A model generated the notes under the pieces. It searched no databases and was not told the DNA's origin. It saw only the letters and a list, made by a program, of their open reading frames with translations. 64,000 nt of DNA from Acetivibrio sp. MSJd-27 (GTDB taxonomy: Bacteria; Bacillota; Clostridia; UMGS1840; HGM11507). Of this stretch, positions 1 through 64,000 are shown in pieces. Position 1 is the first letter of the stretch, and every line of letters starts with the position of its first letter. The stretch lies in assembly GCF_018918095.1 (NCBI RefSeq), contig NZ_JAHLPV010000003.1:1-64000 (forward strand), in the 5' to 3' direction. The translations under genes were made by a program, and so were the position numbers.

Positions 1-269
1 TATGCGATGTTCATGCCAATCTCCTGCATGGTACGGCGCAGCGAGGGGATGCCGTACAGGTGCTGGATGAACACAATTTTGAACAATACCACCGGGTCAA
101 TGCTGGGACGGCCGTTGTCGCGGCTGTAAAGCGCATCCACCAAGTCGTACAGATGCGTAAAATCCACCGCGCTGTCAATCTGCCGCAGCAGATGCTCCGA
201 CGGAACCAGCTCCTCCAAACATAGGATTTCTACTACATTTCTGCGCAATTCCTGCTCTTTTGCTAGCAC
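1..269 (-). CDS. IS1182-family transposase, N-terminal part (cut by window edge)
   Basis: The 89 visible codons match the N-terminal DUF772-type region of IS1182/IS5-superfamily DDE transposases: a short basic start, then LVPSEHLLRQID, DLYDLV-like helices, and the hallmark NGRPSIDPVVLFKI followed by YGIPSLRRTMQEI. The catalytic DDE domain lies beyond position 1. A GTG start at 269 is chosen because GGAGGG sits six bases upstream; an in-frame ATG at 314 has no such site. Seen: motif and frame. Family assignment rests on known IS1182 N-termini. Whether the element is intact cannot be judged. Confidence 0.75.
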   Translation of the reverse strand, partial: MLAKEQELRRNVVEILCLEELVPSEHLLRQIDSAVDFTHLYDLVDALYSRDNGRPSIDPVVLFKIVFIQHLYGIPSLRRTMQEIGMNIA

Positions 270-319
270 ACGCCGTCCCTCCCCAGTCTTTCTTATCTTT
301 ATTTTACCACACATACGCA

Positions 320-347
320 AAAAAGCCCAGTGTATACTGGACTTTTT
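320..347. terminator. Hairpin guarding the transposase from read-through
   Basis: A-rich left arm, CCAGT/ACTGG core with a GTAT loop and a T-rich right arm, one mismatch. It lies inside the element just upstream of the transposase. Insertion sequences often carry such a hairpin to block impinging transcription; that role is inferred here. Confidence 0.5.
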
Positions 348-357
348 CGACAGGCTG

Positions 358-385
358 ACCTATCGAAAATATATTTTCGATAGGT
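358..385. terminator. Perfect 28-bp palindrome after the M23 peptidase gene
   Basis: Two perfect 14-bp arms (ACCTATCGAAAATA and its complement) with no loop, six bases beyond the stop of the minus-strand M23 gene. It is AT-rich and is followed by T-rich sequence only on the plus side, so terminator strength on the minus strand is uncertain. It also marks the insertion-sequence junction. Confidence 0.5.
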
Positions 386-391
386 TTTATT

Positions 392-1894
392 TTAATTCAT
401 ATAGTTTGCCGGGTTCAGCGGCGTTCCGTTTTTACGGATCTCAAAGTGCAGATGCGGTCCTGTGGAATTGCCGGTATTGCCAACTCTTCCGATAAATTCC
501 CGCTTTGCAACCTTCTGCCCGACGGAAACATTGATAGAACTCAAATGTGCATAATAGGTTTCATAACCATTGTCATGTCTGATTTTGATCAGCTTGCCGT
601 ATCCTCCGGCCCATCCAGCGGAGATAACCGTACCTCCGTCAGCGGCGACAACGGGTGAACCAGTTGCTCCTGCCAAGTCAATTCCGGTGTGTGTAGAACC
701 CCATCTGGATCCGAACCGGGATGTCACGATTCCGTTATAGGGTGTTGCAAATGTTCCTGTGGAAGCCGTGGAAGGTCTCTCTTTGGTACCCACTCTTACA
801 ACTGCAGTAACCGGCTCTTTTACAACGGTCTCCGCAATTGCAATTTTGCTTACCTCAATGCCGTTTTCCTTTATGATTTCGTATTCCACTTCTTTTTCAC
901 CAGGTACGCCTTCCGTTGTCACAACAGACACGCCCACATAAGCGTCCGGGTCATCCACTTTTTCTGTTTCATAATCAAAAGGTTCGGTTGCTTTGAGCCG
1001 TTCCTTTGTCTGCACCTGCAGAAGAGGCGTTGTCTCGGTCACAAAAATTTCCTGACCATTCTGCAACAGTTCCGGCTTTACATCCGGATTGTATGCCATC
1101 AGCTTTTCCATTGTGGTATTGTACTTTTCTGCTAGGGAATAGAACGTATCCCCCTCCGCAATGACATGCTTGATTACTTCGTCTTTCGGTGCTTTTAAAG
1201 CGGCTAAGGCATCTTCCTGATTCTTCATAAAATCAGCTTTCACCTTGACGCTTTTCACCTCAACATTTTTATTGAATGCAACGGTATCTTTTTCCGTGTT
1301 CTCATTGACAAATTCTAATTTGTAAAGCTCCAGTGCTTCCTTTGCCTGAGCCTCCGTGGACAATGCCACAACCAGACTTCCGTCAACATAAATTCCGTAT
1401 CCGTCCAGCCGGTCGTCAAATGCCGCCACCAAGGTTGTCTCAACCTCTTTTTCATCCTGAACCATATCCTGGTTCGCAAGGGTCAGTTCCACTTTCACTT
1501 CGCTGATCGGCTCTTCGGTTCCCTTGATGACCTTCAGCGTCTCCACTGCCTTTTCACAAGCCAGCTGTGCATCTTCCTTCTGGGATACAACCCCCACAAC
1601 CTCGCCGTCCGCCACAACACGGTAGCCGATGGTCAAATTGCTTCCGAGAATTCCGCAGACCACAAAAAAAACAATCATCCCGGAGGATACCGCGTACATG
1701 GTACCGGCTTTTACTTTTTTCGCCTTGTCCGCAACCTTTTCGTGAGCGATGAGAGCAAGCACTTTTGTTTTTCCTTTTTCAAACACATTTTTAAGGCCAT
1801 CCACTGCGGCTGATTCCCTGATTGCCTTAAAAATGTTTTCTATATTATGTTTCGTATTGTCTTTGCTTTCATCTGCGTTCTTTTTGAACAGCAA
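392..1894 (-). CDS. Membrane-anchored M23 peptidase with LysM and G5 domains
   Basis: 500 residues. A charged cytosolic head of about 65 residues is followed by one membrane segment (about 66-88), a long extracytoplasmic spacer, a LysM peptidoglycan-binding module (about 239-285, EGDTFYSLAEKYNTTMEKL), a G5 domain (about 297-375) and a C-terminal M23 endopeptidase (about 388-498). Zinc-site motifs are present: HTGID, and HLHFE near the end. The protein should cut peptidoglycan cross-bridges outside the membrane, in growth, division or sporulation; which one cannot be told. The start is TTG, with AGGTAGG about seven bases upstream; no in-frame ATG precedes the conserved part. It is monocistronic, with a palindrome directly after the stop. 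Confidence 0.9.
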   Translation of the reverse strand: MLFKKNADESKDNTKHNIENIFKAIRESAAVDGLKNVFEKGKTKVLALIAHEKVADKAKKVKAGTMYAVSSGMIVFFVVCGILGSNLTIGYRVVADGEVVGVVSQKEDAQLACEKAVETLKVIKGTEEPISEVKVELTLANQDMVQDEKEVETTLVAAFDDRLDGYGIYVDGSLVVALSTEAQAKEALELYKLEFVNENTEKDTVAFNKNVEVKSVKVKADFMKNQEDALAALKAPKDEVIKHVIAEGDTFYSLAEKYNTTMEKLMAYNPDVKPELLQNGQEIFVTETTPLLQVQTKERLKATEPFDYETEKVDDPDAYVGVSVVTTEGVPGEKEVEYEIIKENGIEVSKIAIAETVVKEPVTAVVRVGTKERPSTASTGTFATPYNGIVTSRFGSRWGSTHTGIDLAGATGSPVVAADGGTVISAGWAGGYGKLIKIRHDNGYETYYAHLSSINVSVGQKVAKREFIGRVGNTGNSTGPHLHFEIRKNGTPLNPANYMN

Positions 1895-2116
1895 AGAATC
1901 ACCTACCTTTTTCCTTATTGTATCATATTTTTCAGAAATGATACATTGTTACTCTTCTGTTACTGAAATGTTACAAAATGATTTCACAAACGCTATTCTA
2001 CTACAATCCATCAAAAAAATCAACCCCTAACCCTATTAATTTGTTATGAATTCATAATTTATTCATATATTGATAGAGACGGTTCCCTTAGATTTTGTAA
2101 GAAAGAGAGGGGTTTT

Positions 2117-2587
2117 ATGTTTATCCTGAATATCACGAAAAATAAATTAATTGCATCTGTCTGCGGGGTCGGAGCTCTCGTTCTGATTCTGTTCTTCTGC
2201 CTGAGCGGCACCTTTTCTGCAACGGATCAAACCGTGGATCCGTTTGCCATAGAAGATTCGGACTGCGCACGCAGAGCATTTATTGAAAGCTATGGCATTG
2301 CGCTCTCTCCCAATCCCCCGGCGGTTGAAAAGGCTGACATTCCCGAGGAGTTTGACGAAAGTTATAAGGATTATGAAATGCTGCAGAATGAAATGGGGCT
2401 CTCCCTCTATGATTACAGAGGAAAAACCCTCACAAAGTACACCTATGAGATGACCAACCATCCGGAATCCTATGTCATGCCGGTCTATGTAAACCTGTTT
2501 GTGTATCACGGCCGGATTGCGGCGGCGGACGTGTGCGCGCCAAACCTAAAAAACGGATTTCTGAAAAGCCTGGAATATTTCCGCTGA
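2117..2587 (+). CDS. DUF4830-like exported protein
   Basis: 156 residues. One N-terminal hydrophobic segment (about 11-32) reads as a signal anchor, followed by a small soluble domain with FIESYGIALSP, IPEEFDESYKDYEMLQ and a C-terminal YVNLFVYHGRIAAADVC stretch. This pattern resembles the DUF4830 family of Clostridia, whose function is unknown; the assignment is from memory of family consensus. GAGAGGGG lies six bases before the ATG. It converges with kduD, leaving four bases between the stops and no room for a separate terminator. Confidence 0.65.
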   Translation: MFILNITKNKLIASVCGVGALVLILFFCLSGTFSATDQTVDPFAIEDSDCARRAFIESYGIALSPNPPAVEKADIPEEFDESYKDYEMLQNEMGLSLYDYRGKTLTKYTYEMTNHPESYVMPVYVNLFVYHGRIAAADVCAPNLKNGFLKSLEYFR

Positions 2588-2591
2588 AAAG

Positions 2592-3350
2592 CTATCTCGC
2601 CAGAAAGCCGCCGTCAACCGCAATGGTAAAGCCATTGATATAATCCGCCGCGGAGGACGCCAGGAAAACCGCTGCGCCTCCCACATCCTCCGGGGTTCCC
2701 CACCTTCCCTGGGGTATCCTCGACAGTATCTCGCCGCTGCGCTTCGGATCCTCCTGGATTGCCTGTGTCATTTCCGTGGCCATATATCCCGGTGCAATCG
2801 CATTCACATTGATGCCGTATTTTGCCCACTCGTTGGCCAAAAGCTTTGTGATGCCCATAATTCCGCTTTTGGCCGCGGTGTAGGAAGAGACATGGATCCC
2901 TCCCTGATAGGACAGCATGGACGCTGTATTGATAATCTTTCCTGAAATTCCTTTTTTAACAAACTGTTTTGCCGCCTTTTGGGACAGAAAAAAGGCGGCT
3001 TTCAGATTGATGTTCATCACATCGTCCCAATCCTTATGTGTAAATTCCAGTGCGGGACTTCTCCGTATAATCCCTGCATTATTAATCAGAATATCAAATG
3101 TTCCGTAACGTCCAAGCGTTCTGTCTATGATCTGTTCCCGGTTCTCCTCCTCGCCTACATCCAGCTGAATGGGGAGAAAACTTCTTCCTAGGCCCTCCAC
3201 AATCTCCTTTGTCTCGGATAAGTCGGAGGTTCCCACTCCGGCAATATCAGCCCCTGCTTCCGCCAAAGCCTTCGCCATTCCCTGTCCGAGCCCCCTTGTG
3301 GCTCCGGTAATCAATGCGGTTTTTCCTGTCAGATCAAATCGGTTGTTCAT
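2592..3350 (-). CDS. kduD: 2-dehydro-3-deoxy-D-gluconate 5-dehydrogenase (KduD-type SDR)
   Basis: 252 residues, the usual KduD length. Classical short-chain dehydrogenase: cofactor motif TGATRGLG (16-23), NNAG (90-93), catalytic Ser144, Tyr157 and Lys161 (YTAAK). The IIRRSPALEFTHKDWDDVMNIN stretch and the ...VDGGFLAR C-terminus are typical of KduD, which interconverts 3-deoxy-D-glycero-2,5-hexodiulosonate and 2-keto-3-deoxygluconate in pectin and glycosaminoglycan breakdown. The start is set at the ATG with AGGAGGAG seven bases upstream; an open frame extends 42 codons further but is not conserved. No kduI or other uronate genes lie beside it here, so substrate is a family inference; gluconate 5-dehydrogenase is the main alternative. 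Confidence 0.82.
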   Translation of the reverse strand: MNNRFDLTGKTALITGATRGLGQGMAKALAEAGADIAGVGTSDLSETKEIVEGLGRSFLPIQLDVGEEENREQIIDRTLGRYGTFDILINNAGIIRRSPALEFTHKDWDDVMNINLKAAFFLSQKAAKQFVKKGISGKIINTASMLSYQGGIHVSSYTAAKSGIMGITKLLANEWAKYGINVNAIAPGYMATEMTQAIQEDPKRSGEILSRIPQGRWGTPEDVGGAAVFLASSAADYINGFTIAVDGGFLAR

Positions 3351-3361
3351 ATGCTCCTCCT

Positions 3362-3470
3362 GTAAAGCGTTTTCCGCTCCGGAAAACGGCAAGTCCGCTT
3401 GGCGCACTGTTTTTTGAAGCAAGCAACCGCGCGCAAATCCACGTAGCTGTCCATGCTGTAAAAAAGACTG
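3362..3470. repeat. Degenerate intergenic repeat, copy A
   Basis: The stretch with CTGTTTTTTGAA followed by GCAAGCAA and GCGCGCAAAT is similar to 19335-19400 (copy B), where CTGTTTTTTGAA is followed by ACATGCAA and GCGCGCAAT. Similarity is partial and was judged by eye. The rest of 3389-3593 shows no gene. Confidence 0.3.
3368..3388 (-). promoter_or_regulatory. Leader hairpin before kduD
   Basis: Arms CGTTTTCCG and CGGAAAACG with a three-base loop, ending about 18 bases before the kduD start and next to its ribosome binding site. A stem here could affect translation start; the role is inferred. Confidence 0.35.
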
Positions 3471-3593
3471 CATCAAAATGGTGCAGCCCTGTCAAAAAAA
3501 TGTTTTTGCAATGCGCTTCGTATGGCTCACTGTCCCGTTAAAAACATACCGCCGTAAACGGCTTACGGGAAATCCTCTCCTCATCCGGTGCGT

Positions 3594-4016
3594 TTATTTT
3601 CCTTTTAAATATTGTGCAATGGTATAGCTTAGCCCATCCCGGTATTCTCCGTTTTTTTTCGCGCTTATGTAGCGCCGGTTGGTATTGACAAACGATTTGA
3701 TATTAAAATCATTCATTCCAAGGCGCGTCAGACTGAACAGGACAGAAAGCCCAAGACCGAACAAAAACATAAAATAGGTCTGCTGCGAAAGCAGAAAATA
3801 CAAAAGAACAATGGCGGCAAGCAGAAACAAGCCCCATACAGAGATATGAAACGCATATCTCTTTAAAATGGCCTTCTTTTCGGTGACAACTCCTCGTTTA
3901 TATAACTTATTTGTAAACGGAATCCCAAAAAATATTGCATTCAGAACGGGTACAGCACTCATGTATCCTGCCACAAAACCCAACACGACAAAAATCCAAT
4001 GCGTGATATTTTCCAA
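3594..4016 (-). CDS. Small membrane protein of unknown function
   Basis: 140 residues with hydrophobic segments near 7-30, 53-75 and 78-97, then a soluble basic tail (NTNRRYISAKKNGEYRD). I do not recognise the family. The start is TTG, supported by AGGAGG seven bases upstream. It begins eleven bases after the rpoD stop on the same strand and is probably the last gene of the dgt-dnaG-rpoD unit, which says little about its job. Confidence 0.7.
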   Translation of the reverse strand: MENITHWIFVVLGFVAGYMSAVPVLNAIFFGIPFTNKLYKRGVVTEKKAILKRYAFHISVWGLFLLAAIVLLYFLLSQQTYFMFLFGLGLSVLFSLTRLGMNDFNIKSFVNTNRRYISAKKNGEYRDGLSYTIAQYLKGK

Positions 4017-4027
4017 CAGAACGCCTC

Positions 4028-5107
4028 CTAATCCAAATAATCCTTAAGCTTTTTGCTGCGGCTGGGATGGCGCAGTTTGCGCAGTGCTTTCGCCTCAATC
4101 TGCCGGATACGCTCCCTTGTGACGTTAAACTCTTTTCCCACTTCTTCCAGTGTCCGCATTCTGCCGTCATCCAGCCCGAAGCGCAGTTTCAGCACTCTGG
4201 CCTCTCTCGGCGTCAGGGTTTCCAGCACGTCCTTTAACTGTTCGCTCAGCAGGGTCGAGGAGGCCGCTTCCTCCGGCGCCGGTGCGTCGGTATCTTTGAT
4301 AAAATCGCCCAGATGGCTGTCCTCCTCCTCGCCGATGGGCGTTTCCAGAGAAACCGGATCCTGTGAAATTTTCTGAATCTCCCGGACTTTGTCAATGCTC
4401 ATGTTGAGCTCTTTGGCCAGTTCCTCCGGGGTTGGCTCCCTTCCAAGCTCCTGCAACAGCTGACGGGATACCCGATGCAGTTTATTGATGGTTTCCACCA
4501 TATGCACCGGAATACGGATGGTTCTTGCCTGATCCGCGATGGCTCTGGTGATCGCCTGGCGGATCCACCAGGTTGCGTAGGTGGAAAATTTATATCCTTT
4601 TGTGTAATCAAACTTTTCCACGGCTTTCATAAGCCCCAGATTTCCCTCCTGGATCAAATCCAGGAAGAGCATTCCCCTTCCTACATAACGTTTTGCGATG
4701 GAGACAACCAGCCTCAAATTCGCTTCCGAGAGCTTCTGTTTTGCATACTCATCGCCCTCAGCCATTTTCTTTGCGCATTCAATCTCTTCGGAAAGGCTCA
4801 AAAGGGGTACTTTCCCGATATCCTTCAGGTACATACGGACATGATCGTCGATCCCTACGCCCTCCGACGAGATGATCTCCTCCATATCCTCCGCTTCAAA
4901 TTCAACTTCCTCCTCCCGTGAAGAGTCCTCGCCTGTGATCTCGACACCCATTTTTTCCAGACGCTCATATATTTTTTCAATATCATCCACGCCGATGTCA
5001 ATGTCATTCAGCTTATCGTTGAGTTCCTCCAGCGTGATTTTACCCTTTTTCTTGGCAAGCTCCAGCAGCTCTTTGATGGCTGTTTTCTTGCTCACTGTCT
5101 TTGACAT
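4028..5107 (-). CDS. rpoD: Primary RNA polymerase sigma factor SigA/RpoD
   Basis: 359 residues, normal for the Firmicutes primary sigma factor. Region 1.1 is acidic (about 1-80). Region 1.2/2 holds [17 protein letters not shown], then [17 protein letters not shown] and [32 protein letters not shown], the core-binding and -10 recognition elements. Region 3 follows ([16 protein letters not shown]), and region 4.2 ends with [30 protein letters not shown], the -35 helix-turn-helix. AAAGGAG stands seven bases before the ATG. It lies 52 bases downstream of dnaG, the conserved macromolecular-synthesis operon order. Confidence 0.97.
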
Positions 5108-5159
5108 CTAAATACTCCTTTCAAACAAAAAACCAAGCGATTGCATCCGAAAAGGTTTT

Positions 5160-6899
5160 TTATTCGTCTACTATATTATTTCTATATTTTTTCAGCAATT
5201 CGTCCAGATCCGCAAGATCCTTGGATTCCAGCATTTTCATCTTGTCGAGAATCCCCTCCATATTTGCAGTCAGCTGGCGGAGGGCAAGCAGATCATCGTC
5301 ATACTTTACCTCCTTTAGCATCAGCCTGGCCGCGGTTCCCTGCTCCTGGGGCTCCAGCATGGATATGGCGCTGTTTGCGTCAGTAACCGGATTCTGTACA
5401 TCTTTTAAAATGCGGTACAATTTTTGATAAACCGGATTGACAAAGACAGATTCCTCTATCCTTGTCCGCTTTGCCAGGTCAGGACGGTTCAGCAAAATAT
5501 ATAAGATTTCCCCCTGCGCATTTTCCAGATTTCTCTTCATGCGCTCCTCTTCCGTCATATTTTTTAATTTCTGATATTGTTTTTGTTCTTCTTTTTTCCG
5601 GATTCCGGTAACCTTCGCGCTGGTCTTCTTTTTCAAGTCAGATCGGATCACATCCTCGCCCAAATTGAGCTCCGAAGCAAGCTTTTTGATGTAGAGCTCC
5701 TTCTCCAGCGGATCGTTGACCTTCATCAGCTGAGCGACGGCACGTTTCGCATAAGCCACCTTGCCCTCAATGGAATAGGTGTTTACCTCCTGCTTTTCCT
5801 TCTCCAGCATATGTTCAATATACGGTTTCGCGCCCGACAAAATATTCTGAAAATATTCCTCGCCGTATTTTTTGAGAATTTCATCCGGATCCTTCCCGCC
5901 GGACAGGATGGGAACTTTTACTTTAAGCCCTTCCCGCAGCAGGATATCACCAGCTTTTTTCAGCGCTTCCTGACCGGCATTATCGCTGTCATAGCACAAA
6001 AGAACCGTGTCGGTATATTTTTTCAAAAGCTTGGCGTGATCCTCACAGAAAGCCGTTCCCAACGAAGCAACCGCATTGGTGAATCCATACTGGTAGAGGC
6101 TGATGACATCCATATAGCCCTCCGCCAGTATCAAATAGTTTTTGTTTTTGCTTTTGGCAATATTTAAGGAAAAAAGATTCAGATGTTTCTTGAATACCAA
6201 TGTCTCCCCTGTGTTCAGGTATTTTGGCATGGCATCCCCCATCACCCGGCCGCCGAACGCGATGATATTGCCTCTCAAGTCAATAACCGGAAAGATAACC
6301 CTGTCCCGGAAGAAATCATAATAACCGTATTTTCCCTTCGCGATCAATCCGGCACTCTGCATCTCCTCTTCCCGATAGCCCTTGGCCTTCAAATAACGGA
6401 TTAAGGTATCATTCCCTTTTTTGGCATAGCCAAGCCCATAGGTAATGATGGTTTTGTCGGCAAGCCCCCGATCCCGCAGATAGGAGAGGGCGGCCTGTCC
6501 ATCTTTCGAATTTAAATTCGCATAAAAAAACCGGGCGGCTTCCTTATTCATGTCATAGATTTTTCGCTTCAGCGCAATCTCCTGCGGGACAGCCTCATTT
6601 TCCTCCGGCAGAGGGATATTCGCCCGCTCCGCCAAAAATTTGACCGTCTCAACAAAGTCCAGATGCTCCATCTTCTCAATAAACGTGATCACATTTCCGC
6701 CTTCATGGCACCCAAAGCAGTAATACAGCTGGTTCTCCTTTGTTACATGAAACGACGGTGTTTTTTCGTGATGGAACGGACACAGCCCCACATACCGGTT
6801 TCCGCTGCGCTTCAAATCCACATAAGCCCCCGCAACCTCAACGAGATCATTGCGATCCCGCACTTCCTGCAAAAAGCTTTCGTCAAAAATGACTGGCAT
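5160..6899 (-). CDS. dnaG: DNA primase
   Basis: 579 residues. The N-terminal CHC2 zinc finger is visible (CPFHHEKTPSF about 41-51, CFGCHEGG about 61-68). The catalytic core and TOPRIM domain follow, with LILAEGYMDVISLYQYG and LCYDSDNAGQEALKKA supplying the acidic metal ligands. A helical C-terminal region of about 140 residues should bind the replicative helicase DnaB. It makes RNA primers on the lagging strand. GGAG precedes the ATG by six bases. It sits between dgt and rpoD in the classic Firmicutes order. Confidence 0.96.
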   Translation of the reverse strand: MPVIFDESFLQEVRDRNDLVEVAGAYVDLKRSGNRYVGLCPFHHEKTPSFHVTKENQLYYCFGCHEGGNVITFIEKMEHLDFVETVKFLAERANIPLPEENEAVPQEIALKRKIYDMNKEAARFFYANLNSKDGQAALSYLRDRGLADKTIITYGLGYAKKGNDTLIRYLKAKGYREEEMQSAGLIAKGKYGYYDFFRDRVIFPVIDLRGNIIAFGGRVMGDAMPKYLNTGETLVFKKHLNLFSLNIAKSKNKNYLILAEGYMDVISLYQYGFTNAVASLGTAFCEDHAKLLKKYTDTVLLCYDSDNAGQEALKKAGDILLREGLKVKVPILSGGKDPDEILKKYGEEYFQNILSGAKPYIEHMLEKEKQEVNTYSIEGKVAYAKRAVAQLMKVNDPLEKELYIKKLASELNLGEDVIRSDLKKKTSAKVTGIRKKEEQKQYQKLKNMTEEERMKRNLENAQGEILYILLNRPDLAKRTRIEESVFVNPVYQKLYRILKDVQNPVTDANSAISMLEPQEQGTAARLMLKEVKYDDDLLALRQLTANMEGILDKMKMLESKDLADLDELLKKYRNNIVDE

Positions 6900-7063
6900 A
6901 ATATACTCCTACTTTTTTCATTCTGAAAAACACATATATATAATATTCGACAAATTCCGCAAAAACCCTTTAATTTTCCCGTCTGCGAACAGATGATCTA
7001 CATATTGATAGAAATAACCGGCCGTTTTTCGGCTCTTATTTGTATATTCTGCACATATTCTTT

Positions 7064-8059
7064 TCAGCACATCGACTGCGGAATAAAAATTTCCTGATAG
7101 ATCTGCAGTGCATAGCGGTCTGTCATTCCAGCGATATAGTCACAGACGATGCGCTCCACCGGCTCCGTCTCCAGCATCCCGATATACTCTATTGGCATTT
7201 TCTCCTTATTCCTTACAAAATATTCATATAAATCCGAAACAACATGTCTCGCGCGAAATTCCAGCTCGACCAGCAGCGGAGCACGGTAAACCCGCTCAAA
7301 CATAAAATTTCGGAGCCCCATCATTGCCTGGTAAATCTCCCCGCTCATCTGGATGTCCTGCCTGCCATAAGAATTTCCAATCACATCCATCACCATATTG
7401 TTGATCCGCCATTTATGCGTATCCCCTAAAACAGCGATAAACTCCTCCGGAAGATCGGTCCTTGCAATCATCCCCGCACGGATTGCGTCATCGATATCAT
7501 GATTGATATAAGCAATCCGGTCAGCGAATTTCACGATTCTTCCCTCCAGAGTAGAAGCCTGGTTGGAGCCGGAATGGTTGACAATGCCGTCCCTCACCTC
7601 ATAGGTTAAATTCAATCCTTCTCCGTCTTCCAGGCGCTCGACCACCCGAAGACTTTGCTCATAATGTTTAAAACCACAGGGAGTGATCTCATTCAAAACC
7701 GTTTCCCCGATATGGCCGAAGGGAGTATGCCCCAGATCATGCCCCAAGGCGATCGCCTCAATCAAATCCTCGTTGAGCATCAGGCCGCGGGCGATGGTCC
7801 GGGCAATTTGGGCGACTTCCAGTGTATGGGTCAGCCTTGTCCGGTAATGATCCTTGCTGGGAGCAATGAACACCTGGGTTTTATGCATCAAGCGGCGAAA
7901 AGACTTCGCGTGCAGGATTCTGTCCCGATCCCTTTGAAACTCCGTCCGCAGCGGATCCTTATCCAGCGGGAACTTCCTGCCTTTGCTCTCCTTCGCCTTG
8001 GCCGCATAGGGGGAGAGCAGCTTGTATTCCCTCGCCTCAAGATTTTCCCGTAAATTCAT
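7064..8059 (-). CDS. dgt: dGTP triphosphohydrolase-like HD protein
   Basis: 331 residues, the short 'type 2' dGTPase size. HD-domain motifs: TRLTHTLEVAQIARTIARGL, then ALGHDLGHTPFGHIGE (HD pair), NHSG, and AYINHDIDDAIRAG. The family removes triphosphate from dNTPs, usually dGTP, and helps balance nucleotide pools. GGAG is eight bases before the ATG. Position directly upstream of dnaG-rpoD is conserved in Clostridia and Bacilli and supports the call. Substrate range is not visible from sequence. The 164-base gap to dnaG is AT-rich and may hold an internal promoter; no convincing pair of boxes was found. Confidence 0.93.
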   Translation of the reverse strand: MNLRENLEAREYKLLSPYAAKAKESKGRKFPLDKDPLRTEFQRDRDRILHAKSFRRLMHKTQVFIAPSKDHYRTRLTHTLEVAQIARTIARGLMLNEDLIEAIALGHDLGHTPFGHIGETVLNEITPCGFKHYEQSLRVVERLEDGEGLNLTYEVRDGIVNHSGSNQASTLEGRIVKFADRIAYINHDIDDAIRAGMIARTDLPEEFIAVLGDTHKWRINNMVMDVIGNSYGRQDIQMSGEIYQAMMGLRNFMFERVYRAPLLVELEFRARHVVSDLYEYFVRNKEKMPIEYIGMLETEPVERIVCDYIAGMTDRYALQIYQEIFIPQSMC

Positions 8060-8207
8060 TGCTCACGCTCCGTTTCGATTGATTTTTTCTTTTATACTAT
8101 ATAATTTCGCCGTAAACGCCAAAATACCTTTGGACACATTATATAATTTTGTGCTATAAAAATATGCATCTTGCACAAATTGTTTTTTTAAAACATTTTT
8201 CAGAATG

Positions 8208-8240
8208 AAAAAGAGCTGCCGTTCCTTGGCAGCTCTTTTT
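8208..8240 (-). terminator. Intrinsic terminator of the secreted beta-propeller gene
   Basis: A5-GAGCTGCC, seven-base loop, GGCAGCTC-T5: a perfect stem with T tracts on both strands. It lies 48 bases after the stop of the minus-strand gene ending at 8289 and upstream of the dgt promoter region, so it separates the two units. Confidence 0.9.
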
Positions 8241-8288
8241 CCGTTTTCCCTAATCTATTTACATTGACAGTACAAGCTTATTTAAAAC

Positions 8289-11200
8289 TTATTCAAAATA
8301 AGAAACGATTTTGTCTATGACAGCTTTATCCTTGTCTGCGTCCAATACCTTTCCATCGGTGATGACAATCAGACCCCGATCATCCCAGAATACCTCTTTG
8401 TCCAGCGCTTCCACCACCGCGCGCAGGGGAAGCATGGTTCTATCGTTTTCTGTGATGGCCGGCACATCCAGCGTCACTTTCTCATTGCCCACCTCCATCA
8501 CGGTGTCATTGATCCGGATTTTGATTTCCTTGCGCCCCTGTGAAATCGTAACCGTCTGGGTTGCGTCGTCCCATCCAACCTTCGCGCCGATGGATTCCGA
8601 GATAAACCGGACAGGAACCAAGGTTCTGTCATCCTTCGTATAAGGCTTCACCTCCGCATTGTTGGCGTCCACCGGTACCTGGAACAGGTTGACATAGGCG
8701 TTCGGATGGTCCAGATAAAGAATCACGGATTCCTTCAGGGTTGCCGGTTTCTCCGCTTCACCGCTGGTTTCGGCGGCTTTGTAGAAGGCGGGTTCCGCCA
8801 CATATAAACCATAGACGGCATTAGAGCTCGAAACGTACAGATATGCCGTCATGCTGACCGCTTCGTCTGGAATCAGATCCGAGGGAATTTCGATCTCCAG
8901 ATCCTGCCACTTATCTGCGCCGCTGATATATTTTCTCGCGGTATCCTCACCAACCTTATTGCCGTCTTTATCAAAGAACCGGACATAGCTTCCCATATCA
9001 ATCTTACCATATGCTTTTGGGTTTTTGGGATCCAGACTGACATCCTCCGCTGTCTCCGCCTGTTCTGCCGGAGTGTTGTAAACTTTCGCTTTGAACAGAT
9101 AGGTATCCTTTTTGGTATAAGTACTGTCGAACTTTACGGAAGGAACCGGCAGAATGATCTGGAACCCTTTCTGCGGCATCTGAACCTTCAGCGCGTTTTT
9201 GCCATCCTTCTCCTCCAGCGCAATGCTCTGCGGGAATTGATCGAAATTTGCCTCTTTGCTCTGTCCCTTGACACCGTAAGCAACTTTTGCCGTTGCTTTG
9301 TCGTCATTGGAAATGCCCGAGAAGGTGACGACTTTCGTTTTCGCGTCCCCGTTGGTTCCGTCACTCAGCTTCATAAAACCTGGATCCTGGAATCCAAAAT
9401 TTTTGTAAGGCACCCTCTCATACCCGTTGCCTGGTTGGGAGGAGCCTGTATCCACATTCAGGTATGCCTTGTCGTTGCCGTCCATCCGCAGGGCCATTTT
9501 ATACAGGGTAACCCGGTTGGATGAAGTGAAATAGATATTCCCGTTTTCGCTGACCGTCATATATCCAATCCCTTCCGGATACAGCCGTTTTGCTTCCTTG
9601 GTGTTCACGTCAACGATATTTAATACTTCACCCGTGTTGGTCACCATCACATGGTCGTTGATCCATTCGATGGCATAGGGCGAAAACCTCTGGCTTGTCA
9701 CTTTGTGCTCATAATCCTTGAGCTTGATTTCATCGGTTACAGCAAGGGTGTTTGTGTCAATTTTAAAGATGGTGCCGCCGGAAGCGCCCCACAGTGTGCC
9801 GTCGGAAGAAAATGACAAATCTCCGATGTGCATCGCGTCGGAACTGAGTCCTTTAATTTGAGGCGTGACTTCCTTTTCCACCTTGCGCGTTGCCAAATCA
9901 AACCGGAACAGCTTCGCCTTTGTCTGAGTGGGATCAATCCCCAGACCGCCCCAGATTGCTGTGGAACCATAAATTTTCCCGTCCTTATAAGCCAGACCGA
10001 TGATGCTCTGTTCTTTGATCAATCCCTGATAAACGTCAAATTTTTTGGAAGCCGGATCGTAGATGGTCAGCGCACCGTCCAGAATACCATAATCCGGCAC
10101 CGAGGAAATGGCTGCAACCTCTCCCGCTTCAATGACCTTAAAGGGCCGGTCCTGCTTATCGGTGGAAAGAGTGGTAAGCTGTGTTTTTTCCAGCGTTTCA
10201 AACGGCTTTTCACAGTTGACGCTCCAGATATTCGCACCGGGATAGGTGCAGACGATAAAATCATCTCCGACCTGTCCCATTCCTTCCACCTGGGAGCTTG
10301 CGATGGTGGTCTTCTGGTGTGTGGTATCATCCAGGAAAGTCAGAACAGGTCCCATATAAGCACCGATGGCGATGGTGTTGGAGCCCTTCATCCCCGGCTC
10401 CATGGAGCGCACTTCAATCGGCTGGGGCGCCGCATGGGACGGCACATCTTCATAGGTACCTTTCTCCATATTAATATAGGTTACATTTCCGTTGGACTGA
10501 ACGGTACACAACGTTTTACCCGGCAGATCCGGTGTGTTGAATTCGATCCATTTGGAATTCCGGTTTGTACTTCCCGGTATTTCGGTTTTCTCATATTTTT
10601 CGGTTTTCAGATCAAACGCCCACAGCTTGTTATCGGCACGGTTGTGCGTGTAAATCTTTCCGTTTAATTCGGGAGAAACATAAAATCCGTTGCTCTTCAC
10701 AAACTGATCTTCATTGGTCAGCCATTTGTTCTCACTGATTTTATAGACTGCGGTGATCGAGCGCTTTTCGCTGGAAGTGAAATTGATGAACAAATAGTCT
10801 CCCGCCGATGTGATACCTCCGCTGAACGCTTTGCAGTATTCTCCGCTCGGCAGTTCAAAATTGGGCAGATATTCCACCTTCCCGGTTTTCATTTCGATCC
10901 GGGCAAAACGGGGGGTATCCGCATTGTTTCCACAATACATGTAACCATTGTGAATCTCCTGGTTGCGGACATATTTCTCGCCGGCAAACACGGAATCATT
11001 AAACACCTCAAAACTGCCGGAAGCCACATCATATTTCATGACCAGCGCACTGGGATAGGTACCGAAATAGACATTGTCCTTCTCGTCAAAGCTCACGTCA
11101 TACAATGCGGTCTGAACGGTGCCGTCCGGCGCTTTGATTCCGCCGAGCCGCTCCAGCTTTTTGGTTTTCGGATCATAGCGAAACAGTGAGGCCGCCGACT

Positions 11201-11552
11201 GGGTCGCAATATAAACGTTTCCCTTGGAATCTGTCCCATGGGACCAGCAGTTTTTCGCACCTGCCAGCAGAAATTCCCGCTCCACCTTCCGGTCGTCCAG
11301 ATTATAGACAACAAAGGAAGCCGGTTTTCCTGTCACTGTGCTGTACACCATGTTTTTGCCGTCCTCCACCCCGAACGTGCAGTTAATGAACTGGGTGTTG
11401 GTGATAGGATATCCCAAATCGACTGCCTCCGAGACAAACATCCCATTGAGATCCGTACTTTTGTAGTCCGCCGCAAACGCGCTGAATCCTGCTGAAAGCA
11501 GCATGGCAAGGCAAATGACCAGTGATACGGACTTCTTCCAATTCTCTCTCAT
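8289..11552 (-). CDS. Secreted beta-propeller protein with C-terminal stalk domain
   Basis: 1087 residues. A signal peptide (1-28, AMLLSAGFSAFA) precedes a long region of WD40/PQQ-like blades (about 45-700; repeated patterns such as DSKGNVYIATQ, YDVSFDEKDNVYFGTYPSA, KDGKIYGSTAIWGGLG, SENGNIYFTSSN). About 730-935 looks like a beta-sandwich carbohydrate-binding module (KWQDLEIEIPSDLIP). The C-terminus (about 945-1070) is a copper-amine-oxidase-N 'stalk' domain with its two typical halves, RTLVPVRFISESIGAKVGWD and RTMLPLRAVVEALDKEVFWDD. The propeller is paralogous to the cytosolic protein at 45799-47805. AAGGAGG is nine bases before the ATG. Substrate unknown; a surface sugar-binding or lyase-like role is only an inference. 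Confidence 0.85.
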   Translation of the reverse strand: MRENWKKSVSLVICLAMLLSAGFSAFAADYKSTDLNGMFVSEAVDLGYPITNTQFINCTFGVEDGKNMVYSTVTGKPASFVVYNLDDRKVEREFLLAGAKNCWSHGTDSKGNVYIATQSAASLFRYDPKTKKLERLGGIKAPDGTVQTALYDVSFDEKDNVYFGTYPSALVMKYDVASGSFEVFNDSVFAGEKYVRNQEIHNGYMYCGNNADTPRFARIEMKTGKVEYLPNFELPSGEYCKAFSGGITSAGDYLFINFTSSEKRSITAVYKISENKWLTNEDQFVKSNGFYVSPELNGKIYTHNRADNKLWAFDLKTEKYEKTEIPGSTNRNSKWIEFNTPDLPGKTLCTVQSNGNVTYINMEKGTYEDVPSHAAPQPIEVRSMEPGMKGSNTIAIGAYMGPVLTFLDDTTHQKTTIASSQVEGMGQVGDDFIVCTYPGANIWSVNCEKPFETLEKTQLTTLSTDKQDRPFKVIEAGEVAAISSVPDYGILDGALTIYDPASKKFDVYQGLIKEQSIIGLAYKDGKIYGSTAIWGGLGIDPTQTKAKLFRFDLATRKVEKEVTPQIKGLSSDAMHIGDLSFSSDGTLWGASGGTIFKIDTNTLAVTDEIKLKDYEHKVTSQRFSPYAIEWINDHVMVTNTGEVLNIVDVNTKEAKRLYPEGIGYMTVSENGNIYFTSSNRVTLYKMALRMDGNDKAYLNVDTGSSQPGNGYERVPYKNFGFQDPGFMKLSDGTNGDAKTKVVTFSGISNDDKATAKVAYGVKGQSKEANFDQFPQSIALEEKDGKNALKVQMPQKGFQIILPVPSVKFDSTYTKKDTYLFKAKVYNTPAEQAETAEDVSLDPKNPKAYGKIDMGSYVRFFDKDGNKVGEDTARKYISGADKWQDLEIEIPSDLIPDEAVSMTAYLYVSSSNAVYGLYVAEPAFYKAAETSGEAEKPATLKESVILYLDHPNAYVNLFQVPVDANNAEVKPYTKDDRTLVPVRFISESIGAKVGWDDATQTVTISQGRKEIKIRINDTVMEVGNEKVTLDVPAITENDRTMLPLRAVVEALDKEVFWDDRGLIVITDGKVLDADKDKAVIDKIVSYFE

Positions 11553-11818
11553 TTCAAATTACCTCCTTTTTGTAACTCTATTGTATCATGGTTTCTCCGC
11601 TTTTCCTATATTCAGATTTTTACAAATCATTTTTTTATTTTTATCATCATTCCACAATTATTTTTATATTTTACAAGCGGGATTAGAATAATACAATTTA
11701 GACACAAACCCACCGATTCTGTATAAAAACGACACAAAATATCCCGAAAGGATCCTTCCTAGGCATTATCCGACAAAGAACCCTGTATTTTTTCCAGAAT
11801 TTTATACCAAAATGATGA

Positions 11819-11847
11819 TTGCAGTTTCCTATTGTTTGTAGTATAAT
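11819..11847 (+). promoter_or_regulatory. Sigma-A promoter for the PH-like membrane protein
   Basis: TTGCAG, a 17-base spacer and a perfect TATAAT, ending 29 bases before the TTG start. The 11553-11818 interval upstream is AT-rich and otherwise empty apart from the 5' end of the divergent gene. Confidence 0.75.
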
Positions 11848-11876
11848 CGTTGTGATTAGCGAAAGGGGATGCTTTT

Positions 11877-12374
11877 TTGTATATCAAATATATTGTAAAG
11901 AACCGGCATAATTTTGCGGTGACTTTTGTGGTTATGCTGTTTCTTTTTATTTTCCTGGTGGCTATGGTGGACACAATCAATATCATTCCGTTTCCCATCG
12001 TGAAGCAGCTGTCGGTGTTTGTGTATGTGGTATTTGTGGTTTACTACATCATCCGTTATGTTTTGACGACCTTTTCTTATACCCTGATAGACCGCCAGTT
12101 TGTGATCATCAAATCCATTTCCCGCTATCACGACACGCCCCTGATCGACATCCCGGTAGAAAATATCCTTTTGATTTACCGTGCCGGACAGAAGTGCCAA
12201 AAGAAAAGCCAAAGAAAGCATATTGACAATATGACGGTAAGCCCCTTTCCGGGAAATAACTGCATCATCGTCTATAAGGACGGAAAGTTTATACGGAAAA
12301 TGAAAATCGAATATAATGAGGATTTGATTCATGGTTTTTCCCATGTGCTTGGCGAGGATAAAGTCCGGGTATAA
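11877..12374 (+). CDS. Membrane protein with bacterial PH-like tail
   Basis: 165 residues. Two membrane segments (about 15-34 and 45-63) are followed by a soluble beta-rich region (TLIDRQFVIIKSISRYHDTPLIDIPVENILLIYRAG) of the kind found in bacterial PH-domain (YdbS/DUF304-like) proteins. That likeness is in pattern only. The start is TTG with AAAGGGGA seven bases upstream; the ATG overlapping that site opens a short dead frame. Own promoter upstream and a hairpin cluster downstream, converging with the helicase gene. Function unknown. Confidence 0.7.
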   Translation: MYIKYIVKNRHNFAVTFVVMLFLFIFLVAMVDTINIIPFPIVKQLSVFVYVVFVVYYIIRYVLTTFSYTLIDRQFVIIKSISRYHDTPLIDIPVENILLIYRAGQKCQKKSQRKHIDNMTVSPFPGNNCIIVYKDGKFIRKMKIEYNEDLIHGFSHVLGEDKVRV

Positions 12375-12441
12375 ATTTTTTCCGAAAGACGGTAGGTCTG
12401 TCTCACGAATTGATTTTTTGAATATACAATTTTTTCAATAA

Positions 12442-12561
12442 GGGCTTGCCCCGTTATTCAACGAGGACAAGGGCACTGCATAGCAGTGCCGCAATCAGCG
12501 GGAGATTGCACTCCCGCTGATTGCGGATATGGAACCCGCTGCCTTAAGAGGCGGGTTCCAT
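12442..12561. other. Array of four consecutive hairpins, unknown element
   Basis: Four stems lie almost end to end: 12442-12473 (about 10 pairs, one bulge, one G-U), 12472-12490 (GGCACTGC/GCAGTGCC, three-base loop), 12491-12524 (14-bp perfect stem, six-base loop) and 12529-12561 (ATGGAACCCGC/GCGGGTTCCAT, 11-base loop). A fifth, the 48-bp palindrome, follows at 12578. No open frame fits. It sits between convergent genes, so it could be transcribed from either side. A structured RNA, a terminator cluster or a decayed mobile element are all possible. Confidence 0.6.
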
Positions 12562-12577
12562 CTTTCCCGCAGTTATA

Positions 12578-12625
12578 ATAAAACAAACAGGAGGCAAGGA
12601 TATCCTTGCCTCCTGTTTGTTTTAT
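12578..12625. terminator. Perfect 48-bp palindromic terminator shared by convergent genes
   Basis: Two 24-base arms centred on GGATATCC with no unpaired loop; outer arms are A/T-rich (ATAAAACAAACAGGAGGCAA and complement), giving T tracts both ways. It overlaps the stop codon of the helicase gene. Its length and perfection are unusual for a simple terminator. Confidence 0.85.
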
Positions 12626-14322
12626 CCTTTATATCTTCTTTTCTGAGGACGGTTTTTCCCGTCTCTCCGCCCGCTGCTGTAACCGCTTTTCTCCTGGGGT
12701 CTCTTCACATCGGAAACGACTGTTTTGGTTAGGATCCCTTTGATTTTACAGCCGTCCAGGCTGCTCACGATATTTTCCCGGTATTCCTTGGGGACCTCCA
12801 CAACCGTGTTGTTATCCAAAATCGTGATATGCCCTATCATATTACCCGGAATCCCTGTCGCTTGCGTGATTGCCCCCACAATATGGTTGGGTGCAACCTG
12901 CTGTTTTCTGCCGATACTGATAATGATATCCCCCATCTTAACCCGTCTTGTCTGTGTTCCGCGGCTCATGTCCATCCGCGGCTTTTTCTGATCCAGGCTG
13001 ATAACCTTTTTCACCGACAGCTTTTTATCTTTTTTCATCAGCATGCGCACCATGGCGGCCCCCAGCTTCGCGGAATCCCCCACCTTATCCAAAAGCTGCT
13101 GATACACTTCAAAATAATCGGGCCGGATTTCCTTTTCTGCTTTTTCCACAACCCGCTCCATAAATTTCTGCAGATTATACTGCTCCATCTCCTCATAGGT
13201 GGGAAGCTCTTTCTTGACAATATCCGCTTTGGTCATTCGCATCAGATCCCGCATGCTGTAAAACTGCTTGCGCCCCGTAATCAGGGTGTAAGCGCGGCCG
13301 GATTTTCCGGCTCTGCCCGTACGGCCAATCCGGTGCACATAGTATTCCGTATCCTGCGGAAGATCAAAGTTGAACACCGCGTCAATGTTATCCACATCAA
13401 TTCCCCGTGCCGCCACATCGGTGGCAACCAGAATATCGATCTGCCCGCTTTTAAACAAATCCAATACCTTTGTCCTGGAGGCCTGTTTCATATCCCCGTG
13501 CAGTCCTTCTGCACGGTAGCCCCGCTGTTTCAGTTCCGCGGAGAGATCGTCCACCATGCTTTTGGTGTTGCAGAACACCATGGAAAGCTTGATGTCATTA
13601 GCGCTGAGCAAACGGGTCAGCGCCTCTATCTTGGCATCCTTTGGCACATCATAGTAAAACTGTTCAATGGTGGATACCGTCATCTGCTTTCTCGCAATCT
13701 TAATCAGCTTGGGATTTTTCTGATACTGCTTGGTGATCGCCAGAATAGCCGGCGGCATGGTTGCGGAGAACAGCACGGTCTGCCGTTCTTCCGGAACGTC
13801 CTTCAAAATGGTTTCGATATCTTCACGGAATCCCATATTGAGCATCTCGTCCGCTTCATCCAGCACGACCATCTTCAAATTCTGTGTTTTGATGGTCTTC
13901 CTGCGCAGGTGATCCATCACCCTGCCAGGCGTTCCGATAATAATCTGCGCGCCCTTTCTCAGAGCGGATATCTGATGGCCAATCGGCTCGCCGCCATACA
14001 CGGCAAGCACCTTGATTCCCTCTTTGTATTTCAGGAAGCGTCTTATCTCATCACAAGACTGCATTGCCAGTTCTCTCGTAGGACACAGGACCAAAACCTG
14101 CGTGTCCTTTTTGTTTCCCGCGTCAATCGACTCAATCGCGGGAATTCCGAAGGCTGCTGTCTTCCCGGAACCGGTCTGGGAATGCCCGATGACATCCTCC
14201 CCTTCCAGTATCAGCGGGATGGTAGCCGACTGAATCTCAGTCGCCTCGGTAAAACCGATTTCCCGGACAGCCTTTTTTACTTCGTCCGAGATATTCAGTT
14301 CTTCAAATTTTACTTTTTCCAT
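12622..14322 (-). CDS. DEAD-box RNA helicase with DbpA-type RNA-binding tail
   Basis: 566 residues. The two RecA lobes carry all helicase motifs: Q motif (FTEATEIQSATIP), AQTGSGKT-like SQTGSGKT, PTRELA, DEAD, SAT, VATDVAARGIDV and HRIGRTGRAG. About 440-535 matches the DbpA/CsdA RNA-binding domain, and the end is a basic RG-rich tail (GRRDGKNRPQKRRYKG). Together this is the CsdA/DeaD/CshA type, which remodels rRNA and mRNA structure, often in ribosome assembly and cold growth. AGAGG is six bases before the ATG. Which of deaD, csdA or cshA is the proper name cannot be decided here. Confidence 0.93.
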   Translation of the reverse strand: MEKVKFEELNISDEVKKAVREIGFTEATEIQSATIPLILEGEDVIGHSQTGSGKTAAFGIPAIESIDAGNKKDTQVLVLCPTRELAMQSCDEIRRFLKYKEGIKVLAVYGGEPIGHQISALRKGAQIIIGTPGRVMDHLRRKTIKTQNLKMVVLDEADEMLNMGFREDIETILKDVPEERQTVLFSATMPPAILAITKQYQKNPKLIKIARKQMTVSTIEQFYYDVPKDAKIEALTRLLSANDIKLSMVFCNTKSMVDDLSAELKQRGYRAEGLHGDMKQASRTKVLDLFKSGQIDILVATDVAARGIDVDNIDAVFNFDLPQDTEYYVHRIGRTGRAGKSGRAYTLITGRKQFYSMRDLMRMTKADIVKKELPTYEEMEQYNLQKFMERVVEKAEKEIRPDYFEVYQQLLDKVGDSAKLGAAMVRMLMKKDKKLSVKKVISLDQKKPRMDMSRGTQTRRVKMGDIIISIGRKQQVAPNHIVGAITQATGIPGNMIGHITILDNNTVVEVPKEYRENIVSSLDGCKIKGILTKTVVSDVKRPQEKSGYSSGRRDGKNRPQKRRYKG

Positions 14323-14445
14323 TCTAAACCTCTTTCATTTCCTTATCCGGGGCCGGATCGGAAGCACAGCACAACCATTGCCTCCCGCCGTTCTTTCTAC
14401 GGCCGGCAGCCCCTCTTCTATTTGAACCTATTGTTTCTCACACAA

Positions 14446-14471
14446 AAAACGGAGATGATACCATCTCCGTT
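14446..14471 (-). terminator. Terminator of the GntR-ABC operon
   Basis: AACGGAGATG, four-base loop, CATCTCCGTT, followed on the minus strand by a T6 run, 50 bases after the permease stop. Confidence 0.85.
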
Positions 14472-14520
14472 AAAAACATAAGCATGATTTTATATATTAT
14501 ACCACAGGCAGAATATTATG

Positions 14521-15288
14521 TCAAGCTAAATTCAAATGTTTTTTCAATATAATCCTTGTGGCGAAGTAGAAAGCAACCGCTTCGATGAAGCTTAAGATAT
14601 TGGCGCCGGTAAGAATTCTCATTCCCAGATTTGAGTTTATGGCGGGGGTATCTATCGTCATCCCAAGGCCAAAAACCAGGATAAGTTCAAGAATATTGAC
14701 AGCAATATTGATCAGAATAAACGCCACTACCGCAGCGGCAACTCGGTTGTTGGAAAACGGCGGAAGCTGCCCGATGGCAAGAGAAGCATAAATCATCAGA
14801 ATACTTCCCAAAGCACTTAAAAGAAACGCAACCATAAACTGAATAATCACTCCCATATAGTTTCCCTCCACCGCTGCCTGGAATACCTCCTTGACGGCGT
14901 TCAGAACATCCTGCCACGGGATAGATGTCTGCCATAGCAGCACGACAAAGGTCACGACTCCAATCGCACAGCTTGCGGCCATCCACAGGAGAGTCACCAA
15001 AAGCTTCGACCAGATCAATTGATCCGCGTTGACCGGCAGGGTAAACATCAGGTATCCCTCGCTGGACAGCAGGTTCTTATAAAACCGTGTGACCGTCAGC
15101 ACGAGCGTCACTACCACCAATGCGATAAACAACCCGAATAAAGTCAGAAACCCAATCAGCATGCCATATTCAAATTCAAAAGACAAAAACGCTTTGTTGA
15201 CCAAAGCCAAAATGATAATCGCCCCATAAAGCGGTAAAAAGGTTCTGGCGGTCGCCTTTAATTCATATTTCAATAACTTTCCTAACAT
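14521..15288 (-). CDS. ABC transporter permease subunit
   Basis: 255 residues with six hydrophobic segments, starting MLGKLLKYELKATARTFLPLYGA, the usual N-terminus of ABC-2-type permeases that begin with an amphipathic helix. It should form the membrane channel with the ATPase encoded just upstream; the two genes overlap by seven bases. GGGAGG is seven bases before the ATG. Substrate unknown; systems with a YtrA-type GntR regulator often respond to cell-wall or peptide stress. Confidence 0.87.
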   Translation of the reverse strand: MLGKLLKYELKATARTFLPLYGAIIILALVNKAFLSFEFEYGMLIGFLTLFGLFIALVVVTLVLTVTRFYKNLLSSEGYLMFTLPVNADQLIWSKLLVTLLWMAASCAIGVVTFVVLLWQTSIPWQDVLNAVKEVFQAAVEGNYMGVIIQFMVAFLLSALGSILMIYASLAIGQLPPFSNNRVAAAVVAFILINIAVNILELILVFGLGMTIDTPAINSNLGMRILTGANILSFIEAVAFYFATRIILKKHLNLA

Positions 15289-15980
15289 TTGAATACCTCC
15301 CGGAACAATTCATCGATCGATTTGCCCTTTTCTTCCCTTATTTCATCCACGGAACCGTTTAAGGCAATGGTTCCGTACGAAAGAAAAATGACATCGTCAA
15401 ATATTTTCTCCACATCCCCAATCAGGTGCGTGGACAGAATGATGGAGGCTCCTTCGTTATAATTGCTCAGGATCGTCTTTAAAATGTAATCTCTCGCCGC
15501 GGGGTCGACTCCGCCAATTGGTTCGTCCAGCAGGTAAAGCTGTGCTTTTCTGGACATAACCAATATCAGCTGTACCTTTTCCTTGGTCCCCTTGGACATT
15601 GTCTTTAACTTGTCATTGATGTCAATATTCAAATCCTTAAGCAGCTCCCGGCATTTATAATGGTCGAAGTCCGCATAGAAATCGCCGAAGAAGGAGATGA
15701 TATCCCTCACCTTCATCCACTCATTCAAATAGGTTTTTTCCGGCAGGTAGGAGACGATCTTTTTGCTCTCCGTCCCCGGCTTTATTCCATCGATCCGAAC
15801 TTCCCCTTCACTTGGCTGAATCAGACCGTTCATCAGCTTCATCATGGTTGTCTTGCCGCTTCCGTTGGGTCCCAGCAAACCGATGATCCGCCCTTTTGGT
15901 ATCTGCAGGGAAATCTGATCCAAAGCCTTCTTTTTCCCAAACTCTTTTGTCAGATTATCAAACTCCACAATTGATTGCAT
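15282..15980 (-). CDS. ABC transporter ATP-binding subunit
   Basis: About 232 residues. Walker A GPNGSGKTT, a Q-loop (SYLPEKTYL), the signature TMSKGTKEKVQL (in place of the common LSGGQ), Walker B LYLLDEPIGGVDP and the switch His (LSTHLIG). The signature resembles YtrB/SalX-type exporters. The start is put at the second in-frame Met because GGAG stands six bases upstream; the first Met at 15992 itself overlaps that site. Middle gene of a GntR-ATPase-permease operon. Confidence 0.92.
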   Translation of the reverse strand: MQSIVEFDNLTKEFGKKKALDQISLQIPKGRIIGLLGPNGSGKTTMMKLMNGLIQPSEGEVRIDGIKPGTESKKIVSYLPEKTYLNEWMKVRDIISFFGDFYADFDHYKCRELLKDLNIDINDKLKTMSKGTKEKVQLILVMSRKAQLYLLDEPIGGVDPAARDYILKTILSNYNEGASIILSTHLIGDVEKIFDDVIFLSYGTIALNGSVDEIREEKGKSIDELFREVFKC

Positions 15981-16072
15981 CTTTTTCTCCATTCCGCCGC
16001 TGTACCCCGGCTTTTATTTCTCTATTCTCCCCTGCCGGCACAGAAAATGGCAGGTGCTTTGGGCAGGAATGC

Positions 16073-16444
16073 CTATGCGCTTTCCCGGTCTTCCAGATAG
16101 ACCGAAACAATCTCCTCCAGTTCTTTCGGGGTATAGCCCATCTGAAGCAGTGCCTCCAGCGTTTCCTTCATCTTCTGCGTCGCCACCTCCCTGCGGATAT
16201 TTTTGATCATTTCTGCATCCTCCGTCACAAATCTTCCATTGGTTCTCTGTGCAAAAAGCAGCTCGTGGCGCTCCAGTTCCGAAAGCGCTCTCTGCACTGT
16301 GTTGGGGTTCACGCCAGCTTCCTGCGCGATCTCGCGGACAGAAGCAATCTTTTCCCCAGGTTTCCAGTTTCCCGAGATGATCTGCATTTTTATCTCATCC
16401 ACAATCTGCAGATAAATCGGGGTATTGTTGTGAAAATTCCACAC
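16073..16444 (-). CDS. GntR-family repressor, YtrA subfamily
   Basis: 123 residues, too short for a full effector domain. The winged helix is complete: PIYLQIVDEIKMQIISGNW, then EKIASVREIAQEAGVNPNTVQRALSELERHELL. The tail of about 50 residues is helical (TPKELEEIVSVYLEDRE), as in the YtrA subfamily that controls neighbouring ABC transporters. A GTG start is preferred: AAAGGAGG lies eight bases upstream, while the TTG at 16450 would be only two bases from it. The palindrome just upstream is its likely operator, giving autoregulation. Confidence 0.92.
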   Translation of the reverse strand: MWNFHNNTPIYLQIVDEIKMQIISGNWKPGEKIASVREIAQEAGVNPNTVQRALSELERHELLFAQRTNGRFVTEDAEMIKNIRREVATQKMKETLEALLQMGYTPKELEEIVSVYLEDRESA

Positions 16445-16464
16445 CTGCAAAGCCTCCTTTGTAC

Positions 16465-16490
16465 TATTGTATTAACCATCTAATACAATA
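16465..16490 (-). promoter_or_regulatory. Probable GntR operator
   Basis: A perfect inverted repeat: TATTGTATTA, six bases, TAATACAATA. It overlaps the -10 box and lies between promoter and GntR ribosome binding site. Dyad shape and place fit a YtrA-type autoregulatory site; binding by this repressor is inferred. Confidence 0.8.
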
Positions 16491-16516
16491 ATACATCAAG
16501 CCGCCTTTTTTGTCAA
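16488..16516 (-). promoter_or_regulatory. Sigma-A promoter of the GntR-ABC operon
   Basis: On the minus strand TTGACA (16511-16516), 17-base spacer, TATTAT (16488-16493). The -10 box overlaps the operator by three bases. Confidence 0.85.
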
Positions 16517-16613
16517 CAACTTTTTTCATATTTCTTTTTTTCTCTCATAAGATAGCATAGAACGCAAACATGACCTGCACTTGTCAAATTCCCTAATGCG
16601 CAGGAAAAAAGGG

Positions 16614-16979
16614 GTGGTTATTATAGGCTTTCAGAAAATGCATCCGGAAGAATTCGTCATATTAGCGGAGATTTTAGGAAATCTCTCTTCCCTGGACTTG
16701 CCGTATAATCTTCAGAATACAATCGGTAACTGGCTGCAGCTTCTCGGACAGGTTATAATCACCTTCAACGGTCAGCAGCAATATTTTGAGCAGGGGCCCG
16801 GCAGGGTTTTCAATACCAAAAACTTTAATATAGACAATGAAAGCTGCCCGCAGAACCAGTCGGTCTCCCAAAGCGATTTTACAAGCCTGTCGCAGCAAAT
16901 GGAAGCTCTTCAGACCGGAATCGATGAATTGAAAAAGAGGCTGGATGCACTGGAGAAAAAGCAGTCCCCCGGCCTATAG
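16614..16979 (+). CDS. Small protein with C-terminal coiled coil, unknown
   Basis: About 121 residues. An N-terminal segment (PEEFVILAEILGNLSSLDL) and a middle rich in Asn and Gln (FNGQQQYFEQGPG...NTKNFNID) lead to a heptad-like end (FTSLSQQMEALQTGIDELKKRLDALEKKQ). No family is recognised. The start is uncertain: GTG at 16614 has AGGA eight bases upstream; ATG at 16638 and an upstream TTG at 16581 are alternatives. It lies alone between the divergent GntR promoter and a terminator. Confidence 0.6.
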   Translation: MVIIGFQKMHPEEFVILAEILGNLSSLDLPYNLQNTIGNWLQLLGQVIITFNGQQQYFEQGPGRVFNTKNFNIDNESCPQNQSVSQSDFTSLSQQMEALQTGIDELKKRLDALEKKQSPGL

Positions 16980-17020
16980 CATGGCATCCGTTTCCTCGCG
17001 GATTTTTCATAAAATATTTT

Positions 17021-17054
17021 AAAAGCGCGTTTCCGCCGCCGGAAACGCGCTTTT
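17021..17054. terminator. Bidirectional terminator between convergent genes
   Basis: AAAAGCGCGTTTCCG, four-base loop, CGGAAACGCGCTTTT; perfect 15-bp stem with flanking A and T runs, between the coiled-coil gene and the M55 peptidase gene. Confidence 0.92.
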
Positions 17055-17069
17055 TCTATCTCTCCAATT

Positions 17070-17870
17070 TTACAGTCTGACCAGAATGTCTTCCACTTTT
17101 TTTAATTTTCCCGTCCGGGTATACCCGTCTTTGAAAGCAAAGGGATTTCCGTCCATATCAATACTTTTGGCATGCTTTGCTGCGTCTATCCTTCGGTAGC
17201 GGATCTCCACATCAACCGGTCCGGGAATGTCAAAGCATTTCATTTCAGCCAGCCTTTTGACCGCGTTCTGAACCCCTGCAAAAATCTCCTTGACCACCGT
17301 CTTGGGATGCTTGGAAACAATCCGGGTGTAGGCGAAGGACTGCTTGGTCTCGACCGTTTCGATCCAGGGCAAAATGCTTTTTGCTTCCGCCACTCCCTTG
17401 TCATCGCTGGAAACAAAAATAACAGGTACCCCATAAGCTCCCGCCACAGCGGCATCCAAACCAATTTCGCCCAATTCCATCCCATTCACCTTGATATACT
17501 GATAGGCAACACTGGAATAAGTATGGGCGAGAACCGCGTTCTCCGCGGAAGCCCTTGCATGGTATCCGATCAGCACAACGCCGGCAAAACTGTTGTCCAG
17601 TATGGGGTAACGGGTGTCCACGGTGGCTCCTATTCCGATTTTACACCTCTCGTCCAGCAGATCATAATCCAAACTGCAGCCTCTTCCATGGTTGTCCCAG
17701 ACAATCACTTCCTCCGCACCGCAGGCAAACAGGGCTCGGGCGGCAGCGTCCGCTTCCCGTGTTGCCTGTTTTCTCACCGAAGCGATATTAAAGGAATCCT
17801 CCACTCCCCCGCCGAAGGGACCGTAAGCGCAAGCGATTCCTTCCATGTCAACCGCAACAACAAATTTCAT
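17070..17870 (-). CDS. M55-family D-aminopeptidase (DppA-like)
   Basis: 266 residues, close to DppA. Zinc ligands known from DppA can be placed: Asp8 and Glu10 (VDMEG), His61 (DNHGRG), His104 (GYHAR) and a Glu near 132-135; His116 (LAHT) fits the catalytic position. The family releases N-terminal D-amino acids from short peptides, such as cell-wall-derived D-Ala peptides, in the cytosol. DNHG replaces the commoner DSHG. GGAG is ten bases before the ATG. It stands alone, divergent from a lipoprotein gene; no dipeptide ABC transporter is next to it. Confidence 0.9.
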   Translation of the reverse strand: MKFVVAVDMEGIACAYGPFGGGVEDSFNIASVRKQATREADAAARALFACGAEEVIVWDNHGRGCSLDYDLLDERCKIGIGATVDTRYPILDNSFAGVVLIGYHARASAENAVLAHTYSSVAYQYIKVNGMELGEIGLDAAVAGAYGVPVIFVSSDDKGVAEAKSILPWIETVETKQSFAYTRIVSKHPKTVVKEIFAGVQNAVKRLAEMKCFDIPGPVDVEIRYRRIDAAKHAKSIDMDGNPFAFKDGYTRTGKLKKVEDILVRL

Positions 17871-17948
17871 ATTCCTGTCACTCCTTCTTTTTCCGTATGC
17901 AACACATATTTCTTAAGGCGTCTTTTGCAAACAAAAGCATTTTATCTT

Positions 17949-17977
17949 GTTATAGCACACTGTTTCGAAAATTTCAA
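17949..17977 (-). promoter_or_regulatory. Promoter of the M55 peptidase gene
   Basis: On the minus strand TTGAAA, 17-base spacer, TATAAC, about 80 bases before the start codon. Confidence 0.6.
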
Positions 17978-18135
17978 TGGATTCCAAAACTTTTATACAA
18001 TAGTCCAAAAACACAATCGTTTTTTCCTATTTTCAAACAAAAATTTCCAAAAAAGTATTGTGAAAATCAGAAAACAATGTTAAACTATACTCAGGTAGAT
18101 TCATTCACTCTCCCATTTGGAAAGGAAGTGTCTTT

Positions 18136-19206
18136 ATGTTTCGGAAAACAAGCGTATTTCTTGCCGTTGCTGTGTTTCTGGCCTTCCTCGGAGGATGCCC
18201 ATCCGGCGACGAGCCTTACCGAGAACTCTGCGAACTGCTGCTGCGGAAGGACGGAACCTATCATTTTCTTGGTTCTGTCACCGGAATGACTCCGGAGCAG
18301 GTCATGCAGGCGGCCGGCTTATCTGAAAATGAAATCTTTCGCGATGATTCTTCCACCAGAATACGAAAAAATGAGCTTCTGCATGTTATGGGGATTGAGT
18401 TCATGACAATCTGGAACTTTGACGGCGAGGTTATGACAGAGGGTTTGCTGGCCGCTACGTTTCAGGACAGGAGAGCATATGAATCCGCGCTTTCGGTAAT
18501 CGCCGGCTTTGCCGCGCAATGCCTGCCCAAACCGGACTATGGATCGATAGAAAATCTGCTTGCCGCACAATGGCAGGAGGGTTGGGAGCCGGATGCACCC
18601 CAGTGGAAGGATTATTCCAGGGATACAGGCTATCTCCAGATCTGTGCTGCCGATCCGGAAAAAAACCGCTTTTTCCAAGAGTCCGGACAGTACAGAATTT
18701 TGATAAAATACAGCTCATCGGTCTATTCGGTGTTAAATCCAGCTCCCTATATCCAGCCTTCCCTGTGGGCGACGCTGGCACACCCGGACGGCACTTACCG
18801 TTTTCGAGGTACAAAGGCCGGCATGACGCCTGAAGAAATTCTCCAGCTGGAAAAAGCAGAGCGGGACAATGTGGATATAACCCTTTGGCTGCGATTCCCC
18901 AAAATCTATTTCTCGGATATCGGCATTGCTTTGAGCCCCTTCTATTACTTTGATGAAAATGATAAGCTGTCCCAGGGCAGCTATGTGATTTCTCCCATCA
19001 TGAAAGAGGAGTATGATACGATCGAAACAAAAATCAAACGTTATCTGGAAAAGAACACCTTTGATTTGCCCGCACCAACTGATTTTTTCTATGTGCCGAA
19101 GCTCTATCCAAAAAAACCCATCCGCAGACGGGAAAATCCCGCCCCGGATGGAAGCACCCTGCATTTAGACAGCTATGGCATCATGCAGGTAAGCGTCAAC
19201 TATTGA
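18136..19206 (+). CDS. Lipoprotein with an internally duplicated module
   Basis: 356 residues. A lipoprotein signal peptide ends in FLGGC, with Cys21 as the lipidation site. Two copies of one short module are visible: DGTYHFLGSVTGMTPEQVMQ (39-58) and DGTYRFRGTKAGMTPEEILQ (218-237), each opening a half of about 170 residues; the halves share layout but little other identity. No family recognised. AAAGGAAG lies about eight bases before the ATG. A soluble extracellular role, perhaps binding, is a guess. Monocistronic, ended by the hairpin at 19412. Confidence 0.75.
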   Translation: MFRKTSVFLAVAVFLAFLGGCPSGDEPYRELCELLLRKDGTYHFLGSVTGMTPEQVMQAAGLSENEIFRDDSSTRIRKNELLHVMGIEFMTIWNFDGEVMTEGLLAATFQDRRAYESALSVIAGFAAQCLPKPDYGSIENLLAAQWQEGWEPDAPQWKDYSRDTGYLQICAADPEKNRFFQESGQYRILIKYSSSVYSVLNPAPYIQPSLWATLAHPDGTYRFRGTKAGMTPEEILQLEKAERDNVDITLWLRFPKIYFSDIGIALSPFYYFDENDKLSQGSYVISPIMKEEYDTIETKIKRYLEKNTFDLPAPTDFFYVPKLYPKKPIRRRENPAPDGSTLHLDSYGIMQVSVNY

Positions 19207-19334
19207 GCGTTTACCGCACATATACCCCCCTGTCCCACTACTACAGAAACGTTCTGCGCTGCCCTGTCTCTTATCCCGCCTCCCTAAAAAGCAAGCGTGG
19301 AATTTGTCAGATAGTAAAAAAGTTTTTCATTCTG

Positions 19335-19400
19335 AAAAACGCAGCCGCGCTTCGCACGCTGTTTTTTGAAACATGCAATTGCGCACAATTGCGCGCAATT
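19335..19400. repeat. Degenerate intergenic repeat, copy B
   Basis: Shares CTGTTTTTTGAA and a following CAA-GCGC-rich block with copy A near 3362-3470. It also contains alternating AATTGCGC units. No gene is seen in 19207-19411. Confidence 0.3.
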
Positions 19401-19411
19401 TCCTATGTTAT

Positions 19412-19447
19412 AAAAAATCGTCATGGAATGAACCATGACGATTTTTT
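19412..19447. terminator. Terminator between lipoprotein and DUF975 genes
   Basis: AAAAAATCGTCATGG, six-base loop, CCATGACGATTTTTT; perfect stem with A and T runs, usable by both converging genes. Confidence 0.9.
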
Positions 19448-19482
19448 CTTCCTATCTTTTCCCTTTTTAAGCCTTTTGTATC

Positions 19483-20244
19483 TTACCCCTCCGAAGTGTC
19501 CCGAGGAAGCTGCCCCTCTCCGTCTCCCGACGGCGTCAATGACCTCTCCCTCTCCTCAGCGATAAGGTGATTGTAAAACGTACACTCCGCAACGTACATA
19601 TACGGCACGACAAAAAGTACGCCAATCCCACAGGTCACCATACTCAACAGGATCCATCCAAAAAAGCTCAGCTGCAGGAGAATCAGCTTTAATTTATTTC
19701 CTTTCATGAGCCTCCAGGCAGTTGTGTAGAGCTTTCCTGCGCGGATTTCGGGATTGTCAATGATAAGATAAAGCATTGGCATAAACCCTGCAAGCAGAAC
19801 GGAAATGCCGAACAGAACGCCTGCTATCGGAACAAGCAGTCCGTAAGCCAGCGCTGCGGTGCCGTTCTCCGCCATATACTCGGAAAACCAAAGCATTCCG
19901 CTGTTCATCAGATAGCCAAGTACATTGACCGGTATGTAATACAAGAGCGCTTTCAGATAGTAGTTCGACGCGTCAAAAATACATCCAACGGTCGGAACGT
20001 CGTCCCGGCTGTAGCGCAGCATTCCCAGCCGCAGTCCGAGATCCAGAAAGCTCTCCAGAAAAATCAGAAGAATCATTGTGATGATCCGCGCAGCTTTTGC
20101 CTCCGCCAGATAGATTTGCAGGCCATAAACAACGCCGTTAAACAGTGCGTAAAACAAAGTCAGTATGACAGCAGTTGTCCAGCGGCCGCCTAGCATATCC
20201 AAGCTTTGACTTTTTATCTCCCCAATAGAAGGTTTTATTTTCAT
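19483..20244 (-). CDS. DUF975-family membrane protein
   Basis: 253 residues with about six hydrophobic segments. The typical DUF975 end is visible: SWRLMKG-type 'TAWRLMKGNKLKLILLQLSF' followed by FFGWILLSMVTCGIGVLFVVPY and CTFYNHL. Family function is unknown. GGGGAAA precedes the ATG. A polar tail of about 20 residues follows the last membrane segment. The 104-bp tandem repeat occupies its promoter region. Confidence 0.85.
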   Translation of the reverse strand: MKIKPSIGEIKSQSLDMLGGRWTTAVILTLFYALFNGVVYGLQIYLAEAKAARIITMILLIFLESFLDLGLRLGMLRYSRDDVPTVGCIFDASNYYLKALLYYIPVNVLGYLMNSGMLWFSEYMAENGTAALAYGLLVPIAGVLFGISVLLAGFMPMLYLIIDNPEIRAGKLYTTAWRLMKGNKLKLILLQLSFFGWILLSMVTCGIGVLFVVPYMYVAECTFYNHLIAEERERSLTPSGDGEGQLPRDTSEG

Positions 20245-20286
20245 TCGGTTTCCCCACCCGTTCTATATTGTCAATGTTGTCATTAT

Positions 20287-20494
20287 ATCGCAACAACGCA
20301 GGCGGCTGTTCGTCGCCGTAGTATTGCGGTTCAATCGTTCTCCAAACGTCTTGGCATTTTTAATGCCTTAGAGGTTTGTGAGGTTATTATACCACAACAA
20401 CGAAGGCGGCGGAATGTCGCCGTAGTATTGCGGTTCAATCGTTCTCCAAACGTCTTGGCATTTTTAATGCCTTAGAGGTTTGTGAGGTTATTAT
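20287..20494. repeat. Tandem 104-bp intergenic repeat, two copies
   Basis: Copies at 20287-20390 and 20391-20494 are identical over about the last 75 bases (from GTCGCCGTAGTATTGCGG to GAGGTTATTATA). The first 30 bases vary, yet both keep a GGCG...CGCC stem with a changed loop. Each unit also has a GGCATttttaATGCC hairpin and, on the minus strand, a TATAAT box at its edge. The second copy ends two bases before the stop codon of the SLH gene. No convincing reading frame. See findings. Confidence 0.85.
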
Positions 20495-20495
20495 A

Positions 20496-21092
20496 TCATG
20501 TTTGAGGGATTTTTGCAAACACGGTATTGTATACAAGCATCGCCACTGTGCCCCGGGAAGCGGTTTCCCCTATCTTCCCCTTCGCGCGGATGGTCATATT
20601 GATTCTCTCCGCCTGCTCCAGATATAAATTCGGATAGGCATCCGGCACTTTTTTGATATCCTCACCATACCCCAACGCACACACCAGCATTTTCACAGAC
20701 TGCTCATAGAGCACGTCCCCGTCCGGCGCAAAAGTACCGTCCCCATTGCCGTCGACAACGCCCACGGACTTGGCCACGGCAATGTATCCGTTGGCCCAAT
20801 GGGTGACCGGCACATCTGAAAAACCCGTATTCCACTGTGCGGAAGCCTTTGCAGCCTGCTCCATACCCATGCAGCGCACCGTGATAGCCGCTATCTCCGC
20901 CCGGGTAATAGGGTCGTCGGGACGAAAGGTGTGATCGTCATAGCCTTGCATCAGCCCTAGGTTGTGAAGGACAGCCGCAGCTTCATACAGGTAGCTTGAC
21001 GGATCCATATCCGTAAACAGTCTCTCCTCCGCCCGGGCGCCCCAGGGCAGACAGAGCAAAAGACACAATAGGAATGCAGTAAACCGTTTCAT
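20496..21092 (-). CDS. Small secreted SLH-domain protein
   Basis: 198 residues. A signal peptide (about 1-21, LLCLPWGARA) is followed by two to three S-layer homology units: LFTDMDPSSYLYEAAAVLHNLGLMQGYDDHTFRPDDPITRAEIAAI, then FSDVPVTHWANGYIAVAKSVGVVDGNGDGTFAPDGDV and a weaker third. Nothing else is attached, so it is an SLH-only protein that could bind secondary cell-wall polymer. The start is the Met with GGAG-containing GGAAGGAGCGGAG upstream, six codons inside a longer frame. Confidence 0.88.
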   Translation of the reverse strand: MKRFTAFLLCLLLCLPWGARAEERLFTDMDPSSYLYEAAAVLHNLGLMQGYDDHTFRPDDPITRAEIAAITVRCMGMEQAAKASAQWNTGFSDVPVTHWANGYIAVAKSVGVVDGNGDGTFAPDGDVLYEQSVKMLVCALGYGEDIKKVPDAYPNLYLEQAERINMTIRAKGKIGETASRGTVAMLVYNTVFAKIPQT

Positions 21093-21127
21093 TTTCTCCG
21101 CTCCTTCCATTTTTCTGCTTTGTCCAC

Positions 21128-21156
21128 ATCATAGCACATCCCTGCTCATTTTACAA
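21128..21156 (-). promoter_or_regulatory. Promoter of the small SLH gene
   Basis: On the minus strand TTGTAA, 17-base spacer, TATGAT, about 35 bases before the start codon. Confidence 0.6.
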
Positions 21157-21218
21157 GAAGACGGATTCTTCCACTGTCCGGGAAGCATCAGCCGTATCTA
21201 CTTCAGTGCGGTAATTGA

Positions 21219-21495
21219 TAAGCATTAGGGAGTCGAACGCAATATGGTTTATACAGGCAAATGTTCCGCAATTCCGTGTCAAAATGCTCGCCAATCCGTC
21301 AGGATTGCCTGCGCTTTTTCCTTGCCTTACGAAAAAATTTGCTCTGTAAAAACTCTGCGACCCTGCACGCAGAGAAATTTTCGTTTTTTCGGTGCGTAAG
21401 GGGGAAGCAAGGCTGGCGCCTTGCAAGACCGACAATTCGAAAAGGCGGGAATTTATCAAGTGCAGGGCATATTGCCTTCGACTCTCTAATGCTTA
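21219..21495. mobile_element. MITE-like element, 277 bp, with 28-bp imperfect terminal inverted repeats
   Basis: Left end TAAGCATTAGGGAGTCGAAC... and the complement of the right end TAAGCATTAGAGAGTCGAAG... match at 26 of 28 positions. If the repeat starts at AGCATTAG, a TA dinucleotide flanks both sides, as in Tc1/mariner-type insertions. Inside are small hairpins (for example GCAAGGctggcgCCTTGC) and no plausible gene. Non-autonomous; no matching transposase is present in the window. Confidence 0.65.
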
Positions 21496-21573
21496 AACGC
21501 ACAGAACAGCGTACAAAGTACATTTCCTTTGTTCTTTGCACGTAATAACTCCGGTTTCACGGCTGCTCCTGAT

Positions 21574-21619
21574 CCGTCCCTGCATGGCATCCTGTCATTT
21601 CTTGTCATGCAAGGGACGG
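21574..21619 (-). terminator. Hairpin after fabV
   Basis: CCGTCCCTGCATG pairs with CATGCAaGGGACGG (one bulged base) around a 19-base loop, 27 bases after the fabV stop. No T run on the minus strand, so strength is uncertain. Confidence 0.5.
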
Positions 21620-21645
21620 CTTATGATAGGATCGGAGCAATCAAT

Positions 21646-22824
21646 TTAAGAGAGACTGGGAATTTCCACCTCGGGATCGGTTTCCTTCTCATAATCAATC
21701 CCCTCGACGCGGAACCCGAACAGGTTAAAAAAGTCGTCCCAATAGCCTTCGATATCCGACAATTGGCCCACGTTTTCGGTTGAGACATTGTCCCAAAGCC
21801 GCGCCACCTCTTGCTGGACATCCTCCCGCATCTCCCAGTCGTCGGGGCGCAGACGCCCCTCCTCATCCGTAAGCGGCGGCTGGGCAAACAGCTTGTCGTG
21901 AAACATGCGGTAAATCTGCTCCATACAGCCCTCGTGAATTCCCTTCTCCTTCATCACCTTGTACAGAAGGGCGATATACAGCGGCACAATAGGAATCGCC
22001 GCGCTGGACTGGGTGACCAGCGCCTTGTTGACCGAGATATACGCTTTGACGCCGTTTCCCTTTGCTTCGATTTCTTTGGAGGTTTCAAACAGATGCTTTT
22101 TCGCCATGCCGATGGAACCCTCCAGATACATGGGATGGGTCAGCTCCGGTCCAATATAGGAATAAGCGACGGTAACCGCGTTTTCCGCCAGCACACCCGC
22201 TTCGGAAAGGGCGTTCATCCAATCCATCCAATCCTCGCCGCCCATCACCTTCACAGTATCGTGAATCTCTTGCTCCGTGGCGGTGGGCACGGTGATCTCG
22301 GATATCTCATTGGTGCGCAGATCGATGGTTTTGTTGGTATATTCCTCCCCCACGGTTTTTAAGACGGAGGAATAGACGGTGCCGTCCTCCATCGCGCGGC
22401 GGGGTGCGGCCAGACTGTAAACCACCACATCAACCTTTCCCATATCCTTCTGAATGAGGTTGATCACCTGCTGTTTGATCTCCTTGGAGAATGCATCCCC
22501 GTTGACGGTTTTCGCGTAAAGCCCGTCCTCTTTGGCGCAGGCTTCAAAGGCGGCGGTGTTATACCAGCCGGCGGTTGCCGTGCGCTTGCCGGAAGCCGGC
22601 TTGTCAAAGATAACACCGATGGTTGCGGCATTGCAGCTGTATGCCAGCGCAATCCGGGAAGCCAAGCCGTAGCCCATAGAAGCGCCGATGATCAGCGCAT
22701 TCTTCACCTCTTTGCATTTGGGCATAGCCTTGGTATATTCGATTTGATTTTTCACGTTCTGACGGCATCCCTCCGGATGTGCCGTGGTGCAGATAAACCC
22801 TCTTGTTTTTGGCTGAATGATCAT
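21646..22824 (-). CDS. fabV: Enoyl-ACP / trans-2-enoyl-CoA reductase, FabV family
   Basis: 392 residues, the normal FabV/TER length. N-terminal RGFICTTAHPEGC is diagnostic. The cofactor loop reads GASMGYGLASR (48-57) where GSSTGYGLASR is usual. The catalytic pair Tyr233-x8-Lys242 is present (YLEGSIGMAKK). FabV reduces enoyl-ACP in fatty-acid synthesis; the closely related TER reduces crotonyl-CoA in butyrate formation. Sequence alone does not separate them here. It is monocistronic with its own promoter and a downstream hairpin. Confidence 0.93.
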   Translation of the reverse strand: MIIQPKTRGFICTTAHPEGCRQNVKNQIEYTKAMPKCKEVKNALIIGASMGYGLASRIALAYSCNAATIGVIFDKPASGKRTATAGWYNTAAFEACAKEDGLYAKTVNGDAFSKEIKQQVINLIQKDMGKVDVVVYSLAAPRRAMEDGTVYSSVLKTVGEEYTNKTIDLRTNEISEITVPTATEQEIHDTVKVMGGEDWMDWMNALSEAGVLAENAVTVAYSYIGPELTHPMYLEGSIGMAKKHLFETSKEIEAKGNGVKAYISVNKALVTQSSAAIPIVPLYIALLYKVMKEKGIHEGCMEQIYRMFHDKLFAQPPLTDEEGRLRPDDWEMREDVQQEVARLWDNVSTENVGQLSDIEGYWDDFFNLFGFRVEGIDYEKETDPEVEIPSLS

Positions 22825-22862
22825 GACATGTCACCTTTCGATACCATTTTTTTGTTTCATTT

Positions 22863-22891
22863 ATTTTATCACAAAAATTCCTGCAAAACAA
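22863..22891 (-). promoter_or_regulatory. Promoter of fabV
   Basis: On the minus strand TTGTTT, 17-base spacer, TAAAAT, about 40 bases before the start codon. The -35 box is weak. Confidence 0.5.
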
Positions 22892-22929
22892 GAGATAATC
22901 TATGTTTCCGGATTTTTTACAAAAAGAGG

Positions 22930-22960
22930 ATCGATCGATTTGCCTTCAAAATCGATCGAT
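22930..22960. other. 12-bp inverted repeat upstream of fabV
   Basis: ATCGATCGATTT, seven-base loop, AAATCGATCGAT, about 40 bases upstream of the fabV -35 box. It could be an operator or a terminator for incoming minus-strand transcripts; nothing decides. Next to it is a pure-purine tract (22964-23010, GGAAAGGAAAGTAAAG-like units). Confidence 0.5.
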
Positions 22961-23007
22961 TTTGAAACAAAGGAAAGGAAAGTAAAGTAAAGGAGAGGAA
23001 AGAAAAA

Positions 23008-23042
23008 GAGAGAGCGGTCTTTTCCGACCGCCGTCCCTCTCT
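23008..23042 (-). terminator. Hairpin after the XRE regulator gene
   Basis: GCGGTC, six-base loop, GACCGC, extended by AGAGAG/CTCTCT outer arms across a small internal loop. No T run follows on the minus strand, only a pyrimidine-rich tract. Confidence 0.5.
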
Positions 23043-23075
23043 CGTTCGTCGCTGTATCATCGCTTTGTTCTTTTT

Positions 23076-23318
23076 CTATTTGATTTCCTGCTCTAACGCA
23101 TCAAACTCCGGTGTGCTGAAAAACTCTCCCAAAGTGATTTCCAATCCGTCACATAATTCTTTGATTGTCAAGATTTTAGGATTTAAGCTTTTTCCGTAAA
23201 GAATATTTTTCAAAGAGGATGGCGGAATCGCTGAAAGATTTGCCAAATGGTTAATTGTATAGCCCTTCTCATTGCATAGCTGTAAAATTCTATTGCGCAC
23301 TGCTGTAATCGTGTCCAT
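23076..23318 (-). CDS. XRE-family helix-turn-helix regulator
   Basis: 80 residues, a bare Cro/C1-type domain: RNRILQLCNEKGYTINHLANLSAIPPSSLKNILYG followed by NPKILTIKELCDGLEITLGEFF, the common pattern of SinR/Xre-like single-domain repressors. The ATG is chosen because AAGGAG lies eight bases upstream; a GTG three codons earlier would touch that site. It is divergent from a 110-residue unknown protein across an operator with three 9-bp sites, so it probably represses both genes. Confidence 0.9.
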   Translation of the reverse strand: MDTITAVRNRILQLCNEKGYTINHLANLSAIPPSSLKNILYGKSLNPKILTIKELCDGLEITLGEFFSTPEFDALEQEIK

Positions 23319-23365
23319 ATATTTCACTCCTTTTTTCTTTATGATAAGTAAAAAAGGTTGAAATT

Positions 23366-23406
23366 ATAGGCTATGCATGCTACTATATAGACTATATATA
23401 GCCTAT
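23366..23406. promoter_or_regulatory. Three-site operator in the XRE divergent promoter
   Basis: ATAGGCTAT (23366-23374), ATAGACTAT (23387-23395) and ATAGCCTAT (23398-23406). The first and third are exact inverses; spacings of 21 and 11 bases place all three on one DNA face. It covers the region where promoters of both genes must lie. Confidence 0.75.
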
Positions 23407-23423
23407 TTTAGGAGGAATATACA

Positions 23424-23756
23424 ATGTACCAAAAAATTCTGTTTATCACAAAAAAATCTTTGCATCCGGAGGAAGCCAAAAAGATAGTCGATTCTGTGAT
23501 AGAAGAAGGCTTCAACTATTTTATCTGCTATGCGAAAACCTGGACGGATATCTATATTATCCAAGCCTTAAAACAATATACCGGTGTTATTATCGAATTG
23601 GTTTGCTCGGATAAAAATTTGAAATTATCCCCAGACCTTCAGCAAATGTTATACAAAGGCTGCAATGAATTTTGCCTGATTGAAAATATTGCCCGAAACG
23701 AATTTGAACAATTGCGTTATTTAATAACAAGAGTGGACAGGGTTTATAAAATATAG
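23424..23756 (+). CDS. Unknown 110-residue cytosolic protein paired with the XRE regulator
   Basis: MYQKILFITKKSLHPEEAKKIVDSVIEEGF begins an alternating beta-alpha pattern (FNYFICYAKTWTDIYIIQALKQY, GVIIELVCSDKNL, CNEFCLIENIARNEFEQLRYLI), suggesting a small Rossmann-like or response-regulator-like fold. No membrane segment and no motif I recognise. AGGAGGAAT precedes the ATG. Divergent from the XRE gene over a shared operator. Toxin-antitoxin or stress-control roles are conceivable but unsupported. Confidence 0.75.
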   Translation: MYQKILFITKKSLHPEEAKKIVDSVIEEGFNYFICYAKTWTDIYIIQALKQYTGVIIELVCSDKNLKLSPDLQQMLYKGCNEFCLIENIARNEFEQLRYLITRVDRVYKI

Positions 23757-23825
23757 AGAAAGAAGAATTCAGGAGAACGAATTTTATCCTTACGAAGGAC
23801 AGAGAGCAAAAAAGAGTACAAAAAA

Positions 23826-23847
23826 GGGCGTGCCGCAATGCACGCCC
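23826..23847 (-). terminator. Terminator of ddh
   Basis: GGGCGTGC, six-base loop, GCACGCCC, followed on the minus strand by a T-rich run, 18 bases after the ddh stop. Confidence 0.88.
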
Positions 23848-23864
23848 GATAAGGTCCTGTTCTA

Positions 23865-24857
23865 TTACAGAAGCTCTTTTCTCAGTTCCTCGCCGGATTT
23901 GGGAGAAAGATAGCTAAGCGGAATATCAAAAACGGAGAAGCCTCCGCTTTTCCCTTCCTTGGAGAGGCGGTAAGCCGCTCTCGCATATGCCACCAGCACA
24001 CTGGAGGTAAACTCGGGGTTGCTGTCCAGCTTCAGGGAGAATTCCATCAGATGGTTATGTTCCATGTCCGCGCCGGTTTTCCCGCTGCGGATCACAAAAC
24101 CGCCGTGAGGCATCTTGCTGTGATTCTTTCTAAGCTCCTCCTCGCTGATGAAATATACCTTGGTGTCATAATCCGCAAAATAGTTGGGCATTTCCTTGAT
24201 TTCAAACTCGATCCGCTTTTTGTCCGCGCCCTCCTCGGCAACCACATAGCACTCCCGCAGATGTTTCTGACGGGTTTCCAGATCGATATTTTTACCGCTT
24301 CTGGCGGTTTCAATAGCCTCTTTGATCGGCACGGTATACTGAATGGCATTCTTCACGCCCTTCACCCGGCGGATCGCGTCGGAGTGCCCCTGGCTGACTC
24401 CTTTGCCCCAGAAGGTATAGTCCTTTCCGTTGGGCATGCAGGCGCCGAAGAGCATGCGGGAAATGGAAAACAGTCCGGGATCCCAGCCCACCGAGATAAT
24501 TCCCACATTGCCGTTTGCTTTTCCATTTTCATCGATCTGAGAAAAATATTCCGGAATTTTGGCGTGGGTGTCAAAGCTGTCCACCGTGTTGAACAGCTTC
24601 ACCATCTCCGGCCCCTGCTGGGGCAGATCGGTTGCGGAGCCGCCGCATAGAATCAATACATCAATCTCGTCCGGAAAGTTCTTAAGATCCTCTATTTTAT
24701 ACGCTTTTGTATTGGGAATTTTCAGTTCAACCTGCTCCGGCGCGCGGCGGGTAAACACCCCTTTCAATTCCATATCGGGATTCTGGTTCAGGGCCAGATG
24801 TACCCCTCTGCCCAAGTTGCCGTAACCCACGATTCCTACTCTGATTTTATCTGACAT
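23865..24857 (-). CDS. ddh: meso-Diaminopimelate D-dehydrogenase
   Basis: 330 residues, the family length. The Rossmann start is RVGIVGYGNLGRGVHLAL; then LCGGSATDLPQQGP, NTVDSFDTHAKIP, SVGWDPGLFSISRML and FWGKGVSQGHSDAIRRVKGV, all hallmark Ddh segments contacting NADP and DAP. It makes meso-DAP directly from tetrahydrodipicolinate, a one-step lysine and peptidoglycan precursor route found in some Clostridia. AGGAGG lies upstream of the ATG. Single gene with promoter and terminator of its own. Confidence 0.96.
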   Translation of the reverse strand: MSDKIRVGIVGYGNLGRGVHLALNQNPDMELKGVFTRRAPEQVELKIPNTKAYKIEDLKNFPDEIDVLILCGGSATDLPQQGPEMVKLFNTVDSFDTHAKIPEYFSQIDENGKANGNVGIISVGWDPGLFSISRMLFGACMPNGKDYTFWGKGVSQGHSDAIRRVKGVKNAIQYTVPIKEAIETARSGKNIDLETRQKHLRECYVVAEEGADKKRIEFEIKEMPNYFADYDTKVYFISEEELRKNHSKMPHGGFVIRSGKTGADMEHNHLMEFSLKLDSNPEFTSSVLVAYARAAYRLSKEGKSGGFSVFDIPLSYLSPKSGEELRKELL

Positions 24858-24894
24858 GTAAAAAACCTCCTCTGTTTGCTCGTTCTATATTGTT

Positions 24895-24923
24895 AGTATA
24901 CTGTATTTCCAGCATTTTTGCAA
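24895..24923 (-). promoter_or_regulatory. Promoter of ddh
   Basis: On the minus strand TTGCAA, 17-base spacer, TATACT, about 40 bases before the ATG. Confidence 0.65.
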
Positions 24924-25056
24924 CAGATTTCTACTTTTCCTGCATTTCTTAATGTTTTATTTACAAATTTGTATTCATTTTGAAAGAAAAGACGTTTTTT
25001 GTGGATGAAAAATTTCATTTCCCGGATTCGTTCATAAATCATTTACAGAATTCCCC

Positions 25057-25085
25057 TTGACAAACAGCGAAAAAAGTGCTATTTT
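25057..25085 (+). promoter_or_regulatory. Sigma-A promoter of the hrcA-dnaK operon
   Basis: TTGACA, 17-base spacer, TATTTT. The CIRCE operator starts ten bases downstream, covering the expected transcription start. Confidence 0.88.
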
Positions 25086-25094
25086 AGGTCTAGA

Positions 25095-25121
25095 TTAGCA
25101 ATCAACGAACGAGAGTGCTAA
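25095..25121 (+). promoter_or_regulatory. CIRCE operator for HrcA
   Basis: TTAGCAATC, nine bases, GAGTGCTAA. It matches the CIRCE consensus (TTAGCACTC-N9-GAGTGCTAA) except for one C-to-A change in the left arm. HrcA binds here to repress the operon at normal temperature. Confidence 0.95.
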
Positions 25122-25148
25122 CAAAGAGAAGAATAAATCGTCTCTCGC

Positions 25149-25225
25149 CTGTCATTCCGAGGAATCTCACGGCGGAAATCCTTGGCGAGTGGCAGGGCGA
25201 TTCTTCACTCCGTTCAGAATGACAG
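25149..25225. repeat. Dispersed inverted repeat, copy R1
   Basis: CTGTCATTCCGAGGAATCTCAC on the left and GATTCTTC...CAGAATGACAG on the right form a 77-bp imperfect inverted repeat inside the 5' leader of hrcA. Related copies lie at 37148-37236 and 39754-39782. Repeats of this type are common in gut Firmicutes genomes. Confidence 0.7.
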
Positions 25226-25328
25226 GGTGTGGAAACAAACCGGATAACAGGGGCTTGTTCCTGCCGCAAAGGGCGCAGAGAACAAAGCGCTCTGTTCTCC
25301 TGTAAACTGTGTAAAGGAGGATGCCATT

Positions 25329-26378
25329 ATGGATTTAAACGACAGAAAGTCACGGATTTTAAAGGCTTTGGTGGATTACTATATCTCCACAGCGGAACCG
25401 GTCAGCTCCCGGACGATCTCCAAAATGGATGAGCTGAACCTATCCTCCGCCACCATACGCAACGAGATGGCTGACCTGGAGGACATGGGTTATCTGGAAC
25501 AGCCCCACACATCTGCCGGCAGAATCCCCTCCTATCTAGGGTACCGGGCTTATGTAGACAATCTGATGCGCAAATATCTGGTAACCCTGAATGAGTTTGC
25601 CGAACTGCGCAGACAGGTCAATCACAAGGTGGAAGAACTGGACTATTATATTAAAAAGGTATTGGATATCGCCTCCAAGCATACCAACCTGACCGCCATC
25701 GCTATGACGCCCGACTTAAAGAAGGGCTGCATCAAGCGGTTTGAGCTGATGAAGATTGATGCGCATTCGTTGCATCTGGTGCTGATCACCGACTCGGGAT
25801 TGGTGAAGAGCAAAACCCTCCGTCTCGAGGAGGAGATTACCGAGGAGTTCGTGCTCTCCCTGCGTGACGTACTGAACGAGGTGCTGGCGGGCGTTCCTCT
25901 GGAACAGCTGGGCATTCAGAATGTGGAAAAAATTCTTCAGCGGCTCTCCGGCGACAAAGATCTTCTGACCTCCATCATTGATTTTGTCTATTTCACCGTC
26001 AACGAGATGAATGAAAACGAAATCCTGTTAAGCGGGCAGAACAATATTCTCTCCCTTCCGGAGTTTAAGGATGTCAAGAAGGTGCAGGGATTCTTTGAAA
26101 TATTGGACGACAAAAAGGAAGTCAAAAATATCATCACCAAAAATATCAAAGCCGAGAATCTGAATGTGGCTATCGGCAAGGAATCCAGGGTGGAATCCAT
26201 TGAGGATATGAGCCTGGTGGTATCCACCTACAAAATTTCCGACGGTATTTATGGCGCCATCGGGGTAATCGGCCCCATGCGGATGGATTATTCCAAAGTG
26301 GTGTCCTCTCTGGAGGCCATCACAAAAAATTTAAATGAAGGTTTACTCAAGGATTATTATGGAAACAATAGTGAATAG
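25329..26378 (+). CDS. hrcA: Heat-inducible transcription repressor HrcA
   Basis: 349 residues. The N-terminal winged helix is visible (LNDRKSRILKALVDYYISTAEPVSSRTI, SSATIRNEMADLEDMGYLEQPHTSAGRIPS), followed by the dimerisation and GAF-like domains and the conserved end SSLEAITKNLNEGLL. It binds CIRCE upstream and depends on GroEL for activity in known systems. AAAGGAGG is six to seven bases before the ATG. The leader is unusually long (about 220 bases from the promoter) because repeat R1 lies in it. Confidence 0.97.
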   Translation: MDLNDRKSRILKALVDYYISTAEPVSSRTISKMDELNLSSATIRNEMADLEDMGYLEQPHTSAGRIPSYLGYRAYVDNLMRKYLVTLNEFAELRRQVNHKVEELDYYIKKVLDIASKHTNLTAIAMTPDLKKGCIKRFELMKIDAHSLHLVLITDSGLVKSKTLRLEEEITEEFVLSLRDVLNEVLAGVPLEQLGIQNVEKILQRLSGDKDLLTSIIDFVYFTVNEMNENEILLSGQNNILSLPEFKDVKKVQGFFEILDDKKEVKNIITKNIKAENLNVAIGKESRVESIEDMSLVVSTYKISDGIYGAIGVIGPMRMDYSKVVSSLEAITKNLNEGLLKDYYGNNSE

Positions 26379-26417
26379 TGCTTTCCGTCAGAAGGATAAG
26401 CAGAAAGGATGTTAGAG

Positions 26418-26999
26418 TTGGAAAAAAAGAAAACAGCAAAAAATGAAAAAGTGAAGCAGGAAGCAAATGAGGAAGTAAAAGAAGAAATCAGGGAGGAAAC
26501 CTCAGAGGCGGAAGAACCGAAAAAAACGAAAGAAACGGATTCCAGCGAAGAGACCGCGGAAAATCTGGAAGCGAAGGTTGCCGACGAGGTGGCTGAGTTT
26601 AAAGATAAACTGCTCCGCACCATGGCGGAATTCGATAATTATAAAAGACGCACCGCGAAGGAGAAAGACAGTATGTATGACTATGCGGTCTGCGACACAG
26701 TGAACAAGCTTCTTCCTGTTTTGGACACCTTAAAGCTTTCCCTGCAGCATGAAAAGGAGGATACTCCTTTCAAGCAGGGTGTGGAGATGGTCGTCAAACA
26801 GTTTATTGACACCCTGGATAAAATGGATGTGAAGGAGATCAAAGCCGTCGGGGAACCCTTTGACCCCAACTTCCACAACGCTGTTATGCACATCGAGGAT
26901 GAGCAGTACGGCGAAAAAGAGATTGTGGAAGAATTTCAGACGGGCTTTATCCGCAAGGACAAAGTGATCCGCTTCAGCATGGTGAAAGTGGCAAACTAA
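26418..26999 (+). CDS. grpE: Nucleotide exchange factor GrpE
   Basis: 193 residues. A Glu/Lys-rich disordered and coiled-coil N-terminus (about 1-75) leads to the conserved core: LLRTMAEFDNYKRRTAKEK, then VNKLLPVLDTLKLSL and the beta domain GEPFDPNFHNAVMHIEDEQYGEKEIVEEFQTGF. It releases ADP from DnaK. A TTG start is preferred with AAAGGA eight bases upstream; an ATG nine bases earlier (26409) directly abuts that site. It follows hrcA by 39 bases. Confidence 0.95.
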   Translation: MEKKKTAKNEKVKQEANEEVKEEIREETSEAEEPKKTKETDSSEETAENLEAKVADEVAEFKDKLLRTMAEFDNYKRRTAKEKDSMYDYAVCDTVNKLLPVLDTLKLSLQHEKEDTPFKQGVEMVVKQFIDTLDKMDVKEIKAVGEPFDPNFHNAVMHIEDEQYGEKEIVEEFQTGFIRKDKVIRFSMVKVAN

Positions 27000-28889
<1,890 letters not shown>

Positions 28890-28970
28890 TTTCATGGAAT
28901 CACAATAAAACGCGTGCATTTTAGAACAGTTTATTATATAATAAAAGGGATAGAATGCGGCGATCATTCA

Positions 28971-28997
28971 GGAGGGGCTTTCACGCCCTTCCTTTTT
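28971..28997 (+). terminator. Intercistronic terminator between dnaK and dnaJ
   Basis: GGAGGGGC, six-base loop, GCCCTTCC (one G-U) and T5. It should attenuate read-through into dnaJ, keeping DnaK above DnaJ; that outcome is inferred. An AT-rich near-palindrome lies just upstream. Confidence 0.8.
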
Positions 28998-29027
28998 GAG
29001 TATCAATGAGAAAAAGGTGTTGACATT

Positions 29028-30173
29028 ATGGCTGATAAAAGAGATTACTACGAGGTTCTGGGTATCAGCAAGGGCGCTTCCGCCGACGAGATTAAAAAAG
29101 CATACCGGAAGATGGCGAAAAAATACCATCCCGATGTGAATCCCGGCGACAAGGAAGCGGAGGCAAAATTCAAGGAAGCGAATGAAGCCTATGAAGTCCT
29201 TTCGGATCCTCAGAAAAAACAAAAATACGATACCTACGGGCACCAGGCCTTCGATCCCAACGGAGGATTCGGCGGAGGCGCAGGATTCGGCGATTTTGAT
29301 TTCGGCGACATCGGCGACATCTTCGGTTCTTTCTTCGGCGGCGGTTTTGGCGGCGGACGGCGCCCGAAAAACGGTCCCCAGAGAGGGCAGGATATCGAAA
29401 AATCGCTGGATATCACCTTCATGGAGGCGGCGTTCGGCGTAGAAAAGCAGATTACCGTCCACAAATATGAGAAGTGTGACAAGTGCGGCGGAACCGGCGC
29501 GAAGAGCAAATCCGATGTGGAAACCTGTCCTGTCTGCGGCGGAACCGGCCAGGAAAAAGTTGTGCAGAAAACCGTGCTGGGGCAGTTTGTCAATGTAAAG
29601 ACCTGCTCCCACTGCGGCGGCAAGGGAAGTATTATCAAAAGCCCCTGCCCCACCTGCCAGGGACGGGGCGTCAACCGCAAGAGCAAAACCCTGAAGGTGA
29701 CCATCCCCGCCGGCATCGACAACGGACAGCAGATCTCCTTAAGCGGCGAGGGGGAGGCCGGACTGAACGGCGGCCCCAGCGGAAACCTTTATATCCGCAT
29801 CAATATTATGCCGGATAAAATCTTCAAGCGGATCGGCAGCGACGTGTACGTGGATGTTCCGATCAGCTATCCGGAGGCGGCGCTGGGCGCAAAGGTGGTT
29901 ATCCCCACCATTCACGGAAAAATTGAGCTGACCATTCCGGAGGGAACCCAGAACGGCGATAAGTTTGTTCTGAAGGGCAAGGGAATCCCCTATCTGCGCG
30001 GCGTGGGCAAGGGAAACCAATACGTCACCATTCATGTGGAGATCCCCAAAAAGCTCAGCTCCAAGCAGAAGGAACTCTTAAAGCAGTTCCAGGAAGCCAT
30101 GGAGCCGGGAAACCATGACAAAAAGAAACGGTTCGGCGACGCCATCCGGGAATTTTTCGGACAGGGAGAATAA
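29028..30173 (+). CDS. dnaJ: Co-chaperone DnaJ (Hsp40, type I)
   Basis: 381 residues. J domain with HPD ([11 protein letters not shown]), then a Gly/Phe-rich linker (about 75-112) that is unusually pure, the four-repeat zinc-finger domain ([32 protein letters not shown]) and the C-terminal substrate-binding region ([19 protein letters not shown]). All type I elements are intact. It delivers clients to DnaK and stimulates its ATPase. Confidence 0.98.
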
Positions 30174-30175
30174 CA

Positions 30176-31075
30176 ATGAACTGGTATGAAATCAAACTGG
30201 AAATCGCACCCGAAGACATCGAAAAGGGCGAGCTGTTTTTTCAGGACTGCGGTATTCTTTCCCTCAATATCGACGATCCCACTGACATGCTGGATCACCA
30301 GGCGCATGCCAAGTGGGACTATATTGATGAAAGCCTGCTCGCCCGTGACCTCTCAAAGGCCTACATAAAGGTTTACGCGGAGACGGAGGAGGAGCGGGAC
30401 GCGATTCTGAAGGCGGGAGAGGAAAAGGGCTTTTCCCTCACCTGGGAGGTTCTGAAAGCGGAGGATTGGGAGAACGGCTGGAAGAAATATTACAGCACCT
30501 TCCGTATAGGCGAACACACTGTCATTGTTCCCGCATGGGAAGAGTATCACAAAAAAGAAGGCGAGAACACCATTATTCTGGACAGCGGCATGGCTTTCGG
30601 CACCGGAACCCATGAGACCACCAGGATGTGTATTGAGCAGATCGAACAGATTATGAAGCCGGGCATGAAGGTGCTGGATATCGGCACCGGCAGCGGCATA
30701 CTTTCCATCTGCGCCGCTCAGAACGGTGCGGCGCATGTGGACGCAGTGGATATCGACGAGCTGAGTGTAAAAATCTCCAAAGAAAACATTGCCTTAAACG
30801 GGCTGACGGAAAAAATTTCTGTAAAACAGGGGGATCTACTTGACACAGTCGGTGGTACCTATGATATAATAATAGCTAACATTGTTGCTGATGTGATCAT
30901 CAGCCTTTTCGGAAGCGTCAAGCCCTTCCTGAAGCCGGAGGGGCTGTTTCTGGTCAGCGGGATTATTCTGGAGCGGAAGCAGGAGGTTGCGGACGCAGCT
31001 GTTCAAAACGGTTTTTTCATAAAAGCCGAGAAGACGGACGGCGGCTGGGCTTCTTTCCTTCTGGGAAAACAGTAA
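30176..31075 (+). CDS. prmA: Ribosomal protein L11 methyltransferase
   Basis: 299 residues. N-terminal substrate domain, then the AdoMet Rossmann fold: DSGMAFGTGTHETTRMC, VLDIGTGSGILSICAAQNGA and IIANIVADVI, the PrmA form of the NPPF-like motif. Target is L11 at several amino groups. It starts three bases after dnaJ with GGGAGA upstream, so it is co-transcribed with the chaperones, as in many Firmicutes. Confidence 0.95.
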   Translation: MNWYEIKLEIAPEDIEKGELFFQDCGILSLNIDDPTDMLDHQAHAKWDYIDESLLARDLSKAYIKVYAETEEERDAILKAGEEKGFSLTWEVLKAEDWENGWKKYYSTFRIGEHTVIVPAWEEYHKKEGENTIILDSGMAFGTGTHETTRMCIEQIEQIMKPGMKVLDIGTGSGILSICAAQNGAAHVDAVDIDELSVKISKENIALNGLTEKISVKQGDLLDTVGGTYDIIIANIVADVIISLFGSVKPFLKPEGLFLVSGIILERKQEVADAAVQNGFFIKAEKTDGGWASFLLGKQ

Positions 31076-31138
31076 TGTAGAGATATACGGTTTTTCAGGG
31101 ATCGATTCTCACACTGCTTGGACATTATCCCTCTACAT
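31075..31138 (+). other. Intercistronic inverted repeat between prmA and rsmE
   Basis: ATGTAGAG (31075-31082) pairs with CTCTACAT (31131-31138), and inside it GGAT (31099-31102) with ATCC (31127-31130). It could be an RNA stem that adjusts processing; no T run, so not a terminator. Confidence 0.4.
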
Positions 31139-31172
31139 AGCCAACCAATGTTTACACGAGGAGAACCGGAAC

Positions 31173-31904
31173 ATGCCGAAATTCTTTTTTGATCCCCGCG
31201 CGATCCGGGACGGTGTTGTCACGCTGGACGGGGAAAACGCCAGACATCTGATAAGGGTTCTTAGAATAAAGGAAGGCGACGGGCTGATTTTGTGCGACGG
31301 AGAGGCCTTTGACTATGACGCCACCGTGAAATCCGTTTCCAAGGACAGCCTGGAAGCCTATCTCATCAAAAAATATGAAAACCCGGCGGAACCCGAAACA
31401 AAAATTACACTGTTTCAAGGACTTCCAAAGGGGGACAAGCTTTCTTATATTGTGGAGAAGGCGGTGGAAGCCGGCGTCTGCGAGATTGCTCCGGTGCTTT
31501 TAAAGCGTTCTGTCGCCAGAATCGGCAAAAAGGATTTTGCAAAAAAGGCGGATCGGTACCGGAAAATCGCCGAATCGGCCGCAAAACAGTCAAATCGGGG
31601 GGTCATCCCCACGGTTTCTGCACTGCACGGCCTGGATGAGGTCATCACACGCAAGGATGCCTTTGACCTTCTTCTGATGCCGTATGAATGCGAAAAGGAG
31701 CATTCCCTCAAAAATGCTCTGATGTCCTGTCCGGATGCAAAAAACATCGCGGTCATCATAGGGCCGGAGGGCGGTTTTGACGGGGAGGAAGCACAGCTGC
31801 TGACAAAGGCTGGTTTCCGTTCCGTTTCTTTGGGCACAAGGATCCTGCGCACAGAGACGGCTGGTATTGCTTCCATCTTCCAAATTCTTTATGAATATGA
31901 ATAA
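31173..31904 (+). CDS. rsmE: 16S rRNA (uracil1498-N3)-methyltransferase
   Basis: 243 residues. N-terminal PUA-like part (MPKFFFDPRAIRDGVVTLDGENARHLIRVLR), then a SPOUT knot domain: GLPKGDKLSYIVEKAVEAGV, IIGPEGGFDGEEAQLL and SLGTRILRTETAGI, the AdoMet-binding knot. It modifies U1498 in the small subunit. GAGGAG lies about nine bases before the ATG. Common partner of prmA downstream of dnaJ. Confidence 0.96.
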   Translation: MPKFFFDPRAIRDGVVTLDGENARHLIRVLRIKEGDGLILCDGEAFDYDATVKSVSKDSLEAYLIKKYENPAEPETKITLFQGLPKGDKLSYIVEKAVEAGVCEIAPVLLKRSVARIGKKDFAKKADRYRKIAESAAKQSNRGVIPTVSALHGLDEVITRKDAFDLLLMPYECEKEHSLKNALMSCPDAKNIAVIIGPEGGFDGEEAQLLTKAGFRSVSLGTRILRTETAGIASIFQILYEYE

Positions 31905-31940
31905 AATAATATGAATAAAACAAAAGGAGAGCGGGCAAAC

Positions 31941-32477
31941 ATGAAAAAACCACATTACGCACCAAAACAACAGGCAAAAAAAGAAAAAAAGGCATTGATT
32001 GAGAAGATGTCAAACAAGCTGCTTGTAATCTTCTCGGTATCCCTGGTGGCGGAGATTCTTTTACTATTTCTTTACACCAGCTTTAAGAGCACTGGGACAG
32101 TTCTGTATATGAACACCTTTATGACGGTTACCTATCTGGTCTTTTTGGCAGCGTTCATCGCCCTGATTGTCACAGCGTCTGTCCTGAAGAAAAAAGGCAA
32201 AAAACCGGAAGCTTTCACCACCAGAATGAAAAACTGGAGTTTTGTGGCTTTGGCGTGCGCCGTTGTCTGCTTCCTCATTATGCCGAACCCCACCATCAGC
32301 TTCCTGTTTAACCTGATCGGTCAGGGAGAAGCGGCACAGAATATTTTCACTATCACCAACCGGGTGACTGGTTCCAAGGGGATTCCCTACATCATGGGCG
32401 CTCTGGCGATTTATGTGATTGTCATGTTCATCGTCACCAACGTAAAAATCAAGAAAATTCAGAAATCTTATAAATAA
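31941..32477 (+). CDS. Membrane protein of unknown function
   Basis: 178 residues. A basic N-terminus ([21 protein letters not shown]) precedes four hydrophobic segments (about 28-48, 58-83, 100-120, 147-168) and a basic tail. No family recognised. The ATG with AGGAGAGCGGG upstream is chosen over one ten codons earlier. Between rsmE and glyS on the same strand, probably co-transcribed. Confidence 0.75.
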
Positions 32478-32506
32478 AATTGGGAAACAAAAGGGGAGTT
32501 ATCAAC

Positions 32507-33883
32507 ATGAAGAATACCGAAAAAACCATGGAAAAAGTCGTCGCGCTGGCCAAGGCGCGCGGATTTGTCTATCCTGGTTCCGAGATATACGGCGGCCTTT
32601 CCAACACTTGGGACTACGGCCCGCTGGGCGTGGAGTTCAAGAACAACGTCAAAAAAGCCTGGTGGAAAAAATTCGTTCAGGAGTCTCCCTACAATGTGGG
32701 ACTGGACGCGGCAATCCTGATGAATCCGAAAACCTGGGTGGCCTCCGGTCATGTTGGCGGCTTCTCCGATCCTCTGATGGACTGTAAGGAATGCAAAACC
32801 CGTCATCGCGCAGATAATCTGATCGAGGATGCAACCGGCGAGAATCCTGCCGGCTGGTCCAATGAGGAGATGAGTTCTTACATCAAGGAACACAACATCA
32901 AATGTCCGAACTGCGGCGCCTGCAACTTTACAGACATCCGCAAATTCAACCTGATGTTCAAGACCTTTCAGGGCGTCACCGAGGACTCCAAAGCGGAGCT
33001 GTTCCTGCGGCCGGAAACTGCGCAGGGTATTTTTGTCAACTTTAAAAACGTACAGCGCACCGCGCGGAAAAAGATCCCCTTCGGGATCGCCCAGATCGGA
33101 AAATCCTTCCGGAACGAAATCACACCCGGGAACTTTACCTTCCGTACCCGTGAGTTTGAACAGATGGAGCTGGAATTTTTCTGCAAGCCCGGCACCGACA
33201 TGGAATGGTTCAAATTCTGGGAGGAAACCTGTGTGAAATGGCTGGAATCCCTGGGGATGAAAGGTGAAAACATGAAGCTCCGCGGGCATGAGAAGGAGGA
33301 ACTTTCTCACTATTCCAACGCCACCACCGACATTGAATACCTGTTCCCCTTCGGCTGGGGCGAGCTCTGGGGCATCGCAGACCGGACCAATTTCGATCTT
33401 AGTCAGCACGCCACTCATTCCGGCGAGAACTTTGAATACATGGATACCGAAACCAACGAAAAATACATTCCCTACTGCATCGAGCCCTCTTTGGGTGCAG
33501 ACCGCGTCACACTGGCCTTCCTGGTGGAGGCTTATGACGAGGAGGAGATCGCGGAGGGAGACGTGCGCACCGTGCTGCACTTCCATCCCGCGCTGGCACC
33601 CATCAAAGCGGCGGTTCTTCCTCTTTCCAAAAAACTGTCCAAGGAAGCGTTTGCCGTCTATGAAAAACTGTCCAAGGATTTCATGTGCGAGTTTGACGAG
33701 GCGGGCAGCATCGGAAAACGGTACCGTAGGCAGGACGAGATTGGTACCCCTTGGTGTATCACCTTCGATTTTGACTCTCTCACCGACGGCTGTGTGACCG
33801 TGCGTGACCGCGATACCATGGAACAGGCAAGAATCAAAATCGAGGAGCTGAAGGATTATATTGCAGAAAAATTGGTATTTTAA
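32507..33883 (+). CDS. glyS: Glycyl-tRNA synthetase, single-chain alpha2 type
   Basis: 458 residues. Class II motifs: motif 1 region [17 protein letters not shown], motif 2 [14 protein letters not shown], motif 3 [14 protein letters not shown], plus the Gly-site [15 protein letters not shown] and a C-terminal anticodon-binding domain. Two cysteine pairs ([14 protein letters not shown]) form the zinc insertion seen in this subtype. This is the alpha2 enzyme, not the GlyQ+GlyS pair of many bacteria. AGGGGAG precedes the chosen ATG; the open frame runs nine codons further. Confidence 0.96.
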
Positions 33884-33887
33884 GCAG

Positions 33888-33906
33888 GGGCGGATAGCAT
33901 CCGCCC
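33888..33906 (+). terminator. Hairpin after glyS
   Basis: GGGCGGAT, three-base loop, ATCCGCCC, four bases after the stop; a T-rich run follows only about eleven bases later, so termination may be partial. Confidence 0.6.
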
Positions 33907-33969
33907 GCTACAATATGGTTTTTTCCTTGGAGAAAACGACATATGTTATTTTGGAAAGGAGATTTATTT

Positions 33970-34494
33970 ATGGCTGTTGAAACCCGCAGGCCGCCTGTAC
34001 TGGCCATGTTTACCAATCAATTGATCGCAGCCGTTGTCTGCTTTCTCTTGACCATTTTTGCCTTCAAATGGATCTACGATTCTCCCTGGCTGTACGCCGC
34101 GTTTATCCTGTTCCATTTGTCGGGCATTTACTCCTACGCATATTCTCAGGCAAAAATCGACCACAGAGATCGGGGAATTTATGTCTATCGGAACGCCCTC
34201 ACCATCGGCTTATGGGGAGCCTTCTGGATCGGCGTGATTCTGATACCGCATCTGATTCTTTTGTTTGCGGTGCCGGAAGCAGCGGGCGCTATCGCCGCCT
34301 TTGCCCGATTCTGGAACTATCCCTATTCCTTCTTTCTCTATGGTCTGGAAAACAACGGGACCTTTCATCTTTCCGCAGCGCTTGTCAGTCTGCTTCTGCC
34401 CGTTGTGACCTCGTATATTGCCTATTTTCTGAGCGCGAAAGGTTTTTCCCTCTCAGAAAAAATTTATAAGTTGACGCACAAAAGTACAAAATAA
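33970..34494 (+). CDS. Membrane protein of unknown function
   Basis: 174 residues with about five hydrophobic segments (LIAAVVCFLLTIFAFKWIY, LYAAFILFHLSGIYSYAYS, and three more) and a short basic end. No family recognised. GGAAAGGAG lies eight bases before the ATG. A perfect terminator begins at its stop codon, isolating it from polA. Confidence 0.72.
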   Translation: MAVETRRPPVLAMFTNQLIAAVVCFLLTIFAFKWIYDSPWLYAAFILFHLSGIYSYAYSQAKIDHRDRGIYVYRNALTIGLWGAFWIGVILIPHLILLFAVPEAAGAIAAFARFWNYPYSFFLYGLENNGTFHLSAALVSLLLPVVTSYIAYFLSAKGFSLSEKIYKLTHKSTK

Positions 34495-34525
34495 AATTGC
34501 CGGGAATGGTTTCCCGGCAATTTTT
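34493..34525 (+). terminator. Terminator overlapping the membrane-protein stop codon
   Basis: AAAATTGCCGGGAA, four-base loop, TTCCCGGCAATTTT; 14-bp perfect stem with A and T flanks. Confidence 0.9.
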
Positions 34526-34553
34526 GAAAAGATACGAAACGGATGGTGATTCC

Positions 34554-37073
34554 ATGAAACTAATGATTTTGGATGGAAACAGCATTGTAAACCGCGCTTT
34601 TTACGGCATCCGCCCACTGACCACGAAGGACGGTACCCCCACCAACGCGGTCTACGGCTTTCTGAACATTCTAAACAAGCTGACGGAGGAGGAAGCGCCG
34701 GACTATCTGACGGTGGCGTTTGACATTTCACGCATCACCTTCCGCAACGAGAAATATGACCTGTATAAAGCGCAGCGCTCCGGTATGCCGGACGAGCTGC
34801 GCATTCAGATGCCGATTTTAAAGGAGGTTCTCACCGCTCTGAATATCCCTTATCTGGAATTGGAGGGCTATGAGGCGGACGATATCATCGGCACGGTTTC
34901 CCGCCTGTGCAACGAGCAGAACATCGAATGCAAAATTGCAACCGGAGACCGGGACGACCTGCAGCTTGCCTCCGAGCTCACCACCGTGAAGCTGGTGGTG
35001 ACCAAGGGTGGCCGCACCGAGACCACCGACTATAACTCCGACAAGGTGATGGAGGAGTACGGCATCACTCCAACCGAGTTCATCGACCTGAAAGGGCTTA
35101 TGGGTGACGCCTCGGACAACATTCCCGGGGTGAAGGGCATCGGCAAGGTGACGGCTTTGAATCTGATCAAAGAATTCAAGTCCATCGACAATCTTTACGA
35201 TCATCTGGACTCCCCCGTAATCAAGCCCGCTCAGCGGAAAAATCTGACCGAGCACAAGGATATGGCATATCTGAGCAGGGAGCTGGCAACCATCTGCCAG
35301 ACGGTTCCCATTGCGGTTGACTTTGAGGCTTTGCGGGTCAAGGCGCCGGACACCGCCAAGCTGGTTCCGCTGTTCACCCGGCTGGAATTCAAGAACCTGC
35401 TGAAAAAATTTGAGCTGGAGGACGAGGCAAAAGCGGTGGAAACCGTTCTGATTTCCGATGAGGACGAACTGATTCCCCTTCTCGTCAAAGCGGCAGGCTC
35501 CCTTTTCTATCTGCTTTCGGCGGATACCTTCCGGACGTATCTGGATGGCAGGGAGTTTGAATGTCCGCTGTCCGCTTCCCTGCTGATCGCTTTAAAACCA
35601 TTGTTCGAAAACCCGCAAATCAAAAAATATTCTTATGATATCAAGGAGCAGCTAATTCTGCTGTCCAAAAATCACATTGCCTTTCAGGGCGCTTTCTTCG
35701 ACTATAAAATTGCCGCTTATGTGCTGGATCCCTCCGAAAACAATTATGCTCTCGACCGGATCTATTACCGCTATAACGGGGAGGTTTTCTCCTCCCTGGA
35801 GGAACTGCCCGCCCTTGCAGACAATATGGAAAAGAAGATGGACGAAATCGGGGTTCGCAAGCTCTATGAGGAGATGGAGCTTCCCCTCATCCCCATTTTG
35901 GCGGAGATGCAGTTAAGCGGTATCCGGCTGGATCGGGAGGAGCTGAACCGCCTGAACGAGAAGATCTCCCGCCAGATCGGGGAGATTGAACAGCGCATCT
36001 ATCTTCTGTGCGGGATGGAATTCAACATCAATTCCACCAAACAGCTTGGCAGCGTTCTGTTTAAAACCTTGGGCCTGCCGCCGGTCAAGAAAACCAAAAC
36101 GGGCTACAGCACTGACTCGGAGGTTTTGGAAAAACTGTACGGATCCCACGAGGTCATCGGGGAGCTGATGGAATACCGCACCCTGACCAAGCTGAAATCC
36201 ACCTATATCGACGCGATGGACGCTCTGGTGGACGAGGATTCCCTGATCCATTCCAAGTTTCATCAGACGGTTACCCAGACCGGGCGTCTGAGCTCCAGCG
36301 ATCCCAACCTGCAGAATATTCCCGTGCGGGTGGAGATGGGGCGGGAGCTTCGGAAAATGTTCGTTCCGGTCAGAAAAGAGAACGTATTTGTCTCGGCGGA
36401 CTACTCCCAGATTGAACTGCGGGTTCTGGCTCAGTTCTGCGGCGATGAGAATCTGAAAAAGGCCTTCTTGAACGGAGAGGATATCCATGTTCAGGCCGCC
36501 TCCCGCATTCTGGACATCCCGGAGGAGCAGGTTACACCAAAAATGCGCTCGGACGCCAAGGCGGTGAACTTTGGGATTCTCTATGGAAAAACGGACTTTT
36601 CCCTGGCAAAGGATCTGGGGATCACCCGCAAGGAGGCCAAGCGCTATATCGACAATTATCTGGACAAATACCCCAATATCCGCTCTTACATGGAAACCAT
36701 CGTGGAGTTCGCCAAGGAAAACGGCTTTGTGAAAACCATGCTGGGCAGAGTACGGTTTATCCGCGAGCTGTCCGATCGGAATTACATGGTGCGCAAATTC
36801 GGGGAGCGGATCGCCTTAAATACGCCCATTCAGGGAACCGCCGCGGATATTATGAAGCTTGCCATGCTTCGGGTATACAACCGCCTGAAACAGGAAGCGC
36901 CGGACGCGCGGCTGACGCTGCAGATCCATGATGAACTGGTTATCGAGACGCCGCCTGAGGAGTGCGATAAAGTAAAGCTTCTTCTGAAGGAAGAGATGGA
37001 AAACGCCCTGCACATCAATGTGCCGCTGACGGTGCACGTCAGCGAGGGAAAATCTTTGTACGAATTGAAATAA
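34554..37073 (+). CDS. polA: DNA polymerase I
   Basis: 839 residues. 5' nuclease domain (about 1-290; LEGYEADDIIGTV, GDASDNIPGVKGIG). The middle domain (about 300-460) has lost the DEDD residues of the 3'-5' exonuclease, as in Bacillus and Clostridium enzymes, so no proofreading is expected. Polymerase motifs: A (VSADYSQIELRVLAQF), B (RSDAKAVNFGILYG) and C (LQIHDELVIE). It fills gaps and removes primers. The start is the Met before KLMILDGNS; GGTGA is a weak ribosome binding site, and the frame extends 19 codons upstream into the terminator. Confidence 0.96.
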   Translation: MKLMILDGNSIVNRAFYGIRPLTTKDGTPTNAVYGFLNILNKLTEEEAPDYLTVAFDISRITFRNEKYDLYKAQRSGMPDELRIQMPILKEVLTALNIPYLELEGYEADDIIGTVSRLCNEQNIECKIATGDRDDLQLASELTTVKLVVTKGGRTETTDYNSDKVMEEYGITPTEFIDLKGLMGDASDNIPGVKGIGKVTALNLIKEFKSIDNLYDHLDSPVIKPAQRKNLTEHKDMAYLSRELATICQTVPIAVDFEALRVKAPDTAKLVPLFTRLEFKNLLKKFELEDEAKAVETVLISDEDELIPLLVKAAGSLFYLLSADTFRTYLDGREFECPLSASLLIALKPLFENPQIKKYSYDIKEQLILLSKNHIAFQGAFFDYKIAAYVLDPSENNYALDRIYYRYNGEVFSSLEELPALADNMEKKMDEIGVRKLYEEMELPLIPILAEMQLSGIRLDREELNRLNEKISRQIGEIEQRIYLLCGMEFNINSTKQLGSVLFKTLGLPPVKKTKTGYSTDSEVLEKLYGSHEVIGELMEYRTLTKLKSTYIDAMDALVDEDSLIHSKFHQTVTQTGRLSSSDPNLQNIPVRVEMGRELRKMFVPVRKENVFVSADYSQIELRVLAQFCGDENLKKAFLNGEDIHVQAASRILDIPEEQVTPKMRSDAKAVNFGILYGKTDFSLAKDLGITRKEAKRYIDNYLDKYPNIRSYMETIVEFAKENGFVKTMLGRVRFIRELSDRNYMVRKFGERIALNTPIQGTAADIMKLAMLRVYNRLKQEAPDARLTLQIHDELVIETPPEECDKVKLLLKEEMENALHINVPLTVHVSEGKSLYELK

Positions 37074-37103
37074 GGATGAAATTTTTTCGGGCATATTTTT
37101 TTG

Positions 37104-37129
37104 CAGGGGGCAATGCGCATTGTCCCCTG
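37104..37129 (+). terminator. Palindrome after polA
   Basis: CAGGGGGCAATG and CATTGTCCCCTG with a two-base centre, 30 bases after the stop; preceded, not followed, by T runs. Likely terminator or part of the following repeat. Confidence 0.45.
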
Positions 37130-37147
37130 TGCCGTGTACTGGAAAGA

Positions 37148-37236
37148 GATTCTTCGCTTTGCTCAGAATGACAGACTGTTGAGAATAAATGAGAAATTGC
37201 TGTCCAACTGTCATTCCGAGGCACGAGGAATCTCAC
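37148..37236. repeat. Dispersed inverted repeat, copy R2
   Basis: GATTCTTCGCTTTGCTCAGAATGACAG (halves at 37148-37174) and CTGTCATTCCGAGG...GGAATCTCAC (37208-37236) are the same units as R1 in the opposite order. The rest of 37074-37401 shows no gene. Confidence 0.7.
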
Positions 37237-37401
37237 AAACAGTGCGGCTCATTCCTTTGAATGAGACAGACGGCAGGAAGAATCGAATGGACAGTTGGCG
37301 AACGCGGGAAAGTCTCTCATCCCCATAAACGCAATAGCAAAGAAAAAAGAGGATTTATTTTGAACCCCCAGACCGAAACACAATGAAAAAGGGAGAAAAG
37401 C

Positions 37402-39744
37402 ATGTTGCAAGAACAATTTACCGAACTGAAAAAACAAATTTTTGAATATAAATACGGTCACTTAAACGCCAAACAGCGTGAGGTAGTTTTCCAGGTGGAC
37501 GGCCCCGTGCTGATTCTGGCGGGAGCGGGCAGCGGAAAGACCACCACCATCACCAACCGCATCGGCTACATGATCCAATACGGCGACGCCTACCATACTG
37601 ATTACCTGCCTTCCGGGTTCACCCAGGAGGATTTGGAGGAGCTGAAGAACACGCCTTTTGACAGGCTGAATCCCCGGCAGGAAATGTTTTTGAAATGCCG
37701 CCCCATCTCCCCCTTTCAAATTCTCGCCATCACCTTCACCAACAAGGCGGCGGCGGAGATGAAGGAGCGGGTGGCGAAAATCATGGATTTCGACATCCGG
37801 GACATGTGGATTTCCACCTTCCACTCCGCCTGCGTACGCATTCTGCGTTCCGACATTGACACCATCGGCTATGAGCGCTCCTTCGCCATCTATGACAGCC
37901 AGGATTCCCTGACGCTGATGAAGGACGTGATGAAGGAGCTGAACATTTCCTCCGATACCTTAAAGCCCCGCACGGTTCTCTCCTATATTTCCTCCTACAA
38001 GGACAAGTACATCCTGCCGGAGGATCTCAATCCGGCGGACGAGGAGGATCTCAAAATCAAATACATACACAAGTGCTACCGCTTGTATCAGAAACGGTTG
38101 AAGCAGTTCAACGCTCTGGACTTCGACGACATTCTGGTCTGTACCATTCAGGTGCTGAAAAAAAGCCCTGAGGTGCTGAAAAAGTGGCAGGAGCGGTTCC
38201 GTTATGTTCTGGTGGACGAATATCAGGATACCTCCAAGATTCAGTACATGCTCATCTCCATGCTCTCCAAAGAATCCCAGAACATCTGCGTGGTGGGCGA
38301 CGACGATCAGAGTATCTACCGCTTCCGAGGCGCCGATATCGAGAATATTTTGAGCTTTGAACGGCAGTTTGCCAATGCCACGGTCATCAAGCTGGAGGAG
38401 AATTATCGTTCCACACAGACGATTTTAGAGGCCGCCAACCATGTGATTAAAAACAATTCCCGCCGGAAGGCGAAAGCGCTGTGGACCTCCAACGAAAAGG
38501 GGGACAAGATCGAGTATCTGAACCTGACCGACGAGCGGGACGAAGCCTCCACCATCGCGGGCTATATCCAATATTACATAGACAAGGGCTTTCATTACTC
38601 CGACATGGCGGTGCTGTACCGGATGAACGCCCAGTCCCGCGTGATCGAGGAAAACTTTCTCCGCACCGGCATCCCTCACCGGATTGTGGGCGGACTCCGG
38701 TTCTTCGACCGCAAGGAGATCAAGGATATCGTGGCCTATATCCGGCTGGCTTACAACAACAGCGACGACATGAGTCTGAAGCGGATCATCAACGAGCCCA
38801 AGCGGGGGCTCGGCTCCGGCGCCATCGAAAAGATGGAGAATCTCGCCCGTGTGGAAACCACCTCCATGTACTCCATCGTGAAGCGGGCGGAAAGCTATCC
38901 CGCGCTGTCCCGCTATACCGCAAAGCTGCGGGAGTTTAGCGGGATCGTCTCCCTTCTGGAATCGAAGCTTGACGATCTGGTTTCCGTCACCAACGCCGCC
39001 ATCTATGACACGGGCTATATGAAGATGCTGACCGCTGAGGACAGCATTGAGAACCGTACTCGGGCGGAGAACATCAAGGAACTTCTGACTATGGCAAAAA
39101 GCTTTGTGGAGTCGGAGGAGGAGCCGACGGTACAAAATTTCCTGGAAAATATGAGCCTGCTGTCCGACATTGACAACTATGACGAGAGCGAGGACGCGGT
39201 CGTTCTGATGACCATGCACGGCGCGAAAGGGCTGGAATTTCCGGTGGTGTTCATCGCCGGGATGGAGGAGGGCATCTTCCCCTCCAGCCGGAGCTTTACC
39301 ATGCCGGAGGAGCTGGAGGAGGAGCGCCGTTTGTGCTATGTGGCCATCACCCGCGCGAAGAAGAACCTCTATATCACATCTGCCCAGGCAAGGCACATTT
39401 TCGGCAATTTTGTCAGCTGCCGTCCCTCCCGTTTTCTGGAGGAAATCGGAAGCGAGCTTCTTCGGACCAACGAGCCGGTGAAAAAGCAGGCGGCCTTCGC
39501 GCCGAAAGCTTACACACCCAAGCCGATTGTTTCCGCCTATTTAAACCGCAAGCCGGAGCCAGCCTCCGCCGCACCAGCTAACCTGGATTACAAGGTGGGC
39601 GACAAGGTCAGCCATGTGAAGTTCGGAACCGGCGAGATTGTGGATGCCAAAAAGCTGGGCAATGACATGAAGCTGGAGATTCTGTTTGACAAGGCGGGCA
39701 AAAAGATCCTGATGGCCGCTCTGGGCAAGCTGAAAAAGCTGTAG
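37402..39744 (+). CDS. pcrA: ATP-dependent DNA helicase PcrA (UvrD/Rep family)
   Basis: 780 residues, slightly longer than Bacillus PcrA. SF1A motifs: Q motif LNAKQREVV, Walker A AGAGSGKTTT, Ia TFTNKAAAEMKERV, II VDEYQDTS, III GDDDQSIYRFRGAD, IV-V TMHGAKGLEFPVVF and VI CYVAITRAKK. A C-terminal Tudor-like segment (YKVGDKVSHVKFGTGEIV) binds RNA polymerase in PcrA. About 45 residues in the 1A region (YLPSGFTQEDLEELKNTPF) look like an insertion. Works in repair and replication-fork maintenance. GGGAGA precedes the ATG. Confidence 0.95.
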   Translation: MLQEQFTELKKQIFEYKYGHLNAKQREVVFQVDGPVLILAGAGSGKTTTITNRIGYMIQYGDAYHTDYLPSGFTQEDLEELKNTPFDRLNPRQEMFLKCRPISPFQILAITFTNKAAAEMKERVAKIMDFDIRDMWISTFHSACVRILRSDIDTIGYERSFAIYDSQDSLTLMKDVMKELNISSDTLKPRTVLSYISSYKDKYILPEDLNPADEEDLKIKYIHKCYRLYQKRLKQFNALDFDDILVCTIQVLKKSPEVLKKWQERFRYVLVDEYQDTSKIQYMLISMLSKESQNICVVGDDDQSIYRFRGADIENILSFERQFANATVIKLEENYRSTQTILEAANHVIKNNSRRKAKALWTSNEKGDKIEYLNLTDERDEASTIAGYIQYYIDKGFHYSDMAVLYRMNAQSRVIEENFLRTGIPHRIVGGLRFFDRKEIKDIVAYIRLAYNNSDDMSLKRIINEPKRGLGSGAIEKMENLARVETTSMYSIVKRAESYPALSRYTAKLREFSGIVSLLESKLDDLVSVTNAAIYDTGYMKMLTAEDSIENRTRAENIKELLTMAKSFVESEEEPTVQNFLENMSLLSDIDNYDESEDAVVLMTMHGAKGLEFPVVFIAGMEEGIFPSSRSFTMPEELEEERRLCYVAITRAKKNLYITSAQARHIFGNFVSCRPSRFLEEIGSELLRTNEPVKKQAAFAPKAYTPKPIVSAYLNRKPEPASAAPANLDYKVGDKVSHVKFGTGEIVDAKKLGNDMKLEILFDKAGKKILMAALGKLKKL

Positions 39745-39753
39745 TTCCAGACC

Positions 39754-39860
39754 GTAAGATTCCTCGTTCCTCGGAATGACAGGCGGGCGGCGGTTATCCG
39801 GTGCCGCCGCTGTGGGGGCAAGGCTTGCTCCGCCCGCACCGCCGCAGGGGCTTTCCCTGA
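39754..39860. repeat. Dispersed repeat, copy R3, with GC-rich hairpin block
   Basis: 39754-39782 is one half of the R1/R2 repeat (AAGATTCCTCG...CGGAATGACAG). It joins a GC-rich block with GCGGCGG/CCGCCGC (39787-39793, 39804-39810) and GGGGCAAGGCTTGCTCC-like pairing. The block differs strongly in base content from the AT-rich sequence after 39870. No gene in 39745-40094. Confidence 0.55.
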
Positions 39861-39994
39861 ATTCGTCTGCAAAAAATATTTTTTCTTCTTTGCGTATAAA
39901 ACCTTCTCATATGGGCAAACATCCTAAAAAGGGCTCTCTAAAATTGTATCATTCTACAAAAATAGAACGATTTTATGAATTTACAAAATACCTC

Positions 39995-40023
39995 TTGCAT
40001 TTTCGGAAAAAAGGGTGTACAAT
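39995..40023 (+). promoter_or_regulatory. Promoter of the iron alcohol dehydrogenase gene
   Basis: TTGCAT, 17-base spacer, TACAAT, about 70 bases before the ATG. Confidence 0.7.
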
Positions 40024-40094
40024 TTATTTGAAAAAGGATTGATAAATATTTAACAATTTAAAAAAGAATAAAAGAAACGAGGAGGAAAATCATT

Positions 40095-41264
40095 ATGGCA
40101 AGATTCACATTACCGAGAGATCTGTATTTCGGAGCCGGCTCTATTGAAGAACTGTCCAATCTGAAGGGTAAGAAAAAAGCAATCATCGTGACCGGCGGTT
40201 CCAGCATGCAGAAGTTTGGCTTTCTCAAAAAAGTGGAGGATATTCTGACAAAAACCGGTCTGGAAGTAAAACTGTTCGAGGGTGTTGAGCCGGATCCTTC
40301 TGTGGAAACCGTTTACCGGGGCGCAAAAGAAATGCAGGAGTTTGGACCGGACGTTATCGTATCTATCGGCGGTGGTTCCCCGATTGACGCTGCAAAGGCA
40401 ATGTGGGTATTTTATGAGCATCCGGAGCTGACCTTCGACGATATCAAAGATCCCTTCAGCATTCCGGAACTGCGCAAAAAAGCAATTTTTGTTGCAATCC
40501 CTTCCACTTCCGGTACCGCAACCGAAGTAACTGCATTCTCTGTTATCACGGATTACAGCACACTGGTCAAATATCCTTTGGCTGATTTCAATATCACCCC
40601 CGATATCGCGATTCTGGATCCGGATATCGCCTCCACCATGCCGCCCAAGCTGGTTGCCCACACCGGTATGGATGCTATGACCCATGCGATTGAGGCATAC
40701 ACGGCAAGCCTGGCAAGCCCCTTCTCCGATCCGCTTGCACTGAAAGCAATCTCCATGATTGACGATTCCATCGTGGACTCTTACAACGGCGACAAGGATG
40801 CAAAAGGTGATATGCATACCGCACAGTGTCTGGCTGGTATGGCATTCTCCAATGCGCTTCTGGGTATCGTACACAGCCTTGCACACAAGACGGGCGCCCA
40901 GTTTGATCTGCCCCATGGTCTTTGCAACGCGATTATGCTGCCCTATGTTATCGCCTACAACTCCAAAGTGTGTATGAAAAAATACGCTGAGATCGCAAGA
41001 TTCATTGGCCTGTCCGGCGCGACCGACAAACAGCTGACCAACTCCCTGATTGAGGAGATCAACCGTTTGAACCGTACGCTGAACATCGCCCCCACCTTCA
41101 AGGAAAACGGCGTTGATGAAGCATACCTGAAAGAACATATCGACTTCATTGCGGAAAATGCACAGAAAGATCCCTGCACCGGTTCCAACCCCAGAGAAGC
41201 TTCTGTGGAAGATCTGAAAAAGATTTTGGAATGTGCTTACTACGGTACACCGGTTAATTTCTAA
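40095..41264 (+). CDS. Iron-containing (group III) alcohol dehydrogenase
   Basis: 389 residues. NAD(P)-binding GGSSMQKFGFL and SIGGGSPIDAAKAM, then TSGTATEVTAFSVIT, and the iron site with GMDAMTHAIEAYT (Asp and His) plus HSLAHKTG and LPHGLCNAIMLP (two His). All four metal ligands are present. Members reduce aldehydes to alcohols (ethanol, butanol, propanediol) in fermentation; which one is not visible. AGGAGG lies ten bases before the ATG. Strong promoter and terminator suggest a well-expressed single gene. Confidence 0.92.
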   Translation: MARFTLPRDLYFGAGSIEELSNLKGKKKAIIVTGGSSMQKFGFLKKVEDILTKTGLEVKLFEGVEPDPSVETVYRGAKEMQEFGPDVIVSIGGGSPIDAAKAMWVFYEHPELTFDDIKDPFSIPELRKKAIFVAIPSTSGTATEVTAFSVITDYSTLVKYPLADFNITPDIAILDPDIASTMPPKLVAHTGMDAMTHAIEAYTASLASPFSDPLALKAISMIDDSIVDSYNGDKDAKGDMHTAQCLAGMAFSNALLGIVHSLAHKTGAQFDLPHGLCNAIMLPYVIAYNSKVCMKKYAEIARFIGLSGATDKQLTNSLIEEINRLNRTLNIAPTFKENGVDEAYLKEHIDFIAENAQKDPCTGSNPREASVEDLKKILECAYYGTPVNF

Positions 41265-41276
41265 TTGGATAAACCC

Positions 41277-41311
41277 AAAAGCCCGGAGAATTTGAAATTC
41301 TCCGGGCTTTT
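41277..41311 (+). terminator. Terminator of the alcohol dehydrogenase gene
   Basis: AAAAGCCCGGAGAATTT, one base, AAATTCTCCGGGCTTTT: a perfect 17-bp dyad ending in T4. Confidence 0.95.
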
Positions 41312-41346
41312 ATTCTAAAACGCGGTATGCCTTCCGCAAGCAACCG

Positions 41347-41541
41347 CTAGAACAGTACGTCCACTGCCTCTCCCGCATTGATTTCATACTGGGCAAGCAG
41401 GCTGTTCAAATTGGCCGTTACCATAATCATAAGATTTAAAATCGTTCGCAGCTCTTTGAGTGACCTTCCCTTCGCGATGCTAAAGGTAATGATGGTCGCC
41501 AAAGCAAGCAATTCATCCGGCGACATTTCATTGTCCAGCAT
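41347..41541 (-). CDS. Small helical protein, unknown (resembles DUF6774-type)
   Basis: 64 residues: MLDNEMSPDELLALATIITFSIAKGRSLKEL is followed by one more hydrophobic helix and an acidic end. The 'PxELLALAT...AKGxSLKEL' pattern resembles short DUF6774-type proteins of Clostridia; not certain. ATG at 41541 has GGGAAGTG upstream; a TTG at 41565 is an alternative with GAGGAG only two bases away. Single gene. Confidence 0.6.
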   Translation of the reverse strand: MLDNEMSPDELLALATIITFSIAKGRSLKELRTILNLMIMVTANLNSLLAQYEINAGEAVDVLF

Positions 41542-41650
41542 GTTATCACTTCCCACTCTTGGCAAGGCTCCTCATAGATCACCCAATGATTTCGGAACCT
41601 TTCGTCCGGATAATACATCTTATGATTTCATGCCCTGCATTATAACTAAA

Positions 41651-41683
41651 GGCAGCCGTCATAAAATTTTGACAACGGCTACC
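41651..41683 (-). terminator. Hairpin after the creatininase-family gene
   Basis: GGCAGCCGTC and GACAACGGCTACC pair imperfectly around an AT-rich loop, about 20 bases after the stop. Weak. Confidence 0.4.
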
Positions 41684-41704
41684 CTTTTCATTTCCTTGGT
41701 TTTT

Positions 41705-42436
41705 CTAATCAAAATAACCTTCCGTCTGACTGAAAATTTTCTCAATATACTGAATCGATTCGTCCACCAGGATGCGGAAGACTTTTTCCCCTTTTTCCTT
41801 TGTGCCGAGGGAGGGTTTTCCCCATACGCCTGTCTTGGACAGCTTGACGATGGAACAATAGTTTAAAAAGTCCCGGGGGACATCGGGCACAAAATCCGCT
41901 CCGTCAATCTTGTCCTTTTTCACCATCTCCTCCGCCAGGTACAGCATTAACGAGGTCTCGTATTCACAGGCATGCAGATTGTCCCTGCACTCCAGCGTTT
42001 TCAACATTTCCGGCACGCCCAGAAATTGCAGGAAATCAACTTTGGCCACACGCAGATCGGGATAATCGGCGTTCAGTTCCCGAATCGCCGGAGTGGAGAC
42101 AAAAATTCCTCCGTGCCCCAGCATGATGACAACCTTAGAAAAGCCCTGTTCCTTCAGGTTCAGCACAATGTCCTGAATCACGGAATAGAAGGTTTTTGCC
42201 CGCATCCACACGCTTCCCTTTTTGCCCTTATGTTCATAGGACGTACTGATGGGCAGTGTGGGAAGCAGATAGGCGTTCAACTTCTTTGCAACCGCCTCCG
42301 CAACCGATTTCGCCACCATATAGTCAGTGCACATCGGAAGGTGCGGACCGTGCTGTTCCAATGCTCCAATGGGCAGAATGGCAATTTCGCAGCCGGCGGA
42401 TGCCAGCTCGTCCGCGGTATTTGTGAAATCAATCAT
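41705..42436 (-). CDS. Creatininase-family amidohydrolase
   Basis: 243 residues. Metal-site motifs of the family: LPIGALEQHGPHLPMCTDY (Glu and His), MLGHGG, and HACEYETSLMLY in place of HAGExETS. Members hydrolyse amide bonds in small rings or open chains (creatinine, formamido-pyrimidines, mycofactocin precursor); the substrate here cannot be told. GGAGG is seven bases before the ATG. It lies just downstream of a large SLH protein gene but is separated by a terminator-like hairpin. Confidence 0.87.
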   Translation of the reverse strand: MIDFTNTADELASAGCEIAILPIGALEQHGPHLPMCTDYMVAKSVAEAVAKKLNAYLLPTLPISTSYEHKGKKGSVWMRAKTFYSVIQDIVLNLKEQGFSKVVIMLGHGGIFVSTPAIRELNADYPDLRVAKVDFLQFLGVPEMLKTLECRDNLHACEYETSLMLYLAEEMVKKDKIDGADFVPDVPRDFLNYCSIVKLSKTGVWGKPSLGTKEKGEKVFRILVDESIQYIEKIFSQTEGYFD

Positions 42437-42460
42437 GGTAATTCCTCCAGTTCATGAAAT

Positions 42461-42490
42461 TTTCGGCGGGAGATGAATCTCCCGCCGAAA
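42461..42490 (-). terminator. Hairpin after the large SLH gene
   Basis: TTTCGGCGGGAGAT, two bases, ATCTCCCGCCGAAA: perfect 14-bp stem, 50 bases beyond the SLH stop and just upstream of the creatininase ribosome binding site. Confidence 0.7.
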
Positions 42491-42539
42491 GAAAAATTTA
42501 TTTATAACAAAACAAAATACATTGCAAAATTTAGCGAGG

Positions 42540-45500
42540 TTATTTTGCGTTTCTATTATGTTCTTCCGTTAAGTTCAGGATAATGCATTCTGTATAAGCC
42601 GCACCCTTTGTCCCGAACAGATAAATCTTGGATGCCTTATAAAACCCGTCTATATTTTTGTCGCCGGAGAATGAGGATGCTGTTATGACGTCGTTGATCG
42701 AACCGTTCCGAATCTTATATTTACAGTTGTCATGCGCCAAGTCGCATTCCGTCTCTTCGATCACCGTTATCTTAGCGGGAAGTTTTTGCAGACGGTCAAG
42801 CACTTTGCATTCTGATGCCGTTCCAATTTCTTTTCCGATATAATTGGTGTGGGTTGTCATTGGAAGACGTAATTCTACCATACCGTTTTTCATATCCATA
42901 GCTGTTCCGAAAAACGCTGTAAAAGTCTGATCATAAGTATATGCCGCATATCCTCTTCCGTCAAACGGAATAGGAACATTGCTTGCAGAGACAGTAGATT
43001 TTGTGTAAGGAAGCCTAGGTGCCGAAGGTATCAGCGTTCCTGTAATTACAGAATTGGTCTTCGAAATATTTATTGTCCGTTCAATGTGGGACAGCTTTCC
43101 GTTTTTCTGTTCAAAGCGGAAAATGTCTCCCTCTTTTAACCCCTCAATCTTTTCCGAGGAGGCTTTTGTGTATTGCGTTCTTCCGTCAATCACGCCTTCT
43201 CCGAAAATGATAGAGTTATACCAAACGATCAGTTCATTCGGAGCCACAACAACGGATTTTTCAGAACCGGAATTAAAGTAATAGATTTTGTACATCTCTT
43301 CTCCGGTTTCCGCATCTATCATTTTGGAAAGCTTTTTGAATACATTAAAAGGCAATTTATAATTCTGATCCTGATAGTTGTAATTGACCATACCCCGCAC
43401 AACCAACAGACCGGCTACTCCCGTATCCGGATCTACATCGTAAGCCTGGGCATCATACTGCATGGTAGCCTGAAGCTGTGCTGGCTTCCAGCAGCCGTAA
43501 TATTTAATGTCGTTGACATCCTGCTCATGATCCTTCACAAAATTTTCTTCCAAGGAATAGCTGCCGGATGTTTGGGAGGAAAGGGATTCTTTCGTCAAAC
43601 TGTACCGGTCAATATCAGGTACCTTCAAAATAACAGTGTTTTCCGTTAAATAGAAACTTCCGTCAAAGGTTTTAATACTCGGAAAATAGACTTCAATTTT
43701 TGGGAACCGCATTCCCTCTTCCAATTTATTTTCCTGCTCGCCATAGTTCAGCGCATCGGTATCAATCTCTTTGATCATACTGTCGGAATTGATCTCCACG
43801 ATGGCGGGTCTCGATATAACCTTCGCACCGTCCGCAGGCGTGGATACCGTGCCGTCCGGTCTGGTATTCAGCAGTGTGATCGCTTCCGCTGCATTGTTAA
43901 AGCTATGTCCGTCAATTTTTGCCTTGGAGGATAATTCATGAACCGCAAATTCTCCTGCCTGGGTAAACAGCTTCAGTTTCAGCACGTCATCCCCGAAATC
44001 GGTATCCTGCTGGACGCCAATGATATAGGCATAATTCGGAACATCACTTGAAAGTTCATCCACATAGGCTACTTTTCCGAGGACATCAAGCGAAAAAGTA
44101 ATCTCTTTTTCATAGGCCAGATTGGCAACGATGTTTGTCTTCACAGAGGTTAAGCTTGACGAAAATTCCAAGCTTGTATTGTCGGAAAGAAAAATTTCCT
44201 GCCCCGCCTCATCCTTGGAGGAGACAGAGCCGGTAGCTGTCTTGTCGGACACATACAGCGTATAGAAGGTTTTGTTTTTGATTGGCTGTACGGATTCCGC
44301 AACGGATACGATATTGCCAACTGCAATATCCTCTATCGAAACAACTTTTCCATCCTTGATAACCCGGTAATCATACAGGGAATCATCTTCCATATCCACC
44401 GAATTCACCGGATTGAATTTGCAGTTGATCACCTTGTTTTCGGTGTCAATGCGGTCTACAACAATGTTTCTTGCATGATCCTGTTTCACTCCGCTGAAAT
44501 AGTTGAAGCTTTCCACCTGGATAATATCCGCTTTGTTGTTTCCGTCATAGTCAATAAACCGAACAAAACCGTCCTGCGGTTTCAAATCCTCTTTGGTATA
44601 ATCGGCAATCAGCGAGCCATTGATAAATACCAAAGGAGGCGTTGTCCCCAAAGATATCTTTAATGTTTTATCATCGTTCTTTTCCCTCTCATATTCGATC
44701 GTGGTATCGGATACGGAAAGAATCCGGTCACTGTTTACGGTTGTAATTTTATTCATTGTGTGAGCGCTGGCATAAAGAACTTCATCCCTGCCTGTCTCAT
44801 CATTGTATTTCACAAAAGCTTTTACCCTCTGTCCAAAATAACTGGAAACGGAGGAGTTGGCCTCAAAGACAATGTATTGGGTTCCCGTTTTGTATTCCTG
44901 CAAAATGATCCGTCCGTCATCCACAATGCTCTCGCCGTTTAAGGAGCACACGCCGTCATCCGCGACAATCGCATCGTATTCTTTGATGCCCAGATGTTCG
45001 GACAGTATGTTTTTCCCGCGGTTGATCTCGATGCTGGTCTCTCCATTGATGACAGAAGTAATGCGAATGGCATCGGCAAACAAGGAGTTGTACACAAGCT
45101 TGGCAGCCACGTTTCCGGAGATCTCCGCTCCGCCGTTGGAGGATACCCCTTTGGTGATCCCCGTTTCATTTGCTATCGTATAATAGCCGGTAGGAAACCC
45201 GCCGTTGATGTCCGCGTAAGGTTTATACCCCAAAGCATTGATGAGAATGGTGATACCCGTCAGTACGGTGATCCCCTCATCCGGATTAAAATTCCCTCCG
45301 CCGTCGCCGTTGATGATCTTCAAATCCTTGCAGGCTTTGATTTCACTGTAGTACGGATGAGAAGCCGTCACGTCATTATACAGGTTTGGTGCGTCCGCCG
45401 CAACGGTAAGTTTGAAGAAATCCACATCCGGATACAGCACGTTTGCCACCATGGCAGCGAACTGCGCCTTTGTGATCTGTGCCGCCGGATCAAAGGAATC

Positions 45501-45647
45501 GGTCAGAACGCCGATGGCAGTCAGAAAACCGATCTCTGTTTCATAGACGGACACTGCAGCCGTCTCGTCCTCGGCAACTGCAGGAACCATCATCGCTCCC
45601 AACACCATCATAAGCGTTAGAAGCATTGCGATTAGTCTTTTGCTCAT
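42540..45647 (-). CDS. Large secreted SLH-domain surface protein
   Basis: 1035 residues. Signal peptide (1-25, MMVPAVAEDE) then an SLH region (about 35-200): FLTAIGVLTDSFDPAAQITKAQFAAM, YSEIKACKDLKIINGDGGGNFNPDEGITVLTGITIL and a weaker third unit. The remaining 800 residues are beta-rich with no recognised domain; VYDYRVIKDGKVVSIEDIAVGN-like turns recur. It reads as an S-layer-type or wall-bound protein of the class common in Clostridia. Seen: signal and SLH. Its ligand is unknown. GGGAGG lies about seven bases before the ATG. Confidence 0.88.
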   Translation of the reverse strand: MSKRLIAMLLTLMMVLGAMMVPAVAEDETAAVSVYETEIGFLTAIGVLTDSFDPAAQITKAQFAAMVANVLYPDVDFFKLTVAADAPNLYNDVTASHPYYSEIKACKDLKIINGDGGGNFNPDEGITVLTGITILINALGYKPYADINGGFPTGYYTIANETGITKGVSSNGGAEISGNVAAKLVYNSLFADAIRITSVINGETSIEINRGKNILSEHLGIKEYDAIVADDGVCSLNGESIVDDGRIILQEYKTGTQYIVFEANSSVSSYFGQRVKAFVKYNDETGRDEVLYASAHTMNKITTVNSDRILSVSDTTIEYEREKNDDKTLKISLGTTPPLVFINGSLIADYTKEDLKPQDGFVRFIDYDGNNKADIIQVESFNYFSGVKQDHARNIVVDRIDTENKVINCKFNPVNSVDMEDDSLYDYRVIKDGKVVSIEDIAVGNIVSVAESVQPIKNKTFYTLYVSDKTATGSVSSKDEAGQEIFLSDNTSLEFSSSLTSVKTNIVANLAYEKEITFSLDVLGKVAYVDELSSDVPNYAYIIGVQQDTDFGDDVLKLKLFTQAGEFAVHELSSKAKIDGHSFNNAAEAITLLNTRPDGTVSTPADGAKVISRPAIVEINSDSMIKEIDTDALNYGEQENKLEEGMRFPKIEVYFPSIKTFDGSFYLTENTVILKVPDIDRYSLTKESLSSQTSGSYSLEENFVKDHEQDVNDIKYYGCWKPAQLQATMQYDAQAYDVDPDTGVAGLLVVRGMVNYNYQDQNYKLPFNVFKKLSKMIDAETGEEMYKIYYFNSGSEKSVVVAPNELIVWYNSIIFGEGVIDGRTQYTKASSEKIEGLKEGDIFRFEQKNGKLSHIERTINISKTNSVITGTLIPSAPRLPYTKSTVSASNVPIPFDGRGYAAYTYDQTFTAFFGTAMDMKNGMVELRLPMTTHTNYIGKEIGTASECKVLDRLQKLPAKITVIEETECDLAHDNCKYKIRNGSINDVITASSFSGDKNIDGFYKASKIYLFGTKGAAYTECIILNLTEEHNRNAK

Positions 45648-45715
45648 AAAAATACCTCCCTATTTTTTTCACTGTACAAATTTCTTTGCGGTTATCAAAC
45701 CGCATACCCTATACA

Positions 45716-45744
45716 ATTATATCTTACAGGAAAAGAAATGTAAA
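45716..45744 (-). promoter_or_regulatory. Promoter of the large SLH gene
   Basis: On the minus strand TTTACA, 17-base spacer, perfect TATAAT. The leader then holds a GCGGTT/AACCGC hairpin (45688-45703). Confidence 0.75.
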
Positions 45745-45798
45745 TACAATTCTTTTTTTTTACAAAATACCATCTGTTTTATGTAAAATATGCACAAA

Positions 45799-47805
45799 CT
45801 AATTTTTTTTCGCCCGGTACAGCTTCGTCCCCTGGCTGTAATACAGATTCCCGTCATTGCCCAGCGCCAGTGTCTGAACCGGAATATCATACTGCTTCAC
45901 CGCATAGGCTTCCGTATCCACCAAAGTCAGCTTGCCGCCCGCATTGCTGTATAGAATACCATCCTCATCAAACGCCATGCAGTAAGGCCGCCAGGTCACC
46001 TCGGAAAGTTTCCAGCTCAAACCTCCCGCGTCGATCTGGTGCGAAACCTCCAGCGTGTTTTCATCCAGTGTAAAAATCAGGCCGGAGGAAATGCACCAAA
46101 GTTTGCCGCTTCTATCAAAGCGAATACCGCCCAGATGCATCACGGGTGTATCATATCCCGGAAAGCGAACCTCTTTTTTCCTTATCACCGTACCTGCCTC
46201 CAAATCAAAGACAAACACGCAGGCCTGCCGCGCCTTGGGCACACTTCCCAGACCGCCCCAGATACCCGTTGTGCCGTAAACCAGACCGTCTTTAAAGCAC
46301 AGGCTGGTAATGGTTTGGTCTTCAATCAGATTTTCATATACCTTCTTTTCTTTGGTTTCCGTATCATATACCGTGAGAGCGCCCCCTACAACCCCATAAT
46401 CCGGTACGGTTCCGATCACCAATTTTGTTCCCGCCTCACAGAGCGCAAAGGGTCTGTCCTGCTTATGCCCCACCATGAAAATGGGCTTTGGATTTTCATC
46501 TGGTACATAAGGTTTTTGATAGTCATATTCCCAGATAGCCGCCCGGGTGTACACGCCGAAATAGAGCTTTCCGTTACAGACGCAGATCCCTTCGGTCTGA
46601 CGAACCTTGCGGTATGCGTACTCCTCTGTCTGCGGGTTGAAGGACAGCGCCTGAATCCCCATATAAGTTCCCAGAACAATCTCCCCGTCCCTTCCGGTAT
46701 TCATCGCATGAATTGGCGTAGGATTTTTTGGCAGATCCACGTCCGTCAAAAATTCAACCGTTTTGTTCTGCAAATTGATATAAACCGGACAGTTGTTGTC
46801 ATAGTTAACGGTGATCAAGGTTTCCCCGGGATAGCGCGTTTGATCCTCCAGACGGTAAAATCCGCCGCCCATAAATCCGTTTGCATAGTCGTACGCGTCA
46901 TCCCCTTCGGGAAATTTCAGATAGCAAATACCGGTATCGGATACTTGATAGGTATCCAGATCCACTGCCCGCAGGTTTCCGTCCTCCCCGGCAAAATAAC
47001 ATTTGTTCCCGTTGGGCTCGCTGACATGCTGGCCGCCCAGACCGGGTTCGCACACCTTCATCCAGCGGTTTTCCCCCGTGTGATAACAGAGCACGTAAAA
47101 ACGCCCTTTCGTGGTTTTTACCACCGGAAAAAGAAGCTTTCCTATCTTCGTCATGTAATAATACAGACAGATGGCCTCCCCCTCCGCAAAAGGCAGAAAA
47201 TCCGGCGGGAAAATGGTTTCTTTCCGGCCGGATGCGATGTCCAGACACACCATTTTCGGATGCTGGGAGCGGGTTCCCGCATACACCTTGCCGTCTATGT
47301 ATACACAGGACTGGGCATACATTTCTCCCTCCGCCGCACAGCCCAAATCCTCAAACTCTTTTTTCTGCGGATCATAACAAAATATTTTTCCGCTCGGATA
47401 GGTTCCCCCGTAAACACGATCTGCTTCGTCCACTGAGAGGTGATACAGCGCGTGCTCCCCAAAGGGGCTGCCCAACGGCCGCAGCTGCTTATCCTCGGCA
47501 CTGTAGCAATACAGCAGTCCTGGATAGCCAAAGGGCGCCATATACACATTGCCCTTTTGATCTGTGACATGCGTCCAGCAGGTGGTTGTCTCCGCTCCAT
47601 CATCGCCGGAATCCTGCCGGATACAGCGGATCGCCTTCTTCCGGTTGACATCAAACGCCACAAAGGTGGACGGTGTCCCCGAAACGGAGAAATAAAGCAT
47701 ATCCCTCCCGTCCTCACAGCCTTTCACTGCATGCAGAAGAAAGGAGTTCTTGACCGGCTCGCTTAAAAACTCCGTCGTCCTTTCCAGTTTTGTCTCCCTA
47801 TTCAT
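45799..47805 (-). CDS. Cytosolic beta-propeller protein, paralogue of the secreted one
   Basis: 668 residues, no signal peptide. Blade-like repeats run throughout (DQKGNVYMAPFGYPGLLYCY, DEADRVYGGTYPSGKIFCYD, KDGLVYGTTGIWGGLG, NDGNLYYSQGTKLYR). Order and spacing of the motifs follow the first 700 residues of the protein at 8289-11552, including the shared 'IWGGLG' segment and the 'QDRPFxxxEAG' segment, so the two are paralogues with different destinations. Fold class is confident; function unknown, with unsaturated-sugar lyase-like activity only a guess. AGAGGTG precedes the ATG. Confidence 0.82.
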   Translation of the reverse strand: MNRETKLERTTEFLSEPVKNSFLLHAVKGCEDGRDMLYFSVSGTPSTFVAFDVNRKKAIRCIRQDSGDDGAETTTCWTHVTDQKGNVYMAPFGYPGLLYCYSAEDKQLRPLGSPFGEHALYHLSVDEADRVYGGTYPSGKIFCYDPQKKEFEDLGCAAEGEMYAQSCVYIDGKVYAGTRSQHPKMVCLDIASGRKETIFPPDFLPFAEGEAICLYYYMTKIGKLLFPVVKTTKGRFYVLCYHTGENRWMKVCEPGLGGQHVSEPNGNKCYFAGEDGNLRAVDLDTYQVSDTGICYLKFPEGDDAYDYANGFMGGGFYRLEDQTRYPGETLITVNYDNNCPVYINLQNKTVEFLTDVDLPKNPTPIHAMNTGRDGEIVLGTYMGIQALSFNPQTEEYAYRKVRQTEGICVCNGKLYFGVYTRAAIWEYDYQKPYVPDENPKPIFMVGHKQDRPFALCEAGTKLVIGTVPDYGVVGGALTVYDTETKEKKVYENLIEDQTITSLCFKDGLVYGTTGIWGGLGSVPKARQACVFVFDLEAGTVIRKKEVRFPGYDTPVMHLGGIRFDRSGKLWCISSGLIFTLDENTLEVSHQIDAGGLSWKLSEVTWRPYCMAFDEDGILYSNAGGKLTLVDTEAYAVKQYDIPVQTLALGNDGNLYYSQGTKLYRAKKN

Positions 47806-47960
47806 TTTTGCACCTCTTTGTTTCTTTTTATCGCAAAATAGTGGTAATTTTATTTTATCATAAAGCCAAGATTACAATATTACGTTTCTATTAAAAAATC
47901 ATATCAAATCGGTTACAAGTTTGCGAGCCACCGGGAAAGAGAAAAAGCAAACTGTGGTTT

Positions 47961-49334
47961 TTACTGCTGTTTTTCCGGTGCGGATCCATCCCTGCATATC
48001 CTTCCAATGCTGAGCAGGAACACCGTGGTGGTGGTCAGCGCCGCCGTGATATCGGAAATGGGTTCCGCGATAAAGACGCCGTCCACCCCCAGAAATTTCG
48101 GGAGAAGAATGGCCAGCGGGATAAGCAGGACAATCTTTCGCAGCAGTGCCATGCAAATCGCTGTTTTCGCCCGCCCCATTGCAATAAACGCATTCTGGAG
48201 GGAAACCTGAGCTCCCATCAAAAAGGTTCCTATCATAAAAATCCGCATGGATACAACCGCGATATCCATCAGCGCGGGATCCGAGCTGAAGATCCGGATT
48301 ATGACTCGGGGAAACAGTTCAATCAGCAAGCACGCCAGCACCGACGCAGTCATACAAAGGGTAAAAGAATATTTCACAGTCTTTTTCACCCGATCGTAAT
48401 TCTTCGCGCCGAAGTTGTAACCGATAATAGGCTGTGCCCCCTGCGTGAACCCCTGCAATGGAAGCGTAAATATCTGAATGGTACTGCTTAAAATAGTCAT
48501 TGCGCCGACATACAGATCGCTGCCGTAAAGTCGAAGATTGGTGTTCAGGGTAATCTGCACCAGGCTTTCGGTGGACTGCATGATAAAGGGCGCCATGCCC
48601 AGCGCTGTGATTTTGCCAAGCAGACGGAAATCGACTTTAAAATATTTTGTTCGGATACGGATGCCGGTCTTTTTTCCAAACAGAAATTTCAGCACCCAAA
48701 GGGCGGAGACAAACTGGGAAAGGATGGTTGCCAGCGCAGCTCCCTGCACACCCATGCGGAATCCGAAGATCAAGATCGGATCCAGAACGATATTGGTAAC
48801 CGCCCCGATCAAAACTGTCAGCATCCCGGTTTTCGCAAATCCCTGGGCATTGATAAAATTGTTGAGCCCCAGACTCAGCTGTACGAACAGCGTGCCGATT
48901 AGATAAATTGTCAGATAGCTTTCCGCATAACCGATGGTATCGTCACTGGCCCCGAACTGGTAAAGCAGAGGCCGCTTAAAAATCAGAAACACCGAAGTGA
49001 GGATCACGCTGATTCCCACCAGGGTGACAAACGAATTTCCCAGCAGCTTTTCCGCTTCTCTCCGATCTCCTTTTCCCAAGGCAATGGAAGTCAGAGGAGC
49101 GCCGCCCATCCCGATAAGCGCACTGAACGCGGATACCAGCAGGATGATGGGAAAGGTCAGTCCTACCCCGGTCAGGGCAAGGGTCCCTTCCTCAGGGATA
49201 TGCCCCAGATACATTCGGTCCACAATATTATAAAGCGCATTGATCAGCTGTGCGACAATCGCAGGAATCGAAAGCTTTATCAGCAATTTTAGAAGGTTGC
49301 CCTCCGCAAATTCCTTATCCATATTTTTCGTCAA
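47961..49334 (-). CDS. MATE-family efflux transporter
   Basis: About 457 residues with twelve hydrophobic segments. MATE features: LIKLSIPAIVAQLINALYNIVDRMYLG at the N-terminus, GxGGAPLTSIALGKGDRREAEKLLGN, and the mirrored QGAQPIIGYNFGAKNYDRVKKTV in the second half. It should export cationic drugs or metabolites with Na+ or H+. The frame is open 52 codons further upstream, but those are unlike MATE proteins; TTG at 49334 has GGAG ten bases upstream, and ATG at 49322 is the alternative. Confidence 0.9.
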   Translation of the reverse strand: MTKNMDKEFAEGNLLKLLIKLSIPAIVAQLINALYNIVDRMYLGHIPEEGTLALTGVGLTFPIILLVSAFSALIGMGGAPLTSIALGKGDRREAEKLLGNSFVTLVGISVILTSVFLIFKRPLLYQFGASDDTIGYAESYLTIYLIGTLFVQLSLGLNNFINAQGFAKTGMLTVLIGAVTNIVLDPILIFGFRMGVQGAALATILSQFVSALWVLKFLFGKKTGIRIRTKYFKVDFRLLGKITALGMAPFIMQSTESLVQITLNTNLRLYGSDLYVGAMTILSSTIQIFTLPLQGFTQGAQPIIGYNFGAKNYDRVKKTVKYSFTLCMTASVLACLLIELFPRVIIRIFSSDPALMDIAVVSMRIFMIGTFLMGAQVSLQNAFIAMGRAKTAICMALLRKIVLLIPLAILLPKFLGVDGVFIAEPISDITAALTTTTVFLLSIGRICRDGSAPEKQQ

Positions 49335-49601
49335 AGTCTTCACACTCCAGTCTCTTTTTATGTATTTGCGGGCTGAATCCGATAGAGCCGACTGCACAAC
49401 GGTACAAGGGAACCACTCCTGTTTGAAACCAATTCTGCGTCTGCAATGGCTTTGCTTTTCGTCAATTTCGTTTTGCTGCCATTCCGTCACAAAAGACTTT
49501 TTTCGCTTCAGCCTTAAAATATTATTTTAAAGGAATTACGCATGCTTGTCAACCGGATGTCATATCATTTTAAGAGATGTCTTTGCAAAGGAGAAATGAA
49601 A

Positions 49602-50303
49602 ATGGAAATCAACATGGCTATCCTGGTTTTTTTCCTGCTTCTGTTAATCTATACCTTGATGTCGGAAGCCTTTACCGTAATGTTCCGCTTAACCGGCATG
49701 AATACGGAAAAAGCCCGCTTTCAAGTGATCTCCATGCTGACCAACAGCGGGTTTACCACAAACGAAAGCGAACTTATCTTAAAAGATCCCCTGCGCAGGA
49801 AACTTGCTCTGCTCACGATGCTGTTCGGATATGCTTTCACTGCCACCGTTGTCTCCATCGCCATCAATGTTATCCTCCGGCTGAATGAATCGAAAGATTT
49901 CGATATTCTTCGGTTCATTCTGCCATTCCTTTTCTGGGGCTGCGGCTTTTTGCTTCTGATCCGGACACGGTGGATGCGGCGCCAATTTGACAAAATGATA
50001 GAAAGTTTGGGAAACCGTATGATTCATTCTGGAAAAAACAAAAATTCTGTGATAATATTAGATTATATTGGGGAGTTTGTCCTTGCGGAGGTGCAGGTCA
50101 ACCGCCTGCCGGAGCCGCTTCAGGATAAAACCATCAGCCAGGCTTCCCTGAAGGAACGGTATGCCATATCTGTATTGATGGTAAAGCGCCCCGGCATTTT
50201 AGTATCCAATGTTTCCGGAGCGGTCAGCGTCCGCCCGAGAGACAGGCTTATCCTGTTCGGGCCGCCTTCCAGCATTCGGAGTCTGTTTCAAAAGACCGAT
50301 TGA
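49602..50303 (+). CDS. Membrane protein with TrkA-C (RCK_C) domain
   Basis: 233 residues. Four hydrophobic segments in the first 115 residues include FRLTGMNTEKARFQVISMLTNSGFTT, a stretch like the pore-loop filter of K+-transporter proteins (TxGF), and the last 75 are a TrkA C-terminal domain (LAEVQVNRLPEPLQDKTISQASL, VSGAVSVRPRDRLILFGPP). A ligand-gated ion-transport role is plausible. The ATG with GGAG eight bases upstream is chosen. Next gene, 17 bases on, is the HAD phosphatase. Confidence 0.8.
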   Translation: MEINMAILVFFLLLLIYTLMSEAFTVMFRLTGMNTEKARFQVISMLTNSGFTTNESELILKDPLRRKLALLTMLFGYAFTATVVSIAINVILRLNESKDFDILRFILPFLFWGCGFLLLIRTRWMRRQFDKMIESLGNRMIHSGKNKNSVIILDYIGEFVLAEVQVNRLPEPLQDKTISQASLKERYAISVLMVKRPGILVSNVSGAVSVRPRDRLILFGPPSSIRSLFQKTD

Positions 50304-50320
50304 GGAGTAAATAGAAAAAT

Positions 50321-51160
50321 ATGAAAAAAAGATTGTTTGTCACGGATTTAGACGGAACCCTGTTAAATACAAAGAAAGAAATTCCACTCTTCACCGCCCA
50401 AAGCATTCAAAAAATCGTGGAAAATGGGGATTATTTCACGGTTGCCTCCGCCAGAACACCCGCCACTGTTGTTCCCATGCTGTCGGGAATTCCGATCAAC
50501 GCGCCCGCTGTGCTCATGAACGGCGTGATTCTCTTCGACCTGGAAAAGCGAAGCGCCCTGCGCGTGGAATATATTCCGAATCATACTGCCCTGCAAGTGG
50601 TACAAGCCTTTGAAAAACACCAGCGATATGGTTTTTTGTATCACTATGACCGGGATGAGATTGAGGTGCATTACCAAAATCTGAACACCCTCTGCGAACA
50701 GGAGTTTTACACCATCCGCAAAGGGAAGGCTTACAAAAAATTTGTTCAGACCGAGGATTTTTATCCCCTGATCGACGGCAGAGTGGTCTATTTTGCCGTG
50801 ATTGGAGGCTATGAGGAACTGGAGCCCCTGAGCAAATCCATCGCAAAAATTGATGGAATCGACTTTGTGTTTTACAAGGACGTTTATGCGCAGGATGTCT
50901 ATTATCTGGAGATTTACAGTGAAAAGGCAAATAAGGAAAACGGCATTCGGAATCTGAAACGCCTTGTCCCCTGCAGCCGCACCATTGCGTTTGGAGATAA
51001 TTACAACGACATGGGAATGTTCCGTTGTGCGGATGAATGTTATGCGGTGGAAAACAGCGTGCCGGAACTCAAGCAAATGGCGGATGGCATCATCCCTTGC
51101 AATGAGGAAGAAGGCGTCGCGCAGAAGCTGAGGGAATTTTTGACGAAAGACACGCTTTGA
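50321..51160 (+). CDS. HAD-superfamily Cof-type sugar phosphatase
   Basis: 279 residues. HAD motif I DLDGTLL with nucleophile Asp9 and acid/base Asp11, motif II ASART, a type IIB cap in the middle, Lys in EKANKENGIR, and motif IV GDNYNDMGMF. Cof-type enzymes hydrolyse sugar or nucleotide phosphates with broad range. Probably co-transcribed with the TrkA-C gene. The last 60 codons and 36 bases downstream recur almost identically at 55307-55521. Confidence 0.93.
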   Translation: MKKRLFVTDLDGTLLNTKKEIPLFTAQSIQKIVENGDYFTVASARTPATVVPMLSGIPINAPAVLMNGVILFDLEKRSALRVEYIPNHTALQVVQAFEKHQRYGFLYHYDRDEIEVHYQNLNTLCEQEFYTIRKGKAYKKFVQTEDFYPLIDGRVVYFAVIGGYEELEPLSKSIAKIDGIDFVFYKDVYAQDVYYLEIYSEKANKENGIRNLKRLVPCSRTIAFGDNYNDMGMFRCADECYAVENSVPELKQMADGIIPCNEEEGVAQKLREFLTKDTL

Positions 51161-51196
51161 GATCCGATAATCATTGTATGATTTTCACAAAAATAT
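50982..51196 (+). repeat. 215-bp direct repeat, copy 1 (3' end of the HAD gene)
   Basis: Covers the last 60 codons of the HAD gene and its 3' flank. Copy 2 is at 55307-55521, offset exactly 4325 bases. Only one difference was seen (GAA to GGA, Glu to Gly). Confidence 0.95.
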
Positions 51197-51218
51197 GTAA
51201 TTCCTATAAAAATGAGAT

Positions 51219-51246
51219 TTGACTTTTGTGTTATCTTCCTTATAAT
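51219..51246 (+). promoter_or_regulatory. Promoter-like unit, copy 1
   Basis: TTGACT, 16-base spacer, TATAAT, then AAATACATAAGAATAAAAGG. The same block occurs at 55651. In this copy about 255 bases lie between it and the matching hairpin at 51510. No gene starts in that space, so the product may be a non-coding RNA of about 285 bases. Confidence 0.6.
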
Positions 51247-51509
51247 AAATACATAAGAATAAAAGGTTTGGGAAGGGGCAATTACCGGCTTAACCCTATA
51301 AGGGGCCCTGATTATATTATCGCATCACATGCACTGCCATCCATAAACGGTTCAAAAGCAATACCATGACTTTTTCGATAATGTTTTAATGTGCTTTCTC
51401 TTTTTTCGGCTTACTTAAAGCTCGTCGTTCTTATTGTCGCTCTGCTCTTTTTTTCTTTCCCCGATAGAACCGGGGGATTATTTCCACGCCTTAAGGCACC
51501 TTTCAGAAG

Positions 51510-51537
51510 AGGCCTGCAGGAAAAATACTGCGGGCCT
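51510..51537 (+). terminator. GC-rich hairpin family member 1
   Basis: AGGCCTGCAG, eight-base loop, CTGCGGGCCT and T5: a full terminator. It is preceded by TTCAGAAG as in member 3 at 55718. Confidence 0.85.
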
Positions 51538-51632
51538 TTTTGCATTGAAAAAGCAAACAAGGCTCAAACGTTTCATTTCTTGGACGAAATGATAAATATT
51601 TTGGACGATCTCAGAATTTTCATTTTGATTTG

Positions 51633-51661
51633 TTGAAACTGAATAATTCCGGTGATAAAAT
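51633..51661 (+). promoter_or_regulatory. Promoter of the NAGPA surface-protein gene
   Basis: TTGAAA, 17-base spacer, TAAAAT, about 90 bases before the ATG. Confidence 0.6.
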
Positions 51662-51749
51662 ACAACTAAATCATATTGAAATTGCATATTTTGGATTTTC
51701 CCAATCTGAATCAAATTTATTATTTATTAAGGTAAAGGAGGAAGTGTTT

Positions 51750-54700
51750 ATGAAGATGGGAAAGAAAACAATCTGTTTCATGCTCTCGCTGCTGATGGTA
51801 TGCAGTCTGATGCTGCCGGGAATTGCAGCGGAGGAGGTTACGGAAGGAGATACGAACCTTGCGCTGAAATCAGCGGGATACGCTACGGTAAGCGGTTCCA
51901 CAGCAGCATCGCTGGCTAGAATCAACGATGGTATTACAACAAAAGGCAATTTCTTTAACGCTGCAGCAAAAGACATTACCATTACTTTTTCTCTCTCTCA
52001 GCCAATGATTTTGAGCAAAATTATATTTTATGAGGAACAAAGTAACATCAAAAATTATACGATCGAGGCAGCTACGGATGCGTCTTTTTCTAACATTGTG
52101 CAAACCTTTTCAGGTACAGGAATCGGAACCTCGACAACCGAAGTAACCTCTAAAGATTTTATCTTCTCCGAGCCGAAAGAGGCACAGTATATCCGCCTTC
52201 AGATGGGTGCTACAAGCGCTAATAGACGTATCACAGAGTTCGAAATTTGGGGACATAAAAAACCATTAGAGCCCCTAGATCCCGATATGTTCAGCGGCGG
52301 AACGGGAACCGATGAAGATCCCTTTCTTATCTCCACCCCGCAGCAGTTTGATAACATGAGAGATTCCAGAGTTGCCGGAATGAGTTTCAAGGTGACAGCG
52401 GACATTGACCTCACCGAACTGACGGATGACTATGAACCCTTTGCCTTCTCCGGCAAACTCACAGGGGACGATTCGGAAAATCTGAAAACCATTCATGTGA
52501 ACATCGACAAGCCTGCCGCTAATAATGTCGGGCTGTTCAGTGAGGTTTCCGACGGTGTGCAGATCTCCAATCTGCGTTTGACCGGCTCTGTAACCGGAGG
52601 TACCTATGTGGGCGGTTTCATTGGTCTTGGCGACGAAGGAACCTCTGCCAGTGCAAAGCTGGAAAACTGTATAAACGAAGCCGCAATAACCGGAACCGAT
52701 ACCGTTGGTGGCTTCGCCGGAAGAATTTATATCGGAACACACAACATTACGCTCAACAAGCTGATCAACAAAGGCACTGTAAAAGCAGACAAGAACGGAG
52801 CAGGGATTATCGCTGTGACCAAATCAACGCTTTCGGTTACCAACTGTGCCAATCTGGGTACGGTGATCACGACTGCAAGTGACGGAAAGGGCTCTGCAGG
52901 GATTGTCGCCTGGAACTACGGCTCGGTTTCCGGTTGCTATAACAGCGGAACCGTTTCCGGATTCAGCAATGTGGGCGGCATTGTGGGTTCTCAGTCCGCA
53001 GTCAATACAATTAAAAACTGTTATAACAATGGTGATATCATCAATACCAGCAAAGATAATACCGCGGGAGGTATTGCCGGATATGCCAGCAGGTCACTTA
53101 CCATCCAAAACTGCTACAATACAGGAAAGGTCACCGACGGAGAGAACTTCAACCCCATATTCGGCAGCAACGCCAGCAGCATCACTGTTACAGTGAAAGA
53201 CTCGCTGTACCTTTCCCCCAACGCACAGGATGACGGGCTGGACGGTACACTCCCCAAAAATCTAACCGAACTCGCAGCCGCTTCGGAATTGGGCAGCGAT
53301 TTCGCAGCACCCGCCGGAACCTACCAGTTCCCGGAAATCATCGGAAATTTGAATCATTCCGGTTACAAGGTTTATACCGTGACGGTAACCGCCGGTGAAA
53401 ACGGCACAGCGGAGCCTCTGGGCGCAAGCTATGTCAAAGGCGGCGATACCCTTACCGTGACGCTGAATCCCGCAGAAGATTATCAGGTTGGAACGGTAAC
53501 CTTTAATGGCACAGAAATCCCCGGAGTAACCGTTACCTATACCACTGATTCGATTAAGGCGGATGCAGAAATTTCAGTCACCTTTGCAGAGAAACCGCCG
53601 GCGCCACCGCAGGTGGAAACCTATGAAAAGTTCTTTGTTCACAATGAAACAGACAAAACAGGAAGCGTGACCTTTGGAACGGTTGTTGCAGGAAAAGACT
53701 ACACTGTGGAGGAATACGGTATTCTTTTCTCTATGACCGACAGCGAGCCCACCATTGAAGGAGGCGCAACCAAGCTCTCCGCGGACAAAGGCAAGCCCCT
53801 CACTGTCAACGGACATTTCGGAGTGGAGCTTTTGGGAGAACTGCTCAAAGGAAAAACTTATTATACAAGAACCTATATCATTCATAAAGACGCAGACGGA
53901 ACAGTCGCACCGGCGTATGGAAACGTATCCACCGTCACATTGCCGAACTTTCCCGGAGAACCCACCATCACCGGCGGAACGGTTACCTCTTACAGCAGCT
54001 CCTCTCTGGCAGATAATGTGGATTTCCGTGAACTGAGCTTCACTTTGAATGACGAAGATCAAACGGTAAAATACATATCTTTTGACCCCGGCAATTATGA
54101 GCTTGTCCCGGTTCTTGCAAATGGCACCGTGCTGGGAGGTCAAACGGTTCTGGAGATGGCAAATGATTTGGAAGCCAAAGGATATGAGGTGATTGCCGGC
54201 ATCAATGCGGACTTTTTTGATATGGACAGTGAGCTCTATGGTGCACCGCGGGGAATGATGGTAATCGACGGCGAACTTATCTGTTCTCAGTTGGAAAGCG
54301 CTGTCGGGGTTCCCACCCGCCACGGCGTGGGGATCACGGCGGACAACAAGCTGGCTCTGACACCGTTCAGCCAGTCGGTCAATAACTGCGGGCCGAAGCT
54401 GACAAAACAGCTTACGATCGGGGGAGCCTCCTTTGCGATTGCGACCATCAACCGTACAATGCAGTTTTCCAAAGGGAATTTTTCAGGTATTTCTCTGTTT
54501 ACACGGCGCTATGCCGACAATATTACGGCAGATATGCTGGGAACAAACAGCTTGCTTTGTGAAGTGGAGGGCGGTAAACTGAATATCAACCAAACCGTCA
54601 GTCTGAAAGTGCTGGAACCCCTTGCGGCATCCGGCAGCTACGGCGCCTTGCCCGAGGGCCAGGTTATCGTCACAATGACAGATGACATTCCCTCGGAGAC

Positions 54701-55130
54701 GCTGAGTCAGTTCCAAGGCCTACAAACAGACGATACACTGACCTTAACCCTTCAAATAAATGAAACCGACACCGGCTTTCAAAACGTCAAAACCATTCTG
54801 GGCTCCATGTACACGCCACTGATTGACGGGAATGTAAAAGAGTATGCGCCTACTGTTGTCGCTGGCAAAAAAGACTGTCGGATCTCTTTCGGCATCCGCG
54901 CCGACGGCACAATGGTTATGGCATATCTGAACGGAGATGACGAGCAATCCAAAGGTTTTAGCATTACGGAGGAAGGCAATCTGATGAAAGATCTTGGCTG
55001 TACGGACGCAGTCAATTTTGACTCTGGCGGATCCGCCTCCCTGATTCTGAAAAAGGACGGCATACTCACTGCCGAAGTCGCCTCCGAGAGACAAGTGGCG
55101 AACGCACTATTCCTTTGCCGGAAAAAATAG
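51750..55130 (+). CDS. Secreted multidomain protein: discoidin, GLUG repeats, NAGPA-type phosphodiester glycosidase
   Basis: 1126 residues. Signal peptide (1-25), F5/8 type C discoidin (about 35-175), GLUG-repeat region (about 180-500; VGGFIGLG, VGGFAGRIY, SAGIVAWNYG, VGGIVGSQS, AGGIAGYAS), a bacterial repeat beta domain (about 530-600), a spacer, and a C-terminal phosphodiester glycosidase (NAGPA, about 775-1120) with AGINADFFDMD, PRGMMVIDGE, FGIRADGTMVMAYLNG and DAVNFDSGGSASLI. NAGPA enzymes remove terminal GlcNAc-1-phosphate-type groups from glycans. It should act on surface or host polysaccharides. AAAGGAGG precedes the ATG. The whole gene lies between two copies of a 215-bp direct repeat. 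Confidence 0.9.
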   Translation: MKMGKKTICFMLSLLMVCSLMLPGIAAEEVTEGDTNLALKSAGYATVSGSTAASLARINDGITTKGNFFNAAAKDITITFSLSQPMILSKIIFYEEQSNIKNYTIEAATDASFSNIVQTFSGTGIGTSTTEVTSKDFIFSEPKEAQYIRLQMGATSANRRITEFEIWGHKKPLEPLDPDMFSGGTGTDEDPFLISTPQQFDNMRDSRVAGMSFKVTADIDLTELTDDYEPFAFSGKLTGDDSENLKTIHVNIDKPAANNVGLFSEVSDGVQISNLRLTGSVTGGTYVGGFIGLGDEGTSASAKLENCINEAAITGTDTVGGFAGRIYIGTHNITLNKLINKGTVKADKNGAGIIAVTKSTLSVTNCANLGTVITTASDGKGSAGIVAWNYGSVSGCYNSGTVSGFSNVGGIVGSQSAVNTIKNCYNNGDIINTSKDNTAGGIAGYASRSLTIQNCYNTGKVTDGENFNPIFGSNASSITVTVKDSLYLSPNAQDDGLDGTLPKNLTELAAASELGSDFAAPAGTYQFPEIIGNLNHSGYKVYTVTVTAGENGTAEPLGASYVKGGDTLTVTLNPAEDYQVGTVTFNGTEIPGVTVTYTTDSIKADAEISVTFAEKPPAPPQVETYEKFFVHNETDKTGSVTFGTVVAGKDYTVEEYGILFSMTDSEPTIEGGATKLSADKGKPLTVNGHFGVELLGELLKGKTYYTRTYIIHKDADGTVAPAYGNVSTVTLPNFPGEPTITGGTVTSYSSSSLADNVDFRELSFTLNDEDQTVKYISFDPGNYELVPVLANGTVLGGQTVLEMANDLEAKGYEVIAGINADFFDMDSELYGAPRGMMVIDGELICSQLESAVGVPTRHGVGITADNKLALTPFSQSVNNCGPKLTKQLTIGGASFAIATINRTMQFSKGNFSGISLFTRRYADNITADMLGTNSLLCEVEGGKLNINQTVSLKVLEPLAASGSYGALPEGQVIVTMTDDIPSETLSQFQGLQTDDTLTLTLQINETDTGFQNVKTILGSMYTPLIDGNVKEYAPTVVAGKKDCRISFGIRADGTMVMAYLNGDDEQSKGFSITEEGNLMKDLGCTDAVNFDSGGSASLILKKDGILTAEVASERQVANALFLCRKK

Positions 55131-55196
55131 AAAAAGAGAGGCAGCAGCCAAACGTTTCATGAAAAAAGAGGATGATAAGCCACGCTCTCTAAAAAC

Positions 55197-55224
55197 GGGT
55201 CCGCAGGAAAATTCCTGCGGACCC
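55197..55224 (+). terminator. GC-rich hairpin family member 2, terminator of the NAGPA gene
   Basis: GGGTCCGCAGGAA, two bases, TTCCTGCGGACCC: perfect 13-bp stem, 66 bases after the stop. No T run, only CTCGTGT. Confidence 0.7.
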
Positions 55225-55302
55225 TCGTGTATCAAAATACATTTCTGTCTTTCCGATTTTCTGCGCCCTCGCTCCGTTAAAGGTAATCACAGAACCGCTG
55301 GG

Positions 55303-55485
55303 CGCGCCATTGCGTTTGGAGATAATTACAACGACATGGGAATGTTCCGTTGTGCGGATGAATGTTATGCGGTGGAAAACAGCGTGCCGGGACTCAAGCA
55401 AATGGCGGATGGCATCATCCCTTGCAATGAGGAAGAAGGCGTCGCGCAGAAGCTGAGGGAATTTTTGACGAAAGACACGCTTTGA
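55303..55485 (+). pseudogene. Truncated copy of the HAD phosphatase 3' end
   Basis: Encodes the last 59 or 60 residues of the HAD protein (AIAFGDNYNDMGMF to the stop) with one change, Glu to Gly, and no start, catalytic Asp pair or cap. The upstream in-frame sequence is unrelated. Not expected to make an active enzyme. Confidence 0.92.
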
Positions 55486-55521
55486 GATCCGATAATCATT
55501 GTATGATTTTCACAAAAATAT
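55307..55521 (+). repeat. 215-bp direct repeat, copy 2
   Basis: Pairs with 50982-51196. Near-identity points to a recent duplication or recombination event. Confidence 0.95.
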
Positions 55522-55650
55522 CTTTATTTTTTGTAGTTCCTCTCCGAAATTCAATTCTGTCAATTCGTATTATTTTACAAAAGTTTGGATTATTTTTTTA
55601 CGAATTCGTCAAAAATATGGAATTATTTGTGATTTTCACAAAAATGGAAA

Positions 55651-55748
55651 TTGACTTTTTCCTTCGTCCTCTTTATAATAAATATATAAGAATAAAAGGT
55701 TCGGGAAGGTTCAGAAGAGACCCGCAGGATAAATCCTGCGGGTCTTAC
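55651..55748 (+). ncRNA. Possible short RNA: promoter unit copy 2 plus terminator
   Basis: TTGACT (55651), 17-base spacer, TATAAT (55674-55679), then AAATATATAAGAATAAAAGG and a perfect AGACCCGCAGGAT/ATCCTGCGGGTCT hairpin (718-730, 733-745). A transcript of about 60 bases would result, with a GGGAAGG sequence before the hairpin and no reading frame. Transcription is inferred. Confidence 0.55.
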
Positions 55749-55840
55749 GTATTTACAGAGCGCCTTTTGTTCTTTCCGATCGCAGAAAAGCTGTCTTTTT
55801 CTTCGCATTTCCCGAAACATTCCAATTTCCTACCCTTTCT

Positions 55841-56572
55841 CTAAAATTCAAGGTTGCCGTCAATCACTGTATTGATGTTTATTTCTTGCCGTTTCTGTAT
55901 TTTTGACCAATTTATATATCCATAGATATCATTCGCTAAGAATATTACAAAACAAATCACAACGGACAAATACGACAGGTCACAAAGTGCCGCCAATACC
56001 CATAAAACAATCAGCACGATATCATTAGCGGCATAGGCCACAGCATAAAAAGCGCTTCTTCTGAAAGTCAAATAAACGGCAAGGAAACTGGTGGTAACGG
56101 ATATGGTACTTGGTATTAAATTAGCTGTATGAAAAGCAGCCAGAATATAATAAAATACAAAAGTAACCACCGCCGTCAGTATAATCATAAAGGGAATCTC
56201 TTTTGCTTTAAGACGGTTTACCTTTACTTCTGTCTTGTTTCCGTTATATGGATTTCTCAGCCATGAAATAAATGCGAACACAGCCATTGGAGCAGTCATT
56301 CCCAAATACGTTATCATCTCTCCGTAATAGGCAAATGTAAAAGAGATTACGCCATATAAAATACTGAATAGAATCGTAAGAAGCTGTCCAAACGGATTCC
56401 CTTTTGCGTTAAAAATCAATGAGGTCACGCCTATCAAAGACGCAGCAATGGTCAAAAAATTTTCTCTGTCGAATATCCAAAAGGATGCTGCAATAACCAT
56501 AACCGATATACACCACAACGCAGCTTCTCCTTTTGTAAAGTAACAAACCATAGATTTCATCTTCGATAGCAT
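55841..56572 (-). CDS. pnuC: Nicotinamide riboside transporter, PnuC family
   Basis: 243 residues with seven hydrophobic segments. PnuC features: an early FDRENFLTIAASLIGVTSLIFNAKGNPFGQLL, YGEMITYLGMTAPMAVFAFISWLRNPY (the conserved WxxxP-like region), and late YAANDIVLIVLWVL and FLANDIYGYINWSK. PnuC carries vitamin-type nucleosides, usually nicotinamide riboside. The ATG with GGAGG eight bases upstream is chosen over one 16 codons earlier. A structured leader of unknown type lies upstream. Confidence 0.88.
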   Translation of the reverse strand: MLSKMKSMVCYFTKGEAALWCISVMVIAASFWIFDRENFLTIAASLIGVTSLIFNAKGNPFGQLLTILFSILYGVISFTFAYYGEMITYLGMTAPMAVFAFISWLRNPYNGNKTEVKVNRLKAKEIPFMIILTAVVTFVFYYILAAFHTANLIPSTISVTTSFLAVYLTFRRSAFYAVAYAANDIVLIVLWVLAALCDLSYLSVVICFVIFLANDIYGYINWSKIQKRQEININTVIDGNLEF

Positions 56573-56596
56573 ATAAAATACCTCCAAAACAAAAAT

Positions 56597-56690
56597 AAGC
56601 ATCCTTATACACATCTTCAAAGACCTAACGATGTGTAACGAATGCTTTCACTTACCTACCCGGTGGCAGACCATTTATTTTGTTGCTGCT
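56597..56690 (-). promoter_or_regulatory. Structured leader of pnuC, class not recognised
   Basis: On the minus strand AAGCAT/ATGCTT and TACACATC/GATGTGTA arms (56597-56647) form one long hairpin with an internal loop. Before it comes a GGTCTGCCACCGGGTAGG segment. The layout suits a riboswitch or attenuator, but it fits none of the pnuC-linked classes I can recall. Confidence 0.5.
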
Positions 56691-56719
56691 ATGATATCAC
56701 ATTTACAAGATAAAGTCAA
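56691..56719 (-). promoter_or_regulatory. Promoter of pnuC
   Basis: On the minus strand TTGACT, 17-base spacer, TATCAT. Confidence 0.75.
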
Positions 56720-56754
56720 TAAGAGGATGTTTCAAAATGTCCGGAAAGCAACAG

Positions 56755-56782
56755 AGACCCGCAGGATTTATCCCGCGGGTCT
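56755..56782. terminator. GC-rich hairpin family member 4
   Basis: AGACCCGCAGGAT and its partner pair with one mismatch around a two-base loop. It lies 95 bases after leuA on the minus strand, upstream of pnuC's promoter, and lacks a T run. Confidence 0.55.
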
Positions 56783-56876
56783 TACGGGTTGCAGCTAGCT
56801 TTTCATGATCTGAAACGATTCTCCACCTTCAGCGCTTAAACGTTTTTCCACAGCATAATGCAAGATCAAATTTCAA

Positions 56877-58571
56877 TCACTTTCCATGAAATGCTGTCTT
56901 TTCCGAAACCGGTTCCTTTACCATCCGGTTAACCGCGCTGAACAGCGCCTTGACAGAAGCCGTCATAATGTCGTTGTGAACCCCAACGCCCCAATGGGCG
57001 TTGCCCTTCTCATCAGAAATACCGACGTAAGCGACCGCCTGGGATTTGGAGCCCAACTCCAGCGCATGTTCTTTATAAGTCAAATTTCCGTAGCTGACAC
57101 CCAGATTTTCCTGTATGGCGTTGCTGGCGGCGTCTAAAGTGCCATTGCCTTCCCCCTCGATGCATCGGTTCATACCGTTTATCATCAAATCGATTTTTAT
57201 GTGGACAGATTCGTTCTTCCGATAGGTATAATTCTCCATCTTAAACGGTATTTCTATGTTGACATACATAGACTGGAAGATGCCATAGACCTCATCCGGC
57301 ATAAGTTCCTTGTGCTGATGATCGGAAACGCTTTTGACGGCGTATCCAAAGCTTTCCCGCATTTTTGGAGGAAGCTCGTAGCCGAATTTCTGTTCCAGCA
57401 GATAGCCAATCCCCCCTTTTCCGGACTGAGAGTTGATGCGGATCACATCTCCGTCATACTCTCTTCCCAGATCCTTGGGATCTACCGGCAGATAGGGTAC
57501 CGTCCAGTGGGAAGGTTTCTTCTCCTCCCACCATTTCATGCCTTTGGCTATCGCGTCCTGGTGGGACCCGGAGAATGCCGCGAACACCAGTTTTCCCGAA
57601 TAGGGCTGCCGTTCATAGACATGCATTCCCGTCATTTTCTCGTAGACCGCTACCACTTCGGGCAGATTGCTGAAGTCCAGCTTCGGATCCACGCCGTGGG
57701 AATACATGTTCAAAGCCATGGTCACAATATCCACATTTCCAGTGCGCTCGCCATTGCCGAACAACGTCCCCTCAATCCGATCGGCGCCTGCCAGCAGACC
57801 CATCTCGGAATCTGCCACCGCGCATCCTCGGTCATTATGCGGATGAAGGGAAACGATCACGTTCTCACGGTACTTCAGATTTTCGCACATGTATTCCACC
57901 TGGCTGGCATAAACGTGGGGCATAGAGTGGGAAACCGTGACCGGCAAATTGATGATCACTTTATTGTCCGCCGCCGGCTTCCAGACATCCAGCACCCGGT
58001 TGCAGATTTCCAGCGCAAACTCCATCTCCGTACCGGTAAAACTCTCAGGAGAATACTCAAACTTAAAGTTTCCCTCTGTTTTCGCCGCGTAATCCAAAAG
58101 CATTTCCGCTCCGGAAACCGCAATGTCTATGATTTCTTGCCGGGACTTTTGAAACACCTGTTCCCGCTGTGCCACCGAGGTGGAATTGTACAGGTGGACA
58201 ACCGCCTGTTTTGCGCCTTTCAGCGCTTCAAAGGTTTTTTGGATGATGTGTTCCCTGGACTGAGTCAGCACCTGAACCGTCACATCATCGGGGATCAAAT
58301 CTTTCTCAATCAGTGTTCTCAGAAATGCATACTCCGTCTCCGAAGCAGCCGGAAATCCCACTTCAATCTCTTTAAAGCCCACCTTGACTAAATATTGAAA
58401 AAATGCAACCTTTTCTTCCAGCGACATGGGGACGATCAGGGACTGGTTCCCGTCCCGCAGATCCACACTGCACCAGATCGGCGCTTTGTCCACATACTCC
58501 TTTTCCGCCCATTTCATACAGGGTTTGGGCGGCATAAAATAACATCTTGCATACTTCTCCGCGTTTTTCAT
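56877..58571 (-). CDS. leuA: 2-Isopropylmalate synthase
   Basis: 564 residues, the longer LeuA2-type of yeast and many Actinobacteria rather than the 390-residue form. The catalytic barrel holds SVDLRDGNQSLIVPM, SLHPHNDRGCAVAD and GNGERTGNVDI; the C-terminal regulatory domain, which binds leucine, ends with GVGVHNDIMTASVKALFSAVNRM. It condenses acetyl-CoA with 2-ketoisovalerate, the first step of leucine synthesis. ATG at 58571 has AGAGG ten bases upstream; a GTG two codons earlier is possible. A T-box leader with a leucine codon controls it. Confidence 0.95.
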   Translation of the reverse strand: MKNAEKYARCYFMPPKPCMKWAEKEYVDKAPIWCSVDLRDGNQSLIVPMSLEEKVAFFQYLVKVGFKEIEVGFPAASETEYAFLRTLIEKDLIPDDVTVQVLTQSREHIIQKTFEALKGAKQAVVHLYNSTSVAQREQVFQKSRQEIIDIAVSGAEMLLDYAAKTEGNFKFEYSPESFTGTEMEFALEICNRVLDVWKPAADNKVIINLPVTVSHSMPHVYASQVEYMCENLKYRENVIVSLHPHNDRGCAVADSEMGLLAGADRIEGTLFGNGERTGNVDIVTMALNMYSHGVDPKLDFSNLPEVVAVYEKMTGMHVYERQPYSGKLVFAAFSGSHQDAIAKGMKWWEEKKPSHWTVPYLPVDPKDLGREYDGDVIRINSQSGKGGIGYLLEQKFGYELPPKMRESFGYAVKSVSDHQHKELMPDEVYGIFQSMYVNIEIPFKMENYTYRKNESVHIKIDLMINGMNRCIEGEGNGTLDAASNAIQENLGVSYGNLTYKEHALELGSKSQAVAYVGISDEKGNAHWGVGVHNDIMTASVKALFSAVNRMVKEPVSEKTAFHGK

Positions 58572-58645
58572 TGTCACACATCCTCTCTTCTTTTTCTCAT
58601 TTCCTTCGGAAACTACGAAAGCCTCACCCCGCGTTGTTGCAGATC

Positions 58646-58930
58646 AAAAAAGCCTTTCGTCCCTCTGTTAGAGACGAAAGGCTTCCCTCTTTCGCGGTAC
58701 CACTCTAATTCGCATACGGAATATGCGCACTCTGTCAGATACAGGCCTTCTCCCGGCTTATATATCCTCCTGTCTGATAACGGTCAGGCTCCGTCCTCGC
58801 CTACTATGTTTCAGCGGGCTGCTCAGAGGTGAGTTTCGATTTCTTCGGCAGCTGTTTCACACCGGCCAACAGCTCTCTGGATACCTCGAAAAATCCTACT
58901 ATTCCCCGTCAACGCATTTTTCTTTTTCTA
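58646..58930 (-). promoter_or_regulatory. T-box leader, leucine specific
   Basis: The T-box sequence AGAGTGGTACCGCG is at 58693-58706 (minus strand). It is followed by the terminator AAGCCTTTCGTC/GACGAAAGGCTT with T6 (58646-58684). In the Stem I region, the sequence GAAATCGAAACTCACCTCTGAG places CTC (58831-58833) as the specifier, a leucine codon, agreeing with leuA downstream. Uncharged tRNA-Leu should prevent termination. Confidence 0.93.
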
Positions 58931-58931
58931 T

Positions 58932-58960
58932 ATGATATGTCAAAACCATCCCTTTGTCAA
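58932..58960 (-). promoter_or_regulatory. Promoter of the leuA T-box transcript
   Basis: On the minus strand TTGACA, 17-base spacer, TATCAT, just ahead of Stem I. Confidence 0.88.
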
Positions 58961-59051
58961 CCGAATTTCCCGTATTGGCAAAATAAAGGAAAACTTCTTA
59001 GAAAAAGAAGCAAAAAACGGGATTTTCTTTTTTCAACGGCTTCCAATTTTT

Positions 59052-59810
59052 CTATTGGTCTATCTCGTATTTTTCAATGACCCGTGCGGCATATAGATTG
59101 ACATACAGGCCAATCAGAGACAGCAAAAAAGTTCCGCAGAGAAGATAGATAAGCACGATATTCTGGGTAAAGACCAGCCCGATCAGCAGGCAGCATACCC
59201 CCAGGGCCAAGAGATTCTGAGGCAGATTCAAAACCGCCAGAAAGAGCGATTTCTGAATCAGTTTACCGAAGGTCAGCCGGTAACGGATCATCAGCTGGTA
59301 CAGAAAGAAATGCGCCATGATATCAATCAGCAGAAAAGCGACAATCATCATTTTAAAGCCGGAACCGCCCAGCTGGTGCACAAAATAAAAGCGGACATTG
59401 ACGACCAGCATATACCCGATGACGCAGTCAACTGCAAAAAGAGCCATAGACTGACGGATGTTTTCCCGCACCGCCTTTGCAAAATCATGAAACAGAAAAA
59501 CCGGCGTCATTCCCGCATACTGGGCCAGCACATAATGGATTCCAACGGAAAGGGGAGGAATCCCGATGACAGCGATATACAGAATGGCAGCCATATAGTA
59601 CACGAAGACAAGTCCGTCCGCGGGCTGTATCTCCCTGTAAAAAACCGCGAGCAGGGCGATCAGTGGCAGAGTGATCGCCACCTGAAGCAAATTCAGAACA
59701 AACAGTCCCCTGAACTTGCTGAATACAATATCCATGAAGGCAAGAAAAAGATTCTTCTTCTTTTCCTCCTTGGCTACACCTTTTCCCGGCCTGTCAAAAT
59801 GATAAAACAT
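59052..59810 (-). CDS. DUF624/YesL-like membrane protein
   Basis: 252 residues. A basic N-terminus (FDRPGKGVAKEEKKKNLFLAF) is followed by six hydrophobic segments. The opening and the FWDIV-like FMDIVFSKFRGLFVLNLL pattern resemble YesL/DUF624 proteins, which sit near polysaccharide-use genes and have no proven function. GGGAGGAAGG precedes the chosen ATG, 17 codons inside the frame. It lies 74 bases downstream of the esterase gene and is probably in one operon with it. Confidence 0.75.
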   Translation of the reverse strand: MFYHFDRPGKGVAKEEKKKNLFLAFMDIVFSKFRGLFVLNLLQVAITLPLIALLAVFYREIQPADGLVFVYYMAAILYIAVIGIPPLSVGIHYVLAQYAGMTPVFLFHDFAKAVRENIRQSMALFAVDCVIGYMLVVNVRFYFVHQLGGSGFKMMIVAFLLIDIMAHFFLYQLMIRYRLTFGKLIQKSLFLAVLNLPQNLLALGVCCLLIGLVFTQNIVLIYLLCGTFLLSLIGLYVNLYAARVIEKYEIDQ

Positions 59811-59884
59811 AACCTTCCTCCCTTCCCTTACAGAGAAAGGGCAGCGCCGCAATGGGTACACTGCGGCTCAGCCCTCTGTCCTGC

Positions 59885-62698
59885 TTAGAGTATAATATTT
59901 ACCGTGTTGACGGATTCCTCCCAGCGCACCTCCGCGCCAAGGCTTTCTGAGACAAAGCGGATGGGAACCATGGTTCTGTCCTGAACCAGCTGTGCTTCCA
60001 CGTCCAGCTCCCTGGTCTCGCCGTTAACCGTCGCAACCTTATTCCCGATGGTCAGCACAATGGTCTTTCCGTTTTTTGTGGCTGTAACTGTCTGGGTGGG
60101 ATCGTCCCACTCCACCGCAGCACCGAGGCGCTCGAAGATCGCCCGCAGCGGGACAAGGATCCGATCGTTTACCATGACAGGAGCCGTGTCTGTCACCAGG
60201 GACATACCGTTGACTGTGATAGGATAGTCGGTTTTGCCAGCTCTGGCGATATAGCCATTCAGATCATTGTTGTAGACCTGCTGGTTGAGTGAATATTCGT
60301 CTGTTTTGATACCATAGACTTTATCCAGCGCCTTGACCGCGAACCGAATTCCCAAAAGATGCATGGAATCGGAAGTGAAGTGAGTTCCGTCTATGGTAGA
60401 GGTGCCCGCGCTGCTGACCCAATCTGAGTTTGCAACCGCCGAGCCGATGTTCACAATTCTGTCATTGTTTACAATATAGCTGGGCGGATTCATGCTGGCG
60501 ATGAAAGGAACCTCCTCGGTAACCCCTAACTCGGAGCGAAGCCCTGTCGCAATATTGTTCAGCTTGCCAAGATAATCCTCGGTGTTGGCATCGCCGCAGC
60601 CCTGCAGCCAGAAGATTCCTTTCAGGGTTCCCCCTGCGTCAATGGCAGCTTTCGCCCGTTTTACCGCTTCGCCGTACAGATCGTATTCATAGCCGGAATT
60701 CTTCTGCCATTTGCCGATGGAGGTTCCTCCTCTGGCGTTGGATACGATGCCGATTCCCACGTCATCGCCCAAAGAGCCAGTCATGGCTCTTGCAAAGGAG
60801 CTGGCAAAGTTCAGCCCGTCTATCGCTTCCGTGGTATGCGCAACCACCGTGGAGTACCGGTTAAATCCTTGCATCAGCGCCGGGAATTTGGAGTTTGTGT
60901 CCACCCACGGCTGTGCTTTTTCCCATTTTCCGTCACCGTTGAACAGGTAAACGTTATTCAGCTTCACCATCTCCTCCGGCGGCACAATGTCCCTCCCGTT
61001 CATGTTGGACTGTCCGATAAACAGGTAGATATGGAATTTATCCTTGCTGTACGGAACGGAATCTACCACCTCCGGTTTGGAAAGGGTAGGTGCAATTTCC
61101 TTCTGCGGGACAGCATTGTTCTCATAATTGGGTTTGCCGGAACCATTGTAAACTGAAATTTCACTGATAGACAGCCCTGCCAATGTCTCAGTGACCTTCA
61201 GCATCACATATCTCGCGGATACCGCTTCAAAGCTGATCACACCCTCTTTCCCCAGTGCGCCGCCCTCAGCGATCTTTGTCCAGGAGGCCTGGTCATTGGA
61301 GGTGTATAATTCATAGCTCTTTATCTTATCGGAATACTCATTCACCCGAATCTGGCTGAAGTTAGCCTGGGCACCCAGATCAAGGATAAAGTGCCCGTAC
61401 TTTTGCCCCTTGTTTCCGTTGACTTTGAGACGGGTATTTTTGTCTCCATCCACAACGTGTTCCACAGCCGCATCCACCGTACTGTATGCGAAGTCCGTGA
61501 ATATTTTACAGTTCAAAGCCAGATTGTCACCGGTGACCACTGAGGGCGCCGGGGTTGCGGTCGCAGTAGGTTTGGGAGCCGGTGTGATGACACCCGGCTG
61601 GCTTGGATTGTCGATCACTCCGCCGTCCGGATTGTAATAAACCTCAATTTCCTCCAGATAGCCCACCACGGATTTCCCCGGATCCTTCGCGCTTGCGGTG
61701 CGCTTCAGCAGGACGCGGACATACCGGGCGTTGACTTTCTCAAAGTTGACGGTGCCGGTGTAATGTGCCTTTTCCCTCTCTGTAGGACAAGCGGGCTGAT
61801 CGTAACCACTCTCCGCAAGGGAGATCCAGTTGGATTTGCCGTCCTGGGAATAGGAGATGCTGTAGCCGAAAATACGGTTTTCACGGTAGGAATTGTATTC
61901 ATAGAGATTGATCTGATTAAAGCTGACAACCTCCCCCAGATCAATCACGGCGTTGCTGTTTGCCCTCACCTGCCAAGCGGCGCTGCCGACCGAGATGTTT
62001 TTGTCCCCGTCGACGACATACATCTGGTCGCCGGATTCTCTCACCGGGTTTGAGGTAACCGTTTTGTTTGCCGCCAGGTTCGTCTTCGGAGCGGCACTGC
62101 CGTATACCTTGTTCTTATTATCGCCGGTGTTTGCCTCATCCTTGGCGATGCTCTCATCCAGATAGACTTCCAGTTCCTCTATGTAGCCGACAACCGATTC
62201 TTTCGACGGATCTCTCGCGTCCATTGTCATTTTCACCGTCAGTTTGACATAGCGCGCTTTGGTCTTTTCAAAGGTGATCGTTCCGCTGTAATGGGCATCC
62301 ACCACATCGTCGGGACATACAAAATGGTTTTCATCCGCCTCGGCGACCTTTGTGAAGCTGCTCCCGTCGGAGGAAACCTCCAGCGTATAGCCGTGAAGCC
62401 TTCTGCTCTTGTAGGAGTTGTACTCGTAAACCTTAACCATATTGATTTCTTTTTCTTCGCCGAGATCAACCATGGCATAGCTGTTTTTCCGCATAACGGT
62501 AGCTTCTCCGCCGGTCGTAGCATGTGTATTCCCGTCGGTCAGAAATTCTGGATTACTGGCGCTTCCGCTGGCACTGCCTGTCTTGTTCAAAGCCAGGTTT
62601 TCCGCTGCCAGCCCTGTGAGCGGCAAAACAGAAAGGCAGGACAGAATCAAGGCGATTGTGAGTAGGGCCGCCAACCCGTTCCTTTTTAACATTTTCAT
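59885..62698 (-). CDS. Secreted SASA-type esterase with three discoidin domains and a stalk domain
   Basis: 937 residues. Signal peptide (1-31), discoidin modules at about 33-185, 200-350 and 390-525, separated by Pro/Thr linkers, then a sialate O-acetylesterase/CE6-type SGNH domain (about 560-800) with block I IGQSNMNGRDI, SNARGGTSIGKW, WLQGCGDAN and the C-terminal DGTHFTSDSMHLLG holding catalytic Asp and His. The end (about 815-937) is a stalk domain (RILVPLRAIFERLGAAVEWDD, RTMVPIRFVSESLGAEVRWEE). It should remove acetyl groups from polysaccharides at the cell surface. The first two discoidin modules are close copies. AGGAGG precedes the ATG. Confidence 0.9.
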   Translation of the reverse strand: MKMLKRNGLAALLTIALILSCLSVLPLTGLAAENLALNKTGSASGSASNPEFLTDGNTHATTGGEATVMRKNSYAMVDLGEEKEINMVKVYEYNSYKSRRLHGYTLEVSSDGSSFTKVAEADENHFVCPDDVVDAHYSGTITFEKTKARYVKLTVKMTMDARDPSKESVVGYIEELEVYLDESIAKDEANTGDNKNKVYGSAAPKTNLAANKTVTSNPVRESGDQMYVVDGDKNISVGSAAWQVRANSNAVIDLGEVVSFNQINLYEYNSYRENRIFGYSISYSQDGKSNWISLAESGYDQPACPTEREKAHYTGTVNFEKVNARYVRVLLKRTASAKDPGKSVVGYLEEIEVYYNPDGGVIDNPSQPGVITPAPKPTATATPAPSVVTGDNLALNCKIFTDFAYSTVDAAVEHVVDGDKNTRLKVNGNKGQKYGHFILDLGAQANFSQIRVNEYSDKIKSYELYTSNDQASWTKIAEGGALGKEGVISFEAVSARYVMLKVTETLAGLSISEISVYNGSGKPNYENNAVPQKEIAPTLSKPEVVDSVPYSKDKFHIYLFIGQSNMNGRDIVPPEEMVKLNNVYLFNGDGKWEKAQPWVDTNSKFPALMQGFNRYSTVVAHTTEAIDGLNFASSFARAMTGSLGDDVGIGIVSNARGGTSIGKWQKNSGYEYDLYGEAVKRAKAAIDAGGTLKGIFWLQGCGDANTEDYLGKLNNIATGLRSELGVTEEVPFIASMNPPSYIVNNDRIVNIGSAVANSDWVSSAGTSTIDGTHFTSDSMHLLGIRFAVKALDKVYGIKTDEYSLNQQVYNNDLNGYIARAGKTDYPITVNGMSLVTDTAPVMVNDRILVPLRAIFERLGAAVEWDDPTQTVTATKNGKTIVLTIGNKVATVNGETRELDVEAQLVQDRTMVPIRFVSESLGAEVRWEESVNTVNIIL

Positions 62699-62743
62699 AA
62701 AAACCTCCTGTTCTTGTGTATCTGTTTCTTGTAATATATTTTG

Positions 62744-64000
62744 TTATTGTGTAATTGTTACCGTGTTGGTTGCGCCGTCCCATTGGACGTCCGCGCCGAT
62801 GTTTTCCGCCAGGAAACGCAGGGGAACCATTGTCCTGTCATTGTGCAGCATTGGAGCTACATCGCAGGTGATCACCTCGCTGTCCACATCGATCTCGTTG
62901 TTCCCGATCGTCATAACAATGGTCTTATCGCCCTTGCTGGCAATAACCTGCTCCAGTTCCTCATTCCAGCTCACTTCCATCCCCAGCGCTTCGCAGATAG
63001 CGCGGAAAGGCACCAGAAGCCTGTCATTGACAAGAATTGGCTCCACATCCGTGACAAGCGGTTTCTGATTGATCAGAATGGTGTATTCTTCTTTTCCCGC
63101 GCCCGCTGTTCCGGAATGAAATATGCGGATCTCAAAAAATGCAGCGGCTTTGTTTTGCTCTGTCTTAGGCACCAGCTTCAGATATCTTGCCTGCACAGGC
63201 TGGAATTTTACCGTCTGGTTTCCGCCCGGTCCTCCCGCCGCCTCTGCAGCTTTCTGATAGGCCACGTCATCGTCAGAGATCAGGAGTTCGTAACTTTCAG
63301 GAAGACGATTGTAGTCCCAGTCGATTTCAATGGTATCAAAGGTTTTCTTTTCTTTCAGATCGATTTTGAACCACTGTTCCGCAGCGGTGTCCCCCTGCCA
63401 TTTCGTGGTCGTCGTATTGTCCAGCGCCAGCTGAGCGCTGTCAGAATTGGCGGATGCGGCCGCCTGCCCGCCCAGGGCCAAATTTTCCGCGTCACAATAT
63501 GCTTCCGCCTCTGTGACCGTCGTCCCGCCGGGAACAACAAATTTCAGATACCTTGCGTTTACAGCGGGAAAAGCGAATATGTCGCCAGTGAAGCTTCCGC
63601 TCACTGGCTGATACTGCTGGTTATCGGAAGAATAGAAAACGGTGTACTGCGCGGTGTCCGCTTTCAGAATCGTCCGGTTTACGTTTTTTTCCTCTCCCAG
63701 ATCCACCGTCAGCCACTGTTCCGCACCGGTGTCCGCTTTCCATGCGGTCTCCAGGCGCCCGTCGTTCAGAAACGCCGCGTTTTCCTGATTGGAGGAGACG
63801 TCCGCTTGACGGTTTCGCGCCAGGTTCATCTGATCCCGCATCACCTTCGCCGCACGGATGGCATTTCCCGCCTCAAAAATATACCAGGTCCAGTTTCTGC
63901 CTGTCTCCATATATTTTTTACTCATGTTGTACAGCTGCTCGTTTGTTCTCGCTTTATCTCCCATCATGGCAGAAATCACAGAGGTCGCCATCCAGGGGAA
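62744..64000 (-). CDS. Secreted protein with two discoidin domains and a stalk domain, N-terminus outside window
   Basis: At least 418 residues are visible, and the frame stays open through position 64000, so the start lies beyond it. The visible N-terminal 60 residues (NWTWYIFEAGNAIRAAKVMRDQMNLARN) are helical and could close a larger catalytic domain. Two discoidin-like modules follow (about 65-165 and 175-285), then a stalk domain (RLLVPFRAICEALGMEVSWNE, RTMVPLRFLAENIGADVQWDG). The gene is only 45 bases upstream of the esterase gene, so both, and the DUF624 gene, form one operon. The catalytic activity cannot be named from this piece. Confidence 0.85.
   Translation of the reverse strand, partial: FPWMATSVISAMMGDKARTNEQLYNMSKKYMETGRNWTWYIFEAGNAIRAAKVMRDQMNLARNRQADVSSNQENAAFLNDGRLETAWKADTGAEQWLTVDLGEEKNVNRTILKADTAQYTVFYSSDNQQYQPVSGSFTGDIFAFPAVNARYLKFVVPGGTTVTEAEAYCDAENLALGGQAAASANSDSAQLALDNTTTTKWQGDTAAEQWFKIDLKEKKTFDTIEIDWDYNRLPESYELLISDDDVAYQKAAEAAGGPGGNQTVKFQPVQARYLKLVPKTEQNKAAAFFEIRIFHSGTAGAGKEEYTILINQKPLVTDVEPILVNDRLLVPFRAICEALGMEVSWNEELEQVIASKGDKTIVMTIGNNEIDVDSEVITCDVAPMLHNDRTMVPLRFLAENIGADVQWDGATNTVTITQ

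Follow-up and report, generated by a model that had tools for sequence, protein, structure and literature searches.

What kind of sequence fills the space between two genes of Acetivibrio sp. MSJd-27 with two abutting units of about 100 bp, and how did it come to lie there? The repeat was found in a window of 64,000 nucleotides, which is the whole stretch of DNA analyzed here, and an earlier note based on its letters had taken it for a duplicated small RNA or regulatory cassette rather than a decayed gene. Our analysis leads to a partly different answer, namely that the repeat very probably consists of tandem copies of a non-autonomous, hairpin-based mobile DNA element that targets the −10 boxes of sigma-A promoters.

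Layout of the array in the window

A repeat search of the window yielded two abutting 104-nt direct-repeat copies (20279–20382 and 20383–20486) with 92% identity. All 8 mismatches between the two units are confined to 31 bp (20281–20311) and the other 73 bases are identical, which agrees with the tandem 104-bp repeat of about 75 identical and about 30 differing bases described before. On either side of the array are two minus-strand genes, an SLH-domain protein gene with its stop codon and a DUF975 gene with its start. As already pointed out in the earlier note, the array adjoins the end of the former and occupies the promoter region, and with it the leader, of the latter. Read on the minus strand, the SLH stop codon is followed by two hairpin A–hairpin B pairs, with one TATAAT before, one between and one after them, and a further 38 nt or so lead from the last TATAAT to the DUF975 ATG. 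The minus-strand TATAAT, which had been noticed in each unit, is thus present and meaningful: it heads each unit and recurs at the 3' end of the array (20490–20495, 20386–20391, and 20282–20287). Folding of both units gave z-scores of −4.1 to −5.4 relative to shuffled sequences on either strand, better than 200/200 shuffles. The GGCG/CGCC stem, which was thought to be kept while its loop changes, is the inner part of hairpin B; its loop does differ between the units, but the gene-proximal 3' arm has changed too. The features of the locus are as follows (all on the minus strand).

20496..21110, minus strand: upstream SLH-domain protein gene, the end of which bears the host −35 (PF00395)
20513..20518, minus strand: host −35 hexamer TTGCAA, within the 3' end of the SLH gene and 17 nt from the first −10 (promoter scan and family rule)
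20490..20498, minus strand: host extended −10 TGATATAAT (sequence, promoter scan, and empty sites in relatives)
20441..20489, minus strand: unit 1 hairpin A, AACCTC-A-CAAACCTCT..hairpin..GTTTGGAGAAC (covariance model, 63.5 bits; covariation)
20386..20440, minus strand: unit 1 hairpin B, ATTGAACCGCAA..GGCG..CGCC..TTGTTGTGGTATAAT (folding, family alignment, and unit comparison)
20386–20394, minus strand: element-borne extended −10 TGGTATAAT, lacking a −35 and closing unit 1 hairpin B
20337..20385, minus strand: unit 2 hairpin A, identical to that of unit 1 (covariance model, 66.3 bits; unit comparison)
20282..20336, minus strand: unit 2 hairpin B, with diverged loop and 3' arm (sequence and unit comparison)
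20282–20287, minus strand: TATAAT ending unit 2 hairpin B, with about 38 nt between it and the DUF975 start codon
19483..20244, minus strand: downstream DUF975 membrane protein gene (PF06161, E = 2e-21)

According to the promoter scan, TTGCAA and TATAAT at a distance of 17 nt (20518–20490) form the only promoter-like site in the region 20150–20650, in two registers. The TGA of the host extended −10 is at the same time the stop codon of the SLH gene, and we infer from the sequence, the promoter scan, and the empty sites in relatives that this extended −10 was the insertion target of the array. Just upstream of the SLH gene, the window also contains a MITE-like structure (21219–21495), in which a 28-nt inverted repeat with 93% complementarity (TAAGCATTAGGGAGTCGAACGCAATATG / CATATTGCCTTCGACTCTCTAATGCTTA) surrounds 221 nt.

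Copies and distribution of the repeat family

The earlier note had proposed a search of the core against the genome and its relatives. In the genome from which the window derives (3.05 Mb, 104 contigs), BLAST with the core returned 44 matches, and a covariance model returned 43 matches at E ≤ 0.01, of which 37 had E < 1e-5. The repeat is scattered through many gut Clostridia: at E ≤ 1e-5, the model matched 40 of 391 genomes of the class, which belong to 27 of 222 genera. Some unrelated palindromes may be among the weakest of these matches (near 1e-6), many of the genomes are incomplete, fragmentary MAGs, and copies that share a genome are not independent of each other. Within one genus (g50), the copy number ranged from 0 (G196, G391, G392, and G394) to 37 matches per genome (G395). 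A search pattern built on the conserved termini of hairpin A, AACCTCACRAAN{14,42}TTYGGAGAAC, matched public genomes in at least 105 stretches; almost all of the matches listed were MAGs labelled Oscillospiraceae, Ruminococcaceae or Clostridia, and seven matches in unrelated organisms were left out as they look like chance. The exact pattern occurred in 10 of the 391 class genomes and a backward control pattern in none (0/391). Because of the roughly 40 further copies in the genome and the absence of the backward motif, the repeat in the window is far beyond chance.

Neither a scan of viral contigs (IMG/VR) with the hairpin A pattern nor BLAST of one unit against phage and plasmid sequences gave any match, and hence there is no sign of a phage- or plasmid-borne repeat. 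No Rfam family scored above its gathering score over the units, either in the window or at eight related loci. The searchable literature, which leaves most subscription journals out of its scope so that an older report is possible, gave no description of the repeat, and its sequence retrieved only animal and cell-biology papers in a full-text search, presumably through primers.

Structure and covariation of the unit

On the minus strand, the unit consists of hairpin A (AACCTCAC..GGAGAAC) followed by hairpin B, which ends in the extended −10 TATGGTATAAT. Units are about 100 bp long, with 98–127 bp in arrays. Hairpin A has the form N-AAC-CUC-A-CGAA...UUCG-GAG-AAC-N'. Covariation is seen in its inner stems and also in its closing pair N-N', where T-A, G-C, and C-G all occur. 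In the T-type (N = T), TATAAT is formed by the bases preceding hairpin A. For the whole structure in 52 non-redundant copies, the covariation score was 0.351, compared to 0.126 for shuffled and ≤0.096 for slid partners, and 178 cells were changed on both sides versus 54 after shuffling. The stems, for which a covariation analysis had been recommended, are thus not broken in homologues but kept by compensatory changes.

Hairpin B is closed by ATTGTATCATA as its 5' arm and TATGGTATAAT as its 3' arm. This 5' arm paired better with the element's own 3' arm in 26 cases and with the host TATAAT in two, with 16 ties; pairing of this middle arm with the left arm (the host −10) was accordingly rejected, the own 3' arm being better in 26 of the 28 decided cases. 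An interpretation of GGAG..TTG as a leader peptide was also considered and discarded, as its frame is broken by the unit periods of 98, 101, 104, and 127.

Arrays in the genome of the window are mosaic, with alternative hairpins placed between the same linkers, for example a module with six copies. A second hairpin module (AAAGACACGCCGTGAGCGGAAG..CTTCCGACGGCTGAGTCTTT) replaces hairpin A at L026 (about 1442–1510) and at five other places in this genome, and shares the TATAAT / ATTGAATC linkers with the hairpin A units. A diverged relative was seen at L253 (1503–1630, genome G341), where the otherwise constant CTC/GAG stem of hairpin A is changed to CTT/AAG, with TATGATATAAT on both sides.

Position and orientation relative to promoters

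Of 77 first-unit flanks, 45 had a TTGACA-like hexamer (at least 4 of 6 positions) upstream of TATAAT at a spacer of 17; the counts for the remaining spacers between 8 and 39 were 0–7. The −35 at 17 nt distinguished first units (44/75) from later units (0/23; p = 8e-8). Later units, whose upstream DNA is hairpin B, possess the TG of an extended −10 in 23 of 23 cases. Since the −35 occurs in first units and is missing from later ones, the first −10 belongs to the host and the later ones to the element. The consensus on the host side is TRTGNTATAAT, a common form of Gram-positive promoters, and the −35 at 17 nt lends strong indirect support to the transcription start predicted behind the first TATAAT.

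Based on gene calls by a simple open reading frame rule, the downstream gene was codirectional in 59 of 68 arrays (p = 4e-10). These downstream genes are unrelated to each other and include recA, tgt, yajC, ftsH, HPr, trmFO, and pcrA (named by eye from their translations). In the related G-type (ATAAG..CTTG), a −35 was found in only 1 of 22 units and there was no codirectional preference; given this type, not all of the wider family is tied to promoters. Three identical G-type units occur at different loci (L173, L174, and L176; genomes G002 and G003), where, as judged by eye, they lie not at promoters but at or near gene ends and before terminator-like hairpins.

Empty sites in related genomes

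In genus g50, a UvrD/PcrA-like helicase gene of genome G055 has a single unit in its promoter, where TGTGGTATAAT is followed by a unit ending in GATATAAT and then by the leader. The orthologous promoter is free of the unit in seven congeners (G196, G341, G391, G392, G394, G395, and G397), the −10 region of which is the same as, or near-identical to, the TGTGGTATAAT promoter of G055. A second set is provided by leaders of IS200-like tnpA genes. Two of these (L097 and L120) contain a unit directly behind TATAAT/C, with T-A as closing pair in one and C-G in the other, while homologous leaders without unit read through TATAAT or TAAAAT (L183, L184, L187, L188, window's own genome). Judged from the sequences compared, these empty sites show that units insert behind pre-existing promoters. 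Because the host −10 arm and the 3' arm of the element differ in both sets (TGTGGTATAAT and TTATGATATAAT in G055; AGTATAAT and CTGTAAAT in L097), a target-site duplication was ruled out.

A probable mobile element that targets −10 boxes

The family is dispersed and multicopy, has sharp ends, and is positioned behind a −35/−10 pair. Its units are oriented into the downstream gene, their stems covary, relatives possess empty sites, and the host target is not duplicated. It is on these observations that the reading as a mobile element is based, and the following course of events would be consistent with them. A unit, always oriented the same way, would enter an existing sigma-A promoter immediately after its −10 box (TRTGNTATAAT). 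Insertion would keep the host −35/−10 pair, and the TRTGNTATAAT at the 3' end of the element would supply a fresh extended −10, as far from the gene as the host −10 had been before; this new −10 could then become the target for the next unit. A-B-A-B arrays would arise because the element's own 3' TRTGNTATAAT is such a fresh target. From its spacing of seven nt behind the −10 (TATAAT), the unpaired A, which is position 20483 in the window, is the predicted transcription start, in which case the mRNAs would begin with hairpin A. The DUF975 gene would then be preceded by up to three −10 boxes, with the units as its promoter and leader, and the leader and tandem −10 boxes may change or stabilize gene expression, in this case of DUF975.

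The single orientation and the lack of target duplication and of terminal inverted repeats (TIR) resemble single-strand (HUH-type) transposition, and the hairpins may be the substrate of a mobilizing enzyme that acts on single-stranded DNA in the manner of IS200/IS605. Our searches found no such enzyme, and PF01797 (Y1) is missing from several carrier genomes; the Y1 family does not track the element. We tentatively suggest, as a possibility that goes further, that the element could belong to a class of mobile hairpin DNA not described before, which would recognize the sigma-A −10 region itself, perhaps while single-stranded in the open promoter complex. A guide arm (ATTGTATCATA) between its hairpins would pair with the −10, an equivalent −10 box would replace the occupied one, and promoters would serve as renewable landing sites.

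Alternatively, the units could be a repeat of the REP/BIME type that is moved by a RAYT or an IS200/IS605 (Y1) transposase. Imperfect palindromes with an unpaired base, mosaic arrays, the lack of TIR and target duplication, and the target-specific junction would all fit such an origin, as would the IS200-like elements in the genome of the window and in others. However, a GTAG/GGAG head is absent, with AAC/AAC forming the foot of the palindrome in the hairpin A alignment, and no RAYT gene flanked by hairpins was found. PF01797 is absent from the carriers G002, G054, G154, G175, and G326, Y1 does not match the copy number within one genus, and there is no consistent association with RAYT or Y1. 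Moreover, the unit at L097 and L120 is an insertion inside an IS200-like leader and not the end of an IS. We therefore regard this origin as possible but doubtful. In the genome of the window, the RAYT/Y1 search revealed only IS200-like fragments at contig ends; the start of an IS200-like transposase lies at five contig ends (L031–L035), and a multicopy IS200-like element thus probably breaks this assembly.

It also appears rather improbable that the units are structured 5'-leader or cis-regulatory RNAs, whose hairpins are kept for a role in the mRNA such as 5'-end protection, attenuation or protein binding, and whose spread is incidental. Such a role would agree with the covarying stems, with the predicted start, from which the mRNA would open with hairpin A, with the 59 of 68 arrays that run sense to the gene, and with the arms of hairpin B, which favor G-U over A-C cells (63 versus 39, p = 0.02). 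Yet the unrelated downstream genes form no regulon, orthologous promoters in congeners lack the unit, and the invariant AACCTC and the covarying −10 base are located upstream of the predicted start and thus outside that RNA. In hairpin A, A-C cells are not rarer than G-U cells (14 versus 8), and with G-U not in excess there, an RNA role of this hairpin is without independent support. Together with the participation of the untranscribed AACCTC and −10 base in the pairing, this weakly favors recognition as DNA over recognition as RNA.

The dedicated small RNA suggested by the earlier note would be a gene of about 100 nt per unit, and the −10 box and the two stable hairpins of each unit would fit it. 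This proposal is very unlikely, since later units have no −35 (0/23), the only terminator is a weak one inside hairpin B and none clearly closes the unit, the units run sense into coding genes, and Rfam gave no match; rather than such genes, the units are a dispersed insertion family before unrelated genes, behind promoters that the empty sites indicate to be older. What holds of the original interpretation is that the repeat is a duplicated cassette, for which "regulatory" is partly right, and that it is not a decayed gene. That promoter DNA was simply duplicated in tandem on the spot, with no mobility involved, can hardly be maintained. Although the second unit may well stem from unequal crossing over, as the two identical A hairpins in the window would permit, this view is contradicted for the family as a whole by the empty sites and by a unit that recurs about 40 times in the genome and is found in 27 genera.

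If the reading as a −10-targeting mobile element is correct, the element, present in about a tenth of the sampled class genomes, could spread through promoters without destroying them by supplying a new −10 box, and many host genes would gain tandem −10 boxes and a hairpin-capped leader. Its sharp target rule makes the question of how such repeats move directly testable.

Comparison with known repeat families

The unit is short, dispersed, non-coding, and mobile without an enzyme of its own, as are MITEs. It lacks their terminal inverted repeats, since its ends (AACCTCAC.. and ..TATGG/TATAAT) are not mutual inverted repeats, and also their target site duplication, which is absent at G055 and L097. 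Like REP, BIME, and REPIN sequences with their RAYT (PMC2817692, PMC3116915), the element has covarying palindromes with unpaired bases, occurs many times per genome, and forms mosaic arrays. It differs from them in that no GT(A/G)G head, inverted pairing of units or RAYT companion was found and in that its target is the −10 box of promoters.

The Correia elements (CREE) of Neisseria (PMC2649163, PMC10969869) are likewise miniature mobile elements that are located near gene starts and contribute promoter parts. They possess inverted repeats, and their ends can give rise to promoters, whereas the element described here has no TIR, targets the host −35/−10, and rebuilds only an extended −10. The mRNA of IS200 tnpA has a structured 5' end (PMC12594629), and two IS200-like elements in our dataset similarly bear a unit in the tnpA leader; there, in contrast, the unit is an insertion and is also found before unrelated genes.

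The best studied case are the BOX, RUP, and SPRITE repeats of Streptococcus pneumoniae, which are over-represented between convergent genes, at sites where they do least harm (PMC3049150). These repeats are also short, interspersed, intergenic, and hairpin-forming without association with gene function, and BOX has a module of variable copy number (PMC3049150). Unlike them, our element is situated behind the −10 of codirectional genes, and sequence, host group, and module logic differ; from BOX (boxA-boxB-boxC) it is set apart by host and layout and not by alignment. Thus, while it is neither a MITE nor a member of the REP/RAYT system, the element works like BOX, REP/BIME, and Correia sequences as a short mobile palindromic repeat. 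To land on the −10 box of working promoters and to survive by rebuilding it would be a strategy different from that of the pneumococcal repeats.
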